In this document: one piece after another, positions 1-64,000 of the stretch
Layout of the letters: each line of letters begins with the position of its first letter
Numbering within the stretch: position 1 is the first letter of the stretch
Origin: Panaeolus papilionaceus
Taxonomy: Eukaryota > Basidiomycota > Agaricomycetes > Agaricales
NCBI GenBank assembly: GCA_015501605.1
Contig: JADNRZ010000014.1
Location: 1,178,001 to 1,242,000, forward strand
Reading direction: 5' to 3'
DNA length: 64,000 bases
Position numbers and translations under genes: made by a program
Notes under the pieces: generated by a model
Seen by the model: the letters and a program-made list of their open reading frames with translations, nothing else
The model's database searches: none
What the model was told of the DNA's origin: nothing

Positions 1-1207
1 GCACAAAGTACAACCTCCACCAGTCTATGGTGGCTGGTTGAGTCGACCATGGTGGTATGTTCAGATTTGTAGCCCCTTGTTCGGAAATTGTTACATACCG
101 GGTTTTCCCGTGCGGCTGTGACACGCCCCTATTTCGGCGAAGCACACCACTTAGCGCTAACCACCATCATCATCCGACGGCAATGGCTCGTTTCGCCGAT
201 AATCCCTCTCGAAATCCCATATGAAGCAGAGGAGCTACTTTTTCCCATAAAAATATGTTTCAATGGCACATCACTCTATGTTCAACGACAAATTTATCAG
301 CCCAGGCTTGCCGCGATATTCGATTTGGAAGACATCGCTCGGTGATCTGTCAAGCCAGTATCAGCAGAACTTGAGCGAATATTCCGGTTCGGAGTAATTT
401 ATGTATACCTTTTTGTCTAATTAAAGGTCCAAAGACGCAACTTTATTAGAAATAGCCTGCCCAAGTGCCCTCCTCGTGGGCTCACACTAATATTAGGACC
501 ACTCATTGGAGTATTAACGCGAGTCGATACGTATAGGTAGTAATCTAGGAACAGAATCGATATCACGTTCTCTTTCATTACATTGAAGGGTATGAAATGT
601 TATCTCTGGTGAGTAATGCACCTTCACCTCGCATACCCCTTCCACAATTGCACATCACCTTTACAGGTCGAAGGCCGAAATTAGCGTCTCACATCAAAAG
701 CTTTCCGGCCCATCGAGCAGTGGAACGGCACGTTTTGGATGGTGAACGGAATTACATGTCATGGTTTGCTATCTCTGCGTTCCAAGGTCTCAAGTTATAT
801 TAACACCGTTATAGATGATTACCACTGACACCTGCATATTCACCACCCCCACGTTCATGGCCGTCATGATAGAGAGGTCCGTCTTGGCTGTCTATGTTCC
901 CTGCTTCTTTGCTCACCGGAGTCTCAGGTGTGATGAAGTTGTCACGGAGGGTGGCGATTACTATCGATCTCCCTAAGGTATATGTCAGCGACATGAAGTA
1001 CATTCAATACAATCCATAGGCAGATTCTTGTCTATTTTTACACACGAACCGTCAACAAAGGTCCGATTCGAGTTTCTCAAGGACTGGAACCCGTCCTTCA
1101 TTTTGAAACGAGCCCCATACCCCATTCTTTGCGAACGGATTTCACATAAATAGCTCCATATACGTTCGATCCTCCAGGGCACCCAGCCGTTCTCCCATTT
1201 CCCCAGA
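1..1207. other. Intergenic, no supported gene
   Basis: Only short open frames occur here, none with a recognisable domain or a convincing splice pattern. The right end is the upstream region of the WSC-domain gene. The open frame on the minus strand at 985-1269 overlaps the first exon of that gene and is treated as a shadow. Confidence 0.5.
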
Positions 1208-2425
1208 ATGACTGCCTTTATCCGCACTGCAGCAACTCTTCTCGCTGTTGTCTCTACAGTAAGCGTCAATAGCTTTCCCAGTGTGCTTCTCCCTCATTGA
1301 TATACCTAGGCTCTTGCACTGCCTTCCTCCGAGTTAGCTGCGCGTCAGTCTGGTGCCACAATCAAGCAGACCGTGGGCACCTGGCAATTCAAGGGTTGCT
1401 TTAAGTCAGTTCATAAATTCGCTGATTTAACTTCTCCGTATACTCATTTCTCCGATATATAGGGACTTTGGGCCTCGTATACTTACCTATCGATTCGACG
1501 TTCCGGCAGGCAACAACGCTGAACGTTGCACCACCCTTTGCGCGAACCAGGGTTATGGCCTCGCTGGTCTCGAATATGGCTCCGAGTGCTGTAAGATCTC
1601 TGGCCGTATATGTTGAGTATGTTGTCTCATTTTTTCTAATTTCGTTATCAACAGGGTGCGACAACTACATGCCATACATGGACACCATTTTAATGCCAGA
1701 CGGCGACTGCAACTTTGTCTGCCCCGGAGATAGCACCGAACTCTGTGGCGCTGCTAACCGCCTGGTTCTCTATCAAAATAGCGCTGGCACTCCTCCCAGC
1801 ACCTCCAACTGCATTACTTGGCGCGGAGACTGGTACAACAACATCCTCGAAGCTGTGCCTAAAACAGGTGGAGGAAGCGCAACGAAGCTTTATGCGATTC
1901 CAACCAACCCGTTCACTGATCCGATCTATTATACAATTATCTCTGTACGTCCAACTTTAATCCTTCTATTTCTCTTCGCGTATTACTGAGCTTGTGGGAT
2001 AGACTTGTCCAGCTGGTTGCGTCTACACCGATTATTACAACTTTGGTTTGATTAACAATATCCTCACAAGCTATAACTCGAAACCTATCGCTCCAAACGT
2101 CGGGGACTCCCAATCGTTCATCTTCCAATGGCCGCAGATCAACACTGGATACAATGGGTACTGCTTCAAGGTGCTTAACATCTCGCACTAATTCACACTT
2201 TCGATGCTAATCACGCCTTCGTAGCCAAACCCTAACTCTCCTAAAGGTCCATTTATCGGATATCCTCTTCTCTCTGCCTCGGGAAATACCGATAAGTGGG
2301 CACTTTGTACAAACACGACCGCGTCCAACAGGCTCGACATCGTGTATTCTCCCGTCGCGAACCACGCTCATTACATCAAGAACAACTGCGTGGATGTAAA
2401 CATCCAGGTTGCCCCGTATGCTTGA
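1208..2425 (+). CDS. Secreted WSC-domain protein
   Basis: Six exons fit in phase: 1208-1258, 1310-1404, 1463-1590, 1655-1944, 2003-2170 and 2225-2425, giving 310 aa. The start at 1208 opens a signal peptide (MTAFIRTAATLLAVVSTALA). A WSC domain follows at about residues 35-130, with GTWQFKGCF, a CTTLCANQGY segment, SECWCDNY and a CPGD-x4-CGAANRLVLYQ end. WSC domains bind carbohydrate in fungal wall-stress sensors and in secreted glycan-acting proteins. The remaining about 180 aa have several cysteines and no transmembrane helix, so it is not a classical Wsc1 sensor. Inference: an extracellular wall- or plant-polymer-binding protein. The C-terminal half is unassigned. Confidence 0.85.
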
Positions 2426-2822
2426 ACGGGAATTGCGGTTTGTATAGTGACAGTGACACGAACAGTGGGTTTATCGATTGCCTTAGCTAGCTGTGGGACC
2501 TTGTGGACAATATGTTGCTTATAATGATAGGACTTTCAAGGTATATAGTGGTGTATGGGGTGCCGATGTAAAAAGACTGGGTTTATATTGTGACATCCGT
2601 GAAGCCTGGATCCTGAAAGCAATAGGATATCTTGGGAATGCGTTAATAGGGAGCGGCGTATTGGCGCCGGTGAAGCTACCCATCAAAGCAAGTCTTTAGC
2701 TTCGAGAATCACTACCATCCAATTTCGCACTGTTAACCCTAAATAAGCTGTTTTCACTCGTCCCAAAAGAACTCGTAATGTCTTTTCTCCTTTGCTTTGG
2801 TAGTAGTTTACTATTTAATGTA

Positions 2823-4330
2823 CTACGGAGCGTCATAAACCACACCCGGGTTTGAGGCAGGCAACCCCCCCGAAACATCTCTCCGCCCAAAAATATGACC
2901 GTACTGTGGTGGCAGCACTAGTAATTCTCTACCTTGCTCTTCTTGATGCGGATTCAATGGTCCTAGGTCCATTTCTCGCCTTGTAACTCCTAGAACTTCA
3001 GGAGACGATCTGTCTCCAGTAATGACAGATCCTAAGAACAACTCCGGCGACTCAGAGCATTGAAGCAGGTCCGATATTTGTGAATCAGAATGTGGTACAA
3101 TGTCAATGAAGCCCCCAGCGGAAACGTAGCCTTTTTGTGGAGGGACCGAGCAGTCTCCATACCTCAGAGAGATAGGGCGTGCGGCTGTGTAAGGTCGTGC
3201 TCGTGATATTGGCCCGCGTTCCTCTTTCACAACGCTGTCGCCTGCTCCTGGGTTCAATTTTCTACGTAGAAGGCGGATGTAGGCCAGGAGGGCGATAAAC
3301 GCAATCAACGCCACGAATCCTAGTACTCCCCCGATAATTGGACCAATAGGAGGCTTCGGGATACTTGACGGGTTGGCAGAAAAAGAGGGCACGGTGCTAC
3401 TGTCGACGAGATTCCCATTGAGTGTGCTTGTACCAGAAGTTGGTTGGGTGTTATAGCTAAAATCCGTAGGGATAGAGTTGGAGCTGGGTGGGGTGCCAAT
3501 GCTGAGTTGGTGTGTGCCATTTGAACTCGACAATGCGCTGGGCGCATGGGGGTCTCCTGAGGTAACGGAGGGAGAAGTGATAGATCCAGGGTTGGCAGGT
3601 GAAGCGGAATTGGATGACTGAATTAAGGTGCTGCTAGACAAGGAAGTGCTGGACATCGGAGGGGCCGCTCCTACATTTGGGCTCCCAAGCTCCAGGACAA
3701 TACAGTCGACCGTTATTTGAGAAGAACCAACTGGTGTTCCTCGCTCGTCGTACAAGTTACGAATGGTTATTCGGTGCTTAGAAGCGGTATCAAATGTCTG
3801 ACTAAAAAGTAAAACCTTGCGAAAGATATTCATTGAGCCTCTTACACTGGTCGGAACTGAATAAAAGACAGGGAATGCTTACCGGTGGATCGTGAGCCGT
3901 GTCAGTCATACTTAGGGCGTCAATGACGGTCCAGCGGGGTTGAGCAGTATCACAGTCTATGCATATTTGATAGAGCCCTCCATGCGATCGGCGCATTCCG
4001 TAGTAGTAGAATGCAATAACAGGTACTACGACAATCAAAAATTGTCAGAACTGTACGAGGAAGGGTCAGAATTGAGGTCTGAGTGCTTACCAGGAAATGT
4101 CTGAGGCCAGAGAGTGGCTCAGTAGTTAGCACGGCGTTTAGAATTTAAATTGTTGCAATACTTACAAACGCCATGTTCGCGTTTGGATCGTCGCTGAATT
4201 TCAAGGTTCCGTTTTGTTGAAGGCTGGAAGCATTCCACATAGCGTTCTTCCATAATCCATTGTACTCCAAGCGGCTGTCTTTGTCATCGAAAGTCATATT
4301 GCGACTTGCCATTTCAGTGTGATGGCCCAA
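2823..4330 (-). CDS. Single-pass membrane protein, copy 1 (paralog at 44.5 kb)
   Basis: Four exons on the minus strand: 4330-4166, a 10-nt exon 4100-4091, 4025-3883 and 3815-2823, about 436 aa. The ATG at 4312 is an alternative start. The N-terminal about 180 aa look like an extracellular beta-rich domain with NGLW, DPNAN, IAFYYYGMRRS-GGLYQICIDC and LLFSQTF motifs. A Ser/Thr/Pro-rich stalk follows, then one helix (IGPIIGGVLGFVALIAFIALLAYI) with a basic R-L-L-R-R-K stop-transfer end. The cytoplasmic tail ends in a REMDLGPL...LPPQYGHIFGRR motif, which the paralog at 44554-45903 also has. Both copies keep every intron position. No signal peptide is seen in this model, so a 5' exon may be missing. 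Function unknown; a surface receptor-like topology is inferred. Confidence 0.8.
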
Positions 4331-4998
4331 AAATATGCGTACGACTGTCTGGGTCTTTAGTGGTCTACCACTGACGACTATGGGGGAGGAGGAAGCAAGG
4401 GATAACTACAACCTCAGGCCTCACTGTCTGGCTATTCAGTTGTTTTTCAATTCTCACCAGACATACATAAAGGCAGCAAACCTGTACGCCTACACATGTG
4501 CGAAGATCAAAAAGACCAAGAAACCACAACCGGAATTGAGGGGTTGGTGGCTAGGTATCGAAATCTTCACTTTTTGATCAAATAAGATCTGAGATCTGTT
4601 GCACAGGTAGGGTTAATGGGTATTAGCGCCCATACCGAAATTTTAGTGCTTATCTTGCTGGTCATCTGCAGTTTACTAAGTGGTCCACGTAATGCGGCTA
4701 CATATGTCCTGTGCGATCGGTCGAAACTGAGGAGGTCGCTTGGTTGAGCTGTTCGATGTCCACTACCAACAAAGTTCGCTCAGTATGGCTGTATATGCTT
4801 CGCTACTTCAATTTATGTAATGACATCACTTCATTGTAGGCCAGCTGTCAGAATCCTCATCATGACCATAGTATAACCAAGAGTTTGGTCCTGATGAATC
4901 TGTTGGGGATGTTTTGATCTATACCGAACAACTGGGAAAGCGAAATCTAGTGTCAGGAGAATCAGACCCATCGGTCAAGCCATCGATATCAAGAATGT
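4331..4998. other. Left flank of hAT insertion; possible interrupted gene fragment
   Basis: No complete gene. In one frame, 4898-5006 is open towards the transposon and continues without a stop when joined to the reverse complement of the spacer at 10107 downward, which is the arrangement predicted before inversion. This may be an exon of a gene split by the insertion, but the product is not recognised. Confidence 0.3.
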
Positions 4999-5006
4999 GT
5001 TGGCAC
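4999..5006. repeat. hAT target-site duplication X (GTTGGCAC)
   Basis: The eight bases immediately outside the left terminal inverted repeat of hAT copy 1. The matching copy is not on the other side of that element. It is at 10100-10107 in reverse complement (GTGCCAAC). Confidence 0.85.
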
Positions 5007-8000
5007 CAGTGTTGGGCCAGTCGTCGACTGCAGTCTAGAGTCCGCTCGTTGACTGATGATGACTAAAACCGACTGTGCCCATAAAAGGGAAGTCAGTCGT
5101 CGACTATGCTTACAAATGCTGGACTATCACAGACTGTCACACGGACCCAGTTATCAAAGGTGATGCTGGATGACATGTAGTACACATCAAAATGCCGGAA
5201 GTATCGTAGGGGTAGGTAGTTCTTAGAAGAAGTATACTATAATATACACCAATGGGATTTACCTCTCGATTACTGAAGGGTCCCCGTTCCGAGATTATTG
5301 CTAAGATTCCGTAGAAACTCCTCAAGTACTATATATGAGTCGAGATTATAAAATCTTCAAACACCTTCGAGCATTCCTCGTACACCAATAGACCACATCC
5401 CCACTCATGTCCAACGCTAGGCATTGGGCTAGAGAGTACTTTACCGATCATCCATCATATAACCGCGGCCGTACTAATGAGCGACCCCCAGAGGTTTGGG
5501 CAAACAAGTACCAAGACAAGATTCGAGTGATCTGTACACTCTGTCTTCAGGATGCCATTGGAGCTATTGCTACAAACGAGGAAGAGAGGGTGAGCAGTGG
5601 GGAGAACCTCATACCTCGTTCTAACAGCGACATTAAACTGTCCCGTAAGTCGTGTTTGAATTGTGATGTGAGCAACACGGTACTTACATTACCTGATCCT
5701 TCAGTTTTTAATGCCCCACCAGAGTCGGAGCACATTTGGATCGAAGCGCGAGGCTCGACAATGATCACCCATTTAATTCATGCGTGCAGGCTTCAGCCAC
5801 GGGACGTTGTGGCTCGTGTCGTGGCTCGTGCTACTCATGAACATCCCGAAGGAAATACTTCGAAACGAGCTTCTTCACTACAACACGCCACATCGAGCGC
5901 CCACCACCAAACCCGACAGTTTATCCAAACTCCAAGCAATGAAATCGTCTCCCCACAGCCCTGCTGTCATTACAAAAGTCACCAAGTTCCTCCAGTAATT
6001 GCACAATGGGGCTACCAGGTCGAGCGACCAAACCCGATGGCTTACAGTAACACACACCCTTATCACCAACCAGCGAGCTTCGAAAATCGGCCAGGGAGTG
6101 CGATGGGACACCCGGACTTCGATGCTCCATACCAGAACAATCGATATTCGGGCTTGGATCAATTTTCTGGTACACAACCCTCACCCAGCAGTTCGTTGTT
6201 CCCCCATCCACCCCATCTTGATCCTCGATTGGCATACTCAGTATCACCAGCTCCAAGTCATCTTTCGGGGGAATCCAGCGTTAGTGGAAGGCCTACAAAG
6301 CTGTTGAGATCCGCTTCAGGTATTAAACGACCTGCCTCAACAGCTTTCAACGACTACGAGAGGCACGAGAGGCCCTGGGATGTGCACAGGCAGAAGCTGT
6401 TCGAAGAGAAACTCATCTGCGTTATCGCATCAGCCAACCTTCCCTTCAACTTCGTTACGAACCCCGAGTTTCTCTCTTTTTGTGCCGAGTTCATCCCACA
6501 AGCCCGCATTCCATCCAGAAAATCACTCACCCTAACAGTTATGCCGCGATTTCTGCATCAAGTACAGACTTCGAATCGAGAAACCGCTCGAGGCCAGCAG
6601 GCAACGGTACAATGTGATGGTTGGACGGGCGGGGACAATCACCATTTGGTTGCCTTCATGGCCACAACAGCAACAAAAGTATGTAAATTTATGATTTTAT
6701 CTGCTGGTATGAGCTCGAATCTAATTTCTGGGTTTGTTTCACTGTAGGTGTACACTGTCAAAGTTTATGATACAACCATTGAGCGAAAAACTGCAGAGAA
6801 CCTTCTGGTGCAGATGCGTGAAGTGCTGAAAACTCTCGAGAGGGACTGGGAAGTGAAGGCCACTGCTTTTACCTCGGATGCATCAGGAGAGTCGCGAAAG
6901 GCTTGAAGGCTTCTCCGCGAAGAACGACCTGATCTGGTTACGCCAGATTGCTATGCGCACCAAGTGAGCTATCCATTTTCCAGACATCTCATATCTAATT
7001 ATTCTACATTTACTGCTCCATAGATTAACCTAATTGTTGGGGACTACTTCAAGACAAATGAAGTCGATTTTCTGCGCTATGCAACAAAGGCAAACGAGCT
7101 CATAACATGGATACGCTCCAAAACAGCACTAATTGGCCTCATCAAGAAGTATCGAGAGAGCCGTAACAAACAACTGCTGTCTGTCATTCGGCCAGTGCCA
7201 ACACGCTGGACTGCATTCTTCCTTGCATATCGATGCCTGCTTGAGCTTCGGCCCACCCTATTGGACATCTTTCAAGACCAGCGCAACGACAATCCCGAGA
7301 TTGCTGCACTTATACCCCGAGATCGAGCAGGCCGAGAGAAGGCAGAGGCCATGATCAAACTGATGGATGATGCTCTATTTTGGCATGCGCTTGCACGGTG
7401 TGTCCTAATTATATCAACTTGAATTAATCTGTGCCGCACATCTAATAATCTGCATGTAGAATCAAAAGCCATCTCTCACCTTTGGCAATTGCTGCTAATA
7501 TTACTCAATTAGCTCATTGCCGACTCGACAAGGTTTTGCTCACTTTCGCGGCTCTATACATCACTTATCTCTCTTTATCTGATGCAGAGGATCGTGAAGT
7601 CAAGGCTTCGCTTCTTGAAAGCATTGAGAGAAGGTGGGATCAGTCGGATCAGGAGGTGTTCATTGCTGCGGTGATAATCAATCCATTCCTTCGAACATCA
7701 CCTTTTAAAAAGGATGCAACACTAATTAGCACTGGTGCAGTTTATCAGCTATTCAGCAACCTTTGGAAGCGTTTCTACAACGAAGATCCCCCTGAATCTT
7801 TGTATGAGGAGACAGGTGACTATTTGAGAGGTACAGGGTGCTTTAGTACACTCGATTCAGTCATCACCGCCTTCAAGAATCGTGCAAAAGCCAAAGTATG
7901 TGCCCTCACAATTTATGTCTTCTTAAAACATTATTCATTAACTTTACTATTCTACCTCTCTAGGAGGAGACTCCATCTCCTCTAGATCTCTATAGTGATA

Positions 8001-8949
8001 TCACAATTCCTAATCAACCCCCGTGTCCATTAATCAAGCTTGCACTTCACCTTCTTTACATCTGCCCCAACTCTGCATCTTGCGAGCGACTATTCAGCAC
8101 ATTCGGCTTAATCCTGACGAAACTTCGGACACGATTAGATAGCCAGCGAGTTGTCGGCCTCGCAGAATGTAAACTCCACCTTCGAGATCAGTCCCTGTCC
8201 ATGGAAACCAGGAAAAATCTCCGTCGGCGAGTCTTCGGAGCACCGGCAGAGCTTCAAGCACAGCAAAATCAAGCCACCAGCACAGCCCCGCCAATGGAGA
8301 CAGATCAAACCAACGCCACCGGCACCCAGCTACAGTCCAATTCTCGAAGCACTGAACTCTCTTCAGAACTGGCTGAATCATCAGCCAGCACATTCGCACC
8401 CCCCTCTGTCTCTGCAGCGCTTCGAAATCTCACTGCTAAGCACATAGCTTTACTTGCTGATCATGATGCCGCCGCAAATATGTTTGAAGACTCGGAGTCT
8501 CCTCGTTTTAGGGCTTCGTCATCAGGCGGCTCTTACAAAAAACGCACAATGTCAGACCTCTTTGACTTCACGTCTAATTCGTGGGTCAGCTTTCAACAAG
8601 CCAGTGCATTGGGGTGCGTCGAAGATGAAATGAAATTGTATGAGCTATTAGATTTGGATGCTGATGGGGAGTTTGACTATGATCTCAACGACTCTATGGA
8701 CAGTATTTTAACCGTATAGATGAATTGATGTATTATTGACTCGTTCTCGTAGATAGAATACACATTAACTGGATTTTTGACTGTTATCTATATTACTGAT
8801 GAGAGACAGACTGAAATCGCTGTTCGTGTGAATTATTTTTGGTAGATGGGAAGCTTAGTCATAGTCCATCAAAGTCGACCAGACTATAATCGACTGATTC
8901 GTCTTAGCTTCCGACTATTTCGTCTAAGTCAACGACTGGCACAACACTG
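5007..8949 (+). mobile_element. hAT DNA transposon, copy 1 (3,943 bp)
   Basis: The element starts CAGTGTTGGGCCAGTCG and ends CGACTGGCACAACACTG, imperfect terminal inverted repeats of about 23 bp with the CAGTGTTG end common in hAT elements. Both ends are rich in AGTCG/CGACT subterminal motifs, which are likely transposase-binding sites. It carries one multi-exon transposase gene at 5407-8719. Its left flank is GTTGGCAC and its right flank GTACAGAC; these do not match each other, but each matches the reverse complement of a flank of the second copy. Position p here corresponds to 19057-p in the other copy. At least one difference exists, inside the right terminal repeat (G at 8934 against the base pairing with T at 10123). 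Confidence 0.92.
5407..8719 (+). pseudogene. hAT transposase, copy 1, one internal stop
   Basis: Six exons fit in phase: 5407-5644, 5705-6678, 6748-6963, 7024-7397, 7460-7895 and 7964-8719, 998 codons. The 60-nt first intron is itself stop-free and may be retained. The order is a BED-like N-terminal region (CTLC near residue 47; HLIHAC further on), a Ser/Pro-rich linker, the RNase-H-like core with QCDGWTGGDNHHLVAF and AFTSDASGESRKA, a conserved PTRWTAFFLAYRCL block, and the hAT C-terminal dimerisation block (PNSASCERLFSTFGLILTKLRTRL). Codon 457 (6904-6906) is TGA where family members usually have Arg (SGESRKA-stop-RLL), consistent with a CGA to TGA change. As written the protein stops before most of the catalytic core, so the copy is probably not autonomous. 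Confidence 0.88.
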
Positions 8950-8957
8950 GTACAGAC
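8950..8957. repeat. hAT target-site duplication Y, inverted (GTACAGAC)
   Basis: The eight bases directly outside the right end of copy 1. They are the reverse complement of 14051-14058 (GTCTGTAC), outside the far end of copy 2. Confidence 0.85.
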
Positions 8958-10099
8958 TCTCACTTTGGCCAAATTTGATCCCCTGACGGTGGGCGCAATT
9001 CGAAGACATGACGGATAGTGTTCCCACTGCGTACAGCCTATGCCAATCACAATAAGAAATACAACAGAGCTAAATGTGAAAGTGAGCTCACCATAGAATG
9101 AAAAGCAGATTCAGATCCTTCAACTACAACCTCCGACGCCCGTTTGAGAGAACCGAACAAAATGATCTAAAGTTCATTGTTGGTGCTGGTATCATTCAAA
9201 TTTCAAGCGAACATCGACCGTCGGAAGTTCCAAACTACTGAGAGTGACATTCATACAATGGTCTTCCGTGCCCCTGAAAACTTCGGGGCAAAGACATGAG
9301 GGCTGGACCCTGGGTTAACGAATAGAGGCATTAAACGGGCGAACAACTGCGACGATGCAGACCTGCCTGCTAAAAACATTCCAGTACAAATGAAAGGCAG
9401 GTGAGAAAATGCACGACTATCCATGATTCAGAAAATTATCGGCAGCTGGAACCTGATTGACTGGCCTCTTTGACTCTGCAATGACATAATCACGACCTGC
9501 TTCAACATTACCGCCCAAAACATTGTCTCAAATAACACATGAAACTTTTCACTGATAAAACAACATCTACTATAATTGCTCAAAATAGCAGGCTTGCCAT
9601 GCATAACATGGCCTTAATGAGTTTATCTTCTTCTAATTACAGCTAATTGCAGAACGATAGGCTACCCTAGACAGATTCACACCTTTGACCCACGTTGATG
9701 GCCGTCGCTTCAACTGTGTACATCTCTTGATGTTCCACGCCAAATCAGACGAAAATACAAGTATGATGTTTACCGACGAGCGCAGGATATTTCCGTTCTG
9801 ATTAAATCACGAAAAGCACAGCTTAGCCACAGCAATGGACCCCACAAGACTCAAGCCCAACTGGGAACAGGCTCCCAACCACCTCGCTCATTGACACCAC
9901 AGTGACCCTCTTCCCCGGTTCCAGCTCCACCATCGCATGCGACCAATCGGATATGTTATCCACATCCTCTGTGTTTGAATATTCTTGGGAAAAACATCAG
10001 AGCAAAACACAAAGATGAACAGATGAAGATGAGTATCACTGTTTGATTCATAGCTCTCTTTCTTGACTTCCTCTATGTTATCGTCGCTGAATTTGACTA
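8958..10099. other. Spacer between inverted hAT copies, probably inverted host DNA
   Basis: About 1.14 kb of unique sequence. No complete gene. On the minus strand, the part next to 10107 has coding-like stretches and a possible short intron, and may be the continuation of a gene interrupted at 5006. The target-site pattern at its two ends indicates that this segment has been flipped relative to the flanks. Confidence 0.6.
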
Positions 10100-10107
10100 G
10101 TGCCAAC
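10100..10107. repeat. hAT target-site duplication X, inverted (GTGCCAAC)
   Basis: Directly outside the left end of copy 2, and the exact reverse complement of 4999-5006. Confidence 0.85.
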
Positions 10108-13100
10108 CAGTGTTGTGCCAGTTGTTGACTTAGACGAAATAGTCGGAAGCTAAGACGAATCAGTCGATTATAGTCTGGTCGACTTTGATGGACTATGACT
10201 AAGCTTCCCATCTACCAAAAATAATTCACACGAACAGCGATTTCAGTCTGTCTCTCATCAGTAATATAGATAACAGTCAAAAATCCAGTTAATGTGTATT
10301 CTATCTACGAGAACGAGTCAATAATACATCAATTCATCTATACGGTTAAAATACTGTCCATAGAGTCGTTGAGATCATAGTCAAACTCCCCATCAGCATC
10401 CAAATCTAATAGCTCATACAATTTCATTTCATCTTCGACGCACCCCAATGCACTGGCTTGTTGAAAGCTGACCCACGAATTAGACGTGAAGTCAAAGAGG
10501 TCTGACATTGTGCGTTTTTTGTAAGAGCCGCCTGATGACGAAGCCCTAAAACGAGGAGACTCCGAGTCTTCAAACATATTTGCGGCGGCATCATGATCAG
10601 CAAGTAAAGCTATGTGCTTAGCAGTGAGATTTCGAAGCGCTGCAGAGACAGAGGGGGGTGCGAATGTGCTGGCTGATGATTCAGCCAGTTCTGAAGAGAG
10701 TTCAGTGCTTCGAGAATTGGACTGTAGCTGGGTGCCGGTGGCGTTGGTTTGATCTGTCTCCATTGGCGGGGCTGTGCTGGTGGCTTGATTTTGCTGTGCT
10801 TGAAGCTCTGCCGGTGCTCCGAAGACTCGCCGACGGAGATTTTTCCTGGTTTCCATGGACAGGGACTGATCTCGAAGGTGGAGTTTACATTCTGCGAGGC
10901 CGACAACTCGCTGGCTATCTAATCGTGTCCGAAGTTTCGTCAGGATTAAGCCGAATGTGCTGAATAGTCGCTCGCAAGATGCAGAGTTGGGGCAGATGTA
11001 AAGAAGGTGAAGTGCAAGCTTGATTAATGGACACGGGGGTTGATTAGGAATTGTGATATCACTATAGAGATCTAGAGGAGATGGAGTCTCCTCCTAGAGA
11101 GGTAGAATAGTAAAGTTAATGAATAATGTTTTAAGAAGACATAAATTGTGAGGGCACATACTTTGGCTTTTGCACGATTCTTGAAGGCGGTGATGACTGA
11201 ATCGAGTGTACTAAAGCACCCTGTACCTCTCAAATAGTCACCTGTCTCCTCATACAAAGATTCAGGGGGATCTTCGTTGTAGAAACGCTTCCAAAGGTTG
11301 CTGAATAGCTGATAAACTGCACCAGTGCTAATTAGTGTTGCATCCTTTTTAAAAGGTGATGTTCGAAGGAATGGATTGATTATCACCGCAGCAATGAACA
11401 CCTCCTGATCCGACTGATCCCACCTTCTCTCAATGCTTTCAAGAAGCGAAGCCTTGACTTCACGATCCTCTGCATCAGATAAAGAGAGATAAGTGATGTA
11501 TAGAGCCGCGAAAGTGAGCAAAACCTTGTCGAGTCGGCAATGAGCTAATTGAGTAATATTAGCAGCAATTGCCAAAGGTGAGAGATGGCTTTTGATTCTA
11601 CATGCAGATTATTAGATGTGCGGCACAGATTAATTCAAGTTGATATAATTAGGACACACCGTGCAAGCGCATGCCAAAATAGAGCATCATCCATCAGTTT
11701 GATCATGGCCTCTGCCTTCTCTCGGCCTGCTCGATCTCGGGGTATAAGTGCAGCAATCTCGGGATTGTCGTTGCGCTGGTCTTGAAAGATGTCCAATAGG
11801 GTGGGCCGAAGCTCAAGCAGGCATCGATATGCAAGGAAGAATGCAGTCCAGCGTGTTGGCACTGGCCGAATGACAGACAGCAGTTGTTTGTTACGGCTCT
11901 CTCGATACTTCTTGATGAGGCCAATTAGTGCTGTTTTGGAGCGTATCCATGTTATGAGCTCGTTTGCCTTTGTTGCATAGCGCAGAAAATCGACTTCATT
12001 TGTCTTGAAGTAGTCCCCAACAATTAGGTTAATCTATGGAGCAGTAAATGTAGAATAATTAGATATGAGATGTCTGGAAAATGGATAGCTCACTTGGTGC
12101 GCATAGCAATCTGGCGTAACCAGATCAGGTCGTTCTTCGCGGAGAAGCCTTCAAGCCTTTCGCGACTCTCCTGATGCATCCGAGGTAAAAGCAGTGGCCT
12201 TCACTTCCCAGTCCCTCTCGAGAGTTTTCAGCACTTCACGCATCTGCACCAGAAGGTTCTCTGCAGTTTTTCGCTCAATGGTTGTATCATAAACTTTGAC
12301 AGTGTACACCTACAGTGAAACAAACCCAGAAATTAGATTCGAGCTCATACCAGCAGATAAAATCATAAATTTACATACTTTTGTTGCTGTTGTGGCCATG
12401 AAGGCAACCAAATGGTGATTGTCCCCGCCCGTCCAACCATCACATTGTACCGTTGCCTGCTGGCCTCGAGCGGTTTCTCGATTCGAAGTCTGTACTTGAT
12501 GCAGAAATCGCGGCATAACTGTTAGGGTGAGTGATTTTCTGGATGGAATGCGGGCTTGTGGGATGAACTCGGCACAAAAAGAGAGAAACTCGGGGTTCGT
12601 AACGAAGTTGAAGGGAAGGTTGGCTGATGCGATAACGCAGATGAGTTTCTCTTCGAACAGCTTCTGCCTGTGCACATCCCAGGGCCTCTCGTGCCTCTCG
12701 TAGTCGTTGAAAGCTGTTGAGGCAGGTCGTTTAATACCTGAAGCGGATCTCAACAGCTTTGTAGGCCTTCCACTAACGCTGGATTCCCCCGAAAGATGAC
12801 TTGGAGCTGGTGATACTGAGTATGCCAATCGAGGATCAAGATGGGGTGGATGGGGGAACAACGAACTGCTGGGTGAGGGTTGTGTACCAGAAAATTGATC
12901 CAAGCCCGAATATCGATTGTTCTGGTATGGAGCATCGAAGTCCGGGTGTCCCATCGCACTCCCTGGCCGATTTTCGAAGCTCGCTGGTTGGTGATAAGGG
13001 TGTGTGTTACTGTAAGCCATCGGGTTTGGTCGCTCGACCTGGTAGCCCCATTGTGCAATTACTGGAGGAACTTGGTGACTTTTGTAATGACAGCAGGGCT

Positions 13101-14050
13101 GTGGGGAGACGATTTCATTGCTTGGAGTTTGGATAAACTGTCGGGTTTGGTGGTGGGCGCTCGATGTGGCGTGTTGTAGTGAAGAAGCTCGTTTCGAAGT
13201 ATTTCCTTCGGGATGTTCATGAGTAGCACGAGCCACGACACGAGCCACAACGTCCCGTGGCTGAAGCCTGCACGCATGAATTAAATGGGTGATCATTGTC
13301 GAGCCTCGCGCTTCGATCCAAATGTGCTCCGACTCTGGTGGGGCATTAAAAACTGAAGGATCAGGTAATGTAAGTACCGTGTTGCTCACATCACAATTCA
13401 AACACGACTTACGGGACAGTTTAATGTCGCTGTTAGAACGAGGTATGAGGTTCTCCCCACTGCTCACCCTCTCTTCCTCGTTTGTAGCAATAGCTCCAAT
13501 GGCATCCTGAAGACAGAGTGTACAGATCACTCGAATCTTGTCTTGGTACTTGTTTGCCCAAACCTCTGGGGGTCGCTCATTAGTACGGCCGCGGTTATAT
13601 GATGGATGATCGGTAAAGTACTCTCTAGCCCAATGCCTAGCGTTGGACATGAGTGGGGATGTGGTCTATTGGTGTACGAGGAATGCTCGAAGGTGTTTGA
13701 AGATTTTATAATCTCGACTCATATATAGTACTTGAGGAGTTTCTACGGAATCTTAGCAATAATCTCGGAACGGGGACCCTTCAGTAATCGAGAGGTAAAT
13801 CCCATTGGTGTATATTATAGTATACTTCTTCTAAGAACTACCTACCCCTACGATACTTCCGGCATTTTGATGTGTACTACATGTCATCCAGCATCACCTT
13901 TGATAACTGGGTCCGTGTGACAGTCTGTGATAGTCCAGCATTTGTAAGCATAGTCGACGACTGACTTCCCTTTTATGGGCACAGTCGGTTTTAGTCATCA
14001 TCAGTCAACGAGCGGACTCTAGACTGCAGTCGACGACTGGCCCAACACTG
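10108..14050 (-). mobile_element. hAT DNA transposon, copy 2, inverted (3,943 bp)
   Basis: Same length as copy 1 and collinear with it in reverse complement over the whole element; every open frame translates identically. Left end CAGTGTTGTGCCAGTTG, right end GGCCCAACACTG. Flanks are GTGCCAAC and GTCTGTAC, which do not duplicate each other. The only mismatch I found against copy 1 is at 10123, a C-to-T type change at a CpG. Such identity implies recent duplication, gene conversion between copies, or an assembly effect. Confidence 0.92.
10338..13650 (-). pseudogene. hAT transposase, copy 2, same internal stop
   Basis: Mirror image of the gene in copy 1, with exons (high to low) 13650-13413, 13352-12379, 12309-12094, 12033-11660, 11597-11162 and 11093-10338. 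The same TGA interrupts codon 457 at 12151-12153. Domain content is identical: BED-like N-terminus, RNase-H-like core, C-terminal dimerisation block. A shared nonsense codon means either that both descend from an already disabled parent moved by another element's transposase, or that conversion copied the mutation from one to the other. Confidence 0.88.
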
Positions 14051-14058
14051 GTCTGTAC
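14051..14058. repeat. hAT target-site duplication Y (GTCTGTAC)
   Basis: Directly outside the right end of copy 2; its partner is the inverted copy at 8950-8957. Confidence 0.85.
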
Positions 14059-15278
14059 AGCAACGAGAATACGGCTGTATTCTTCTGTATTCTCGTCGTC
14101 TGTATTCTCGAGTGTCTCGGAAGCGAATAGCCTTCACTATTCGGCTCGCCCTATCATATGCGTGTGTGTGATGGGTGCTTCGAATCGTCCAAGGTTGTGA
14201 AAAGGAAGCTATATGGGCCTGAGGTTCATCAGTGTACCCTTAAGATTGGATCACCCTTTAGCTCCCAGATTTCATATCTGAGCTGCAGTTTAGTTTGGTT
14301 TCATCGCAGCTTCAAAACCAACAAGAAATCACCAGCCGTGCACATGAAGTCTGGTTTGAGTTTCTTCTTCTCCCAGTCTTTCTCATTGCCACCCATCGTT
14401 GGCTGATGTACACAGCTGTCTTCGTCGTCGTCCTTTGACTCTGTAAGCTGTACCCTTATCTTTCCTGCCCGTAGTACCTTAGCTTTGCCATTATCAATGT
14501 CCACTTTATACTCAGTCGCCCATTTCGAATGCCTCGTAGCTGATCCCAAAGTGGCACTGTCGTCAACCTGAGCCCCGTATCAGGTGTCTCAGTATCAGTT
14601 TTCCAGCCCCAGTTCTCTATTTTTGTATATAATTGCACTAGCCAAGTCGCACATCATAAACTCGAAGCAAAACAGCGGAGAGAGATTGGACACGCTCAGG
14701 CGCTAACACGAGGTGGTGACAATTTATTGCCCACAAATCCTTGTCAGAATCTCCTGGCTGCACACATTTAATCCTTAAAATGTGAAATTAAGTCAAAAAC
14801 ATATTTCTGCACTACATTCCAAGATGAACATACAGTACATCGGTAACATTGGATGAAGTAAAAGTGAATTCTTTCGCAATAAATAGGGGCGTGAGACTCC
14901 ATCAGAGGGGGTGCAATTGGGTGCCAACACGCAGCCAAAGAATCAAAGTGTGAACCGACCGAAATCCAACTATGCGGTTCTGGTCAACGGTACACATACA
15001 TATTTATTTATTAGCGCCAACCACCACCTGATTCACAGTCAACCCGATTGATTGCGGGTATTCAAGGGAGTAATAATTTATCCGAAAGGTAGTCCTGTCC
15101 AAGCCATGTTGGCTGATAACTATCTGCTAGACTCGATGTGACTAGTGGCCTCTCCCAAAGGAGGGAGGTAGCGTGGAGACCAAAACTTCTGTGCAGTAGT
15201 AGTTTGAGTCTACCTAGACAAAAACAGCATGAGCAATTGGAGCATATCCACATGGTAACGATATGTATCACATAGATT
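14059..15278. other. Intergenic between two mobile elements
   Basis: No supported gene. 14060-14130 holds short repeats of a TCTGTATTCTCG motif. Overlapping minus-strand open frames at 14301-14638 have charged, partly coding-like translations without a recognisable domain, and could be relics of a gene. Confidence 0.4.
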
Positions 15279-15290
15279 CGGCCAATTCTT
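15279..15290. repeat. Retroelement target-site duplication (3' side)
   Basis: CGGCCAATTCTT, followed directly by the T-run that is the A-tail of the minus-strand element. The identical 12-mer lies at 17838-17849. Confidence 0.85.
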
Positions 15291-17837
15291 TTTTTTTTTT
15301 TTTTTTTTTTTTGTATATTACTCCCCTATAGTGGCATAGCCATATGTGGGGGTTTGTTCAGCTGTGTACATACGTACACTTTACTATCTAGTGTATTCTA
15401 ATTGTCTATGTTATCTCCTGGGCTACGTTTGGACCCTCTCAGGTCCGGGTATTGGTATTAGCTACAAAAGAATTGGGAGTGGTAGGATATAGGATTAAGT
15501 TGTGGGATTAGTGGATAATTATGTGGGGTTAAATGGATTATATGATTTTAAGTTTGGGTCAATCCTGCTGAGTAGGTCCTCCTGGGCGTATAGCGATCCA
15601 TTCACGTTTTGCTGCCATATCTTGAATTGGGGTCGGGTTGTTAAATTCATGAGTTAGGTCTGCGGTATGGTTGGTTATCTCCCTTCTTGTTGCTCTTGTT
15701 GTTACCTCGCTGGTCGATGATATCCGTGATCTTCGTTTGGCGAAATTTCGCTGGCTTCGTGCTTTTTGTTGGTGCAATGAGATTACTCTCCATATCTAGT
15801 TCCTGTATGTCGCTAGCCCAATCGGGTGGTACCCTGCCTAAATCCATTTCTCCCCGGAATTCATCTTGGGAATTCTCCTGGAATTCTTGTGCGCTCGACT
15901 GCTCCAGTGTTGCAGTTATGGCTCTCGGCTCTTCTCCTTCTTCCTCCCACTCCTCCTCTCTCCCTCCTCTCTCCCCTCTCTTCTCCCCTAGGTCTCCTTC
16001 CGCACCTCGTCTCTCCCCCTCCCTCTCCATTAAAAATTCCTCCTTATAGGTCAGGTGCGTGTTTGGGTCTTCTGTCGCAAACAATCGTCGGTTGTTGCAT
16101 GGATACTCCTCGCCTAATCTCTTCACTTCCGCAATGTACCAAGGGCACTTCCTGTCATCCCTTGGGCCGTGTCCTTTGCCACCACAATTCCTGCACTGGT
16201 AGGTGAATTCCGCCGTATTCCTGCAGCTACGGAAGTTATGACCCTCTCCGCCACATTTCGAACAGCACATTGGGTTGGAGCATTTTCCTGCGTAGTGTCC
16301 TGGTGCTTGGCAATTGTTGCATACTTCTGGTTCCACCACTTTCTTCCTCACTGTGAGACCTTCTTCCACTATCATTATCCCCTCCTCAAGTAGCTTGTTG
16401 GCTTCTTCTGCTGATCTCATCGCCACTAAAAGTGTTGCAGTCTTCTGCCAGCTGGTTCTATTGGTCGTCTTCTTGAAGTATGTAGTACTTGCAATTGAAT
16501 TCTTCTCTAGGTTGTTGAGTTCCTCTAGCTCCCTGATAGCTTCCTCATCGTCTGGATTGAACTCGATTGGGACAAAGTCCACTATGACCTTGACTGTTTT
16601 TTCCTTCATTACTGCCGTCCCTCCCATCTTCTCCAAGAGCGCAGTTTTCCCTTCAGTCTTAATCCAAAGAGCTCCCTCCTGCGTGTTTATTAACATCTTC
16701 ATCCCCCCGTTCCTCACCCTCTTCGCTGCAATAAACCCTGTCCCTTCTGGAATTACCCGTCCTTCGTCCTTCATCAAGCTCAAGGCTGTGTTGGCTTTCT
16801 TCACTGAGGTCTCTTCGTCCAATCCATTGAATGGGTCATGTTGTACTCCGTATGTCCTGTCGAAATAAAGAGTCCTTCTGTCTTCTTCACTCAGCGCTAG
16901 TTGGACCTTCTTTTCCTTTGGTTTGCCTCTACCCTTTGTCGCCTCAGCATATGTCGGTTTCCCTAGCCTTGGTGGCACGAATCCATCTTCATCCGCTCTA
17001 AGGTCAGGCACTGTCGTATTCATCTGGTTACTCGCTGTCTGTTGTCCACTCCCTATCGGTGTTTTCGGCAGCATATTGGGTCCTATTCCTCCTCCTCCAG
17101 TCTTCTTCATCTCCTCTAGTTTCTCCTCCAGTTTCTCCTCCACATCTCTCCCCCCTTCCACGATCTTGTCTATCATCTCCTCCTTCAGTGTTGCCAGTTC
17201 TCCTTTTAGCGCCTCTAGTCCTTCCTTGAGTTTCTCCTCGTTCTTCTTCTGGCCTTCGCTGATTGCTCCTACCACTTGGGTGATGGTTGCTATTCCGAGT
17301 TCTCGTACTTCGACTTCTTGTAGCAAGAAAAACACTGCTGTTATAGCCTTTCTAATACTGCTGCCTACAGGCATTCTGTTGGCCAGGCCTAGTAGTATGT
17401 CGCCGACGTCGCCTAAGTGTAAGTCTTCCCGGTCCTGTTCCATGGCGTTGATTTGTTCCAGGTACTCCCTTGCGTTTGCCGAGTCAATCACGAGTATGCT
17501 GGCGCCTGGGCTAGTAGGGGGGCTGCTTGTTCTAATGCGCTCTTGTGCTGCATTTGCGTCTGGCAATGTATTAGGGGTAACATTCCTGTTCTGGTTGCTG
17601 GCTTGCTGGCGTCGCGTTGCGCTAGGGTTTCCTGGCGGATTTGTCACCACATTTATGTTCGGCTTATTGTTATTTCGTTGGTGTTGCGCCATATGTTTGT
17701 AGCAGTTAAAGTATGTATGACGAAATGTGTGTATTGACTATTAGTACTCGATTGTATCACTACCTCTACCAAGTTTCTTTGCGCTGTCGGGCGTGTGAAA
17801 CTTCTGGGCAGGTCGTGGTAGCGGATCAAGCTAGTCC
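15291..17837 (-). mobile_element. ORF1-only non-LTR retroelement ('half-LINE'), 2.55 kb
   Basis: On the minus strand the element runs from 17837 to an A-tail of 22 bases (T-run 15291-15312). A perfect 12-bp direct repeat, CGGCCAATTCTT, bounds it. It holds about 145 bp of 5' leader, an intact 682-codon ORF with zinc knuckles, and about 330 bp of 3' sequence. There are no long terminal repeats, and no endonuclease or reverse transcriptase ORF, so it must have moved using enzymes from another LINE. Because both ends are bounded by the duplication, loss of ORF2 happened before this insertion rather than by later decay here. It landed about 265 bp upstream of the oxygenase gene at 18115. Confidence 0.82.
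15647..17692 (-). CDS. LINE ORF1 (Gag-like) nucleic-acid-binding protein
   Basis: A single uninterrupted ORF of 681 aa. The N-terminus is Asn/Gln-rich; a Lys/Glu-rich coiled-coil-like segment lies around residues 140-200; a globular middle part follows; then three CCHC-type knuckles begin near residue 458 (CNNCQAPGHYAGKC, CCSKCGGEGHNFRSC and a longer CRNCGGKGHGPRDDRKC). The tail is Glu/Arg-rich and then Lys/Asn-rich. This order is known from ORF1 proteins of fungal LINEs, which coat element RNA and chaperone it. No frameshift or stop is seen, so the protein could be made. A short overlapping frame at 15559-15777 might be the start of a lost second ORF. Confidence 0.85.
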   Translation of the reverse strand: MAQHQRNNNKPNINVVTNPPGNPSATRRQQASNQNRNVTPNTLPDANAAQERIRTSSPPTSPGASILVIDSANAREYLEQINAMEQDREDLHLGDVGDILLGLANRMPVGSSIRKAITAVFFLLQEVEVRELGIATITQVVGAISEGQKKNEEKLKEGLEALKGELATLKEEMIDKIVEGGRDVEEKLEEKLEEMKKTGGGGIGPNMLPKTPIGSGQQTASNQMNTTVPDLRADEDGFVPPRLGKPTYAEATKGRGKPKEKKVQLALSEEDRRTLYFDRTYGVQHDPFNGLDEETSVKKANTALSLMKDEGRVIPEGTGFIAAKRVRNGGMKMLINTQEGALWIKTEGKTALLEKMGGTAVMKEKTVKVIVDFVPIEFNPDDEEAIRELEELNNLEKNSIASTTYFKKTTNRTSWQKTATLLVAMRSAEEANKLLEEGIMIVEEGLTVRKKVVEPEVCNNCQAPGHYAGKCSNPMCCSKCGGEGHNFRSCRNTAEFTYQCRNCGGKGHGPRDDRKCPWYIAEVKRLGEEYPCNNRRLFATEDPNTHLTYKEEFLMEREGERRGAEGDLGEKRGERGGREEEWEEEGEEPRAITATLEQSSAQEFQENSQDEFRGEMDLGRVPPDWASDIQELDMESNLIAPTKSTKPAKFRQTKITDIIDQRGNNKSNKKGDNQPYRRPNS

Positions 17838-17849
17838 CGGCCAATTCTT
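17838..17849. repeat. Retroelement target-site duplication (5' side)
   Basis: CGGCCAATTCTT, the same 12-mer as at 15279-15290, placed directly at the 5' end of the minus-strand element. Confidence 0.85.
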
Positions 17850-18114
17850 ATCGACGCAATCGAGGTTGAAATGGCTGATGGGGTGGGATCCTATTAAAAT
17901 GAGTCATGTCGAATCAGAGCTCGAAAATAGCGAGGACTAGTTTGAGCTTGAAGCCTCCACGTTCTATTGACGTTGGGACCGACATGTCGCTCTATTGGAC
18001 GTCGTGGCAGGTCATATCCGCGCAGCTCGGCAGGCAGTGAATATTTGAATCCTTGCCTACCTAACCAGCCACAGTCCACCTCTCGACACTTTGTCTTAAG
18101 CTTCTTAATCTCGC

Positions 18115-18895
18115 ATGCCTCTCTTATCGAACAACGTCCCAGAACAACGTCCCGTTCCAGAGATCGCATATCCCATCAACTGGTCCACAACGGCTGTCTC
18201 TGAAAATTATAAAACCCAGTACCTGAAGATCATCGACAACGTTTTCAGTGACGAAGAATGCGAGGCGATCAAAGCTCTCGCCACAACCGACGCCGAATGG
18301 GCGCCAGCTGCCGTACATTATGGGCTGGGCAAGGACGAGCACTATGTCCAGGCAGATTATCGGAACAGCGATCGCATCCTGCGTCTCGACCATAAAGCAT
18401 CCCAGGAGATATTCGAGAGACTGAAGCCATATGTCGCCGATATCGCTGAGATACAAGACGAGACTCCCTTTAGCCGTATTATCTGGAATGGTCCTGTTGA
18501 TGGTATATGGAGGATGGTTGGGTATGTGTATTCTGGAGCAATTCAAGTTAGACTGCATGCTGATGGGATATCCGCCCGTTAGCATGAATGAACGCCTCAC
18601 CTTCCTTCGATACGGTCCAGGGCACTTCTTCAAGACACACTGCGACTCTTTACCTGAGCTCCCAGATGGCCGCATAGGGAAGGTTACTGTTCAGATTTAT
18701 CTGGGGGAAAATGGCGTACAAGGAGGCGCGACCCGTGTGTCAGGAAGCAATGGGACGTACTTCGACGTCGAACCCAAAAAAGGTCGCGTGTTGATCTTCC
18801 AGCATCGACACGTGTATCACAGCGGGGAGGAGGTTACATCTGGCTTGAAGTACATGCTGAGAAGCGATCTTTTGTATATGCATTCGGACGAATAA
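18115..18895 (+). CDS. 2-oxoglutarate/Fe(II) oxygenase, prolyl 4-hydroxylase type
   Basis: Two exons, 18115-18521 and 18583-18895, code for 239 aa. The double-stranded beta-helix signature is complete: iron ligands H155-x-D157 (FFKTHCDSL) and H215 (RHVYHSGEE), with K225 (GLKYMLRSDLLY) placed to bind 2-oxoglutarate. Motif spacing matches small P4Hc-domain enzymes, which hydroxylate protein or small-molecule substrates; the substrate cannot be read from sequence. No signal peptide or membrane segment, so cytosolic or nuclear. The half-LINE inserted about 265 bp upstream may have displaced promoter elements. Confidence 0.85.
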
Positions 18896-19285
18896 GCTTG
18901 TCGCATCCTTTAGCGTACAAGTACTAATATACGACGAACGCTATGACACATGATCAACGCTATAAACCAAAAAAAGACGCCCCAATAACTGGGAGAGAAA
19001 GATGGATTCAATACCACGAGCTGGGTACAGGTTGCAGTAACAGACTGAAACAAGAGCGGCTATATGTCCCAGCCACAATCGTGCTAATGGCACATAAAAG
19101 TAAGCGAAACGGATAAAACAGAGACAGCATCATTAAAAAAGAGTAAAAATACACTCTACCAAGGATAAAAACACGAAACAAAAAATAGACCTGATAGCGA
19201 CACAATGAAAGAAGCTGAACATAAAATCGTGAATCGTGGAGGATGGGCGGGAAGGTTCATAGAAATGCTATGGCTAGTGAACGTT

Positions 19286-21448
19286 TCAAGCGTCCGAAGG
19301 AGCTTCGTCATTCGCAGGCAAAGATTCGTCGCTTGACTTTTTGTCATCGACTGCGGCAGTCTCAGTCTTTTCAGAGGTCTTCTCCGCAACATCGTCGGCC
19401 TCCTTCTCCTCTGTATCCTCAGTTGGGTCAGTGTTGGTGGCTGCGACCGGTTCGGCAGCACCGGAGTCTGAAGAGGATGCTTCCACAGAGGATTCTGTGG
19501 GTTTAGACACGTCTTCAGTGAGAAGAAGGGTGGTCTCTACAGGGGTTTCGGATGCGAAATCGGTGACCTTGATTATAGGTTGTGATGGAGCATCTTCCAA
19601 GGCGTCTGCTTTTGTTGATGGTTCCTCTGTCGATGAAGGGGCGTCGGTGACGTCTGCTTCGACTGGAGCGGTCTCCTCTGATTCAACGGCCGATGAGGCT
19701 TCTTCCGCCTGGGTGACATCCTTTTCTTCAACGATTTCCTCGACCTCTTCCTCCTCCTCGGCGTCGAGGATGACGGGAATCCCGCCAATCTCTGTATCGA
19801 AAGGACTGGCAATTTCTTCCTCGGGTGTGAGGGAGATTTCGAATTGGGATGCGATTTCCTCCTCTTCAGCCTCGTCCGCAGCTGTGTCTTCTGTAGGGAG
19901 ATTGGAGGATGAGGATGCGGAGGTCGAAGGCTCGGAGGAGGGTGATGGGTCGGCAGCTGGACCATCCTGCCCTTCCAGCTTCTTCTCTGTGGAACCTTCT
20001 GGCTCAGGTCGCGCAGTTTTGACCGGCTCTTCATCAGCCTTGTCGCCCGATTTTGATTTGTCTTCGACTGGGTCTGAAAGCACCATGGTATCCGTCCTAT
20101 TACGACCATAACGCGCTCTACCACCGGAGCCAGTGTTGCTGGCATTGGGACTTGAAGTGCGAACGGGACCTGTGATACCAGCAAGAGGATTGAATGAAGG
20201 TACGGGTGATGAAGTGTTACCCGTGCGCATGGAAGCGGGAATAGGCTGCTCGCCGATTCCGCCTGTGGCCATACGGACGGTACCCAGTCCACCTCTGCCG
20301 AAACCGCTGTCTGACAATCCAGGCGGGTTGGGGCTCCTTGCACGGATAGAGTTGGGCGTATCGCCTCCTGGTCCAGAACCATGTCCGAGGTGCTGCTGTT
20401 GTGTGAATTTGGGGGCAAGTCCAGGGCGTACTTGTGGGATTGGTGGGTACTGCTGGGACTGGGGTTGGGTGTAGCGCGCATCCTCACGTCCATCCTCGGT
20501 GCTGCCTCCCGGAATAACCAAGAATTCGCTAGGAACAAGGTCGAATTTGGACGTTAAAGCCAAGAAACGGGCGTAGAGCGATGATTCCGCCTCTGCTTGT
20601 TCAAATGCTTCCCTGTGATGGAAGTATGCATGGGCGAAAATTCGTCCTAGGCGGCGAGCGAGTGATGAGAAATGTCTATGAGAGGTTTGTGGGATCTGAA
20701 GTCTGAGATTTTGTGGTCAGTACACCGTTAATCCTGTCACAAAGCACGCTCACCGTGATGGGAATGTGCGAGGTGAGTTCAACAGTGCTGTCGCACTATC
20801 CACAGTGTGTAGGATATAGTCAATGGCGCAACATTGCTAAAACACTATTCAATAACCTTTACTTCACGTAGAAATATTGACAACGCACCTCCATGGCGCC
20901 GTCATTGCCATGAGCAACGCAGAGGTAAAGCCATTCACCAGCCTTCATCTCTGGGCAAGTTGCACGCGTGCATTCCTGTTGCAGTGTTGTAATAAGTGGA
21001 TGAGACAGATCCTGTGCCAGTCGTCTGATATAGCATTAGCATTTTTAACCCTTTAACTGAGCAAGCAAACTCACCTAAGGTGTTCATAAACCCAACATGC
21101 TTCATCAACAGCGACCTCTCCCTTCTTCTCCCCGTCCTTGTCAGCGTCGCTCTCCTCTTCCTTTCCATCAGCCTTCTCCTTTTCCTTGTCTACAAACCCA
21201 GAACCCGAGCGAGGAAGGCTGGTAATAGCCTCAACATCATGCACATCCAATCTGATGAGCAGGGAAATGTATTCTTGCAGTTGGAACGCGCTGTCCAATG
21301 AAGAGAGTGATGGTAAAGTTTTGACGGGGTAAAATGTTGAAATGCGGGATCCACGGAGAGGCCTTTGGATTCCTGCCACTGTAGTCATCGTGCTGCTCGC
21401 GGGGGGCGGTCGTCGTGGTCGTGGTCGCTGGCGTTGACCACCGCTCAA
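19286..21448 (-). CDS. MOB kinase-activator / phocein family protein with long acidic tail
   Basis: Four exons fit in phase: 21448-21075, 21024-20889, 20836-20754 and 20702-19286, 669 aa. The N-terminal about 250 aa are a MOB domain: GIQRPLRGSRISTFYPVK, then the zinc ligands C-x4-C (ECTRATCPEM) and H-x4-H (IFAHAYFHHREAFEQ), plus CAIDYILHTVDSATALLN and SLYARFLALTSKFDLVP. It most resembles the phocein (MOB4) branch, a subunit of STRIPAK phosphatase-kinase complexes that govern septation, cell fusion and fruiting in fungi; this assignment is from motif recognition. An insert rich in Lys, Glu and Asp (around residue 95-115) interrupts the N-terminal half. The last about 400 aa are disordered, first Gly/Pro/Ser-rich, then strongly acidic Glu/Ser/Thr/Ala, unusual next to the 210-250 aa of animal MOBs. 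Confidence 0.88.
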
Positions 21449-21600
21449 TGCTTGTTGATCGTGTTACATAATCGGCTTATTCAAACTCCGCCGTTAGCTC
21501 CGACTCGGCTGACACGGTCTCTTCGTCTGTTTGACTTACTCTGAACAACAACATACTCATCTGATAAATTTAAACGGGGCCTTGTATCAACGGACTACGA

Positions 21601-23866
21601 CTATCTTTTATATGAACGCTTATAATACCTCATAACAACAAGCAAATCCACAGCATAATCCACGACCTCCGTGTCCAACAGCGACGGAGGCTTCACAAAG
21701 CATCCAGTGCGCACCTTGTGAAGGTACTCTCCCCTCGAGCTCTCTTCCACTACCAAATCTCCCTCAATCGCAGTAAAAGGCGGGTTAGATAACTTTTGAG
21801 TAGCCCAAGACTTCAACGCGACGAGTATAGGTGATTTTTGCGTGGTGTCGTTGTTCCATCCGAGGGTCCAGGAAGACATTGCAGATTTGAGCTGTCCAAC
21901 CACTCCTGATGGTGCAGACGGCATAGGCGGTATCGTCGCCTTTAACAAAGGGTTCAAGTTGTCAGCATATGATATTATGAAGAAGATAATCATATAAACC
22001 CCATACCTGGATCGCCCACTCAAGGAAAGGCCGCGTACGAAAAGGTGTAAAAGAGGGGAAATGCTTATACTCGATGATGAATTCCATCATGGACGGAACA
22101 TCAAGGGTACGAAGCATCCCCGCCAAAGCATCGTCGTCCGCTAGGTGCTCCGCAAAGTGTGGTAAGCAGAGTATGCACAGATTCCAGTGCTCGAAGATGT
22201 AGATCTGACGGTCTGAAGAACAGGGAGAGGTGAGCGGCATAGACCTGAAAACGGAGTTGTTATTTACCTTTCCACAACAAGTCAACACAGCGTTGCATCA
22301 TCGTTCGCAGCAGGCGTGGATCGTTGATCCAAAATTCCTTCGACCGCGCTCTATCCATCAGGAAGTCCAAGAATGAAGCATGGAGTAGCCGCGTCGATGG
22401 TTCATGGAGCGTCGCCTCATCCGTAGTATTATGGATTGACAAAACGGATTCCAGATCAATGAAGGCTAGTTCGAGTTCCCCATCTTCCAATTCCAGAAAT
22501 AACTGAATCGTTTTAGAAGGGAGAATGAGCTGCCATGAAGAGTCGATGGAACCAATGAGCGCCATGCGAAGGACCAGCAAAACAGTTTCAACACGTTTAG
22601 GCTCGACGGACGACAGAACTTGACGATACAAGTTATCCAAATCTTCGAATGGGTTATCCTGATAAACGGGTTGTGATGTGGGCTCAAGCATGCTATCCAG
22701 CCGCTTGCGAGGGTCGTGACGAGGGGATTTGACGTGCCTCATGAGGGTTGATGAATATACGAAATGCTCTGAAGATTTCTTCACCATTTTGTCATACTGC
22801 TCGCTACTGGGCCAACAGGTGGGGAGCATCGCAGAGAGTAGGTGTGTCGCTTTTAGCTCTTCAAAGCTAGACTCGAGGAACCGACGAATATCCTCTGAGG
22901 GCTTCCATTCTTCGTTTAGATGGAGTTTCTGCAACTTGGGGATCTGATCGAAGGTTTTCCTGATCTCGTATTCTGGACGACTTGCGATGATGATCTTGTG
23001 TGGAATAGGACCCCGTTTGAGCTGGTCAGATATGGATGCGAGAGCACGAATGATGGTTCTCTGAGAGTCCGGTCGCAGACATTCATCTAGTCCATCAACG
23101 ATCATCACACGAGTGGATGGAGGTACAGCATGCTCTTCAGATTCGGCATGAGCGGGCGGGAGGGAAAGAAGAGGCTTTACTACCAACACGTCGAGCTGGG
23201 ATGGAAGCGGCAGCTCGAATATTCCGGGGTCGGCGTTGATTGCCTCCACAATAAATGGCTTTGTCTCCGGCACATGCTTGCTGATCTGATACGCCAGAGT
23301 CGCAGCGAACCTGGTGTCGTCATTCCTTCCCTTGGTTCCTGTTCTCGAGAAGAAGAAGCTTGCCGATAAGCGTTTCTCGTCCTCCAGCTGCATCGCCATC
23401 GTTTGCATGATAGCCGATTTCCCCGCACCAGCAGCGCCGTAAAGCCACAGCAGAAGTTCGTCAAGATCATCAGCCCCAGTCCACTTCATTAGCCGATCTA
23501 GGATGGCGACACGCGTGTCGGGATGGCACTTGGGGGCGTCAAATCTTTCTCCAGAGTCATGGATCGCCCCAGAAGCTACGTGCTCGTAGAGTCGTTTCAT
23601 CGCTGTAATCAAAACTCGCATTCATACACATAGAGAGACATCTTGATGAGAGACAGCTTACCACCCTCTGAGGACTCCAATTCCTGGTTCACCGTCCCGT
23701 GATATACATGTCCGTTTACAGTTGTAAAGGTACCACCGTTAACAAGCATCTTTCCTGAAGGGACGTGGAACATAGCTACACGATCGCTCTCAACGGACGA
23801 AAAGCTCTTGAGCACTGAAGGAAGGGTGGGATGAAAGTTACGGACAGAAGTAGCCTGAAGGTACAA
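21601..23866 (-). CDS. NACHT-domain P-loop ATPase (NLR-like)
   Basis: Four exons fit in phase: 23866-23662, 23602-22268, 22212-22007 and 21939-21601, 694 aa. The short N-terminal part (GGTFTTVNGHVYHGTVNQE) resembles leaders of agaricomycete NACHT proteins. After FDAPKCHPDTRVAILDRLMKW comes Walker A (LYGAAGAGKSAI, about residues 124-133), an SFFFSRT segment, Walker B (VMIVDGLDEC) and the IIASRPE block that follows it in NACHT ATPases. No ankyrin, WD40 or TPR repeats and no effector domain are visible; the C-terminus is helical and unassigned. NACHT STAND proteins act as signal switches, in some fungi in heterokaryon incompatibility; that role here is inference. The ATG at 23866 is the first in frame; a downstream Met inside exon 1 is an alternative. 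Confidence 0.85.
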
Positions 23867-24180
23867 CTGTCTAATTATAATGCTGATACCAATCTAGTTG
23901 TCATCCGCATAAAGCCCATGGTGTGCGGCCGCGGTCTTAGTCGTCGGGGCTGTGCTGGTACTTCATAAGGAAGACTATCGGATTGGGTGAAATACCTCGT
24001 GATGTCATCTTCCCTGCAGGTTTACAGAAACGTGCGTTTGATAATCTAAATTCTTGTCCAGGGACATCAAACGCGTCCGAATGATCTGGCCTTTAAATCA
24101 AGTCACAGAGTTCATGAACATTCACATGAAACGGCTTTAAATACAAAGTTCCATAGGTACCATTAATTATTCATTATTCA
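23867..24180. other. Intergenic
   Basis: Upstream region of the NACHT gene and 3' region of the F-box-like gene. No gene or clear repeat seen. Confidence 0.5.
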
Positions 24181-25156
24181 TTAAAATTCTATATGTATCG
24201 GGGCAGATTCCTTGGGTTTCAAGTCGGCGCTTCGTATGTACTCAAACACATCATGACTCCATTTCCCGCACATTGCGCGATTCTCCCAGCTACGGAAGAG
24301 CGACCGATCCTCTTTGAAGTTCCATAGTCTAAGCCTGGCATCAACGACTCCAGAAAACGTCGCCTCTGCCCATATGTATTGTGCTTGGCTGCACAACTTC
24401 AGCAGCGTCTGCAGCGCAGGTCGAGTCAGCCCCACAACTCCAGAAATGCGCACATACGTGAGGTTTCGCAGTAGAGAAATCCTCCGCCACGCATCTTCGC
24501 TATCGGGAAGCCTGTGTGATACAATTATTTCCAGGTATACGACGTTCTTGACCAGACTGTCGTTGAACACGAACTGAAGATCATCTCCCGAGTTCGAGCT
24601 CATCAATACGGTCAGGGAAACAGACAATGCCTTCAATGGGAGATTTTGGAGAATGGGCCACAATTTAATGTGATCGCCGTCAATTCTCCACAGCCCCAAG
24701 TTCTCGACATTGGGACACCACTTCAGCAATGTCACCGCTTCTTCAACAGAGATGTCCTGTAAAAGGATGTGCTGAAAATAGGTTGCCAATGTTCCGAGGC
24801 GTTCATTGAGGGCGAGAGGAAATTTATCTTGGTGTTGAATAGACGCGATGAGGTTTGGAGGATAGCGATATAGCTCCTCAGATGTAAGCATGAGAATCGA
24901 ATGCAGAACGGGGTTCAACCTACACGTCGTCATAATTTTAGATATGATTTAAGTGATAAGCATTGTCGATATATAAAAAATGCCCTTACCATTGGTAAAC
25001 ACGTCTACATACAAGCATGAGCTGGGGTATGTACTTCCTTCCCAGCTCTGCAGTATCGAGGAATATCATATGTTCAAGTTCAGCGGGTAACCTTGGTTCC
25101 AACTCAACTGCCTCTGCATCGCCGGTGCGATCATGATGATGGTGTTGGGAAGACAT
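24181..25156 (-). CDS. F-box-like/LRR-like family protein
   Basis: Two exons, 25156-24990 and 24919-24181, join in phase to 301 aa. The N-terminus (LPAELEHMIFLDTAELGRKYIPQLMLVCRRVYQWLNP) is the relaxed F-box-like start common in agaricomycete families. Leucine-rich segments with LxxL spacing follow (LLKWCPNVENLGLW, LRNLTYVRISGVVGL), suggesting an LRR-like substrate-binding part. F-box proteins recruit substrates to SCF ubiquitin ligases; substrate unknown. The start at 25156 (MSSQHHHHDRTGD) leaves only 100 bp to the divergent gene on the plus strand. Confidence 0.7.
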
Positions 25157-25256
25157 GTAATCGTGGGAATACCGTCCTCATCAGGAAGTCTTGCTCGGTC
25201 AGCATTGGCCGCTTTGTTTTCCCATCACAACAGCCCTTCCTCCTGCTACCACCGCC
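25157..25256. promoter_or_regulatory. Short divergent intergenic region
   Basis: The two start codons, at 25156 (-) and 25257 (+), are only 100 bp apart, so the two genes probably share a bidirectional promoter or have overlapping leaders. No TATA box stands out. An in-frame upstream ATG at 25191 could extend the plus-strand protein. Confidence 0.35.
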
Positions 25257-25980
25257 ATGTCCAACAACCAGCCCACAGCAAACCAGCCAACCGGCAGTCC
25301 CACTACTAGCCCCTCTTTGGCACCTGGTGTTACATTCATCCCCAATACTGCCCCAGCTGGCGTCCTCTCTATCACCCAACCCCCTCAAACTGCCACCTCA
25401 TTCTACAAAATCGCACCCAACGAGCTCATTACGTTTGGCTGGAACACTACCTTTGTTCTCGTCACTCCGACTCATCTGACCGTCTCTGCAGTCTGCAATA
25501 ACGGAAAGACTTACCCAGTTGGGCCCAGCGATGGAGTTATCCCTGGCACAGCGACACAGGTGGTGTGGGATCCCTATGCTTACCAGCTCGCCAACCCCCA
25601 AGATCCGCTCCCACAAGCGACATACACTTTGAACATCTGGGACGACAGAGGACCGGGCCAGCCAATCTCTAGGGGAAGGTTGCAGCAGAATAGTGCTCTG
25701 CAGTTTGCGCTGTATACGCCGCAGCCTTACACCGCTCTGGCAAGTGGTACGTTGCTTGGTTTCTTTTTTTAGATTCTTCTCGCCGTGTTTTGACGAATCT
25801 CTGCTTATCATTGATAAATTTTTTTGTTATTTCTTTTTATCTTCTACAGGTTGGACTTGCGCGACATGCAACGGTGCAATGACTTATGCATCACATCCGG
25901 CTTTCATCAGTCTCTTCGTGACATTGTGCATCGCTTTCTTTTCCGGTTTCCACCTCCTTCGCACCACGGCACGAGCCTAA
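25257..25980 (+). CDS. Small C-terminally anchored membrane protein, DUF7137-like
   Basis: Exons 25257-25746 and 25850-25980 give 206 aa. The N-terminus is Asn/Gln/Pro/Thr-rich. A conserved beta-rich domain follows (ITQPPQTATSFYKIAPNE, ITFGWN, LTVSAVCNNGKTYPVGP, ATQVVWDPYAYQ, QATYTLNIWDDRGP, LQFALYTPQPY), then a C-terminal helix (AFISLFVTLCIAFFSGFHLL) with a short basic end. The domain matches my memory of a fungal family listed as DUF7137; function unknown. Homologs usually have a signal peptide, which is not visible here; the 5' exon may be missed or the upstream ATG at 25191 used. Confidence 0.7.
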
Positions 25981-26313
25981 GCTCTAGCCACTTACTTGGA
26001 CTTCCTTTCTTTGTTGTTATGCCCTGGACATTGCTTTTTAACGCTCTTTAACCGCACGTCGCATATAAAAGGGACTTTAATAGACCACCCCTCCTTTATG
26101 GATTTTGCTTATCTTATGCATACCCGCTTAATATATACTAACGAAGGGATACCCTTCAGACTGCACCTTCACCCTTACCCGTCGTTGCAATTGCCTAAGA
26201 CTCGGACGATAAACGCAACTTGCCGATGGCCATTTGCAAGCCTCATACAACAAGAAGCGCGCATGTGGAAATAATTATCAAACGCTGATTGAACATCTAT
26301 TTCTTAAGTCTGC

Positions 26314-28875
26314 CTATGACGAAATAACATGGACTTCGTGTTCTGTCCCATTTGACTGTATCTCGGCGTCTTCTATCTTCTTCAGCATCTCCGTCAGCAT
26401 CTCCGTCAGCACCTCCGTCAGCATCAGCATCAGCCTCTCCCTCTCCCTCTCCATCACACTCTCCATCCCTATCATCCTCATCAGCCTCCATGTCGACCTC
26501 TCCCTCTCCCTCTCCCTCTCCATCTCCATCAGCCCCCATATCGACCCCTTCCCCTGCCTCTCCATCTCCGTTAGCCTCAGCGTCTCCTCCCTCTCCCTCT
26601 CCCTCTCCCTCTCCCTCTCCATCAGCCCCATCAGCCCCCATATCGACCCCTTCCCCTGCCTCTCCATCTCCGTCAGCCTTAGCCTCAGCGTCTCCTCCCT
26701 CTCCCTCACCCTCGCCCTCTCCCTCTCCCTCTCCCTCTCCCTCTCCCTCTCCCTCTCCCTCGCCCTCGCCCTCGCCCTCTCCCTCTCCATCAGCCCCATC
26801 AGCCCCATCAGCCCCCATATCGACCCCTTCTCCTGCCTCTTCATCTCCCTCACTATCTCCGTCAGCTTTGGTATCAGCGTCTCCTCCCACTCCCTCTTCA
26901 TCTCCCTCTCCCTCTCCCTCTCCCTCTCCCTCTCCCTCTCCCTCTCCATCTCCCTCAGCCTCTCCCTCAGCCTCTCCATGATTTCGTTCCGCCATGCCAG
27001 TTCACGCAGTTGTATCAATTTGAGATTCACATCACGCTCTGTTGGTTCCATGCTTGATTCTCTTACCAACGAAGCTTCTGCCTGCCCACCTTGGAAACGC
27101 TCAGCCAAACCATCCCGCATACCATCATTGTTCAAGACCTCGTATTGGCTCTTGAAACCCATTCCCCGATTTTGTCCCAGAGCTATGTCAAGAAGGGAAA
27201 TGGCGGATTCGGGGGTGTTGAGAAACTTGGAAATATGAATACCCTTGTAGAAATTAGGTCGCTTTTCAATTCATCATTCTGGCCTGGATATAGATACACG
27301 CACCCTGCTAGATGATTCATTTTGAAGGACATGATAGCGGGTTTCCGCGCGTTGAATCGAGTTCTCTGTTTGCAGATGGTCCCAAAAGGTGGTTATGAGG
27401 CAGGTGTTGCAGAACGGTATTGTGGAATTGTAAACCATTCTTCTTCGAAGCGTGGTCCGATTGAGAGCGATTGTTTCAAAATATAGGACATAATCTATAT
27501 CGCCGTCACTTGGGAGTTAGGACAGTTGATCAATATCGTCATGAAAAATTTAACAATGGCTTACTTTAGGAATTGCTTCTTCCATTCAAAAACTTGCTTC
27601 ATGATCGAGCACTCGGATACATCTGGATTCATAAACCCAGGGGTGTCTAGCAGAACGATTGGCCGGCCAGATTCCTTATCGATAACATCGTGAAGGAGGT
27701 AGGCTGTCAGTTCCTTGGTGGTCCCTTCCAACCCGTCTCCAGAGATGCGCAGTGCCGTACGACCGCCTGCAAGGCACTCTACGAACTTTAATCATTACAT
27801 TATCATAAATATGTGGTTCAGAGGTGCATATTTAAACAGGATATACTCACTGCGCTCTTTCCAGATCCAATCGGTCCTATCAGCCTGTTTTGAGAGGATC
27901 CGGTTAAATTGAGTTTACAAGGTCCAGCAGATGTTGCTTACAGGTAAATCAGTGGACGTCCTTGAGAAAGGAACTCATCGCAATTGTCATCTGGGTAATT
28001 CATCCCGCTGAAAGGAACAACATCGATAGCGGGACTTCGCTGGAACTACGTACAGCTCAGCAAAATGATCATGTCAAATATATATTTAGGAAAAGACCTT
28101 GTGAATCGTATTTCCCCAGGGATCCTGTGTAAGAGTAGGCTGAGGAAGACTGTCAGGATCGTCCGTGAATGCGCCAGGGTTTCCAGCGCTTGAGTTTACG
28201 AGTGGTGGCGGAATGAACTCCGGAGTCGACGCACGGAGATCTGCAGCTTCTGCTTGTTCATCGACATCGGACAGAGTACGATGAGGCTGAGAACAGTATA
28301 AGGCCAAACGACAGTAAGAAAGCGAACATACAACGGAGGATAGATCAATCACATACATTTTCTGAAGCTGGTTCCGAGCTTGGCGCGGCGTTAATCCCAT
28401 CCACAGGGGCAGCCGTCCGTGCGCTCTTTCGGTCTCCCAGTCCAAACAGCGCCATCAAACTCGAATTAGGCTTGACTGATACCCCATTATTATCTGAGGA
28501 ATCTGACGTCTCTTGAATCGTAAGAGCGTTAGATACTAATCCCTCCGTCGATCCAGCGACTATCCGAGGGTCGGAGCTGAGTGTCGTGCCATCTAAGAAG
28601 GACCCTCTCTCCCCAGACTCGTTCGGATGTGTTGGGTTAGCGACATCATCCTTGTTCAGAATGGAGACAGTCTTGGAATCACCCACCTCGGCGAGAGGAG
28701 GGTGTTCACCTAACACAGTGGGCGTCGAGAGTGGTTGAGATGAGGGGTCGGATGTGATGCCAGTGATACTTCGCCATGTTGTGCCTACGGGTGATAGCCA
28801 TTCAACCGCGGCCGACGTTAGGGACGATAGCCATTCATCCATGGCCGACGGTAGATGGTGGTCCTGAGCGTTCAA
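26314..28875 (-). CDS. G-domain P-loop protein with Arg/Glu repeat tail
   Basis: Seven exons all fit in phase: 28875-28357, 28286-28098, 28039-27942, 27884-27851, 27785-27565, 27508-27304 and 27243-26314, 731 aa. The first about 240 aa are low-complexity Ser/Pro/Asp-rich. G1/Walker A is IGPIGSGKSA (272-280); the switch segment FVECLAGGRTALRISGDGLEG follows directly; G3 is LLDTPGFMNP (DTPG 327-330). This is the AIG1-like or 'G domain' family expanded in agaricomycetes. From about residue 510 to the end the protein is almost pure Arg/Glu dipeptide (ERERERER), encoded by a GAGAGG-type satellite; it would form a highly charged single helix. The G domain is paralogous to that of the gene at 29365, with matching exon boundaries around the P-loop (34-nt exon in both). 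Exon 2 ends with a weak GTCTTT donor. Confidence 0.8.
26380..26985. repeat. (CCCTCT)n-type satellite with a longer nested unit
   Basis: The plus strand is a run of CCCTCT/CCATCT/CCGTCAGC hexamers. Inside it a longer block, beginning CAGCCCCCATATCGACCCC and ending CCTGCCTCT, appears three times (near 26530, 26635 and 26810) with hexamer runs of different length between. All sites are multiples of six apart or nearly so, and the tract stays open in several frames on both strands. It encodes the Arg/Glu tail of the minus-strand G-domain protein. Confidence 0.85.
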
Positions 28876-29364
28876 TGGATTGCCAAAGTTGGTCTTAAGC
28901 GTTTTATGTTGGAATTAAGTCAGAAGTGGCAAAATAAGGCGAGGAAAGGTGTACATGTGGAGAAACTCCGAACAAGTGTGCAGCTCAAATAGAACCCATC
29001 CAGTACAGCTCATCCCAACGTGTTCTCGTCAAGAGGTAAGTCAATCGAGAACGTGTATATCGTGAGGGAATAATCAACAGAATTTTGGAGTTTCAGCATG
29101 ATTATTGCCTCATTAGTGAGGTAAGGCCGGGTTTGAGGTGACACCATTCCTTTGATCCCTTTGACCTCTCCAAACTGGCAGTCCCAAGTCCCAAACGTGA
29201 AGAGTAGGAATATTTGGTCATCGGCCAGCAGGTTAATGACGACATTATGCACGAGGTCTCTCACTGCTGGAATATGATCTATATCGCGTCCAGGTATTCA
29301 CATCCCATCCCCAAATTCCTCCCATCCCACCTCCTCATCTCGCGTCCTGCATTATTTCTTTTAA
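28876..29364. promoter_or_regulatory. Head-to-head region between two G-domain genes
   Basis: 489 bp between the starts of two divergent, related G-domain genes. No TATA box is obvious. Short open frames in the region do not look like genes. Confidence 0.3.
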
Positions 29365-30783
29365 ATGGCAGCTCGCAGCAATTTATACGTCGGAGGGACA
29401 ACAACAGTTACAGCGATCCAGAACAGCGATGTTTTATCACCCCCTACATTGACGGTAAAAGTGCCCCAGCGACCACTCGTATTCTAGTAGGTGGCGATCC
29501 CCACAGATATTTCCTGCCTGACTGACTATTTGGTTGACGTGTGTAGTCTGCTTGGCCCTACAGGAGCTGGAAAAAGCACGATAATGCATTGAAATTGTGC
29601 TCTTTTTTACGACATGATTGAAACTGAGTTACAACTGGCAGTTCGTAGAATGTCTTTCCCGAAAACAAGGCTTGGGAATCTCAAGCTTCGGCCTTGAGGG
29701 ATATACCCAAAATGTGACTGCCTATCGACTTCAAAATATGGCAGCAGGAACTCCAAGGCGCTCGATGGTCCTGGTCGATACTCCGGGATTAGAGGATCCC
29801 AACATATCTAAATTATCCGTCGTTCTACAGCTACGCCAATGGGCCGAAAAACAGTACGCCGTTAGCTTGCGTCTTTCGTTCTTATCGCTAACGTGCCATT
29901 TGTAGCGATTTATCGGACAACGTTTATCTTCTGTATTTCTTTCCAATAAATGCCACCCGCTTACCTGGAAGCAAGAGTTATTGTTTAGAGATCTTCAAGG
30001 CATTATCATCAAGCTCGGCGACAGACCATTCCTTCATTGTAACATCCATGTGGAACTTGGTCGAAGGTATACCCAGACTTGAAGACCGGGCAGAGTCGAA
30101 TTTCAAGCAACTCGGTAACAAAAGTTGGCTCAAGGTATGTAATGTTCCTGTTGAAAACCGCAAAAATCAATTGTTCATGTTGTGCTTCGCATCAGAGTCG
30201 GATTTTCGGAGGGCCCACGATGCCCACGATGCTTAGGTTCCATGCCACGAAGAAATCCGCGATTGATGTCCTAGAGCTCTGCTGCAAAAACAAAGCCGGG
30301 TCGATTGCTAGTATCAGTAGTTCTGTTGGTTTTACTGATACGGCTCTCGGACGCCTCCTTTATGGGAGCATTATAACCCGGCTCCAGGATCTCCGACAGC
30401 GATGGACGAATACAAAGCAAGAGCGGCTCACGTCACAGGATCAGTATGAAGTTATTCAGGAACTCGATGAAGAAGGCAAACGGATCGCAAACAACCTCAA
30501 GAAGTTTGAGACTGCTATCAAGGCGGGTGGCTTTGATCGCCCACCGACTCCTCCGCCGCCGCATACACCACCCCCTGCTTTTCCCATCCTCGACGTCCCA
30601 CCTCAGTCAAATAATAATACCACAGAGGTAACTTATTGTTGTTCAACGCGTTTTGGGACTAAATCGGCTTACTTGCAGTCACTTACACGTGGTGATATCG
30701 ATCTGGAACCCCAGCACACCCAGCGCACTATCGGGCCACAGGACATGCACAGTTCATCGGCCTATGCCTCGCGACAATTTTAG
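29365..30783 (+). CDS. G-domain P-loop protein, paralog; one intron lacks a GT donor
   Basis: Exons 29365-29486, 29547-29580, 29642-29853, 29906-30134, 30196-30627 and 30679-30783 join in phase to 377 aa. G1 is LLGPTGAGKST (44-52), G3 is LVDTPGLEDP (DTPG 98-101); the later segment VTSMWNLVEG aligns with TTFWDHLQTE of the neighbour. The C-terminal half is helical (RLQDLRQRWTNTKQE...), with a Pro-rich stretch (PPTPPPPHTPPPAFP). The intron after the P-loop exon (29581-29641) ends in CAG but starts ATAATG instead of GT; read through, it gives a stop. All other junctions are normal. Either this splice site is mutated and the gene is dead or a non-canonical site is used. Confidence 0.7.
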
Positions 30784-32956
30784 GCAAGGGACTGGTTGGA
30801 GATATTTTAACTGTTTCAGAAACTGCGACTTCCCCGAATGTAGCCTCTCTTCCTTTTGACGCCTCGAGGACGGAAAACAGCACATTGTGATCCCAGATCT
30901 GTAGATTCCGTTCGATCTTCCCTGAACATGGACTCGTATTTATAACTTCACTGCTCTGTGTTCATATTAATAATAGTAAACTGCTTATGATCTATGACTT
31001 TTCCGAATCCCGATTGCTTTGAGGCGCATGAAACGCAAGGAATAAATATTACTTTACAATCTTGTGAAATTGAGAAAGCTGATAGGGACTACGAAGAAAC
31101 CCTTGCTACTTTCCCGACGCCTTGAATGAAGCGATACTTGAACCAACTCTCCCGACACCAAGCATGAAGCTCCTCCCGCTCTTGGGAGAAGCGAGATTTT
31201 TCACTCTTTGAACTCTCTTGTTGACCCCTCAAACGACCAAGCTCCTCAGACCCTTCCCATTCACGGTAATGTATGGCTTCTTCCAAGACCAATATTCCAA
31301 CCTTCAGAGCGTCGATGCGGGCAGTGAAAAGGTCGGATAAAAATTCTGGGATACCAGTCTGGGGGAACTCGCCAGGTACTTTTACAAGATTCATCGAAAG
31401 GCGAACCAGTCTCTCCAAGATATGCATACCTTGCTGCTGAAATCGTGTGTTCCCCTCGTTTTGTTTCGTAATCGTTAATAGTAAAGGGCTCATTTCATTA
31501 ATGTGACTGAAAATGGTGGAAGTTCGACAATGGCAGGTGACTAAAACCTTTGGCTTCGTGCCTATCTGGAGGGAACGATTTCAAGTTGCTCTTAGATTTT
31601 ACGGTGATTTTTCATTGCATGTCGTCGAGTTCGAAAATCCTAATTGTCGCTGTGGTTATCATCTGTATCACCTCTGTCCAATTTAGTCCTGCAGCACCCC
31701 TACTGCAGCACTCCTAGTTGCTTATCGCGTGTTTCAAGTGGTTAAAATAGGCTCTTGATCCGAAGGTAAGATGGCGTGAAATCGAGGAGTTCGGATTTGG
31801 ATCCTTACATTTGTGAGAACTTGTCTTCTGAAATTCCTTGCTTAATAGATGTCATACAACATGGATCACGTCCAAGTCCCAGCTTCTAATGTCTGGATGT
31901 TGTTCATCGATGTTAGTGCGGCTGAGAATACAGTACAAGAAACCAGCCAGTTTAGTCGTAGGGTGGTGGAATACCGAGATTGATGTTTACATGTTGGGCT
32001 ATCTAGAACGGCCATGAATTGTGTCCCATGATATTTATCACTGTCAGTAACTTTGTACCCGCATGGGTCAGGACGATTGGGAGGAGGGCAAGGCCTTAAA
32101 TTTGGCCGAATATGATTGATAAGCTAAATTAACTAGACACGAAAGTATGCCAAATAAGTTCACTTTTTAGCATAATCCGCACGGAATCATGTTCGGCTAA
32201 ATTACTACCGCCAGAATACCAAAACAGGAAACAGGTTTGATGTGGTGTTGCCGGCTCCTCGTTTAGACAACTCCTGCATCATGGACAAGAGTCATTGTTT
32301 CTGTTCTTCCCTTGTTACTGCCCGACCCGCTCGAAAATATTCTGCTGCTTGCTTGGGGTCTGGTCTATTCGCCAGATATTTTGGTGTTCAAGTCAAAATA
32401 CAGCGATTGGTCAGTTGTCATTTCTGTGCTCGTTCCTACCTCGTTGAGTTGGTGCGACGAAGATATTTTTGTGAGGGGAATGAGGTGTGAGCTCAAGTGA
32501 GGACGTTGTTGACATTTTCACTGCAGATCCTGTTTCCAATCATCGACTGATACACGGTGTCACCGCTTGAATATAAGGTGAGAGATTGCTTCTTTAGACA
32601 TTGGACGGCGGAATTGACTTGTTGGACAATCTATACATAGTGTTTAAACCTCCGTCGTGAGAGCTAAAATATAGCGCAGCGTCCGTCTGTGTCGACTATA
32701 TCTAAGACTTGGGACACTTGACATCCAGAAATCGCAACAGACATATCGCGCTGATTGCTACTGGCCGGAATCACCACATCTTACACTTGAAATCACGAAA
32801 TTATCACCATTTATTTTTGTATGAACATCTTTTTTATTTCCATACACCACCTGGAACCTAACAATTATTAAAGCATCACCAACTTAATACCTGGTCCTTT
32901 CTGGGATCCTCATCCATCACTGCGCGCCCCAGACGTGCTCTGTTCGTCGTGTTGTC
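30784..32956. other. Intergenic, one doubtful ORF
   Basis: About 2.2 kb without a supported gene apart from the doubtful ORF at 31089-31493, described separately. The right end is the leader of the Ser/Thr-rich protein gene. Confidence 0.45.
31089..31493 (-). CDS. Hypothetical helical protein or gene relic
   Basis: 134 codons. The translation is rich in helix-forming residues (HILERLVRLSMNLVKVP, LKVGILVLEEAIHYREWEG) and looks like part of a coiled protein, ending KVARVSS. No domain is recognised. An upstream exon could exist, but no convincing acceptor-donor pair was found. It lies beyond the end of the G-domain gene on the opposite strand and may be a remnant of a related protein. Confidence 0.3.
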   Translation of the reverse strand: MSPLLLTITKQNEGNTRFQQQGMHILERLVRLSMNLVKVPGEFPQTGIPEFLSDLFTARIDALKVGILVLEEAIHYREWEGSEELGRLRGQQESSKSEKSRFSQEREELHAWCRESWFKYRFIQGVGKVARVSS

Positions 32957-35900
32957 ATGGCATACTCATTGGACGAGCAAGCCGAGAAAGTAGGGAGCGC
33001 TACATCTTCAGCTCAGTTGAGCGCTCCAAATGCTGCGCAAGGTATTGTGATACAGGAAGCGCAGCATCTATCGCGCGAGCTAGGTGGGAGGAATCAAGGG
33101 ATAGAACCCAAGATGCCTGGATCAGCTGTTGAAAAGTTTTATGAGGATGCATCAAGAGGTGTGTTTCATATCATCTTGTTCGCGCTAATTTGATTCTGAT
33201 ACTTCAGTTAGGAGCTCAATTTACCAGTCCTCTTCCATCTGAGCGCGTATCTACTCAAAGCTCCTCCACTACTTCGCCATCGCTCAGAGTTCCATCTAAC
33301 TCCCAAAACGCCAATACTATCGTGTCTTCCTCTTCATGGCTTCCTGATCCGCCCAGCTTTAAACAAAACGGCAGGTCCACGAGTCCCTCATCCCCCTCCC
33401 AACTTGGTCCTGGCCTTTTGCAACTTGATTTAAATTTCAAGGCGCCCAACCCCTCCAAGAACAGTCCCGTACGAAAGCTACCGCAAATACCCTCATCCCA
33501 CTCTACGCAATTAAACAACAACAGCCTAGTTTCATCTCTTGCATCCAATTCCACGTCAAAAATGACACCCGTATCAGCAGCTGATTCAGAAATCTCGCCA
33601 ACTCCGATCTCAGCGCTTTCTGCAACCGAGGTTCAACAGACAACGGGAAATTCTGGCGGCATATCGACTAGTATAGGCACCGGCGTTGGCGATCATACTG
33701 GTGCGCAGTCAGGGCCAGTAGCCTCGTTGATGGTGGACGCGGGGAAGAATATCGTTCAAATTGCTCCGTCCTCAACATCGTCATCATCGTCACCTTCTAC
33801 CTCTATGTTGGTTACATCAGGCTCGGGGCCGAGTACTGCTCTAACAAAAACCTCAAACTCGCCTACCCAACCAGTGGGCATTTTGAAAAACAAACATGCG
33901 AGACATCCATCTGGCTCCTCGTTGAGCGTTTCAATGAGGCTGCCAGCATTTCAATCATCGGCAGCGTCATCATCCGGAATCAATTTCGCTTCAGCTTTGT
34001 CTATTACCCAACACACCACTAGTTCATCATCGTCTTCATCCCCCCCTGCTTCAACCTCATACTTGACACCCACCTCTTCCACAACTCCGTTCTCGACAAC
34101 ATCTCCACAGTCGACGACGACAGTATCATCTGTTTCCGTCTTTGCGTTTTCCCCACATCCAGGATCGGCTACCTCATCCGTTGCGACATCACCTACTTCA
34201 TCACCTCTTGTGACCGAAAACGCCGGAATGACATATCCCTCCATCCATTCCAACCTCGACATTGATACCAACCCATCACCGAGCGCTATCAAGACCAAGG
34301 GGAAACAACGAGAAGTCTACCATCCAGACGACTTCACGAGTCCTACAAGACCTTTACCGCTCACGCAGCCTGCTGGATTGGATACAAGAGAGACGCATCG
34401 GAGTGGGTTTTCTGGTGGATCAGTAGCAACAATTGGTTCAGCAACTACGACGGGCAGCCCGAGATCAAGCACGAGCACATCGACAGGTACTGCATCCCTC
34501 CATGGAAGTGGTCCGAGCTTAGCCCAATCAGTATTTCAGGGAACGTCGTCTTCGTCAACTATTACCTCTCCTCTGCGACCCGCTTTACGCAGCTCCTTCT
34601 CATCCTCTTCTCTTTCATCCCGGAACACAGGATCTTCGTCGGCCAAAGGAAAATTATCCAGGCCGATAAACCCCACTAAATTTGGTCGTAAGTAATTTTT
34701 TTCCGTGATCTTTTTGTAGTGCTTTAACATGAGATACTCCTGTCGTTCATCAGCACCACCATCGTCATCTTCAAATTCAAACAACACTCCTTCAACGTCT
34801 TCGGCAAAATCACCAATCCCGAGTTCGTGGGCCTCAAGACCTGTTGATCTCAATTCTCAAAGACCACCTAACCCAGTCACTCAGCATGGATTCACGTCAT
34901 CAATAACATCCCATTCTCGCTCGTCCTCCCAATCTCGGACACAGATAACATCATCCCAACAATCCCGGGCTCGCGTTTCCAGCAGTGCAGGGACAACTTC
35001 AAATCTCACATCAGTCGTAACGAGTGTCCCTGTATTGGCTTATGGAAACCGTAGCAGGAGTGGTAGTGGGAGTATGGGAGTGGTCAGCGGGTCAGGGACG
35101 ATTAGGATGGGCGGTTCAAGGAATGTGGTGGGCGGCCGTGCTAGGTCGCATTCTAGGACAAGAACGAGGGTGGGGGTAGTGGGTGTTGGCAATATTCAGT
35201 TGGGTGGAACGTCGGGTGGGAGTAGAGCAGGGAGTAGGGAGAGAGAGGTTGGAGGTGGGGACACGTCGTTGAAGAGTATGAGTGTACCTTCAACGCCTGT
35301 GATGAAGAGTATGCAGACTGCTTTCTTGGCGAGTTCTAGTGCTTCAGGTGGATCCGGGCTTAGTGGAACGTCGACGAGTACGGCTACACCTTTGTCGTCA
35401 CGACCACCACGTTTACTTCCGTCACCAATTTTACCAAGCAAGACTCTCAGTAATTTCGCGTCATCCTCGCGTGAAGCTTCCCCAGCAAGACCTATTCCAA
35501 GAAGACTGCCGACATTTGATCAGATTGTCATCTCTAGTGGTTTAGGTCCTGCTCAGAGTATTCATACAAAATCTTCTTCCCTTGTCGGGCCTCTTCGCCC
35601 TCGTGAAACCTCTCTTACTCGACATGTTGCAGCGACTAGCTCGCGGAACACGTCACCCTCACCTAGGAGACTACCTCAACCCAGTCTCGCTGCTCATATC
35701 GCGTCCATCTCCGCGTTACCTCCTCCACCTTCTCGCGACGCTTCCTCTGTACCGACTTCAAATCTCGCGTCAATCCCCATTTTTCATCCATCTTCTGCCA
35801 GAGATGGACAGTCCACAATGGTTTCAGCAGCAGAACATCTCAGTGTGCCCAATATTACAACTACATCAGCATCCCCCATTTCCCCAGCTGGTGAATCACC

Positions 35901-37638
35901 ACTTCATTCCCATCCGTTGATGGATCAGCTCTTGCCAAGAGATGAAAACGACGACGATGGTGACAAGTCATCGCTGTCGTCGTTCAGAGCTGCTCCTCCC
36001 AGTCACGTAGGATCAGATGTGGAAGCGATAAGCAACCAGTTTGATGGACCAAACGATATCATCGCTGATGATGAAAGGTTCAGCATAAGAGAGGTGTTTG
36101 ATCACCGCGACTTGTCAAGGAGTCCGTCTCCCATACGGTATGCGCTTCCTGAGGACTCTGAGGGGCTGTTTAGCAGCAGTGAGGACGAGGATTTGCGTAT
36201 GCCACGAAGAGGAAGGAGGGGGAGGGAGAGAGGGACGAGGCCGCTGATGACAAAAGCTGTGGGTGGAGTGACGGATAGTGATGCTGGGCCGAGTGAGAGT
36301 GGTGATGGTTTTGAGAGTGATGAGGGGATGAAACGGGGAAGGAGGATGCAGCCTAGGTCGTTTAGGCATAGTTATAGATCTGCGCCAATTGTTAGTGAGG
36401 TGGAGAGTAGTGTTGAGGGTGGTTTAAAGGGCTCTGTTGAGGGTGGAGACGTTGAAGGGTTGAAGGGAGGTGATAGGTTGTGGAGGATATCAAGGGCGAA
36501 AACCAAAACCAAGGCTAAGGATGGGGATCTGGAGGGGGTGGTGAAGGCGAAGAATAAGGCGAAGAAGGCAAAGACAAAGCGGTCGTACTTCGACTTCGAC
36601 TTTGACTATCTGCCCAATTTCAAGGACAGGGAGCGAGAAACGGGGAGTCGCACAACTAGCAGCGTTGGTACGTCGTCCAGGGGCACAACCGGACAAGACG
36701 ACAAGCTTAATATTCGACCATCTTCGCCTGATACCCTTGACGCTGCACTCTCTCGCGGAACTAGACTTGAAGGGGAAGCAACGGCTTTGGAGGAAACCTT
36801 GATCTCTCAACGTTCAGATTCAATGCGGAATGTTCAAGAGCCCGGCACCATTTTCGACATCAGTTCTTCTAGATCAGACACAAAGACGGCTACAGCTGCC
36901 ACATTCGATGATGCGTCCCTACACGTTGGAAGCACGACAACAACCACTGAATCCAGCCCATCTTTTTCATCGCATTCACCCCATATCACGTCGCAATCGG
37001 GCCCGTCTGATCATTCACCTTACACCAGTCGATCTAACGTTGATATGACTGACGTTATTCACGACAAACAACAGTATGCCCTGGCCACCTCTTCTCCATC
37101 ATCGGTACCCGCTTCACCATCTACCCGTCCATCAGCACCTTTCCTATCCCATCGTTCAGATCAGTTGCCAGCGTCACCTCATCCAGAACGTATGGATTTT
37201 CAGCAAAACTCAGCTTATGCGCTCGAAATGGAAATGCATGGTATCACATGTGGGCTGGGCTCTGGACCTTCAATGCGACGAGGCTCTCAGTCGAGGTCGG
37301 CTCAATCCAGTCAGGCCAACAGTCGGGATTACGGTGAACACTCGTCAAGCTTAAGGGGGCACGCGAGTACAACATCAACCTCTAATACCTCGGCTCGCAA
37401 TTCGTCTAAGGTTCCAACACCATTTTCTGTCTTTGGGTTAAGTCGTCGGGAAAGTTCGATGTTTAGGGAGAAGAATAAGGGGAACAGTGGCGGCGTTAAA
37501 CTCAAGGAAAAGTCGAAGAAAGGACTGCGAAGTACTGGTACCTCAAGTACGGGATCGAGCCGCAAAACGTCTTCCCTTACTTCCTTCCTTTCCGACGATG
37601 ATCCTTTGAAGAACGATACGGGTGGGGCTGGGAGTTAA
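32957..37638 (+). CDS. Large Ser/Thr-rich disordered protein
   Basis: Three exons, 32957-33158, 33212-34687 and 34754-37638, give about 1,520 aa in phase; the first junction could instead be 33160/33208. The protein is dominated by Ser, Thr and Pro with no transmembrane segment or catalytic motif. Charged islands occur in the middle (DENDDDGDKSS; LFSSSEDEDLRMPRRGRRGRER) and a Lys/Ala-rich patch (KAKNKAKKAKTKRSYFDFDFDY). Many SP/TP and RxxS sites make it a plausible phosphorylation-regulated scaffold or regulator; this is inference. I do not recognise a family. A 16-base T-run lies about 85 bp beyond the stop. Confidence 0.75.
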
Positions 37639-38603
37639 ATGGTGGATATTCCATGCGTTGGGAATCGGTTGGGTGCACTCGGTTCTGTTATCGATTGTTG
37701 TATTTTCCTGTTGTTAACTTTCTTTTTTTTTTTTTTCGTGTCATTATCGCTGGTCGATTCAAAATCAATGAATTCGACATTCCCGTGAGCAAAAGTCATA
37801 TGGCGCAAATTGGGTAACTCGGATGGCACGTTACTGCGCAAATTGTACAGGACAGATTCTTCAGCCCGGCATTCAGTTGAAAACTTACTCTACAGATATG
37901 ATTATGCTTATCAGATTTATTGCAGAAGTGGCCGGCTATCATGGGATATAAATAGATGGCTGCGCAAATCCGACATTCCAGGTCATTCAACTCTGCGGGG
38001 TGCCTTTAAAAGGGTGCATCGTCAAAGGTAGGACTTTAGAGGAGCGGAGTCTCTACCTCAGATCGGGTCGGCATCGATACGAATCTGCACTTATCTAATA
38101 TGGCCCGTATTTGCAATAGGACTGCGGAAGCTCTGTCCTTTTGCTAGCCATCAATCCCATTCAAACCATTGTATTCATTGGCGCTAAATGGCTGCATTTT
38201 TCTCTATTGACTTTTCAGACCCACCTAGAAATTTAGATGTGTGCTCATACGAGAATTACGCAGCACTTGCCTTTTTCGACCGCGATTAGCGACCAAATCC
38301 CGTTCACCGACCCCTTTGATCCACCTGGACAAAAGAGCAATTCAGTGCTCAGGACTCAATCCGAAAAACGATATGTCAGAGGACTCCGCAGCTGTTATGA
38401 ACTCTCTCAACTGACCGATGCGGGGAAACCTTCGGAAATCGATCATTCAGACTTGATGGACAATATCTGAGTACCCATTCAAAAGTCCATGAGGACCTTG
38501 TACCACCAAGAAAAAGTCGTGTCGACATGCAGGTATAAAAGGCCTCTTAGAGGTGCTATCAAGTTAACTTCAACCTCGTCCTCTCAAGCTCAAGCAACAC
38601 GAA
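37639..38603. other. Intergenic; promoter of the sugar transporter gene
   Basis: Contains the T-rich 3' region of the Ser/Thr-rich gene and the promoter of the transporter. Short open frames only. Confidence 0.45.
38534..38542 (+). promoter_or_regulatory. TATA box of the sugar transporter gene
   Basis: TATAAAAGG lies 62 bp upstream of the ATG at 38604, a usual distance for a fungal TATA box with a short leader. Confidence 0.55.
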
Positions 38604-41517
38604 ATGGCAGGAGGAGCGATTGCAGCAACACAAGGTCCCGGTTACGATCACTTAGTTAACAGGACTGTACCATGGTACAAGAACTCACGTATGTAAAATT
38701 TGCGTCTTAGTTCGCGCAGAACTTACTGACTGTCTCGCCCTCCTACAGGTGTCCTTTTATTGAACTTCTGGATTGGACTTCTGTAAGTGCCATGCCGTTG
38801 CTCTTAGCTCCGTCTGTCGTGCTTCAACAATCACTCACGTTTTTCTCGCCAGCCTCTTGACCTCTTCGACCAATGGGTACGACGGCAGCATGATGAGTAC
38901 GCGGGCCCATGCTCATTTTGACTTACCGCTAAACTCCTTACAGACGGTCTTCAGGTGCTTGATCAATGGAAGAATTACTTCAACAACCCCTCTGAATCTG
39001 AGGTAACGTAGTTCCGCTTCAACGCATCATTTGGTGTATTAATCTGCGCCCCGAAAGCTTGGACTCTTGAATGCCATTCAGGTAGCTCTTTCTGACCCCC
39101 TGCAATACTCACTTCTATTAACTCGTCGTCCTCTCAGAGCGTTGGATCTCTCGCAGCGTTCCCATTTGCCCCCTACCTGAGCGATCACTTCGGACGTCGC
39201 CCCTCGATTTTCATTGGTGCGATCATAATGTGCATTGCTACGGCCATTCAGACTGCGTCGCAGAACGTTGGGATGTTCATTGGCTCTCGGTAAGCTGGCA
39301 GAGAATGGGTCTATAAGGTACATCGATGCATTTAACCATGGTCCTTTATTCTAGATTTATGATTGGCTTTGGGGTTATGATTGCGCACTCTTCCGCTCCG
39401 CTGCTCGTAACAGAAATTGCGTACCCGACTCAACGCGCTCAAATGACGTCCTTGTACAATACCTTGTGGTACGTCCTACGCTTCCGTCAATTAAATGCCT
39501 ATAATCAACTTTTATTTCCAGGTACCTTGGGAGTATTATGTGCGTCGCATATTCCTTGGACATTTTGACCGTACTGACTCAATTACGCTTGTAGAGCTGC
39601 GTGGGTCGTAAGTGTATTTCGACATGCTTTGCGATACAGAATTTAATTCTGGTCTCATCCTACAGACATTTGGTACCTTCCGTATTTCCACCACTTGGTC
39701 TTGGCGTATTCCATCAGCTCTACAAGCGCTTCCCTCGATCCTCCAACTCGCTTTGATATTCTTCGTTCCCGAGTCACCCAGGTGGCTTCTTAGCAAGGGA
39801 AGGTGTGTGAATTTGTGTCATTTTGTTCTCTACGGGTGAACCGCGCTGATTGACACACAGAGAGGAGCAAGCGCTCGAGACCCTCGCATATTATCATGCA
39901 AATGGTGACAGGTAAGTGTACTATCTAATTGCCTATCCAAAACCACTCACAACGCCACACAGCGCGGATCCCCTGGTTCAGTACGAGTTCCAGGAAATCA
40001 AGACTGCACTCGCAGTTGATAAGGAAGTTGCACAAAATGTCGGATGGCTGTCGCTGTTCAAAACTCCTGGTAACCGCCGCAGAATGCGAATCATCATTGC
40101 AATTGGGTTCTTCTCGCAATGGTCCGGTAATGGAATGATGTGAGTTCATCTCATTCATGCGAGTAATTGAAATATGTTACTCAAACATCTTTCATACATC
40201 GTAGGTCGTACTGTGAGTCCCTTCAATTGCAACATGTTCACCATTAGATGCTTACGGCTAGTTATATAGATCTCAACCAGGTCTTCACCGCGATTGGAAG
40301 TAAGTGATCTATTCCCCAGTCTTCTTTCACCGTCTCATCAACGTTTCCGCTCCTCAGTCATCAACCCAACCACGCAGCTCCTGCTCGTATGTTCAAATAT
40401 TACACTTCATCAGCATGTATCATATTGATAACCACTACAGAACGGCATCCTGAATATCTTTAATTTTATCGTCGCAATAACAGCGGGCTTCCTCTGTGAA
40501 AGAGTCGGAAGAAGGAAGCTGTTCATGATGTCAACCGTTGGTATGTTTAACGATTCAATTCACACTCACATTTCCCAAAGCGTTGAACTCGTACCACTTT
40601 CCAGGGATGCTGGTGTTCTGGTCTCTGGAGACGGCATGCTTCGCCGCGTCCAGGGTGTACGATAGTGCTATTGCCGGCAAGTTAGTCGTGGTCTGGATAT
40701 GTGAGTTTGAACATTTAATGTGGTGTTCCATTCTTATTCTCACTTCACGCGCAGTCTTTTTCTATGCCGCTTGTAAGTTCTCTTCTTGTCCTTGTCTTTG
40801 AAGATGTTCCTCCGATGCACAATCAACATGCACTCTACACAGATGATGTCAGTCCGCATGCTACACAATTCCCCTGGTGCTTTACCTGATGCCATCATAT
40901 ACCCACAGCTCGCTTTCACCCCTTTGATCGTATCCTATACGGTCGAAATCTTGCCATACTCCCTTCGCGCGAAGGGCTTCGTCCTATTCAACTTCGCAAT
41001 TTCGCTTTCATTGATCTTCAACCAGTACGTCTCTCATTGATTATGACATCGCCTTGCTTCCTGACCGGATCTTTATAGGTATGTTAACCCCATCGCACTT
41101 GGAAAGCTGGACTGGAAGTATTTCGTACGTCACCTTGCTATCTCTTCAGCTCATACCTAAATCAATGCTCATCCTACCTTGTTAGCTTGTCTACGTTGGG
41201 ATGCTCGTGGTGGAGGTCATATTCTGCTATTTCTTCATTGTTGAGACCAAGAACGTAAGTCTTCGATACTGCCTCATATAACTTCGATCTGATTCAATCC
41301 CTTCCTCAGCGGAGTCTCGAGGAAACTGCTGCGTACGTTCAACATCCCATACCTTGCTATATGACACCTCTTAGAAGATGCACCTTTTAGGTTATTCGAC
41401 GGTGACCAAGTCGTTGACATGATACACGAGAAAGGCCTCGAGCGCGCCGCTGGGGTCCCGGAAGGTCTTACTAAACGATCAGGCTCTGCTGAAGACTGGA
41501 GTGCCAACGAGAAGTGA
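38604..41517 (+). CDS. Major facilitator sugar transporter
   Basis: Starts MAGGAIAATQGPGYDHLVNRTVPWYKNS and ends SAEDWSANEK at 41517; some 18-20 short exons. Hallmarks of the sugar porter family are present in order: TSSTNGYDGSMMNGLQ (helix 1), DHFGRRPS (loop 2-3, D/G-R-R motif), a helix-4 segment FMIGFGVMIA then PLLVTEIAYPTQRAQ, the PESPRWLLSKGR motif after helix 6, FFSQWSGNGMISYY (helix 7), ERVGRRKLFM (loop 8-9) and a VETKNRSLEETA end after helix 12. It resembles fungal lactose/hexose permease-like proteins (12 helices, plasma membrane proton symport); the substrate is not determinable. Several exons are under 30 nt, so start and splice details in the middle are uncertain. Confidence 0.88.
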
Positions 41518-42903
41518 TGGTCAGAAGCAATTGATGCAGACAATCAAGCTGATCGAACTGCCCGGACTCGGAGAATTTGTTCTTATAATCAGTCTAATGT
41601 GTCTGCTTTCTAATGAGGCCACGTTGTCCATACTATTTCCCCCCTTTTTTCTGTACCCTCTCTTGTGATTTTTAGTTCTGATAATGCAATGCGACACGGT
41701 TGAGCCGTGGTTCATTTTACTATTTTCCAGTATTTGCCTCCTCGGCTCCTCAATGAACACTGTAACCCCGGGTCCCAATTATAATTTCAGGTCATTTGAG
41801 ACAATACATCGCTATTATGATTACAGGGATATATGGGTGAGGACCGTAGCTCGTCCACCAACATACATCGGGTCAACGTGTCGTCGTTTTGCGAAAATTA
41901 CTTCGAAAATATGCAACATGCTACCTTATCGAGATAGTACTGTCACAACCATCTCTAACATGAAGTCTACGGACCGAAGCCCAGCAGCGTTGAGGATTGC
42001 GATCCACATTGGTCGCACACAAATTTCAAGACACGGGTATATTGGAAGACGATGCACTGGAAAAACCACTTTACAAGCGAGATTTTTTTCAGTACATTGA
42101 TTATTGCGGTCGATCGCAATGTATTCACAGCCTTCTCAAGGACTTCTTTATTCTCCGAGAATGAATTAGAATCTTTAGCTATTTTTCTCTGGCCATATAC
42201 ACGATACATTCCAATGCTGCTGCTGATCTTGGCGCATGGCGAGTCGTCCTTCTCAGCGCATTCCCCATGGTTCTCGCGCATGTGGTATCGATAATACTCC
42301 TATCGTTGTTTATGTCGTTCTCGAGATGGTAACCAAGCAGAAAGACCTACCAAAGATTTGTCAGGATGTGACTGTCTTGCATTTTTGAATACTTTGGTCA
42401 ATCCGAACGAGCTTTTTTCAAGGTCTTTCTTTGGTTGAAGGTAACAGCGATACTCCCACAACAAGCATAAAATATTAAACCATGGAAGAACTCCCGTCGA
42501 AGGCTCGGGAGCGGTCAGCACCTCTAAGAAAATTCCGTGTGGCGCAATAGAAGGCAAACTAGAGCATCGTGACTCATAGGCTACTCTGACTGCCATTTTA
42601 TTAGCGCTAATCCCCCCTTATTCACCGCCGTAGACGCTTCGATATCAAAACAGATGACCGTCCGATCAACTCTCTCGTTGATCTCCGCGCCACCAATTTC
42701 AAGCAATGTGTAGAAGTTTGGATGTTACAAGGAAATTGGACCTGTTAATGACAGAACGTAGATTATATCTGATGATTCTGCAGATGCACGGGCTGCAATA
42801 AATAAATAATGTACAATTAATTGGGGTATAAAAGCCTGCGATAGGTCGTCCAATTCTTTAGCAGCTTCTCACAGATAAACCGCTCTAAATTGTACCGTTC
42901 GAA
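41518..42903. other. Intergenic
   Basis: No supported gene in about 1.4 kb; only short frames without coding character. Confidence 0.5.
42827..42834 (+). promoter_or_regulatory. TATA box of the DUF4360-like gene
   Basis: TATAAAAG lies 70 bp upstream of the ATG at 42904, next to an AATAAATAAAT stretch. Confidence 0.55.
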
Positions 42904-44063
42904 ATGTTTGGCTTCATTAAATCATCCATCCTCGCCCTGACTGTGTTCGCCACCTCGGTTAATTTAGCGAGCGCTCAAGCCGTCACTCCGCCTCCTGGGT
43001 TCAACATGTAGGTAGAGCCTCTCTTCTCTTCTTTCTGATGATAGTAGCCTTCCCTTGATCGAGTTTCAATTTTATGTTCATCGCATCCGGCTACCTTCTA
43101 GTGTTGCCGTTTCTTCTTGGTTGCTTCGAACCCCTCAAGTTTAGATCCTCATTTTATTAACACTCTTCTGCCCATAGAACCAGCCTCGGAGTCAATGGAT
43201 CAGGGTGCCCTCCTGGGTCAACTTACCACATCCTCAGTCGTAAGATTCTAGTTGGTCACGAGTGATCTTAGTGTCAATGACCCATCCTTCAAGAGGACCG
43301 TTCGTCCGTCACCGTTACATTCTCTCAATTTTGGGCCGAGACTGGACCCAATATTCCCATCAGCTCGAACCGCAAGAATTGCCAGCTTACCTTTGGTGTC
43401 AAGATCCCGCAAGGCTTTTCCTTCGGTGTCGCTACTGTCGACTATGTACGTCATTTTCCATGATGGTGGACTGAGTCTAGACGCTAACATATTTATAGCG
43501 CGGATACTATCAACTCGACTCCAAGGTTACTGCGGCCCAACAAAGCATCTACTACTGTGTGTGCTATTTTTCTCCGTATGCGTATTTCTGGTTTGATGAG
43601 GCCGTTTTTATCAACTCTGTATTTAGTCCAAGGAAAGCTTGAACAAGGTATGCATATCTGTTAATTCTTTTACATCATGATCAAATACTGATGGGTTATT
43701 TCCACAATGAAGCGACTGCACGTTCTAATCTCGTCGGCCCAGTTACTGGAAAGGATTACACCTACCGCGACCAGTTCGACCTTGCAACCACCGTTCTTAG
43801 CCCTTGCGGAGCCACGACCGTATTGAATGTTCAAAGTGACTTGCGCGTCAACAACGCTGCCAACACCAAAGGAAGCGGTTATATTGCCACTGATTCTGTA
43901 CGCGGTTTATTTTATCTCTGAATGCTCTCATTTGTATTGACTGGTTATATTAGATCGATACGAACCTTAAACAGGTTTGTCATTTCACGTCGGTGAACCC
44001 CTAAAATTGATTTCTCACGTCTATCTATTTTAGACCTTCAACTTCCAATGGCTCAAGTGTTGA
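42904..44063 (+). CDS. Secreted DUF4360-like protein
   Basis: Multi-exon gene with start at 42904. The signal peptide MFGFIKSSILALTVFATSVNLASA is followed by a domain with the DUF4360 pattern: NGSGCPPGSTYHI, a TVTFSQFWAETGPNIP stretch, KNCQLTFGVKIPQGFSFGVATVDY, RGYYQLDSKVTAAQQSIYYF, then a C-terminal part with SPCGATTVLNVQSDLRVN and a final FNFQWLKC. The domain is found in small secreted proteins of fungi and some bacteria; function unknown. Exon boundaries near 43245 and 43640 are approximate; the stop is TGA at 44061-44063. Confidence 0.75.
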
Positions 44064-44553
44064 AGAACGCTAACTGACGTCAAGACGAAGCTATGAACTG
44101 TTTGCCGTTGATGGGTTACTACAGCTTAAAATACATAATTTTATTACAACCCGTCAGTCAATGCTAAGAATTAGTATGCCCTCCTGTAAATATTTGGTGT
44201 CCCAATTAAATTTCAGATACAGTAGAAGATGTGAACTCAATGCGTATAATAACTTATTAATAAGGGGTGATACCCATACACCACTAGTAGTGTTCATCAG
44301 TCTCTCACTGATGTCCAAGACGTAGTTGGCGACAAGATATCTAACAATCAATCCATTTCGGTTAGGTGCTTCCGTGTCAATGTAGGTGCTTCCGTGTGCG
44401 AGTCTTGACGACCTAACTTGGACACCAAAACAGGGCTGGTGGTTGCTTCCTGGGGCTGTGCACCTAAGTTTCCCCTTTCCCTTCCCCAGCGAGAAGCGAC
44501 CAAAGTCGTCGTCCTTATCCACTTCCTGTGGCTGGCCCACCTAGAGCATCAGG
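44064..44553. other. Intergenic
   Basis: 490 bp between two plus-strand genes. A 14-base segment, GTGCTTCCGTGTNNN-like, is tandemly repeated once near 44367-44398 (GGTGCTTCCGTGT twice). No gene is supported. Confidence 0.4.
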
Positions 44554-45903
44554 ATGTCGTCGTCAGGTTTCTTGAATCAGACCTTTAACAACAGGGACAC
44601 TGGCAATCTCAGGTACCAAGGATTTTGGTTCCTGGAGGGCTCCTGGAATGCCACGAGCGTTGGACTGTCAGGTACTCTGGCCTCAAGTAATGATCCAAAC
44701 GCCAATGTAACCTTTGTGCGTAAATATGCTACTTTATCTGTGTTATCCCTTCTGACATAATTTCTACTTTTCTCGTGTTATAGACATTCCCTGGTGAGTT
44801 ATCGACGATACAACCCAGTACGGGTATCTTGAGTGGACAATCTAATCAGACTGAGTTCTTAGTGCCGGCTCTAGCATTTTATTACTATGGGATGAAGAGA
44901 TCAGGAGGAGGTCTCTATGAGATTTGCATTGATTGCGATCCCAGAAATGAGATCTGGCTTCCAATTGACGCGTTGAACGTCACGGATAATGGACAGAATC
45001 CACCTGTGGGTCTGTTCTCTGTTCACCTGCACAGTCCTCTGACTCAGGCTTGTTCAGGTTGTACTCTTTAGTCAAACTTTCAAGGCACCCGGAATCCATG
45101 AAATCATAATCCGTAACTCTAATGATACACGAGTTCACCCAGGTGGTAATTCACAGATCACCCTTGAGCGCATTGATATTGAGGTCGTCAATTCCAATGC
45201 ACCGCCTCCCACCACAAGTGCTCCTCCTCCTAGCACCACTCTGCCACCCAGTGGAATCCTTGGAAACAACCCACTGTCTGATAGTGCGAAAGCCAACAAG
45301 GTGCCTATTGGGTCCATCATTGGTGGTATATTGGGGGCGATTGTATTGACTTCCCTCTTGTTCCTCTTTGGCTACTGGTATATGAGATCACGGAAAAGAG
45401 CTGCTCGTGCGAGAGCCAACCTGGAAGCACCTCCTACCCCCGGGCACGTACACAGCGACCAATTATCCCCTTCCGTGATGTCCCAAGTGTCCAATGCCAC
45501 TCACCAACATAACCCATCAAACTCTTCTGACCGTCCATTTGGGTTAGTTATTCCTCCACGAAAAGCTGGTCTTGTCTCTGCAACGTGGGTGGAAACACCA
45601 ACAACTTCGAATTTGCATTCCCGTCCTTCAATGTCATCGAGCTCAGTGATATCTTCTTCTCTATACACTGATGCCAGTTCGCCGACAACAGTTGGCCACG
45701 GCGGAAGGAGGCCCAGACGAGAAATGGATGGTGGACCTTTGCCCCTGAGCTTGGAGGAGGAAGATGAGGAAGATGATCGGGTGCTTCCCCCGGAGTATGG
45801 GCAAGTATTCGGACGGTCAAGGAGAAACACGCGTTCCGCTCGCGATACACTGGCATCTCCTTCTCCCCCATCGGAACCGCCGCCACCGGACACCAAGGTT
45901 TAG
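44554..45903 (+). CDS. Single-pass membrane protein, copy 2 (paralog of 2823-4330)
   Basis: Exons 44554-44715, a 10-nt exon 44784-44793, 44863-45005 and 45058-45903 give 386 aa. The extracellular part matches the copy at 2.8-4.3 kb (YQGFWFLEGSWNAT, NDPNANVTF, LAFYYYGMKRSGGGLYEICIDC, VLFSQTF), then a Pro/Ser-rich stalk, a helix (IIGGILGAIVLTSLLFLFGYWY) and a basic MRSRKRAARARA stop-transfer. The tail ends REMDGGPLPL...LPPEYGQVFGRSRR, the same motif as in copy 1. The third exon is 143 nt in both copies. No signal peptide is seen, so a 5' exon may be missing. Receptor-like topology; function unknown. Confidence 0.82.
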
Positions 45904-46478
45904 TGCTATTGTTCGTGCATGTCCACCACCCGTTTGCCTTCGACACCCCTATCGCCTGCGATCACTTCTTCTTTCCATTTTATGGGCATTTTTGGTCGTT
46001 CGTTGTACCACAAGTTTCGTGTTCTCTGGGTTGTTGTATTACTTTGTATATTTCGTTCAATCAAATGTCGTTTTAACAGAATCCATATTGCGAACGATAT
46101 AAATCGCAAGTCGAAGCTTGAATGGGGATCTTCGCGCTAAAGTGGCCTTAAAGACTCTGCGCAGCAAGTGGCATTCTCACAGTAGATGGATATGTGGAAC
46201 GTGCCTACTCTCACCCGCTGCGCAACTGTTAGCGTTTTCCAGTTTTGACATTATGAATTCAGTTTGGACAGGTTTCCTCCAACTGCGTGCTGGTAGTAAT
46301 CGTCGGTGGCACTGCTACAGATCATATGAGTGACAGCTTTGCCACAGCCTCGCTGTATACACGCTTATAATTAGTGTGTCCATACCTATTTAAACAAGGT
46401 ATTTTTTTCAGTTCGTTATCCCAATCCTCCTTTTACCACCCTTTTAACCATCGCTTTACTCTAAAGCCCTCAAATAAA
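45904..46478. other. Intergenic
   Basis: 3' region of the membrane-protein gene and promoter of the next gene, with a weak TATTTAAA box at about 46382. No gene is supported. Confidence 0.4.
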
Positions 46479-47428
46479 ATGATAGTTGACAAGAAAGAAG
46501 GCGCTCAGCCTAGCATTGTAAGAGCCCTGCGGGATTATGTTTTATGTTCTTGTAACTTATGATGGTTTTCGCTTCTCCAGGTCACCGACGACGCCCCTCC
46601 GAGTTACTCTGATACCTCTTCATCGTCCCGCGATTATTCTTCGAGCTTTATGCACCAACTTCCTCCAAGTATCGAGGCCACAAACTTTGTCCAAATGATA
46701 CGCAAGGAAGGCTCCGTGAAAGGGACCTGGATCATTGACTCTACTCTTATCATCCCACCTGCCTTACTTCCTCCCCTCCCGGACGGCACGGCTGAGGGTG
46801 ATCGCAAAAATCTGCATCTGCAGTCCAAGGAAGGAAGCGTCTATGGCGACGTTTATATCAAGCCGACTAGCTACGAAGTTCTGTCGACTATGAAGAGGCC
46901 AAGCAAGATCTCGATCTACGGGATGTCTAAGGAGGGGAAGGTTGAGCTGAAAATCGTAAGCCATACACGCTTCTTCACTCCATGCTTTTGGCTGATGGTC
47001 ACACGTCTCAGCATGAAATTCAGTCCGACATTCAAGCTGGTGCGAAGCGTCTACCTCTCAGTATCAAGGTCTACGCAAAGGAAGGGGATGTTCGAATCTA
47101 TGTCCCTCGCTCCTTCTGTGGACCATTCCGTGTTACGACCAGATCGTCTAGCAAGAGTTGCTTTGTTCTGTCGCCTGGGATTCGTGCACAGCTATCCACA
47201 TTTTCCGAGAATATGAAGGTTAGGCAGGGTTTCATTGGCCGATTCGATGGACCCAGTGACATGGGTGGTTCTTTGGATCTCACGGACTGGGACGGAGACG
47301 TTCTTGAGGCCGAGATTTCGGAATCTTCCTCTAGTGTAAAGCTCTACTTCGACGACGAGGAAGAAAGGAAATCGCACGAATTCTGCGTTTTCAGGAAACT
47401 TTCTTGCCTTTTTAAAAATTCTGGGTGA
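46479..47428 (+). CDS. DUF7330-like protein, tandem copy A
   Basis: Exons 46479-46517, 46581-46955 and 47012-47428, 276 aa. After a Ser/Pro leader (DDAPPSYSDTSSSS) comes a repetitive beta-rich domain in which short strands end in EGSVKGTWIIDS, KEGSVYGDVYIKP, KEGKVELKI and KEGDVRIYVPRSFCGPFRV. That regular G-x-V/I spacing resembles a fungal family I recall as DUF7330, of unknown role. No signal peptide or membrane segment, so intracellular. The next gene downstream is a clear paralog in the same orientation. Confidence 0.65.
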
Positions 47429-47763
47429 AGTACCTAGACTTTTATGATCATTATATTACACTGCTCCTTATTTGTTTGTTTACCTATGCGAATCATAGTC
47501 GCTGCGCATCATCTAAATACCTACACCACCCGAGAACGCAGTTATCTCAAAGCTGTTGCGGCTAAAGAGTCCAGATCGAATGTAGTCTGAGGACCTCCAT
47601 CTAGAGTGGCTAATTAGTCAGCTCACTGCGGAAGAGTGTATGTTATAGTCACACTGCTGACATGCCGCGCAGCCGCAGCTGCGTCGACCCCGTGGTCTTG
47701 TCTGGAGTCACTAGTCACTGGTCCAGTCGACTGCACACTGGCAAATCACAGCACGTTGTGGTT

Positions 47764-47772
47764 ATATAAAGC
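47764..47772 (+). promoter_or_regulatory. TATA box of DUF7330-like copy B
   Basis: TATATAAAG lies 60 bp upstream of the ATG at 47832. Confidence 0.5.
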
Positions 47773-47831
47773 GTCCAGACGATGCCAACTGTGCACACAT
47801 TTGTCTCCCTCCATTCCACTTGTGATCCACA

Positions 47832-48781
47832 ATGATTATCGTCCCTGAAACTAACTCAGAGGATTTGAAGTCTCCATCATCTAGTACTCAGCCTCAGGCT
47901 ATTCCTCCAGGGCAGTCCCCTTCCCCTGAGTCTGAGATGGTGAGCGCGTTAACTATGATTGTAATAAGATAGTATTCACGTAAAGCGACCATTAGAGTGA
48001 TCCACCTCCAAGTTACAGTAGTATCGCACCGAATGGCCCAGATGTGTCATTACTGCGGGAAAGACCGCCCGTTCGGGCGTCCAATTTTACCAATGTCTCA
48101 GTCTTGAATGGCGCGATACAAGGAATATACGCCATCGATCCTGCCATACACGTACCTGCGTCACTTATCTCACCCTTGAGTTGCGGAGAAAGCGAGCAGG
48201 ATCGAAAAAACCTTCAACTTCAAACAAATAACGGCGCCATCAAGGTCGAGCTCTACATCTCACCTACTGGATACGATGATAGATCATCAATGAAGCGAAA
48301 GAGAATACTCATCTCTGCGACCACGAGAAATGGTTCAGTTAAAATGAATGTGGTGAGTGGATGAATGACTGCCAGTGAACCATATTGGATCTAAATTATT
48401 TGACAGCACGACTTGCGCGACCTATCTCAGCCTGATTGCGAACGACTTCCTATTGTCCTGACGTGCAAATCCTTCAATGGGGCAATCGAGCTTAAAGTGC
48501 CACGCTCGTTCTGCGGACCCTTGCGTCTTCGCACCTGGAACGGCAAAGTCCAGTTCTCGGATGCCATGAAGCCGTCGTTGACGTTATTCTCGCAGATTGA
48601 TAGGGTACACAGATACTTTTTAGGGCCCATGGACTCTCACCAGGACGTGGGGGACGATTGGATGGGTGATGAGCTCTTCGCAGAGAGCATGAATGGGAGT
48701 ATCAAGGTATCCTATGATGATGAAGTTCCGGTGGCACAACCAAAGAGCCAAAGTTTTATCGGACGTTTGCTCTTCTTCTGA
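47832..48781 (+). CDS. DUF7330-like protein, tandem copy B
   Basis: Exons 47832-47939, 47996-48352 and 48407-48781, 279 aa. Intron phases and domain order equal those of copy A, with the second exon also opening SDPPPSYSS. The repeat strands read NGAIQGIYAIDP, NNGAIKVELYIS, RNGSVKMNV and FNGAIELKVPRSFCGPLRL, so KEG in copy A is (N)NG here. Both keep the PRSFCGP motif. Tandem duplication followed by divergence is the simplest reading. Function unknown. Confidence 0.65.
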
Positions 48782-49213
48782 CACCTCTGTCCGTCTCTCT
48801 CGCGTATGTCATGTCGTGTTTCCTCTATGGACTTGTAATTCCAAGTTAGCTCCGCAATCTGTCATGTACAATGATAATGCTTATCACCTTATCCAATACC
48901 TTTTTGTACAGAAGGGAAGGGATCTACAGTCATGGGAATGGGTACAACGTTATGTAAGGTCCCGAGCCCCACTATTAGGGATGAAAGCTATGAGATTCTT
49001 ATCAATACATTCCCTTGCATCATCATTCGTCCTGGGATAGCCGGAGACATATGATTCAATTGGTGGACGGTTTGTCAATTGAGTACCACCGTCAGCAGAC
49101 CGGATTCATGACGGGAGGGTCCGTATAATATATGAACCCCACAGCCAGAACATTCGAGCTCTCCTTCCCTCTCCCTATAACTTCCTATCAGTTTCTTGGC
49201 CGGGGAGTAGACT
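48782..49213. other. Intergenic
   Basis: No gene supported; contains a TATA-like TATAATATATG at about 49125. Confidence 0.4.
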
Positions 49214-50266
49214 ATGGGGTCCAAGCTGAGCAGTATATCAAGAAGGGCCAAGAAGGCCAAAACCCAAGGAGCGTCGTACCTGCAGCCCTCGGAGAACTCC
49301 CAATGTCAGGTAAATCAGACCCGCTACCATACTACAGACGGCGCTGGTGGACAGTTCCCAACATGGACATCGACAACGCAAACGACATACCAAAGTCCCT
49401 ATCCCACATCTACCCAACATACACAAACCCTTTCAACCAGTCAAACAGTGTCAACTATAAAACCCCAATCATCTCATACCCGTCATGCGTCACTGTCGAA
49501 GAGGCTGAAATCTGCGACGTTTTCTCATGCACATAGTTCCTCCGGAGTCAGCCATTCCACTGCACGTCAAATTGAAGGAGAAAGGGTGGCTAATTCACCA
49601 AGCGCGGCAAATGGCACTGATAGACCTTCAACGACTGGTGGAGTCAGGTACAAGGTATCCTCGGCGGGATTCCATCTTCGCCCAGAGGAGGACGAGTCTA
49701 TCTATGCCACAATACCGGAGCCCAGACGGATGGAGAAGAGACCAACGACACATTACGATCGTCTTGGTGCGAATAATTGATTAATTATTGCCATGAAACT
49801 AACCCAAACTCGTAGGTATCTCCTCCGGCGCTACTGCGACTGCCGTTGATCTTGCATATTCCAAGATGAGGCGCTCTGCTGGAACAAACAACGTGAGTTC
49901 TCCTGTTATTGGCATTGAGCTACAATCGTGTCTGATGTATTGCGTCATCCTCAGGAGGTGGACGAAATCGAGGAGGCATACAAAGTCCTCAAGAGCATCA
50001 AGCGTCGAAAACAGTACGACGAAGAGATAGGCATCGCACGACAGGACGGCACCAGGATTTGGAGACCAGGGGAGTATGGCCATCCATCACAAATTCCCAC
50101 TGGGCGCAAGTTCAGGAAGAAATTCCCTCACGACACGGGTTCATATGCAAGTTCTCGGTACGAGAAGCTCCCACGTTGGGAAAAGGAGGAGATAAAGGTG
50201 AGCGCTTTCGTAATACGGTTCGACGACATGATTAACTGAGTTGACGAACGCCTGCAGTGGGATTGA
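49214..50266 (+). CDS. Protein with degenerate J-like domain lacking HPD
   Basis: Exons 49214-49766, 49816-49892, 49955-50197 and a 9-nt last exon 50258-50266 (WD, stop) give 293 aa. The first about 175 aa are basic and Ser/Thr/Gln-rich with no domain. The segment HYDRLGISSGATATAVDLAY, then EVDEIEEAYKVLKSIKRRKQYDEE, follows a DnaJ J-domain (helix I, helix II, helix III, YD-E end), but the loop between helices II and III is short and contains no His-Pro-Asp. Without HPD a J-domain cannot stimulate Hsp70 ATPase, so this would be a J-like protein. The tail is basic (PTGRKFRKKFPHDTGSYASSRYEKLPRWEKEEIKWD). Confidence 0.65.
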
Positions 50267-51453
50267 TCTATTTCCCCATATTTACGGAGATTGACGACAG
50301 CTACGAGAACCTACTATAATACCACGATACCAATGTATATTTAGCACTATAATCGCCCAATTAAACCATGCACCGCAACAACTTTCCCTCCTTAAGCCGG
50401 AATCCCCGGAATTTGAATTTCTTACCGTCCTTTCGTCGTCACGTATAAGACCGTTTCGTCCTTTCTCGTCCTACCAAAATGTGCAGCTGCGACCGCAAAA
50501 AGTATTATCCTGAAGCTCCGTAATACCCAAGCCGGAGTGACTATGACTGAAGCAATGGACTAAGACATTTCCTCCTTGCTTGTCGAATGGGCTGATCTAA
50601 TGCACCTGTGGAGTATTGTAGAGGCTAACAAGTATTTCTCTTGTCTTTCGAACCGAGTTTTCTACCCATGTCCCATTTGAAAATGCATGGACATCGTGAG
50701 TGAAGACCTGTGGAGGCACGAGCGGCAAGCTACTAGTATAAGCTCCCGTCCATACTGGTATCGTAAGTAGCCCAGTGAGCAGGGAAAAAATGCGAGGAGT
50801 GGATTCGAACATGTCGAATGAAATGGTGAGACATGGAGTCCTGAATGATGACACGTATTTTAAGACTCGAAATCGCCTGTTCTCCAGTCTTAAAGGACAA
50901 CCTTTCGGTTCACGAGTTAAAATCAAGTCTGAATCGTCTATTAGTGAACGGTATAATTATATGGCATGCATTTATGGCCATAGATGATCTTGAATAGCAT
51001 GAGACGTGAGTGCGCGAAGGTCGTGTAGCCTAGGATATTCATATCTTTACGTTGACTCAGATAAGCGTGACATTCTGATAAGCCAAGGTCGCTCATTCTT
51101 GGGGTGAACTAAAGCATTAATACCGGTAACTGAAGCCCTATGCCCAGCTCGTCTGGTGACATGCTAGATTTAAACCATGAAGTTCATGTGAACAGAGCGG
51201 AGGATGATCTTTATGTAGTCGTTCTCATTTCACATCGATTTGATGAAAGGTGTTGGTCCGGCGTGTGGGGTTAAACATCCCCATAAATACACGACTCAAC
51301 GTTTATAAGTCCGATGAACTGGGCGAGATTGTGATATGCTCACAGGCAAAATTTATCATATCAAGCGGAAAGAAATTTCAGTTGTACTTTACTATTAATA
51401 CATCTCTAACTAATAGCCCTAAAGATCCATCAAAAAGCGTTACTTTTGCGCGT
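50267..51453. other. Intergenic, one doubtful ORF
   Basis: A minus-strand open frame at 50597-50926 has an internal Met starting a hydrophobic stretch (MFESTPRIFSLLTGLLTIPVW) that could be a signal peptide of a tiny secreted product or a relic; unsupported otherwise. The GH62 gene's 3' region lies at the right end. Confidence 0.35.
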
Positions 51454-52506
51454 TTAGCAGGCGGAGTTGATCTGGGTGAGCAAGGCGAGGCGCCATGGGA
51501 GACCGTTGTAGTCGCCACTTGCGTTGGGGTCCTCGCCTTGGTAGAGGTAGCGAAGCTTGCATGGGTTGACCTTCATGGTCTGGTCAATGCCGTCACGAAG
51601 CATCTCTCCATGGCTGATATCCTGTGTCCAGGCGGTGCCGCTGAAGACAGTGTTACTGGCACGAGCGAAGGGGTTAGATTCGGTGTCGGCGAGACCAGAC
51701 CATGGGCCAGAGATGCTGGATGAGGTCCAGGAGCGGAAGTAGCGACGACCATCACCGCCGATGGCCTCAACGATAAGGAGGTACTTGCTGCCAACCTTGT
51801 AGACGTTCGAGGCCTCATACAAGGCGTACTTGTTGGTGGAGTCTGACATAGCAATGACGGGATCATTGAAGCCATTGGGGAATTTGGAGAGGGAGGTTTG
51901 AGAGCGGTAGAGGTGACCATTGTCGTCGGAGGAGAACAAGTGGCAGTGGGATGAGTCGCAAATGACCCACATGTCGACCCAGTAGCCGTTTCCGATGTTG
52001 TTCTTGATGATGTCTGGCATGCCAGTGTAGAACGTCTTGGGTGCACTCCAGCCTCGTGGGTTGGTAATGTCAGGGTTGGTGGAGTATGCGGCGTTGTCAT
52101 TCTGGTAGACGAGGTACCACAACTTCTGGGGAGCGAAGTAGAAGACCTGGGGGGCAGCACGGTATCCAGTGCCAATAGCGGACTGATCGAGATAGAAGAA
52201 GGGGGCGGAGCCAGCTTTGTTGAAGTCTTTAAAGGTGACATATCCAAGACTGTATCCCGCTGAAACGGCAGTGCTGAAGAAGACGTGGTAGTTGCCTTTA
52301 TAGTATACGATGGATGGGTCCTTAATGCCAGCAATGTTACGGGTGTCATTCTTAGGGCCAATTAGGATGTCGCTTGAGCTCCATTTGAAGCTGGAGGGGA
52401 GGTCTGCGAAGATGCCGATGTTGTCGTTGTCGGCTGCTGGGGTAGCGATGATAACGGTGGCTAGGAGCACGGAAGAGAGAAGTGAGAGGAATGTAGAGCC
52501 CCTCAT
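51454..52506 (-). CDS. GH62 alpha-L-arabinofuranosidase, secreted
   Basis: One intronless ORF of 350 aa. The signal peptide ends near ATPAA (about residue 24). The five-bladed beta-propeller family GH62 is recognised by FKWSSSDILIGPKND, KDPSIVYYKGNYHVFFST (catalytic base D63), GYWVDMWVICDS (D178) and YALYEASNVYKV (general acid E231), plus RYFRSWTSSSISGPW and the final GLPWRLALLTQ. All three acidic residues are in place, so the enzyme should be active, releasing arabinose from arabinoxylan or arabinan. No carbohydrate-binding module is attached. Unlike nearly all neighbours it has no intron. Confidence 0.93.
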   Translation of the reverse strand: MRGSTFLSLLSSVLLATVIIATPAADNDNIGIFADLPSSFKWSSSDILIGPKNDTRNIAGIKDPSIVYYKGNYHVFFSTAVSAGYSLGYVTFKDFNKAGSAPFFYLDQSAIGTGYRAAPQVFYFAPQKLWYLVYQNDNAAYSTNPDITNPRGWSAPKTFYTGMPDIIKNNIGNGYWVDMWVICDSSHCHLFSSDDNGHLYRSQTSLSKFPNGFNDPVIAMSDSTNKYALYEASNVYKVGSKYLLIVEAIGGDGRRYFRSWTSSSISGPWSGLADTESNPFARASNTVFSGTAWTQDISHGEMLRDGIDQTMKVNPCKLRYLYQGEDPNASGDYNGLPWRLALLTQINSAC

Positions 52507-52546
52507 TGCTGAAGCTGGTAATGAGTTTTGTTTCCATTTTTTCCTG

Positions 52547-52554
52547 AATTTATA
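52547..52554 (-). promoter_or_regulatory. TATA box of the GH62 gene
   Basis: TATAAATT on the minus strand, about 40 bp upstream of the ATG at 52506. Confidence 0.45.
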
Positions 52555-54261
52555 CGAGTCCAGGATTCAGATCGGAAATATATCGCATAACGAACTGAGG
52601 TTCTAAGCACATGTATGGCGACTTCCAAACGAATGATGCGACTTCGAGCGACAAGCAAATGCTTGATGCACTGCATAGTTTACCCCCCGCAAATTGTCGA
52701 CAAAACACCGAGGTCGAAATAAATTTAGGTTTTATGCAGAATAATTTAATAATAGACCCCCCACAGCTCCTAAACGTTTGATCCACAATTCCATGCACTT
52801 CCTCAACACGTGTACGATGTCGAAGCATGAACTTGACATGCGAGTATTATCACCGAATGAGAACACGCTTGATTTAGTCCGATCGCCTGTAACCCAAGCC
52901 TTTGCAGAAGGAGCACAGGGGGCTAACTGACTGGTGGTGCTACTTAGGTAGAGATGATGTACCTTTACGACCGACTAGAACCCTCTCAGCATTCACAAAC
53001 ACTAAGTTTCAATAGGTTAATATGTCATTTAACTGAGACATTAGATTGTAATGTAGAGGACCTCACTGAATCTTCTGAAGCCACAAGTTCACTTAGCACC
53101 CAGGCACCATCGACGAATCAGGTGAGTTGGTGTGCGACATGTACCCATATCTCAGGTAAGTATTTTCGAGCAGCATTCCCCGGCTTATTCCCCTCCCTTC
53201 TAAACGTGAATACATAATAGAAGCAAGATGAAAAGAAGATACTTCACTTGGCCGAAATGAGCCAACCTTCGAAGTGCCCTAGATGCTTCTTCAAGCTTCA
53301 AGCCTCAATTGCCATCCTGGCCTATCTGAGAACCCCAGAGGCTTCAGCACCGTCAAAGTGACCGTACAAATACGTTCAGATTCACTATGACACTGCCATA
53401 CTGGCGTTCGAGTACTAGATATACTATGTATACATTAGAGATTCATGTTCACCCTGGAAACCAATATTTATAGGCCCTCGTGTATGCGGGAAACCCCAAG
53501 AGAATTGGAATCTAGGGCCGGACTGCGGGGTGAACGTGAATGCTGGCCCAGCATTCAGCATGGTTTCTGGAACGGGGGGGGGGGTACCAGTGTAATTGGT
53601 CTCATGCTGTTAATACTACTACTACTACTACTACTGCTACTACACCGAATCAGGAGGGTAAGAAGTTTAAGGAGGTGGAGGGGGTGGAGAGAAGCCACGC
53701 GAAGCTATGCCTTGTGCTCAAGCTTCGAGCCGAGTTCCGGGCTATAAATTGCTGAGGCTGGCATTTACGATTTATTACTTGGCACCCCTCTATTTTTAGA
53801 TCATACATATGGAAGTAAGCCAAAAGGACGACATGTTGTTAACATCCAAACTCATGTTTAAGTAACGTTTGAGTCAAGCGCTTCAGCTTCATAGATAACA
53901 CAGTGATGTTTCCAAGTTGATCTCACATAATCTAAACTTTGTATCAAGTACTACAAGCTTGGCTCAATAACATTACATGTAAAACGAATATTATAGGGAT
54001 GATCTTTCCATTCGACCAAGCTCGTGTCTATGCTAGATAAGAGGCCATTTACGAACAGAGGATTGCGGCATGTGGGCCATCACTGAGCGCCAGCTCAGGC
54101 TCATACCTCTCACGCCCCGTCTTAGCTAGCATTATGTTGGCCGCTAGTCAACGCCAAGTATTCGATTTAGCACAGAGAATCTGCATTGTGGGGTTTCGAG
54201 GTGCTCATGTACGAGATAGAATTTCAATATTTTCCGGAAATCTATACCTTCATGGACCAAT
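52555..54261. other. Gene-poor stretch with microsatellite
   Basis: No supported gene in about 1.7 kb. A run of 11 G lies at 53574-53584 and an imperfect (TAC)n tract follows. Confidence 0.45.
53614..53643. repeat. (TAC)n microsatellite
   Basis: About ten TAC/ACT triplets with one interruption (CTGCTAC), 30 bases after the poly-G run. Confidence 0.8.
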
Positions 54262-55929
54262 CTACGAGTATAAGTCCTCAACACGACAACTAATACGACA
54301 CCCAGAGTAATCCTTCCACTTCTCTAAATCCTCATTTATGCGGCCCAAATATTCGTCCACGAAAGCCGAATCCATGCATAATTCGTCACCGAGCACAAGG
54401 TCAACATCAATATCCACATTCCTAAATGCAGGAAAGTTGACATTGCCCTCCTCGTCAGGCATGACGCATTCCCAGATAGGTTCCCACCCAGGGAACCAAG
54501 GACTCAGAAACGGAATCGCATCATCGTACCTCGAGACATGCACGGTAAGCATTACTCGTATTCTCTCGAGAGCGTTACAATCGGTCCCAGCAAGTGTCTT
54601 CCAGCCGTCGCAGAAACTCGTCATCAACTCCCTTATTTCGCGCGGATCAGTGGGCCATTGCAGCGCGAGTTCCTTCAGGGAGCGACCCCAGGTTGGAAGA
54701 TCTGGCATGTGCGAAAGACCATAGAATGTGTAATACACATTTTTGGTATCTGCATTACCAGAGATGGGTTCAGCACCGTAACTATTAACGCATGACTCAC
54801 GAATAAACTCACCCTGCATGAAGAGCTTCTCCACCCCATCCAGATGCTTGAGCAACGAGAGATGATCATCTTCTCCATCGTTTAAAGGATGCATGACAAT
54901 GCTCCGCAAGTTCGGGAACACCTCCATGCCTTCAAACCTGGCTGTGAACTCGTGAATGAGTTTTAGCAATGCACCCCACCCAGCGACCTCGAGGGACGCA
55001 AGCTTACGGAAGGGAGGCACGCGCACAGTGGGTTGATGGTGCGGGAAATCCAGTTGACGGTACACCTCTTCATTCGCAGGATAATAAGTCTCGCGACCTC
55101 CTATTGTCGCGTGCTCGAGATTCGGGCAATGGAACAGCAAAAGCGGGAACCGAGGCTCTACGGGTGTCATGCTTGAAATACCGAGATCCTTGATATTGAA
55201 CCCATATCCCTTTGGGTATGACGTGTCCTGGTCGTATGATATCTTTGGGCAATTGTCGAGGTGTAGGCTGACGAGGCTGGGGGTTGATGAGAGAATGCGA
55301 ATAATGGGAAAGCCTTCAATCCTCTCGAGGTATAAAGTGGTGAGGTTGCCTGTGCCGAGGTAGTGATCAAGGATGCGTTGGTGGAGAAGCTTGGGAGATT
55401 GGGTACTGTAGGCGACGTACTCGTCGCGAGCAGAAATGCATTTGGGGCCGATGATAGACAAAGCTTTGAGATTAGGGAACTGGAAGTATATGTTGGTGTT
55501 ACCCATCCATGAGGGTGTTTTCGAAGGCTCTGAAATAGAGGGTTGGTTTGGGCCGTTCGCAAAGAAGAGGTTGAAAGGGGGATTTGGACTGCGATCCTGA
55601 CGACGACGCGGAGGAATGACTTGCTTTGTGTACACAAGATGCTCAACCTCCGTCTGGATAGTGGGATATTTTTGAAGGTACCTCAAGAATAGGCGATGAC
55701 GACGTCCAAATTTCCTATCTCCTTCCACTACCTCTATGTCGCGGTGTATGAGTTCGTTGCATACCTGTGCCAGGGCGGTGGATGAGCATGTGAGCGCGCA
55801 TAAAGCGCGTCGTCTCTTGCGAAGAGGTATGTCCCTGATGAAATTTTCGACGATAAGTCGCAGTATTTCAATTGGGAAAACTGGCTCTTGATGCGAGAGA
55901 CTGGAGGGAGACTCGGAGTGGCTCGACAT
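54262..55929 (-). CDS. F-box/LRR-like protein, intact
   Basis: Single-exon ORF of 555 aa. The F-box lies at about residues 17-65 (VFPIEILRLIVENFI...RRALCALTCSSTALAQVCNELIHRDIEV), followed by leucine-rich segments (LVSLHLDNCPKI, FRKLASLEVAGWGAL, FPNLRSIVMHPL, LSLLKHLDGVEKLFM). No frameshift. Probably a substrate receptor of an SCF ubiquitin ligase. It is the best-preserved member of a local family; remnants lie at 56.2-57.2, 59.0-59.8, 60.05-60.6 and 63.4 kb. Confidence 0.8.
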   Translation of the reverse strand: MSSHSESPSSLSHQEPVFPIEILRLIVENFIRDIPLRKRRRALCALTCSSTALAQVCNELIHRDIEVVEGDRKFGRRHRLFLRYLQKYPTIQTEVEHLVYTKQVIPPRRRQDRSPNPPFNLFFANGPNQPSISEPSKTPSWMGNTNIYFQFPNLKALSIIGPKCISARDEYVAYSTQSPKLLHQRILDHYLGTGNLTTLYLERIEGFPIIRILSSTPSLVSLHLDNCPKISYDQDTSYPKGYGFNIKDLGISSMTPVEPRFPLLLFHCPNLEHATIGGRETYYPANEEVYRQLDFPHHQPTVRVPPFRKLASLEVAGWGALLKLIHEFTARFEGMEVFPNLRSIVMHPLNDGEDDHLSLLKHLDGVEKLFMQGEFIRESCVNSYGAEPISGNADTKNVYYTFYGLSHMPDLPTWGRSLKELALQWPTDPREIRELMTSFCDGWKTLAGTDCNALERIRVMLTVHVSRYDDAIPFLSPWFPGWEPIWECVMPDEEGNVNFPAFRNVDIDVDLVLGDELCMDSAFVDEYLGRINEDLEKWKDYSGCRISCRVEDLYS

Positions 55930-56173
55930 GGTTGGATGTTGTGCAGGATAGTGGCTTTCAGTTTCAGTTTAGCTTTGAGAACCGAACAAACTGTCACAAC
56001 AACGTTATTCTACGTTTTCAGGAATGACGTGTCAAGGATCATTATTCAACGACCCTTTATCCGGATAGGGGCAAAAGGAGACGTTCATCTGACTCTCAGA
56101 CGGACACAAATTCAAGGCGCACCTAGGTCATAGCTGCCAACACTTCATCCTATATTACGAAAAAATAATAATT

Positions 56174-57181
56174 CTACGTCACGCGAGCATCACACCTATA
56201 TCTAATACTTTTTGACGCCTTCATCCTCCTCAACGATGTATCCAATTTCTCCTGCAACTCTGCTTGCGACATCTGATCCTCAAGCACAAAATCTCCTCCG
56301 TGTGTGGTATACGAAAGCCAAAGCCTAAGGCTAAATTTTCGCAAACTAGGGAAACCTTTCCGATCCCACTTGAGCATTTTATCAAGCTCAGCCCACATTT
56401 CGAACATGGGTTCGATAACACCGCGACGTGTACCTTCTGAGACACGGATTTTCAGCGTCAATCTTATAGATCTGAGCACCGCGCCCAAATTGCGAAGCTT
56501 TAAAAACATGTCGTAAACACATAGGACGAAACTAGCCGCATAATTGGTGTTCAGAGTCCAGTGTAGGCTGATATCCTTGAGGGTATGAACCCAGGCATCA
56601 ATCGTATTGATGAGGCCAGCGAGGACGCCTGATCCGGTTGGGTGGGGTATCCCACCGCCTGAAGGTGTGCGTCCAGTAGGAAAGATTATGGTCATTCTTA
56701 GTTATGAAACGACATGTCAGGAGATCTGGAGATAAAACTTACCTTTGACATGAATATCTTCAACCTCCTGCAAATGGTTAAGAAGCAACGAAGAGGATTC
56801 GTCGCCTTCTTCACTTAGATCCAACATGAGTGTCCGAACGTTGGAGAATACCTTGATTCCGTCTGTGCGGGGTAGTGTAAGAAAGCGCCCCCAAACGCCC
56901 CATGTCGCCAGAGTTAGGGTGGAGAGATTAGGGAAGCACGAAGTCGATGGCGGTATCGAGGACTGCGACACAGTTGAACGGAAAGTGTATGTGATCCTAG
57001 AGCCCATGTAGAGCACTGTGAACCCAGCCGAAGGGTTATTCCCTCTGAATTTGTTATAAGTGAATAACAGTACTTGAGAAGAGGGTGAGTAAGGAAGATC
57101 ATCGTAGAAAGTGATGTAATTGCATACCTTGATCATATGATATTCACTTACAATGGATGAGGAATTTAGAGTAGCTTTCAC
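56174..57181 (-). pseudogene. F-box/LRR-like paralog, 5' truncated and frameshifted
   Basis: Two open stretches, 57181-56717 and 56695-56174, match in order the second half of the intact gene at 54.3-55.9 kb (FSNVRTLMLDLSEEGDESSSLLLNHLQEVEDIHVKG against FPNLRSIVMHP...LLKHLDGVEKLFMQG, and TLKDISLHWTLN). A splice from the first to the second restores no common frame with the acceptors present, and the F-box itself is missing. The end (QMSQAELQEKLDTSLRRMKASKS) recurs in the fragment at 60.05 kb. Confidence 0.65.
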
Positions 57182-57184
57182 TCC

Positions 57185-57901
57185 TCAAAATTTACCACGA
57201 AAGCCCCGCTGTAGGGGAGGGATTCTCATTGCTTCATCGAAGGAAATCGAAAAAAGGAGGTTAAAAGCATTATTTGATTTGAGGTTTATCAATCCGAAAG
57301 GTGGATTACAGGAGGAAATAACTACCTGTATGAGAGGTATACATCCAATAACTACAGTTTTTAAAATGTAAAAAACATCCACATTGCCGCTGTTTCCAGT
57401 ATCCAACACCGCCATTGTATCTGAATCGCCCTGTTGCATGCCTGGCTTTACTAACATGCAGCCACGGGATTCCTTACCCACCTCACCTTCATCCTCGCAC
57501 TTGCTTCCATCTTGCAGTTTGAACGTGCACTTCATAAAAATTCGCAGCTATAGGAAAATTATATTAGCAAGGCTCTGATACAGAAAGCACGAAATTAACA
57601 TTCACTCACCCAGAGGTCATTCTGATGCCCTGGTAGCCTTGCAAGCCAACGTTATAAGGGATGACGAGGAGGCGGCGGCGTGCTCTACCTGTATACCCGC
57701 CGATCTTCCGCATAAGATGGGCCTAAGGGCAGAAACATATAACCCTCGATGAAGGCATAGCTGAAAATGGAAGACTTCGTATTTCGAGCGTACCTTCATC
57801 AACTCTGGGTAATTTCGGGCGCTCTTGGGTCCCATTTCAAGCTCGCAGGTACACCAGAGTTGACCGAACCTGTGACCACGCGCAACATATCCAGATGATT
57901 C
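57185..57901 (-). other. Possible small multi-exon gene, frame ambiguous
   Basis: Minus-strand segments 57722-57689, 57637-57610 and 57547 downward are bounded by good AG/GT sites. Joined, they stay open in two alternative frames: one ends at once (CEFL, stop at 57532), the other runs on through KCTFKLQDGSKCEDEGE to an end near 57185. A preceding exon (57901-57794) fits the first frame. Both frames look partly coding; no domain is recognised. Confidence 0.3.
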
Positions 57902-58854
57902 CTGTCAGCCATACCCATACATTTCACTGATAAGGAATAACATTACATTCGTCAGCACATTAAATAAGTAGGAATATAAATGATGAAACCATACAAAATA
58001 AAATGGCCATGCGTAGGTGCCGTTGTTACACCTTCAAGTTAATTCCTATCTTATAATCACATTTGTTACGCCAATTGTTCACCATTGCTAGTGACTCACC
58101 CAAGAAATCAGGTTAAGGAAAGATGGATTGGTGTATGGATAGTAATGCTTATAGCATGTCAGCAGAACGAAGTGCTGTTAGGCACCCTAAATAGAGGCGA
58201 GAATTTGTGGCGACTTACATGAAACAGGTGTATGCAATGCAACTAACATCAAATTTGCGATGCCTTCTCAGTATGAGCACAGCTCTGGAGCCTTGTAGGT
58301 ATGGACCTGGTGACTCGAAGTCAGGACAGAAGCTTTGAAGCAGGAAAATGACGCGTAGTCAAATTTTCCTGATTCGGATGGTTGGTTGAGTCAGAATGTC
58401 AGTGACACGAAGTCAAAGCACAACTGAGAGAGTAGGAGTATGGGGATTATTGAAAGGAGATATATGTTTCAGTTTTAGAGAACCAAAGCGTGTGAGGAAA
58501 AATGGTGGAAGAGGGACAGTATGTACTGGAGGTTGAGCAAGAGTGGGTCACGACAGTAGAAACTAAGAAAGTGAGGAACAACGAGTTCCGCATTTCTGTT
58601 CAGAGCGGTCACGGGTCACTGACCGTGACATCTTGGTGACAGCGTAACATTTTTCCCATAGGCTCAGGTAATACTGAAATTCTTGAAATTCGTCTAAGTC
58701 CTCCGACGGTGTCTGACCTCCATTTGCATCTTTGTTTGATAGTCGCAGGGAGCACAATAGATATTTGTGAAACAATGAGGCCCAGAGATACAATTAAAAG
58801 CTACCAGGTAATAGAATTTAAGTTATTACTCAGAATCCGTCCATATTTTACGCC
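57902..58854. other. AT-rich stretch without supported gene
   Basis: Only short frames, including 58563-58793 on the minus strand, with no family resemblance. It may contain further exons of the uncertain gene at 57.2-57.9 kb. Confidence 0.4.
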
Positions 58855-59038
58855 GGGGTTATAAACACTCGATCAGGAGGGTGATTTGCACACAGGGGAA
58901 AAAACCCCTCGATACTTTTATGCAGATATCCACTGCATGGAGTGGATATCAAAATTCCCCCACCAAACCCCTTTCATGTAACCCTCACTCAAAGGTGGTT
59001 TTTTGTGTGATGAGTCGCTGAAGAGGGTCAATAACCCC
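58855..59038. repeat. Short palindromic element, possible MITE (184 bp)
   Basis: Begins GGGGTTATAAACACTC and ends with the imperfect inverse (GAGGGTCAATAACCCC). A hairpin sits inside: GATATCCACT (58925-58934) and AGTGGATATC (58941-58950) around a 6-base loop. No clear target-site duplication. The minus-strand F-box frame at 59039 stops one codon before this sequence starts. Confidence 0.4.
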
Positions 59039-59797
59039 TCAGCTGGGTTCACAGTGGAGCTCCTTCAACGCCGTGCAATGCATTAACAGTGCTGGGACGA
59101 CTGGGTCCACCCGACCCGACGCTTTGAAAACCTGAAGCTTGAAGCCATGTTTCAAAGTATTCTCCAGATCGAAGGATTGTATGTCAAACGAAACAGGGGA
59201 ACAGGCATGGAGTTCGAGATGGCGGAGGTTGGATGAGGACATGATCCGAAGAAGAGGCACCAATGTTACCCTCGTCAAGTGGAGTGTGACGAGCTGTTCG
59301 GTATTCAAATAATGATCCATTAGGGTGCGAAGTTGAAGTCGCGGGACCCGGGAGCCAAATTGCACGATGTTGTCACCTTCATAAGAGGCCCAAGTGTCGC
59401 CTAGGACATGGAAGGATCGTAAATTAGGAAGTTGGAGATACGCATCCACGCTGAAGTCCGGCAAGGGATTATTAACAGCCATAGGTCGAACCTTGTGATA
59501 CACCAAACCTTCAACGCAGTTTGAAAGAGATGGCTGGGTATGCAACGCCTCCTCAAATATCTGGTGTATCCTGTCGTCATCTTCTTCTACCTCCACCTCG
59601 CGATAAATGTGCTCGCGACATATGTCAGCGAACGCCGTAGAGACCAAGTAGAGAGATTTTAGGGCGCGCCGGATGGCATGCTGACATGTAGGCTGAGGTG
59701 GAATGAGGGTATCAATAATGAGTCGAAATATTTCGATCGGGAACACCACGACGTCCTCACTATGAGATTCGACGCTTTGCCCAAGGCTTGTCATCAT
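59039..59797 (-). CDS. F-box-like protein, C-terminally truncated
   Basis: From the Met at 59797 the ORF gives about 252 aa: VVFPIEIFRLIIDTLIPPQ...RRALKSLYLVSTAFADICREHIYREVEVEEDD is the F-box and its C-terminal helix, aligning with the intact gene (VFPIEILRLIVENFI...). LRR-like segments follow (LRSFHVLGDTWASYEGDN, LVTLHLTRVTLVPLLRI, LRHLELHACSPVSFD). It ends at CTALKELHCEPS, about half the length of the intact relative, exactly where the short palindromic element begins. The longer ATG at 59980 adds an unlikely leader. It could yield a short F-box protein or be dead. Confidence 0.6.
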   Translation of the reverse strand: MMTSLGQSVESHSEDVVVFPIEIFRLIIDTLIPPQPTCQHAIRRALKSLYLVSTAFADICREHIYREVEVEEDDDRIHQIFEEALHTQPSLSNCVEGLVYHKVRPMAVNNPLPDFSVDAYLQLPNLRSFHVLGDTWASYEGDNIVQFGSRVPRLQLRTLMDHYLNTEQLVTLHLTRVTLVPLLRIMSSSNLRHLELHACSPVSFDIQSFDLENTLKHGFKLQVFKASGRVDPVVPALLMHCTALKELHCEPS

Positions 59798-60049
59798 GGG
59801 AAGAGCAGAGATTGCTGGTCGACAGTCAGACCGAGCGCGCCGAGATGTGGCGATGCTCATCAGCCAGTTCGGGTTTTGCCGGCACCAACCCCCCAACCCC
59901 TCACCGTCCTCGTTTCGCCCTGTGCACCTCCCTACATTTACCAGGCTCTCAGAGTGAATGCGATTTTGATTGAAGGTCAACCAGATCTAAACTTCAATTC
60001 TAATAGAGTACAGGTAATTACAATTACTGTCTTTCCTCTCGACCTGACC

Positions 60050-60600
60050 TTAGCAAGACACCTATACTTCATTCAAGTGACTCAACGAAGCATCCAACCT
60101 CTGCTTTAACTCAACCTCCAACATCCGATCTTCAGAATCGCGTTTCGTGCTCTTCCATCGTCACGAGAGTTATTCGCACCGATCTTATCCACCATGTACG
60201 AAAGTAGAAAAATAATATGAAAATTTCACTACAACCGGAACTCTGTAGACTCGAGCGTCTTACCAAGCCCAGCCCACTCTTCGAAAATGGACTCAAGAGT
60301 CCTACGTGGCGTATGTGCAGTTTACCATATTTTAAACGTCACCTCGATTGCGCTGAGCACATTGTCCCTGAAAATCTTTATCAACGCAAGTAAGAAACCA
60401 CATCGCTCCAGCGGCCGTAAGACCAGCCTAGAGGATGGTGCTCTCCGGTGTATGATTTCATGCGCTGAAGGAGGTGGTATGGAAGATGACTCAGATGTAT
60501 GTGGCATCTTCAGACCTTTTCTCTCTCTTCTCCGTGCTATCCGTTTGCCCTTGAATCATCGCTCAATGACACGCATGTAAGAACTGTGATGCCAAGCCGT
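60050..60600 (-). pseudogene. F-box/LRR-like C-terminal fragment
   Basis: On the minus strand the 60200-60050 part reads EDRMLEVELKQRLDASL, which aligns with EDQMSQAELQEKLDTSL of the fragment at 56.2 kb. At 60507-60322 the end ALIKIFRDNVLSAIEVTFKIW aligns with MFLKLRNLGAVLRSIRLTLKI. Frames are broken between these blocks and there is no F-box. Confidence 0.55.
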
Positions 60601-63198
60601 CCTTCGTCTATCAGGGTATATTACACTGGCAGGATATCGACAGCATCATAATATACAAAATGACCTCCCGCCCCTCAACGTCTCTTACATTCGCAAATGC
60701 ACTAGTTCGAACCTAGGGGGACACATATATAGCCAGTATCGACACCATCATCATAAGAGCGGACTGGACAAGGGTCGAAACCAAGACTCATAAGCAATCC
60801 AAATTAGCAGTAACACGTTAGAATGACTCACAGTGCGCTTTACGTCCACAGCAGATGATTGTGTTGGGGCTAAACAAAAATTTCGGTTTAAAATAACACA
60901 CATGCAATCAAGCAAGCATTGTATCTTTTTGTTTGGACCTGGTGTTCATACCTCGCATCGCATCGCTTCTCCCTCGGTGGACACGAGCAGGCAGGCACGG
61001 CGGCTACGATGTGATCATGGTGGTATTGGGTAGAGAGACTGTATGTATATGTGATGACTATATACGATGCGACGCCGCCACTTCCCACTGCCACATCGGG
61101 AGTCACATTGTGCTTCGCATCCCTATCTGTAAGGGTGAACGTTTGAGCATTAAAAGTACTTATCCAATCTGCTTACAATTGCTTAGGGGGAGAAATGATA
61201 CGGACAGTCCCACCCCGATACTTACTCGACCATCCAGGTAGGTAACTTCGACAAAGCTCACTTTAGTCCCACTTCTACCGAAGCCGACGGGCCGGAAAGT
61301 ATTAGGAGGCTCAAGCGCCCGGTGGTAGTGAGCGAAACCCGGAAGAACAAAGAACAATCCCAGAGGGGTGTAAGTAGAGCATAGAAACAAATGCGAAAAA
61401 TCACTCGAGAGTTTGAGGGGTTGGCTTCCTGAACCTCTTATCCCAACGTGCAACCACCGACTCGCTAATTCAGAACGTTGAAAACCACACACGGCTCCAG
61501 AAAACCATTTCATTCAAAGTCAGATGAAAAACACAAATATCCAATTCAATTCAATTACATTCTTTCCAACCTTTGTTCCTTCTTTCTGTCTTTCTTCCTT
61601 TCATTCCTCCTCATCGTCCATATCTTATGTATAATTACTGAGAATCACCCGACCAAAATCAATTCGTCTCGTTAGAATTTACTCATACCCACCCCTCCTA
61701 GGATCCTCATGTGTCCTTCAAGTCAGATGTTCATTTCTTCCTCAACTTTTGGTAATAATGGATGAGGCCCATAGTCTTTTTTTATGAGTGTGAGTGCGAG
61801 TTGGAGTGATGAGAGCGACGGGATGAAAATGATGAGGAGAATGTAAAACGAGATGTACTGAACGGAATGCATGGTGCGAGCAGTGGAGAAACAGGAGGAC
61901 GTGTATATGAGACGCGTTGTGGATGCGGGTTGAAGCAAGGACGAACGAACGAACGAACGACAAAGAAGAAAAGAGAAAAACCGAAGAAAGAACATGCCCA
62001 ACGCGGGTATATGCGCTTGAACTAAATCCCTATCTCTTGCGTGACCCAAGAAGTCGAGCGAGAGGGGGCTATGAATTATACGAGAGGCGGGTCGAGAAAT
62101 GCGAAACGACAAAAGAAGGTCGAGCGATACGGAAAGGAGAGGAAATAAGTGAGGAAACATGTACCAAGCTATCAGGACCCTTGACATCCCCCGGCTTGTC
62201 TGACTGCGCTGATAAGGGCGTAGGGAGACGTTAATGAGAGGGAGGAGATAGGGGAGAAGAGAGGAGTTGAGAAGTGGCTGAGGGGACAAAATCCAAGCAG
62301 GGAAGGCGATTCGGAAAGGCTGAGTGATTTACGAAAGTGCACACGGGCACGGAATACAAGAAGTGGGGAAGAAAAATAATTTAAAGCTTCGTATTTTCAG
62401 TAAGCTAACTGCATTTTATGTGCATCGTCGGAGGGTGGTGTAGGAACCGCATCCATATGCCCCATATTGATATCGTGGGGGTACTGAGGAGCTCAAAAGA
62501 CCATGGTGGTGGACTGCGGAGCCACGATGACAAGACCAGTGGTGGTCCTCTACCCAAGTGTGGCTGTGTGGCAAGGCTCAAGACAAAAGGACACTGCTCT
62601 GTTTGTACCTCACAGTGGATCTGGTTGCATAATTCGCGCCATAATATATAACGATAGGGCCGACGAGCGGCATGGCCCGCTACTGAAAAGCCTGCTCTTA
62701 GTTGAAAGGTAAATTGGGTTTTTAGACATGCACACGAAGTCGATTAGGTTGAGGAGTCAGAAGCCGGGCTATTCAAGACATGATATTTACATAGTACCTT
62801 AACATTACAATCTGTGTAATCAGACTTGATTCATTCAAAGAAGGAGATATACCAAATCAACAAACACCTACATTCACTGGAGCGGGGGAGACTAGCAACA
62901 CAAAAGCAATACCAACAAAACATTGGGATGCAATCGCCGTTTCGGTTTGGTGTCTTTATGAGAGTACTCCATCGCTCCTTCATTTATTATACCTACCTAC
63001 CTATGGCTATCATGCTGAGTGGTGCTGGTACAACAAATTATACTAACCACATTGACATCATTGAGCACGGAATTTGGGTTTTGAAAGATAAGGGGAATTA
63101 CAACCACCACTCGTCGTCAACCCTCGGTTGACTCCTCCTGGCACTCGCGTGTACATCGAAGTTTTTTTAATGCGGCCTTGCTTCGTGTTAACATTGAA
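60601..63198. other. Gene-poor stretch
   Basis: No supported gene. A minus-strand hydrophobic frame at 61723-62289 has low-complexity Leu/Ser content without a recognisable domain and is judged non-coding. An (ACGA)n tract of about six units lies near 61940-61962. Confidence 0.45.
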
Positions 63199-63250
63199 GA
63201 GCGTTGACTCGCAGAGTCGAAGCGCAGAGTCGAAGCACAAGTCAACGCTC
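63199..63250. repeat. Inverted repeat enclosing a 13-bp tandem duplication
   Basis: GAGCGTTGACT (63199-63209) and AGTCAACGCTC (63240-63250) are perfect inverse repeats. Between them GCAGAGTCGAAGC occurs twice in tandem (63211-63223, 63224-63236). Confidence 0.75.
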
Positions 63251-63395
63251 GAGCTTGAATCATAGTCTGAGCACAGCCACTAATCCCCGAAGGGTGGGAT
63301 TCAATTTCTAAATGGTCTTGCTGGCACAGCCACATTCAAATCCTCTGCAAAAATTTCTCCGAACATTTCACTAAAACCCACTACCTAAAGGTAGC

Positions 63396-63760
63396 GGGGA
63401 TTGATGAAGACTCAGATGTATCCAGTAGCTTTAGACATTTTCTCTCGTTACCTCTGTACTATCCGTCTGCCCAACAAACGGCTTCGTATCATCCAATGCG
63501 ACCTCCCGCACTTGTTCCTTCATTGGTCTCCCCATTACACTATGTCGGAAAAATCACAAAAAACATAAAAGCGCATTTAAGTACTGTATATGTGCGGATA
63601 AGATCATCAGATTTCGACCTCTTTGTCACCGTAAGAAGGCTCTTATAACGTTTATCAAAATTATTTCGGTTATGAGAGGTTTTGGGACTGATATAGATTA
63701 GCCATACTATATGCACTTCGGACGCCGATCCAAATTAACAGTATGTGATGGTGTAAATAA
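63396..63760 (-). pseudogene. Decayed duplicate of the 60.5-kb F-box fragment
   Basis: 63404-63480 is closely similar to 60485-60560 (GACTCAGATGTAT, a TTTTCTCTC core, CTATCCGT-TGCCC). Further on, short matches recur in the same order (ATGACCTCCCGC-like; GATCCAAATTAACAGT against CAATCCAAATTAGCAGT). No open frame remains. Confidence 0.45.
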
Positions 63761-64000
63761 CAGCTGTACAGCTCATCTGCAATGATATGTACTCCAAGTG
63801 ATGTAAATGCAAATGCTGTGATAATTATTGATTGGCTCGACCAAGCATGCTTACATTAAACTTTAGGGGAAAAAAGTGTAATATTGATAGGAGATTATTG
63901 GATACGTTTATCGTGTACAACGGTATCTAATATTACACCTATACAACAGGCCTTAAACCCAAGCATATAGAGAAAGCAGCACTGTGGGTCAATGTATCGG

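What the first reader, a model, noticed from the sequence alone, without database searches (positions are those of the whole stretch)
4999..14058. Inverted hAT pair with swapped target-site duplications: footprint of a recombination inversion
Seen directly: the flanks of the two hAT copies read X-[copy1]-Y' ... X'-[copy2]-Y, where X is GTTGGCAC, X' its reverse complement, Y GTCTGTAC and Y' its reverse complement. Two independent insertions would give X-X and Y-Y. Crossing over between inverted copies flips the spacer and exchanges the inner duplications, giving exactly the observed pattern. So the 1.16-kb spacer 8950-10107 is inverted relative to its ancestral state, and two ancestral empty sites can be predicted.
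Basis: seen in the sequence. Interest (0 to 1): 0.78.

Follow-up and report, generated by a model that had tools for sequence, protein, structure and literature searches.

The report
Inverted hAT transposon pair, flipped spacer
In a dung-mushroom genome, two almost identical jumping genes lie in opposite directions with their insertion scars swapped, showing that the short DNA between them lies reversed; this is a small example of a known way in which transposons rearrange chromosomes.

Summary
Two 3,943-bp hAT copies (c1 5007-8949 +; c2 10108-14050 -) differ by one base and are flanked GTTGGCAC[c1]GTACAGAC ... GTGCCAAC[c2]GTCTGTAC: each copy's own flanks mismatch, but match the other copy's in reverse complement. 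Six of seven other two-ended family copies examined have perfect 8-bp duplications. So the spacer is inverted relative to the pre-insertion state. An uninterrupted Harbinger-like terminus elsewhere gives weak extra support (2 bases) for one predicted empty site. The genome is Panaeolus papilionaceus.

The duplications do not settle the mechanism. Hybrid element insertion (one transposition using ends from two sister chromatids) gives the identical string; the Galileo paper separates the two by identical versus chimeric copies. Here the copies are near-identical and share 23 differences from the third copy, including a transposase stop codon; 17 of 18 C:G-to-T:A differences are at CpG. The pair therefore came from one already decayed copy (barring arm-to-arm conversion). 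I favour one hybrid insertion slightly over local duplication plus crossover. Assembly misorientation is not excluded. Novelty: new member of a known kind.

The parts
4999..5006 (+). X, GTTGGCAC: outer target-site duplication left of c1
   Evidence: reverse complement at 10100-10107
5007..8949 (+). c1: full-length hAT element, 3,943 bp, terminal repeats CAGTGTTGKGCCAGTCG
6904..6906 (+). TGA stop at codon 457 of the 997-codon transposase frame in c1 (CGA in c3; a CpG site)
8950..8957 (+). Y' (GTACAGAC): inner duplication right of c1, reverse complement of 14051-14058
8958..8959 (-). the two terminal bases (GA) expected of the Harbinger-like terminus whose remainder lies at 14051 onward
   Evidence: by comparison with both ends of the C70 element
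8958..10099 (-). spacer (1,142 bp without the inner duplications), inverted relative to the inferred ancestor; no gene recognised by eye; 8975-9626 is about 83% like a dispersed sequence on C11 and partly like C20
   Evidence: the spacer was not scanned against a protein library
10100..10107 (+). X' (GTGCCAAC): inner duplication left of c2
10108..14050 (-). c2: second hAT copy, inverted, one base different from c1 (10123 versus 8934)
12151..12153 (-). the same TGA stop at codon 457 in c2
14051..14058 (+). Y, GTCTGTAC: outer target-site duplication right of c2
14051..14156 (+). remainder of a Harbinger-like terminal inverted repeat (95-96% to both ends of C70:1647217-1647901); the hAT target lay 2 bases inside its end

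Best explanation
A decayed, transposase-defective hAT copy resided at one of the two sites (X or Y). After replication, transposase supplied in trans joined the 3' end of the copy on one sister chromatid with the 5' end of the copy on the other (hybrid element insertion / sister chromatid transposition) and inserted this hybrid into the same arm about 1.15 kb away. That single event flips the stretch in between, leaves two identical inverted copies and gives each copy one old and one new duplication: X-[c1]-Y' ... X'-[c2]-Y. Shown: the exchanged duplications, near-identity of the copies, their shared differences from c3, and the formal equivalence of the models; the inverted spacer follows from the duplications, given a correct assembly. 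Inferred: which site came first, trans-acting transposase, and the single event itself.
For: Observed order equals the model's product. Copies identical but for one base, which hybrid insertion predicts and chimeric copies would contradict (criterion in PMC2775673, passages). At 23 sites c1 and c2 agree with each other against c3; at one site (3928) c2 alone differs. Only three full-length copies at 99% or more were found, plus a 73% relative on C67 (scored candidates only), so two within 1,158 bp by independent insertion is expected about 1.4e-4 times. c3 encodes an uninterrupted 997-aa frame with DUF659 and a weak hAT dimerisation match, a possible source in trans. Maize Ac/Ds, also hAT, is reported to undergo sister chromatid transposition (PMC8225341, PMC3744419, passages).
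Against: Nothing in the sequence excludes a local cut-and-paste hop followed by a crossover between the arms; 3.9-kb near-perfect arms 1.16 kb apart should be good crossover substrates, and repeated flipping would erase the history. Arm-to-arm gene conversion could also produce identity and shared changes. I recognised no hybrid insertion by a fungal hAT in my literature listings (open-licence papers only, most not opened). The inversion rests on one assembly.
Confidence: 0.45

Rival explanations
1. Local duplication, then crossover: the resident copy sent a daughter 1.15 kb away in opposite orientation with ordinary duplications (X..X, Y..Y), and a later crossover between the inverted arms flipped the spacer and exchanged the inner duplications. 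The state would be reversible.
For: Gives the same string. The Galileo paper concludes ectopic recombination for an inversion with exchanged duplications (PMC2775673, passages). Recombination between ~1.2-kb repeats ~4 kb apart is quoted at 1e-4 to 1e-6 in Arabidopsis (PMC3744419, passage).
Against: Needs two or more events; no chimeric structure, though with one variable site none could be seen. The 'two independent insertions' version is made unlikely by the shared changes.
Confidence: 0.38
2. Assembly misorientation: the real locus has two ordinary insertions (or a mixture of both orientations) and the assembler laid the 1.16-kb spacer the wrong way round between near-identical 3.9-kb arms.
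For: The arms differ at one base only 16 bp from the spacer, so only reads longer than about 4 kb fix the orientation. The genome paper names Illumina and PacBio and three assemblers for its genome set; the passages I saw do not say which was used for this strain (PMC8480192).
Against: No N in the 328,376 bases held (window plus 61 loci, overlaps counted) and contigs of up to 2.9 Mb in a 71-contig assembly point to long reads; a short-read assembly would hardly close this palindrome without a gap (inference).
Confidence: 0.12
3. Chance or other origin: the matching 8-mers are coincidence, or the pair arose by palindromic amplification rather than transposition.
For: Each 8-mer does occur elsewhere in the window, as expected for 8 bases.
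Against: Two exact matches at exact element ends, about 2e-10 by chance; the sequences outside the two arms are unrelated to each other (the inverted repeat ends 2 bases beyond the element ends).
Confidence: 0.01

Closest known systems
Galileo inversion 2z3 of Drosophila buzzatii (PMC2775673, passages read)
   Same: Two inverted DNA-transposon copies at the ends of an inverted segment with exchanged target-site duplications, reverse complements of each other.
   Different: Galileo copies are chimeric, from which the authors conclude ectopic recombination, and non-inverted alleles were sequenced; here the copies are near-identical, no other allele is available, and the segment is 1.16 kb, not a chromosomal inversion.
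Alternative transposition (sister chromatid and reversed ends) of maize Ac/Ds, a hAT element (PMC8225341, PMC3744419, passages read)
   Same: hAT ends of two copies taking part in one transposition, with 8-bp duplications at the breakpoints and flanking rearrangements, inversions among them.
   Different: Seen there as genetic events in a plant; here inferred from one fungal assembly. Reversed-ends transposition itself does not fit simply: it is described as losing the fragment between the two elements.
Hybrid element insertion of Drosophila P elements (known to me through citations)
   Same: 5' and 3' ends from sister copies act together; an inversion flanked by two identical copies is one product (as described).
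   Different: Different transposon superfamily and host (recalled).
Non-standard transposition of impala in Fusarium (only a citation in PMC8225341)
   Same: Rearrangement by non-standard transposition in a fungus.
   Different: Tc1/mariner-type element (recalled); paper not read.

Membership tests
hAT superfamily | 8-bp target-site duplications | tested here: met
   c3 and five relatives have perfect 8-bp duplications; one relative (C38) does not (6 of 7)
hAT superfamily | short imperfect TIRs beginning CAGTG or CAG | tested here: met
   CAGTGTTGKGCCAGTCG at both ends; that CAG starts are typical of hAT is recalled
hAT superfamily | RNase-H-like transposase with hAT C-terminal dimerisation region | tested here: inconclusive
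   DUF659 above cutoff; Dimer_Tnp_hAT only E 0.0066, below cutoff; several homologues carry PF05699 and many are named ribonuclease H-like
Inversion by ectopic recombination | exchanged duplications | tested here: met
Inversion by ectopic recombination | chimeric copies | tested here: inconclusive
   only one variable site between c1 and c2
Hybrid element insertion / sister chromatid transposition | exchanged duplications with identical, non-chimeric copies | tested here: met
   one difference in 3,943 bp, private to c2 relative to c3; not exclusive to this model
Hybrid element insertion / sister chromatid transposition | single-copy progenitor allele at one of the two sites | not testable with these tools
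   no other strain held; the left flank 3500-5006 matches once in the assembly
Either inversion model | empty site contiguous as L-X-rc(spacer)-Y-R | tested here: inconclusive
   at Y, the C70 element shows GA-GTCTGTAC-GGCAACG uninterrupted at both ends, matching the predicted join, but only 2 spacer-side bases are informative; no relative of the left flank was found for the X join

The most novel reading that the evidence does not exclude
A natural footprint of sister-chromatid (hybrid) transposition by a hAT element in a mushroom: a CpG-decayed, transposase-dead copy was mobilised in trans just after replication, when its termini were hemimethylated, the state said to govern Ac/Ds ends (passage). 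The resulting 3.9-kb tail-to-tail inverted pair could then act as a hairpin-RNA source silencing the rest of the family (comparable, from recall, to Mu killer in maize), and may keep flipping its spacer.
Probability: 0.1. Interest if true: 0.6.

Novelty: new member of a known kind. Interest (0 to 1): 0.36.

Why it matters
Exchanged duplications are easily read as proof of crossing over between transposon copies. This locus shows why that is not safe: when the copies are identical, one hybrid insertion leaves the same scar. It gives a compact locus (about 9 kb, crossable by single long reads) in which the two mechanisms, and possible ongoing flipping in the two nuclei of a dikaryon, can be told apart in a fungus.

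Tried and rejected
Searched flanks and spacer in the genome for an uninterrupted paralogous locus: left flank unique; the spacer has partial dispersed relatives (21 matches, the longest on C11 and C20); the C11 and C20 stretches that I compared do not match either flank; the right flank gave the Harbinger-like end on C70. Looked by eye in six frames for a gene running across the predicted joins: I recognised none, although one frame stays open across the X join; no homologue search was done with it. Looked for the second end of the Harbinger-like element in the window, up to 6 errors: not found. Looked for a partner of the mismatched C38 copy as a second case of exchange: besides C38 itself, one flank gave a C5 site with 2 mismatches, whose continuation does not read like an element end to me and which equals the one control hit of that search; the other flank gave nothing else. 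Reversed-ends transposition: set aside by reasoning on the order of parts and on passages; not modelled in a script. Searched for the sequencing method of this strain: only the general statement found. Rfam gave nothing in the window at gathering scores. A Pfam scan of 7 window pieces at E 0.001 gave nothing.
Full report
What is there. The window lies in a 50.85-Mb, 71-contig genome. The public proteins P0001 and P0002 that match the element best come from Panaeolus papilionaceus, on contigs of 991,619 and 1,442,516 bp, the lengths of C13 and of the window's contig C6, so I take the window to come from that mushroom; the genome paper names strain CIRM-BRFM 715 (PMC8480192, passage). Two copies of one element lie as an inverted pair: c1 5007-8949 (+) and c2 10108-14050 (-), 3,943 bp each, with one difference, at element position 3928. 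Their 3' ends face each other across 1,158 bp (inner duplications included).

The element. Its imperfect terminal repeats start CAGTGTTGKGCCAGTCG. The third full-length copy (c3, C13:940565-944507) encodes, after removal of five introns that I placed by eye, an uninterrupted 997-aa frame with a DUF659 match above cutoff and a hAT dimerisation match below cutoff. A homologue search on residues 380-860 returned 68 proteins (only the 7,988 candidates sharing most words were scored): 64 bear source names, 63 of them of fungi that I know as basidiomycetes (recall) and one of a diatom; several carry the hAT dimerisation domain. c1 and c2 share a TGA at codon 457.

Is the exchange real? Of seven other copies of this family and its relatives whose two ends I located (c3, C67, C56 twice, C71, C11, C38), six have perfect 8-bp direct duplications; C38 does not, and I found no convincing partner for it. 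A census of ends found 26 sites with up to three mismatches: 17 belong to c1, c2 and these seven copies; of the other nine, two (C34:1741030, C2:284304) were looked at and showed one end only, and seven were not examined. For c1 and c2 each copy's own flanks disagree while the cross-comparison agrees 8 of 8 twice, about 2e-10 by chance. With ordinary duplications as the rule, the spacer must be reversed relative to the uninserted sequence, which would read L-X-rc(spacer)-Y-R.

Test of the predicted empty sites. At Y, the right flank 14051-14156 is 95-96% identical to both ends of a 685-bp Harbinger-like element on C70 that seems to have a TAA duplication (the label rests on the 3-bp duplication and is from recall). 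The C70 ends begin GAGTCTGTACGGCAACG. In the window GTCTGTACAGCAACG follows c2, and the missing GA lies directly beyond the inner copy of Y at 8958-8959, reverse strand, as predicted for the ancestral join. Only two bases on the spacer side are informative (1 in 16 by chance), and the window reads TGA where a TAA-type duplication would stand, so this is weak support. For X no relative of the left flank was found in the genome.

Where the two copies came from. c1 and c2 agree with each other and differ from c3 at 23 sites: 18 are C:G in c3 and T:A in c1/c2, 3 are the reverse, 2 are transversions. Of the 18, 17 are at CpG in c3, although only 384 of 1,861 G+C bases of c3 are in CpG (binomial 3e-11); the three reverse ones are at CpG in c1. 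The stop codon (CGA to TGA) is one of the 17. The one base private to c2 is also at CpG. Polarity from the relative C67 supports change in the c1/c2 line at 12 of the 18 sites, opposes it at 4, and is uninformative at 2 (C67 aligns at 2,460 of 3,799 identical positions, so polarity is weak). The simplest reading: one copy decayed, probably under cytosine methylation (inference), and was then duplicated locally. Two independent arrivals would have to carry the same changes. Gene conversion between the arms is the alternative way to reach this.

How the inversion arose. In hybrid insertion the freed 3' end (attached to the left side of one sister) and the freed 5' end (attached to the right side of the other) insert together into the same arm; the remaining ends join into an excised sister. 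The Galileo study says that this outcome is strikingly similar to ectopic recombination except that copies are identical under hybrid insertion and chimeric under recombination (PMC2775673, passages). The copies here are near-identical, which fits hybrid insertion but also fits crossover between a copy and its fresh daughter. I put hybrid insertion at 0.45, local duplication plus crossover at 0.38, misassembly at 0.12; these odds are judgement.

Assembly. No N occurs in the 328,376 bases held (window plus 61 loci, overlaps counted), and contigs reach 2.9 Mb. The genome paper (PMC8480192, passages only) names Illumina and PacBio for its set of genomes and refers details to supplements, which I could not open. 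Long reads are likely but not shown.

Literature. Searches for exchanged duplications, hybrid insertion, sister-chromatid transposition and fungal cases (open-licence PubMed Central only) listed Drosophila, mosquito, maize and rice rearrangement papers and general fungal transposon papers. From the listings I recognised no fungal hAT case, but most listed papers were not opened, among them a fungal review that uses the term aberrant transposition (PMC6679389, listing). I read passages of four papers (PMC2775673, PMC8225341, PMC3744419, PMC8480192) and no whole text.

Verdict. A clean footprint of a small transposon-mediated inversion, if the assembly is right; a new member of a known kind, with the mechanism open between two known routes.

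Noticed in passing
G000 C38:129601-130878 (L057:2102-3379): A 1,278-bp relative of the hAT element has non-matching 8-bp flanks (GTCGTGCC and AGTGCCCA); no convincing partner was found, so it may be a deletion or recombination product.
   Followed up: partly
window 6904 and 12153; protein P0002: The public protein from contig C6 (960 aa) lacks the stretch with the stop codon found in c1 and c2, as if it had been taken as an intron.
   Followed up: no
window 8975-9626: Spacer holds a piece about 83% like a sequence on C11, and partly like C20, that continues differently beyond it; unidentified repeat.
   Followed up: partly
window 14051-14156: Single end of a Harbinger-like element whose other end is not found in the window; the only other match found in the genome is the 685-bp element on C70.
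   Followed up: partly
window 15647-17737 (-): A 696-aa open frame with CCHC zinc-knuckle-like motifs, looking like a gag/ORF1 of a retroelement (by eye; no Pfam hit at E 0.001).
   Followed up: no
window 26351-27003: Imperfect 12-base tandem repeat array.
   Followed up: no
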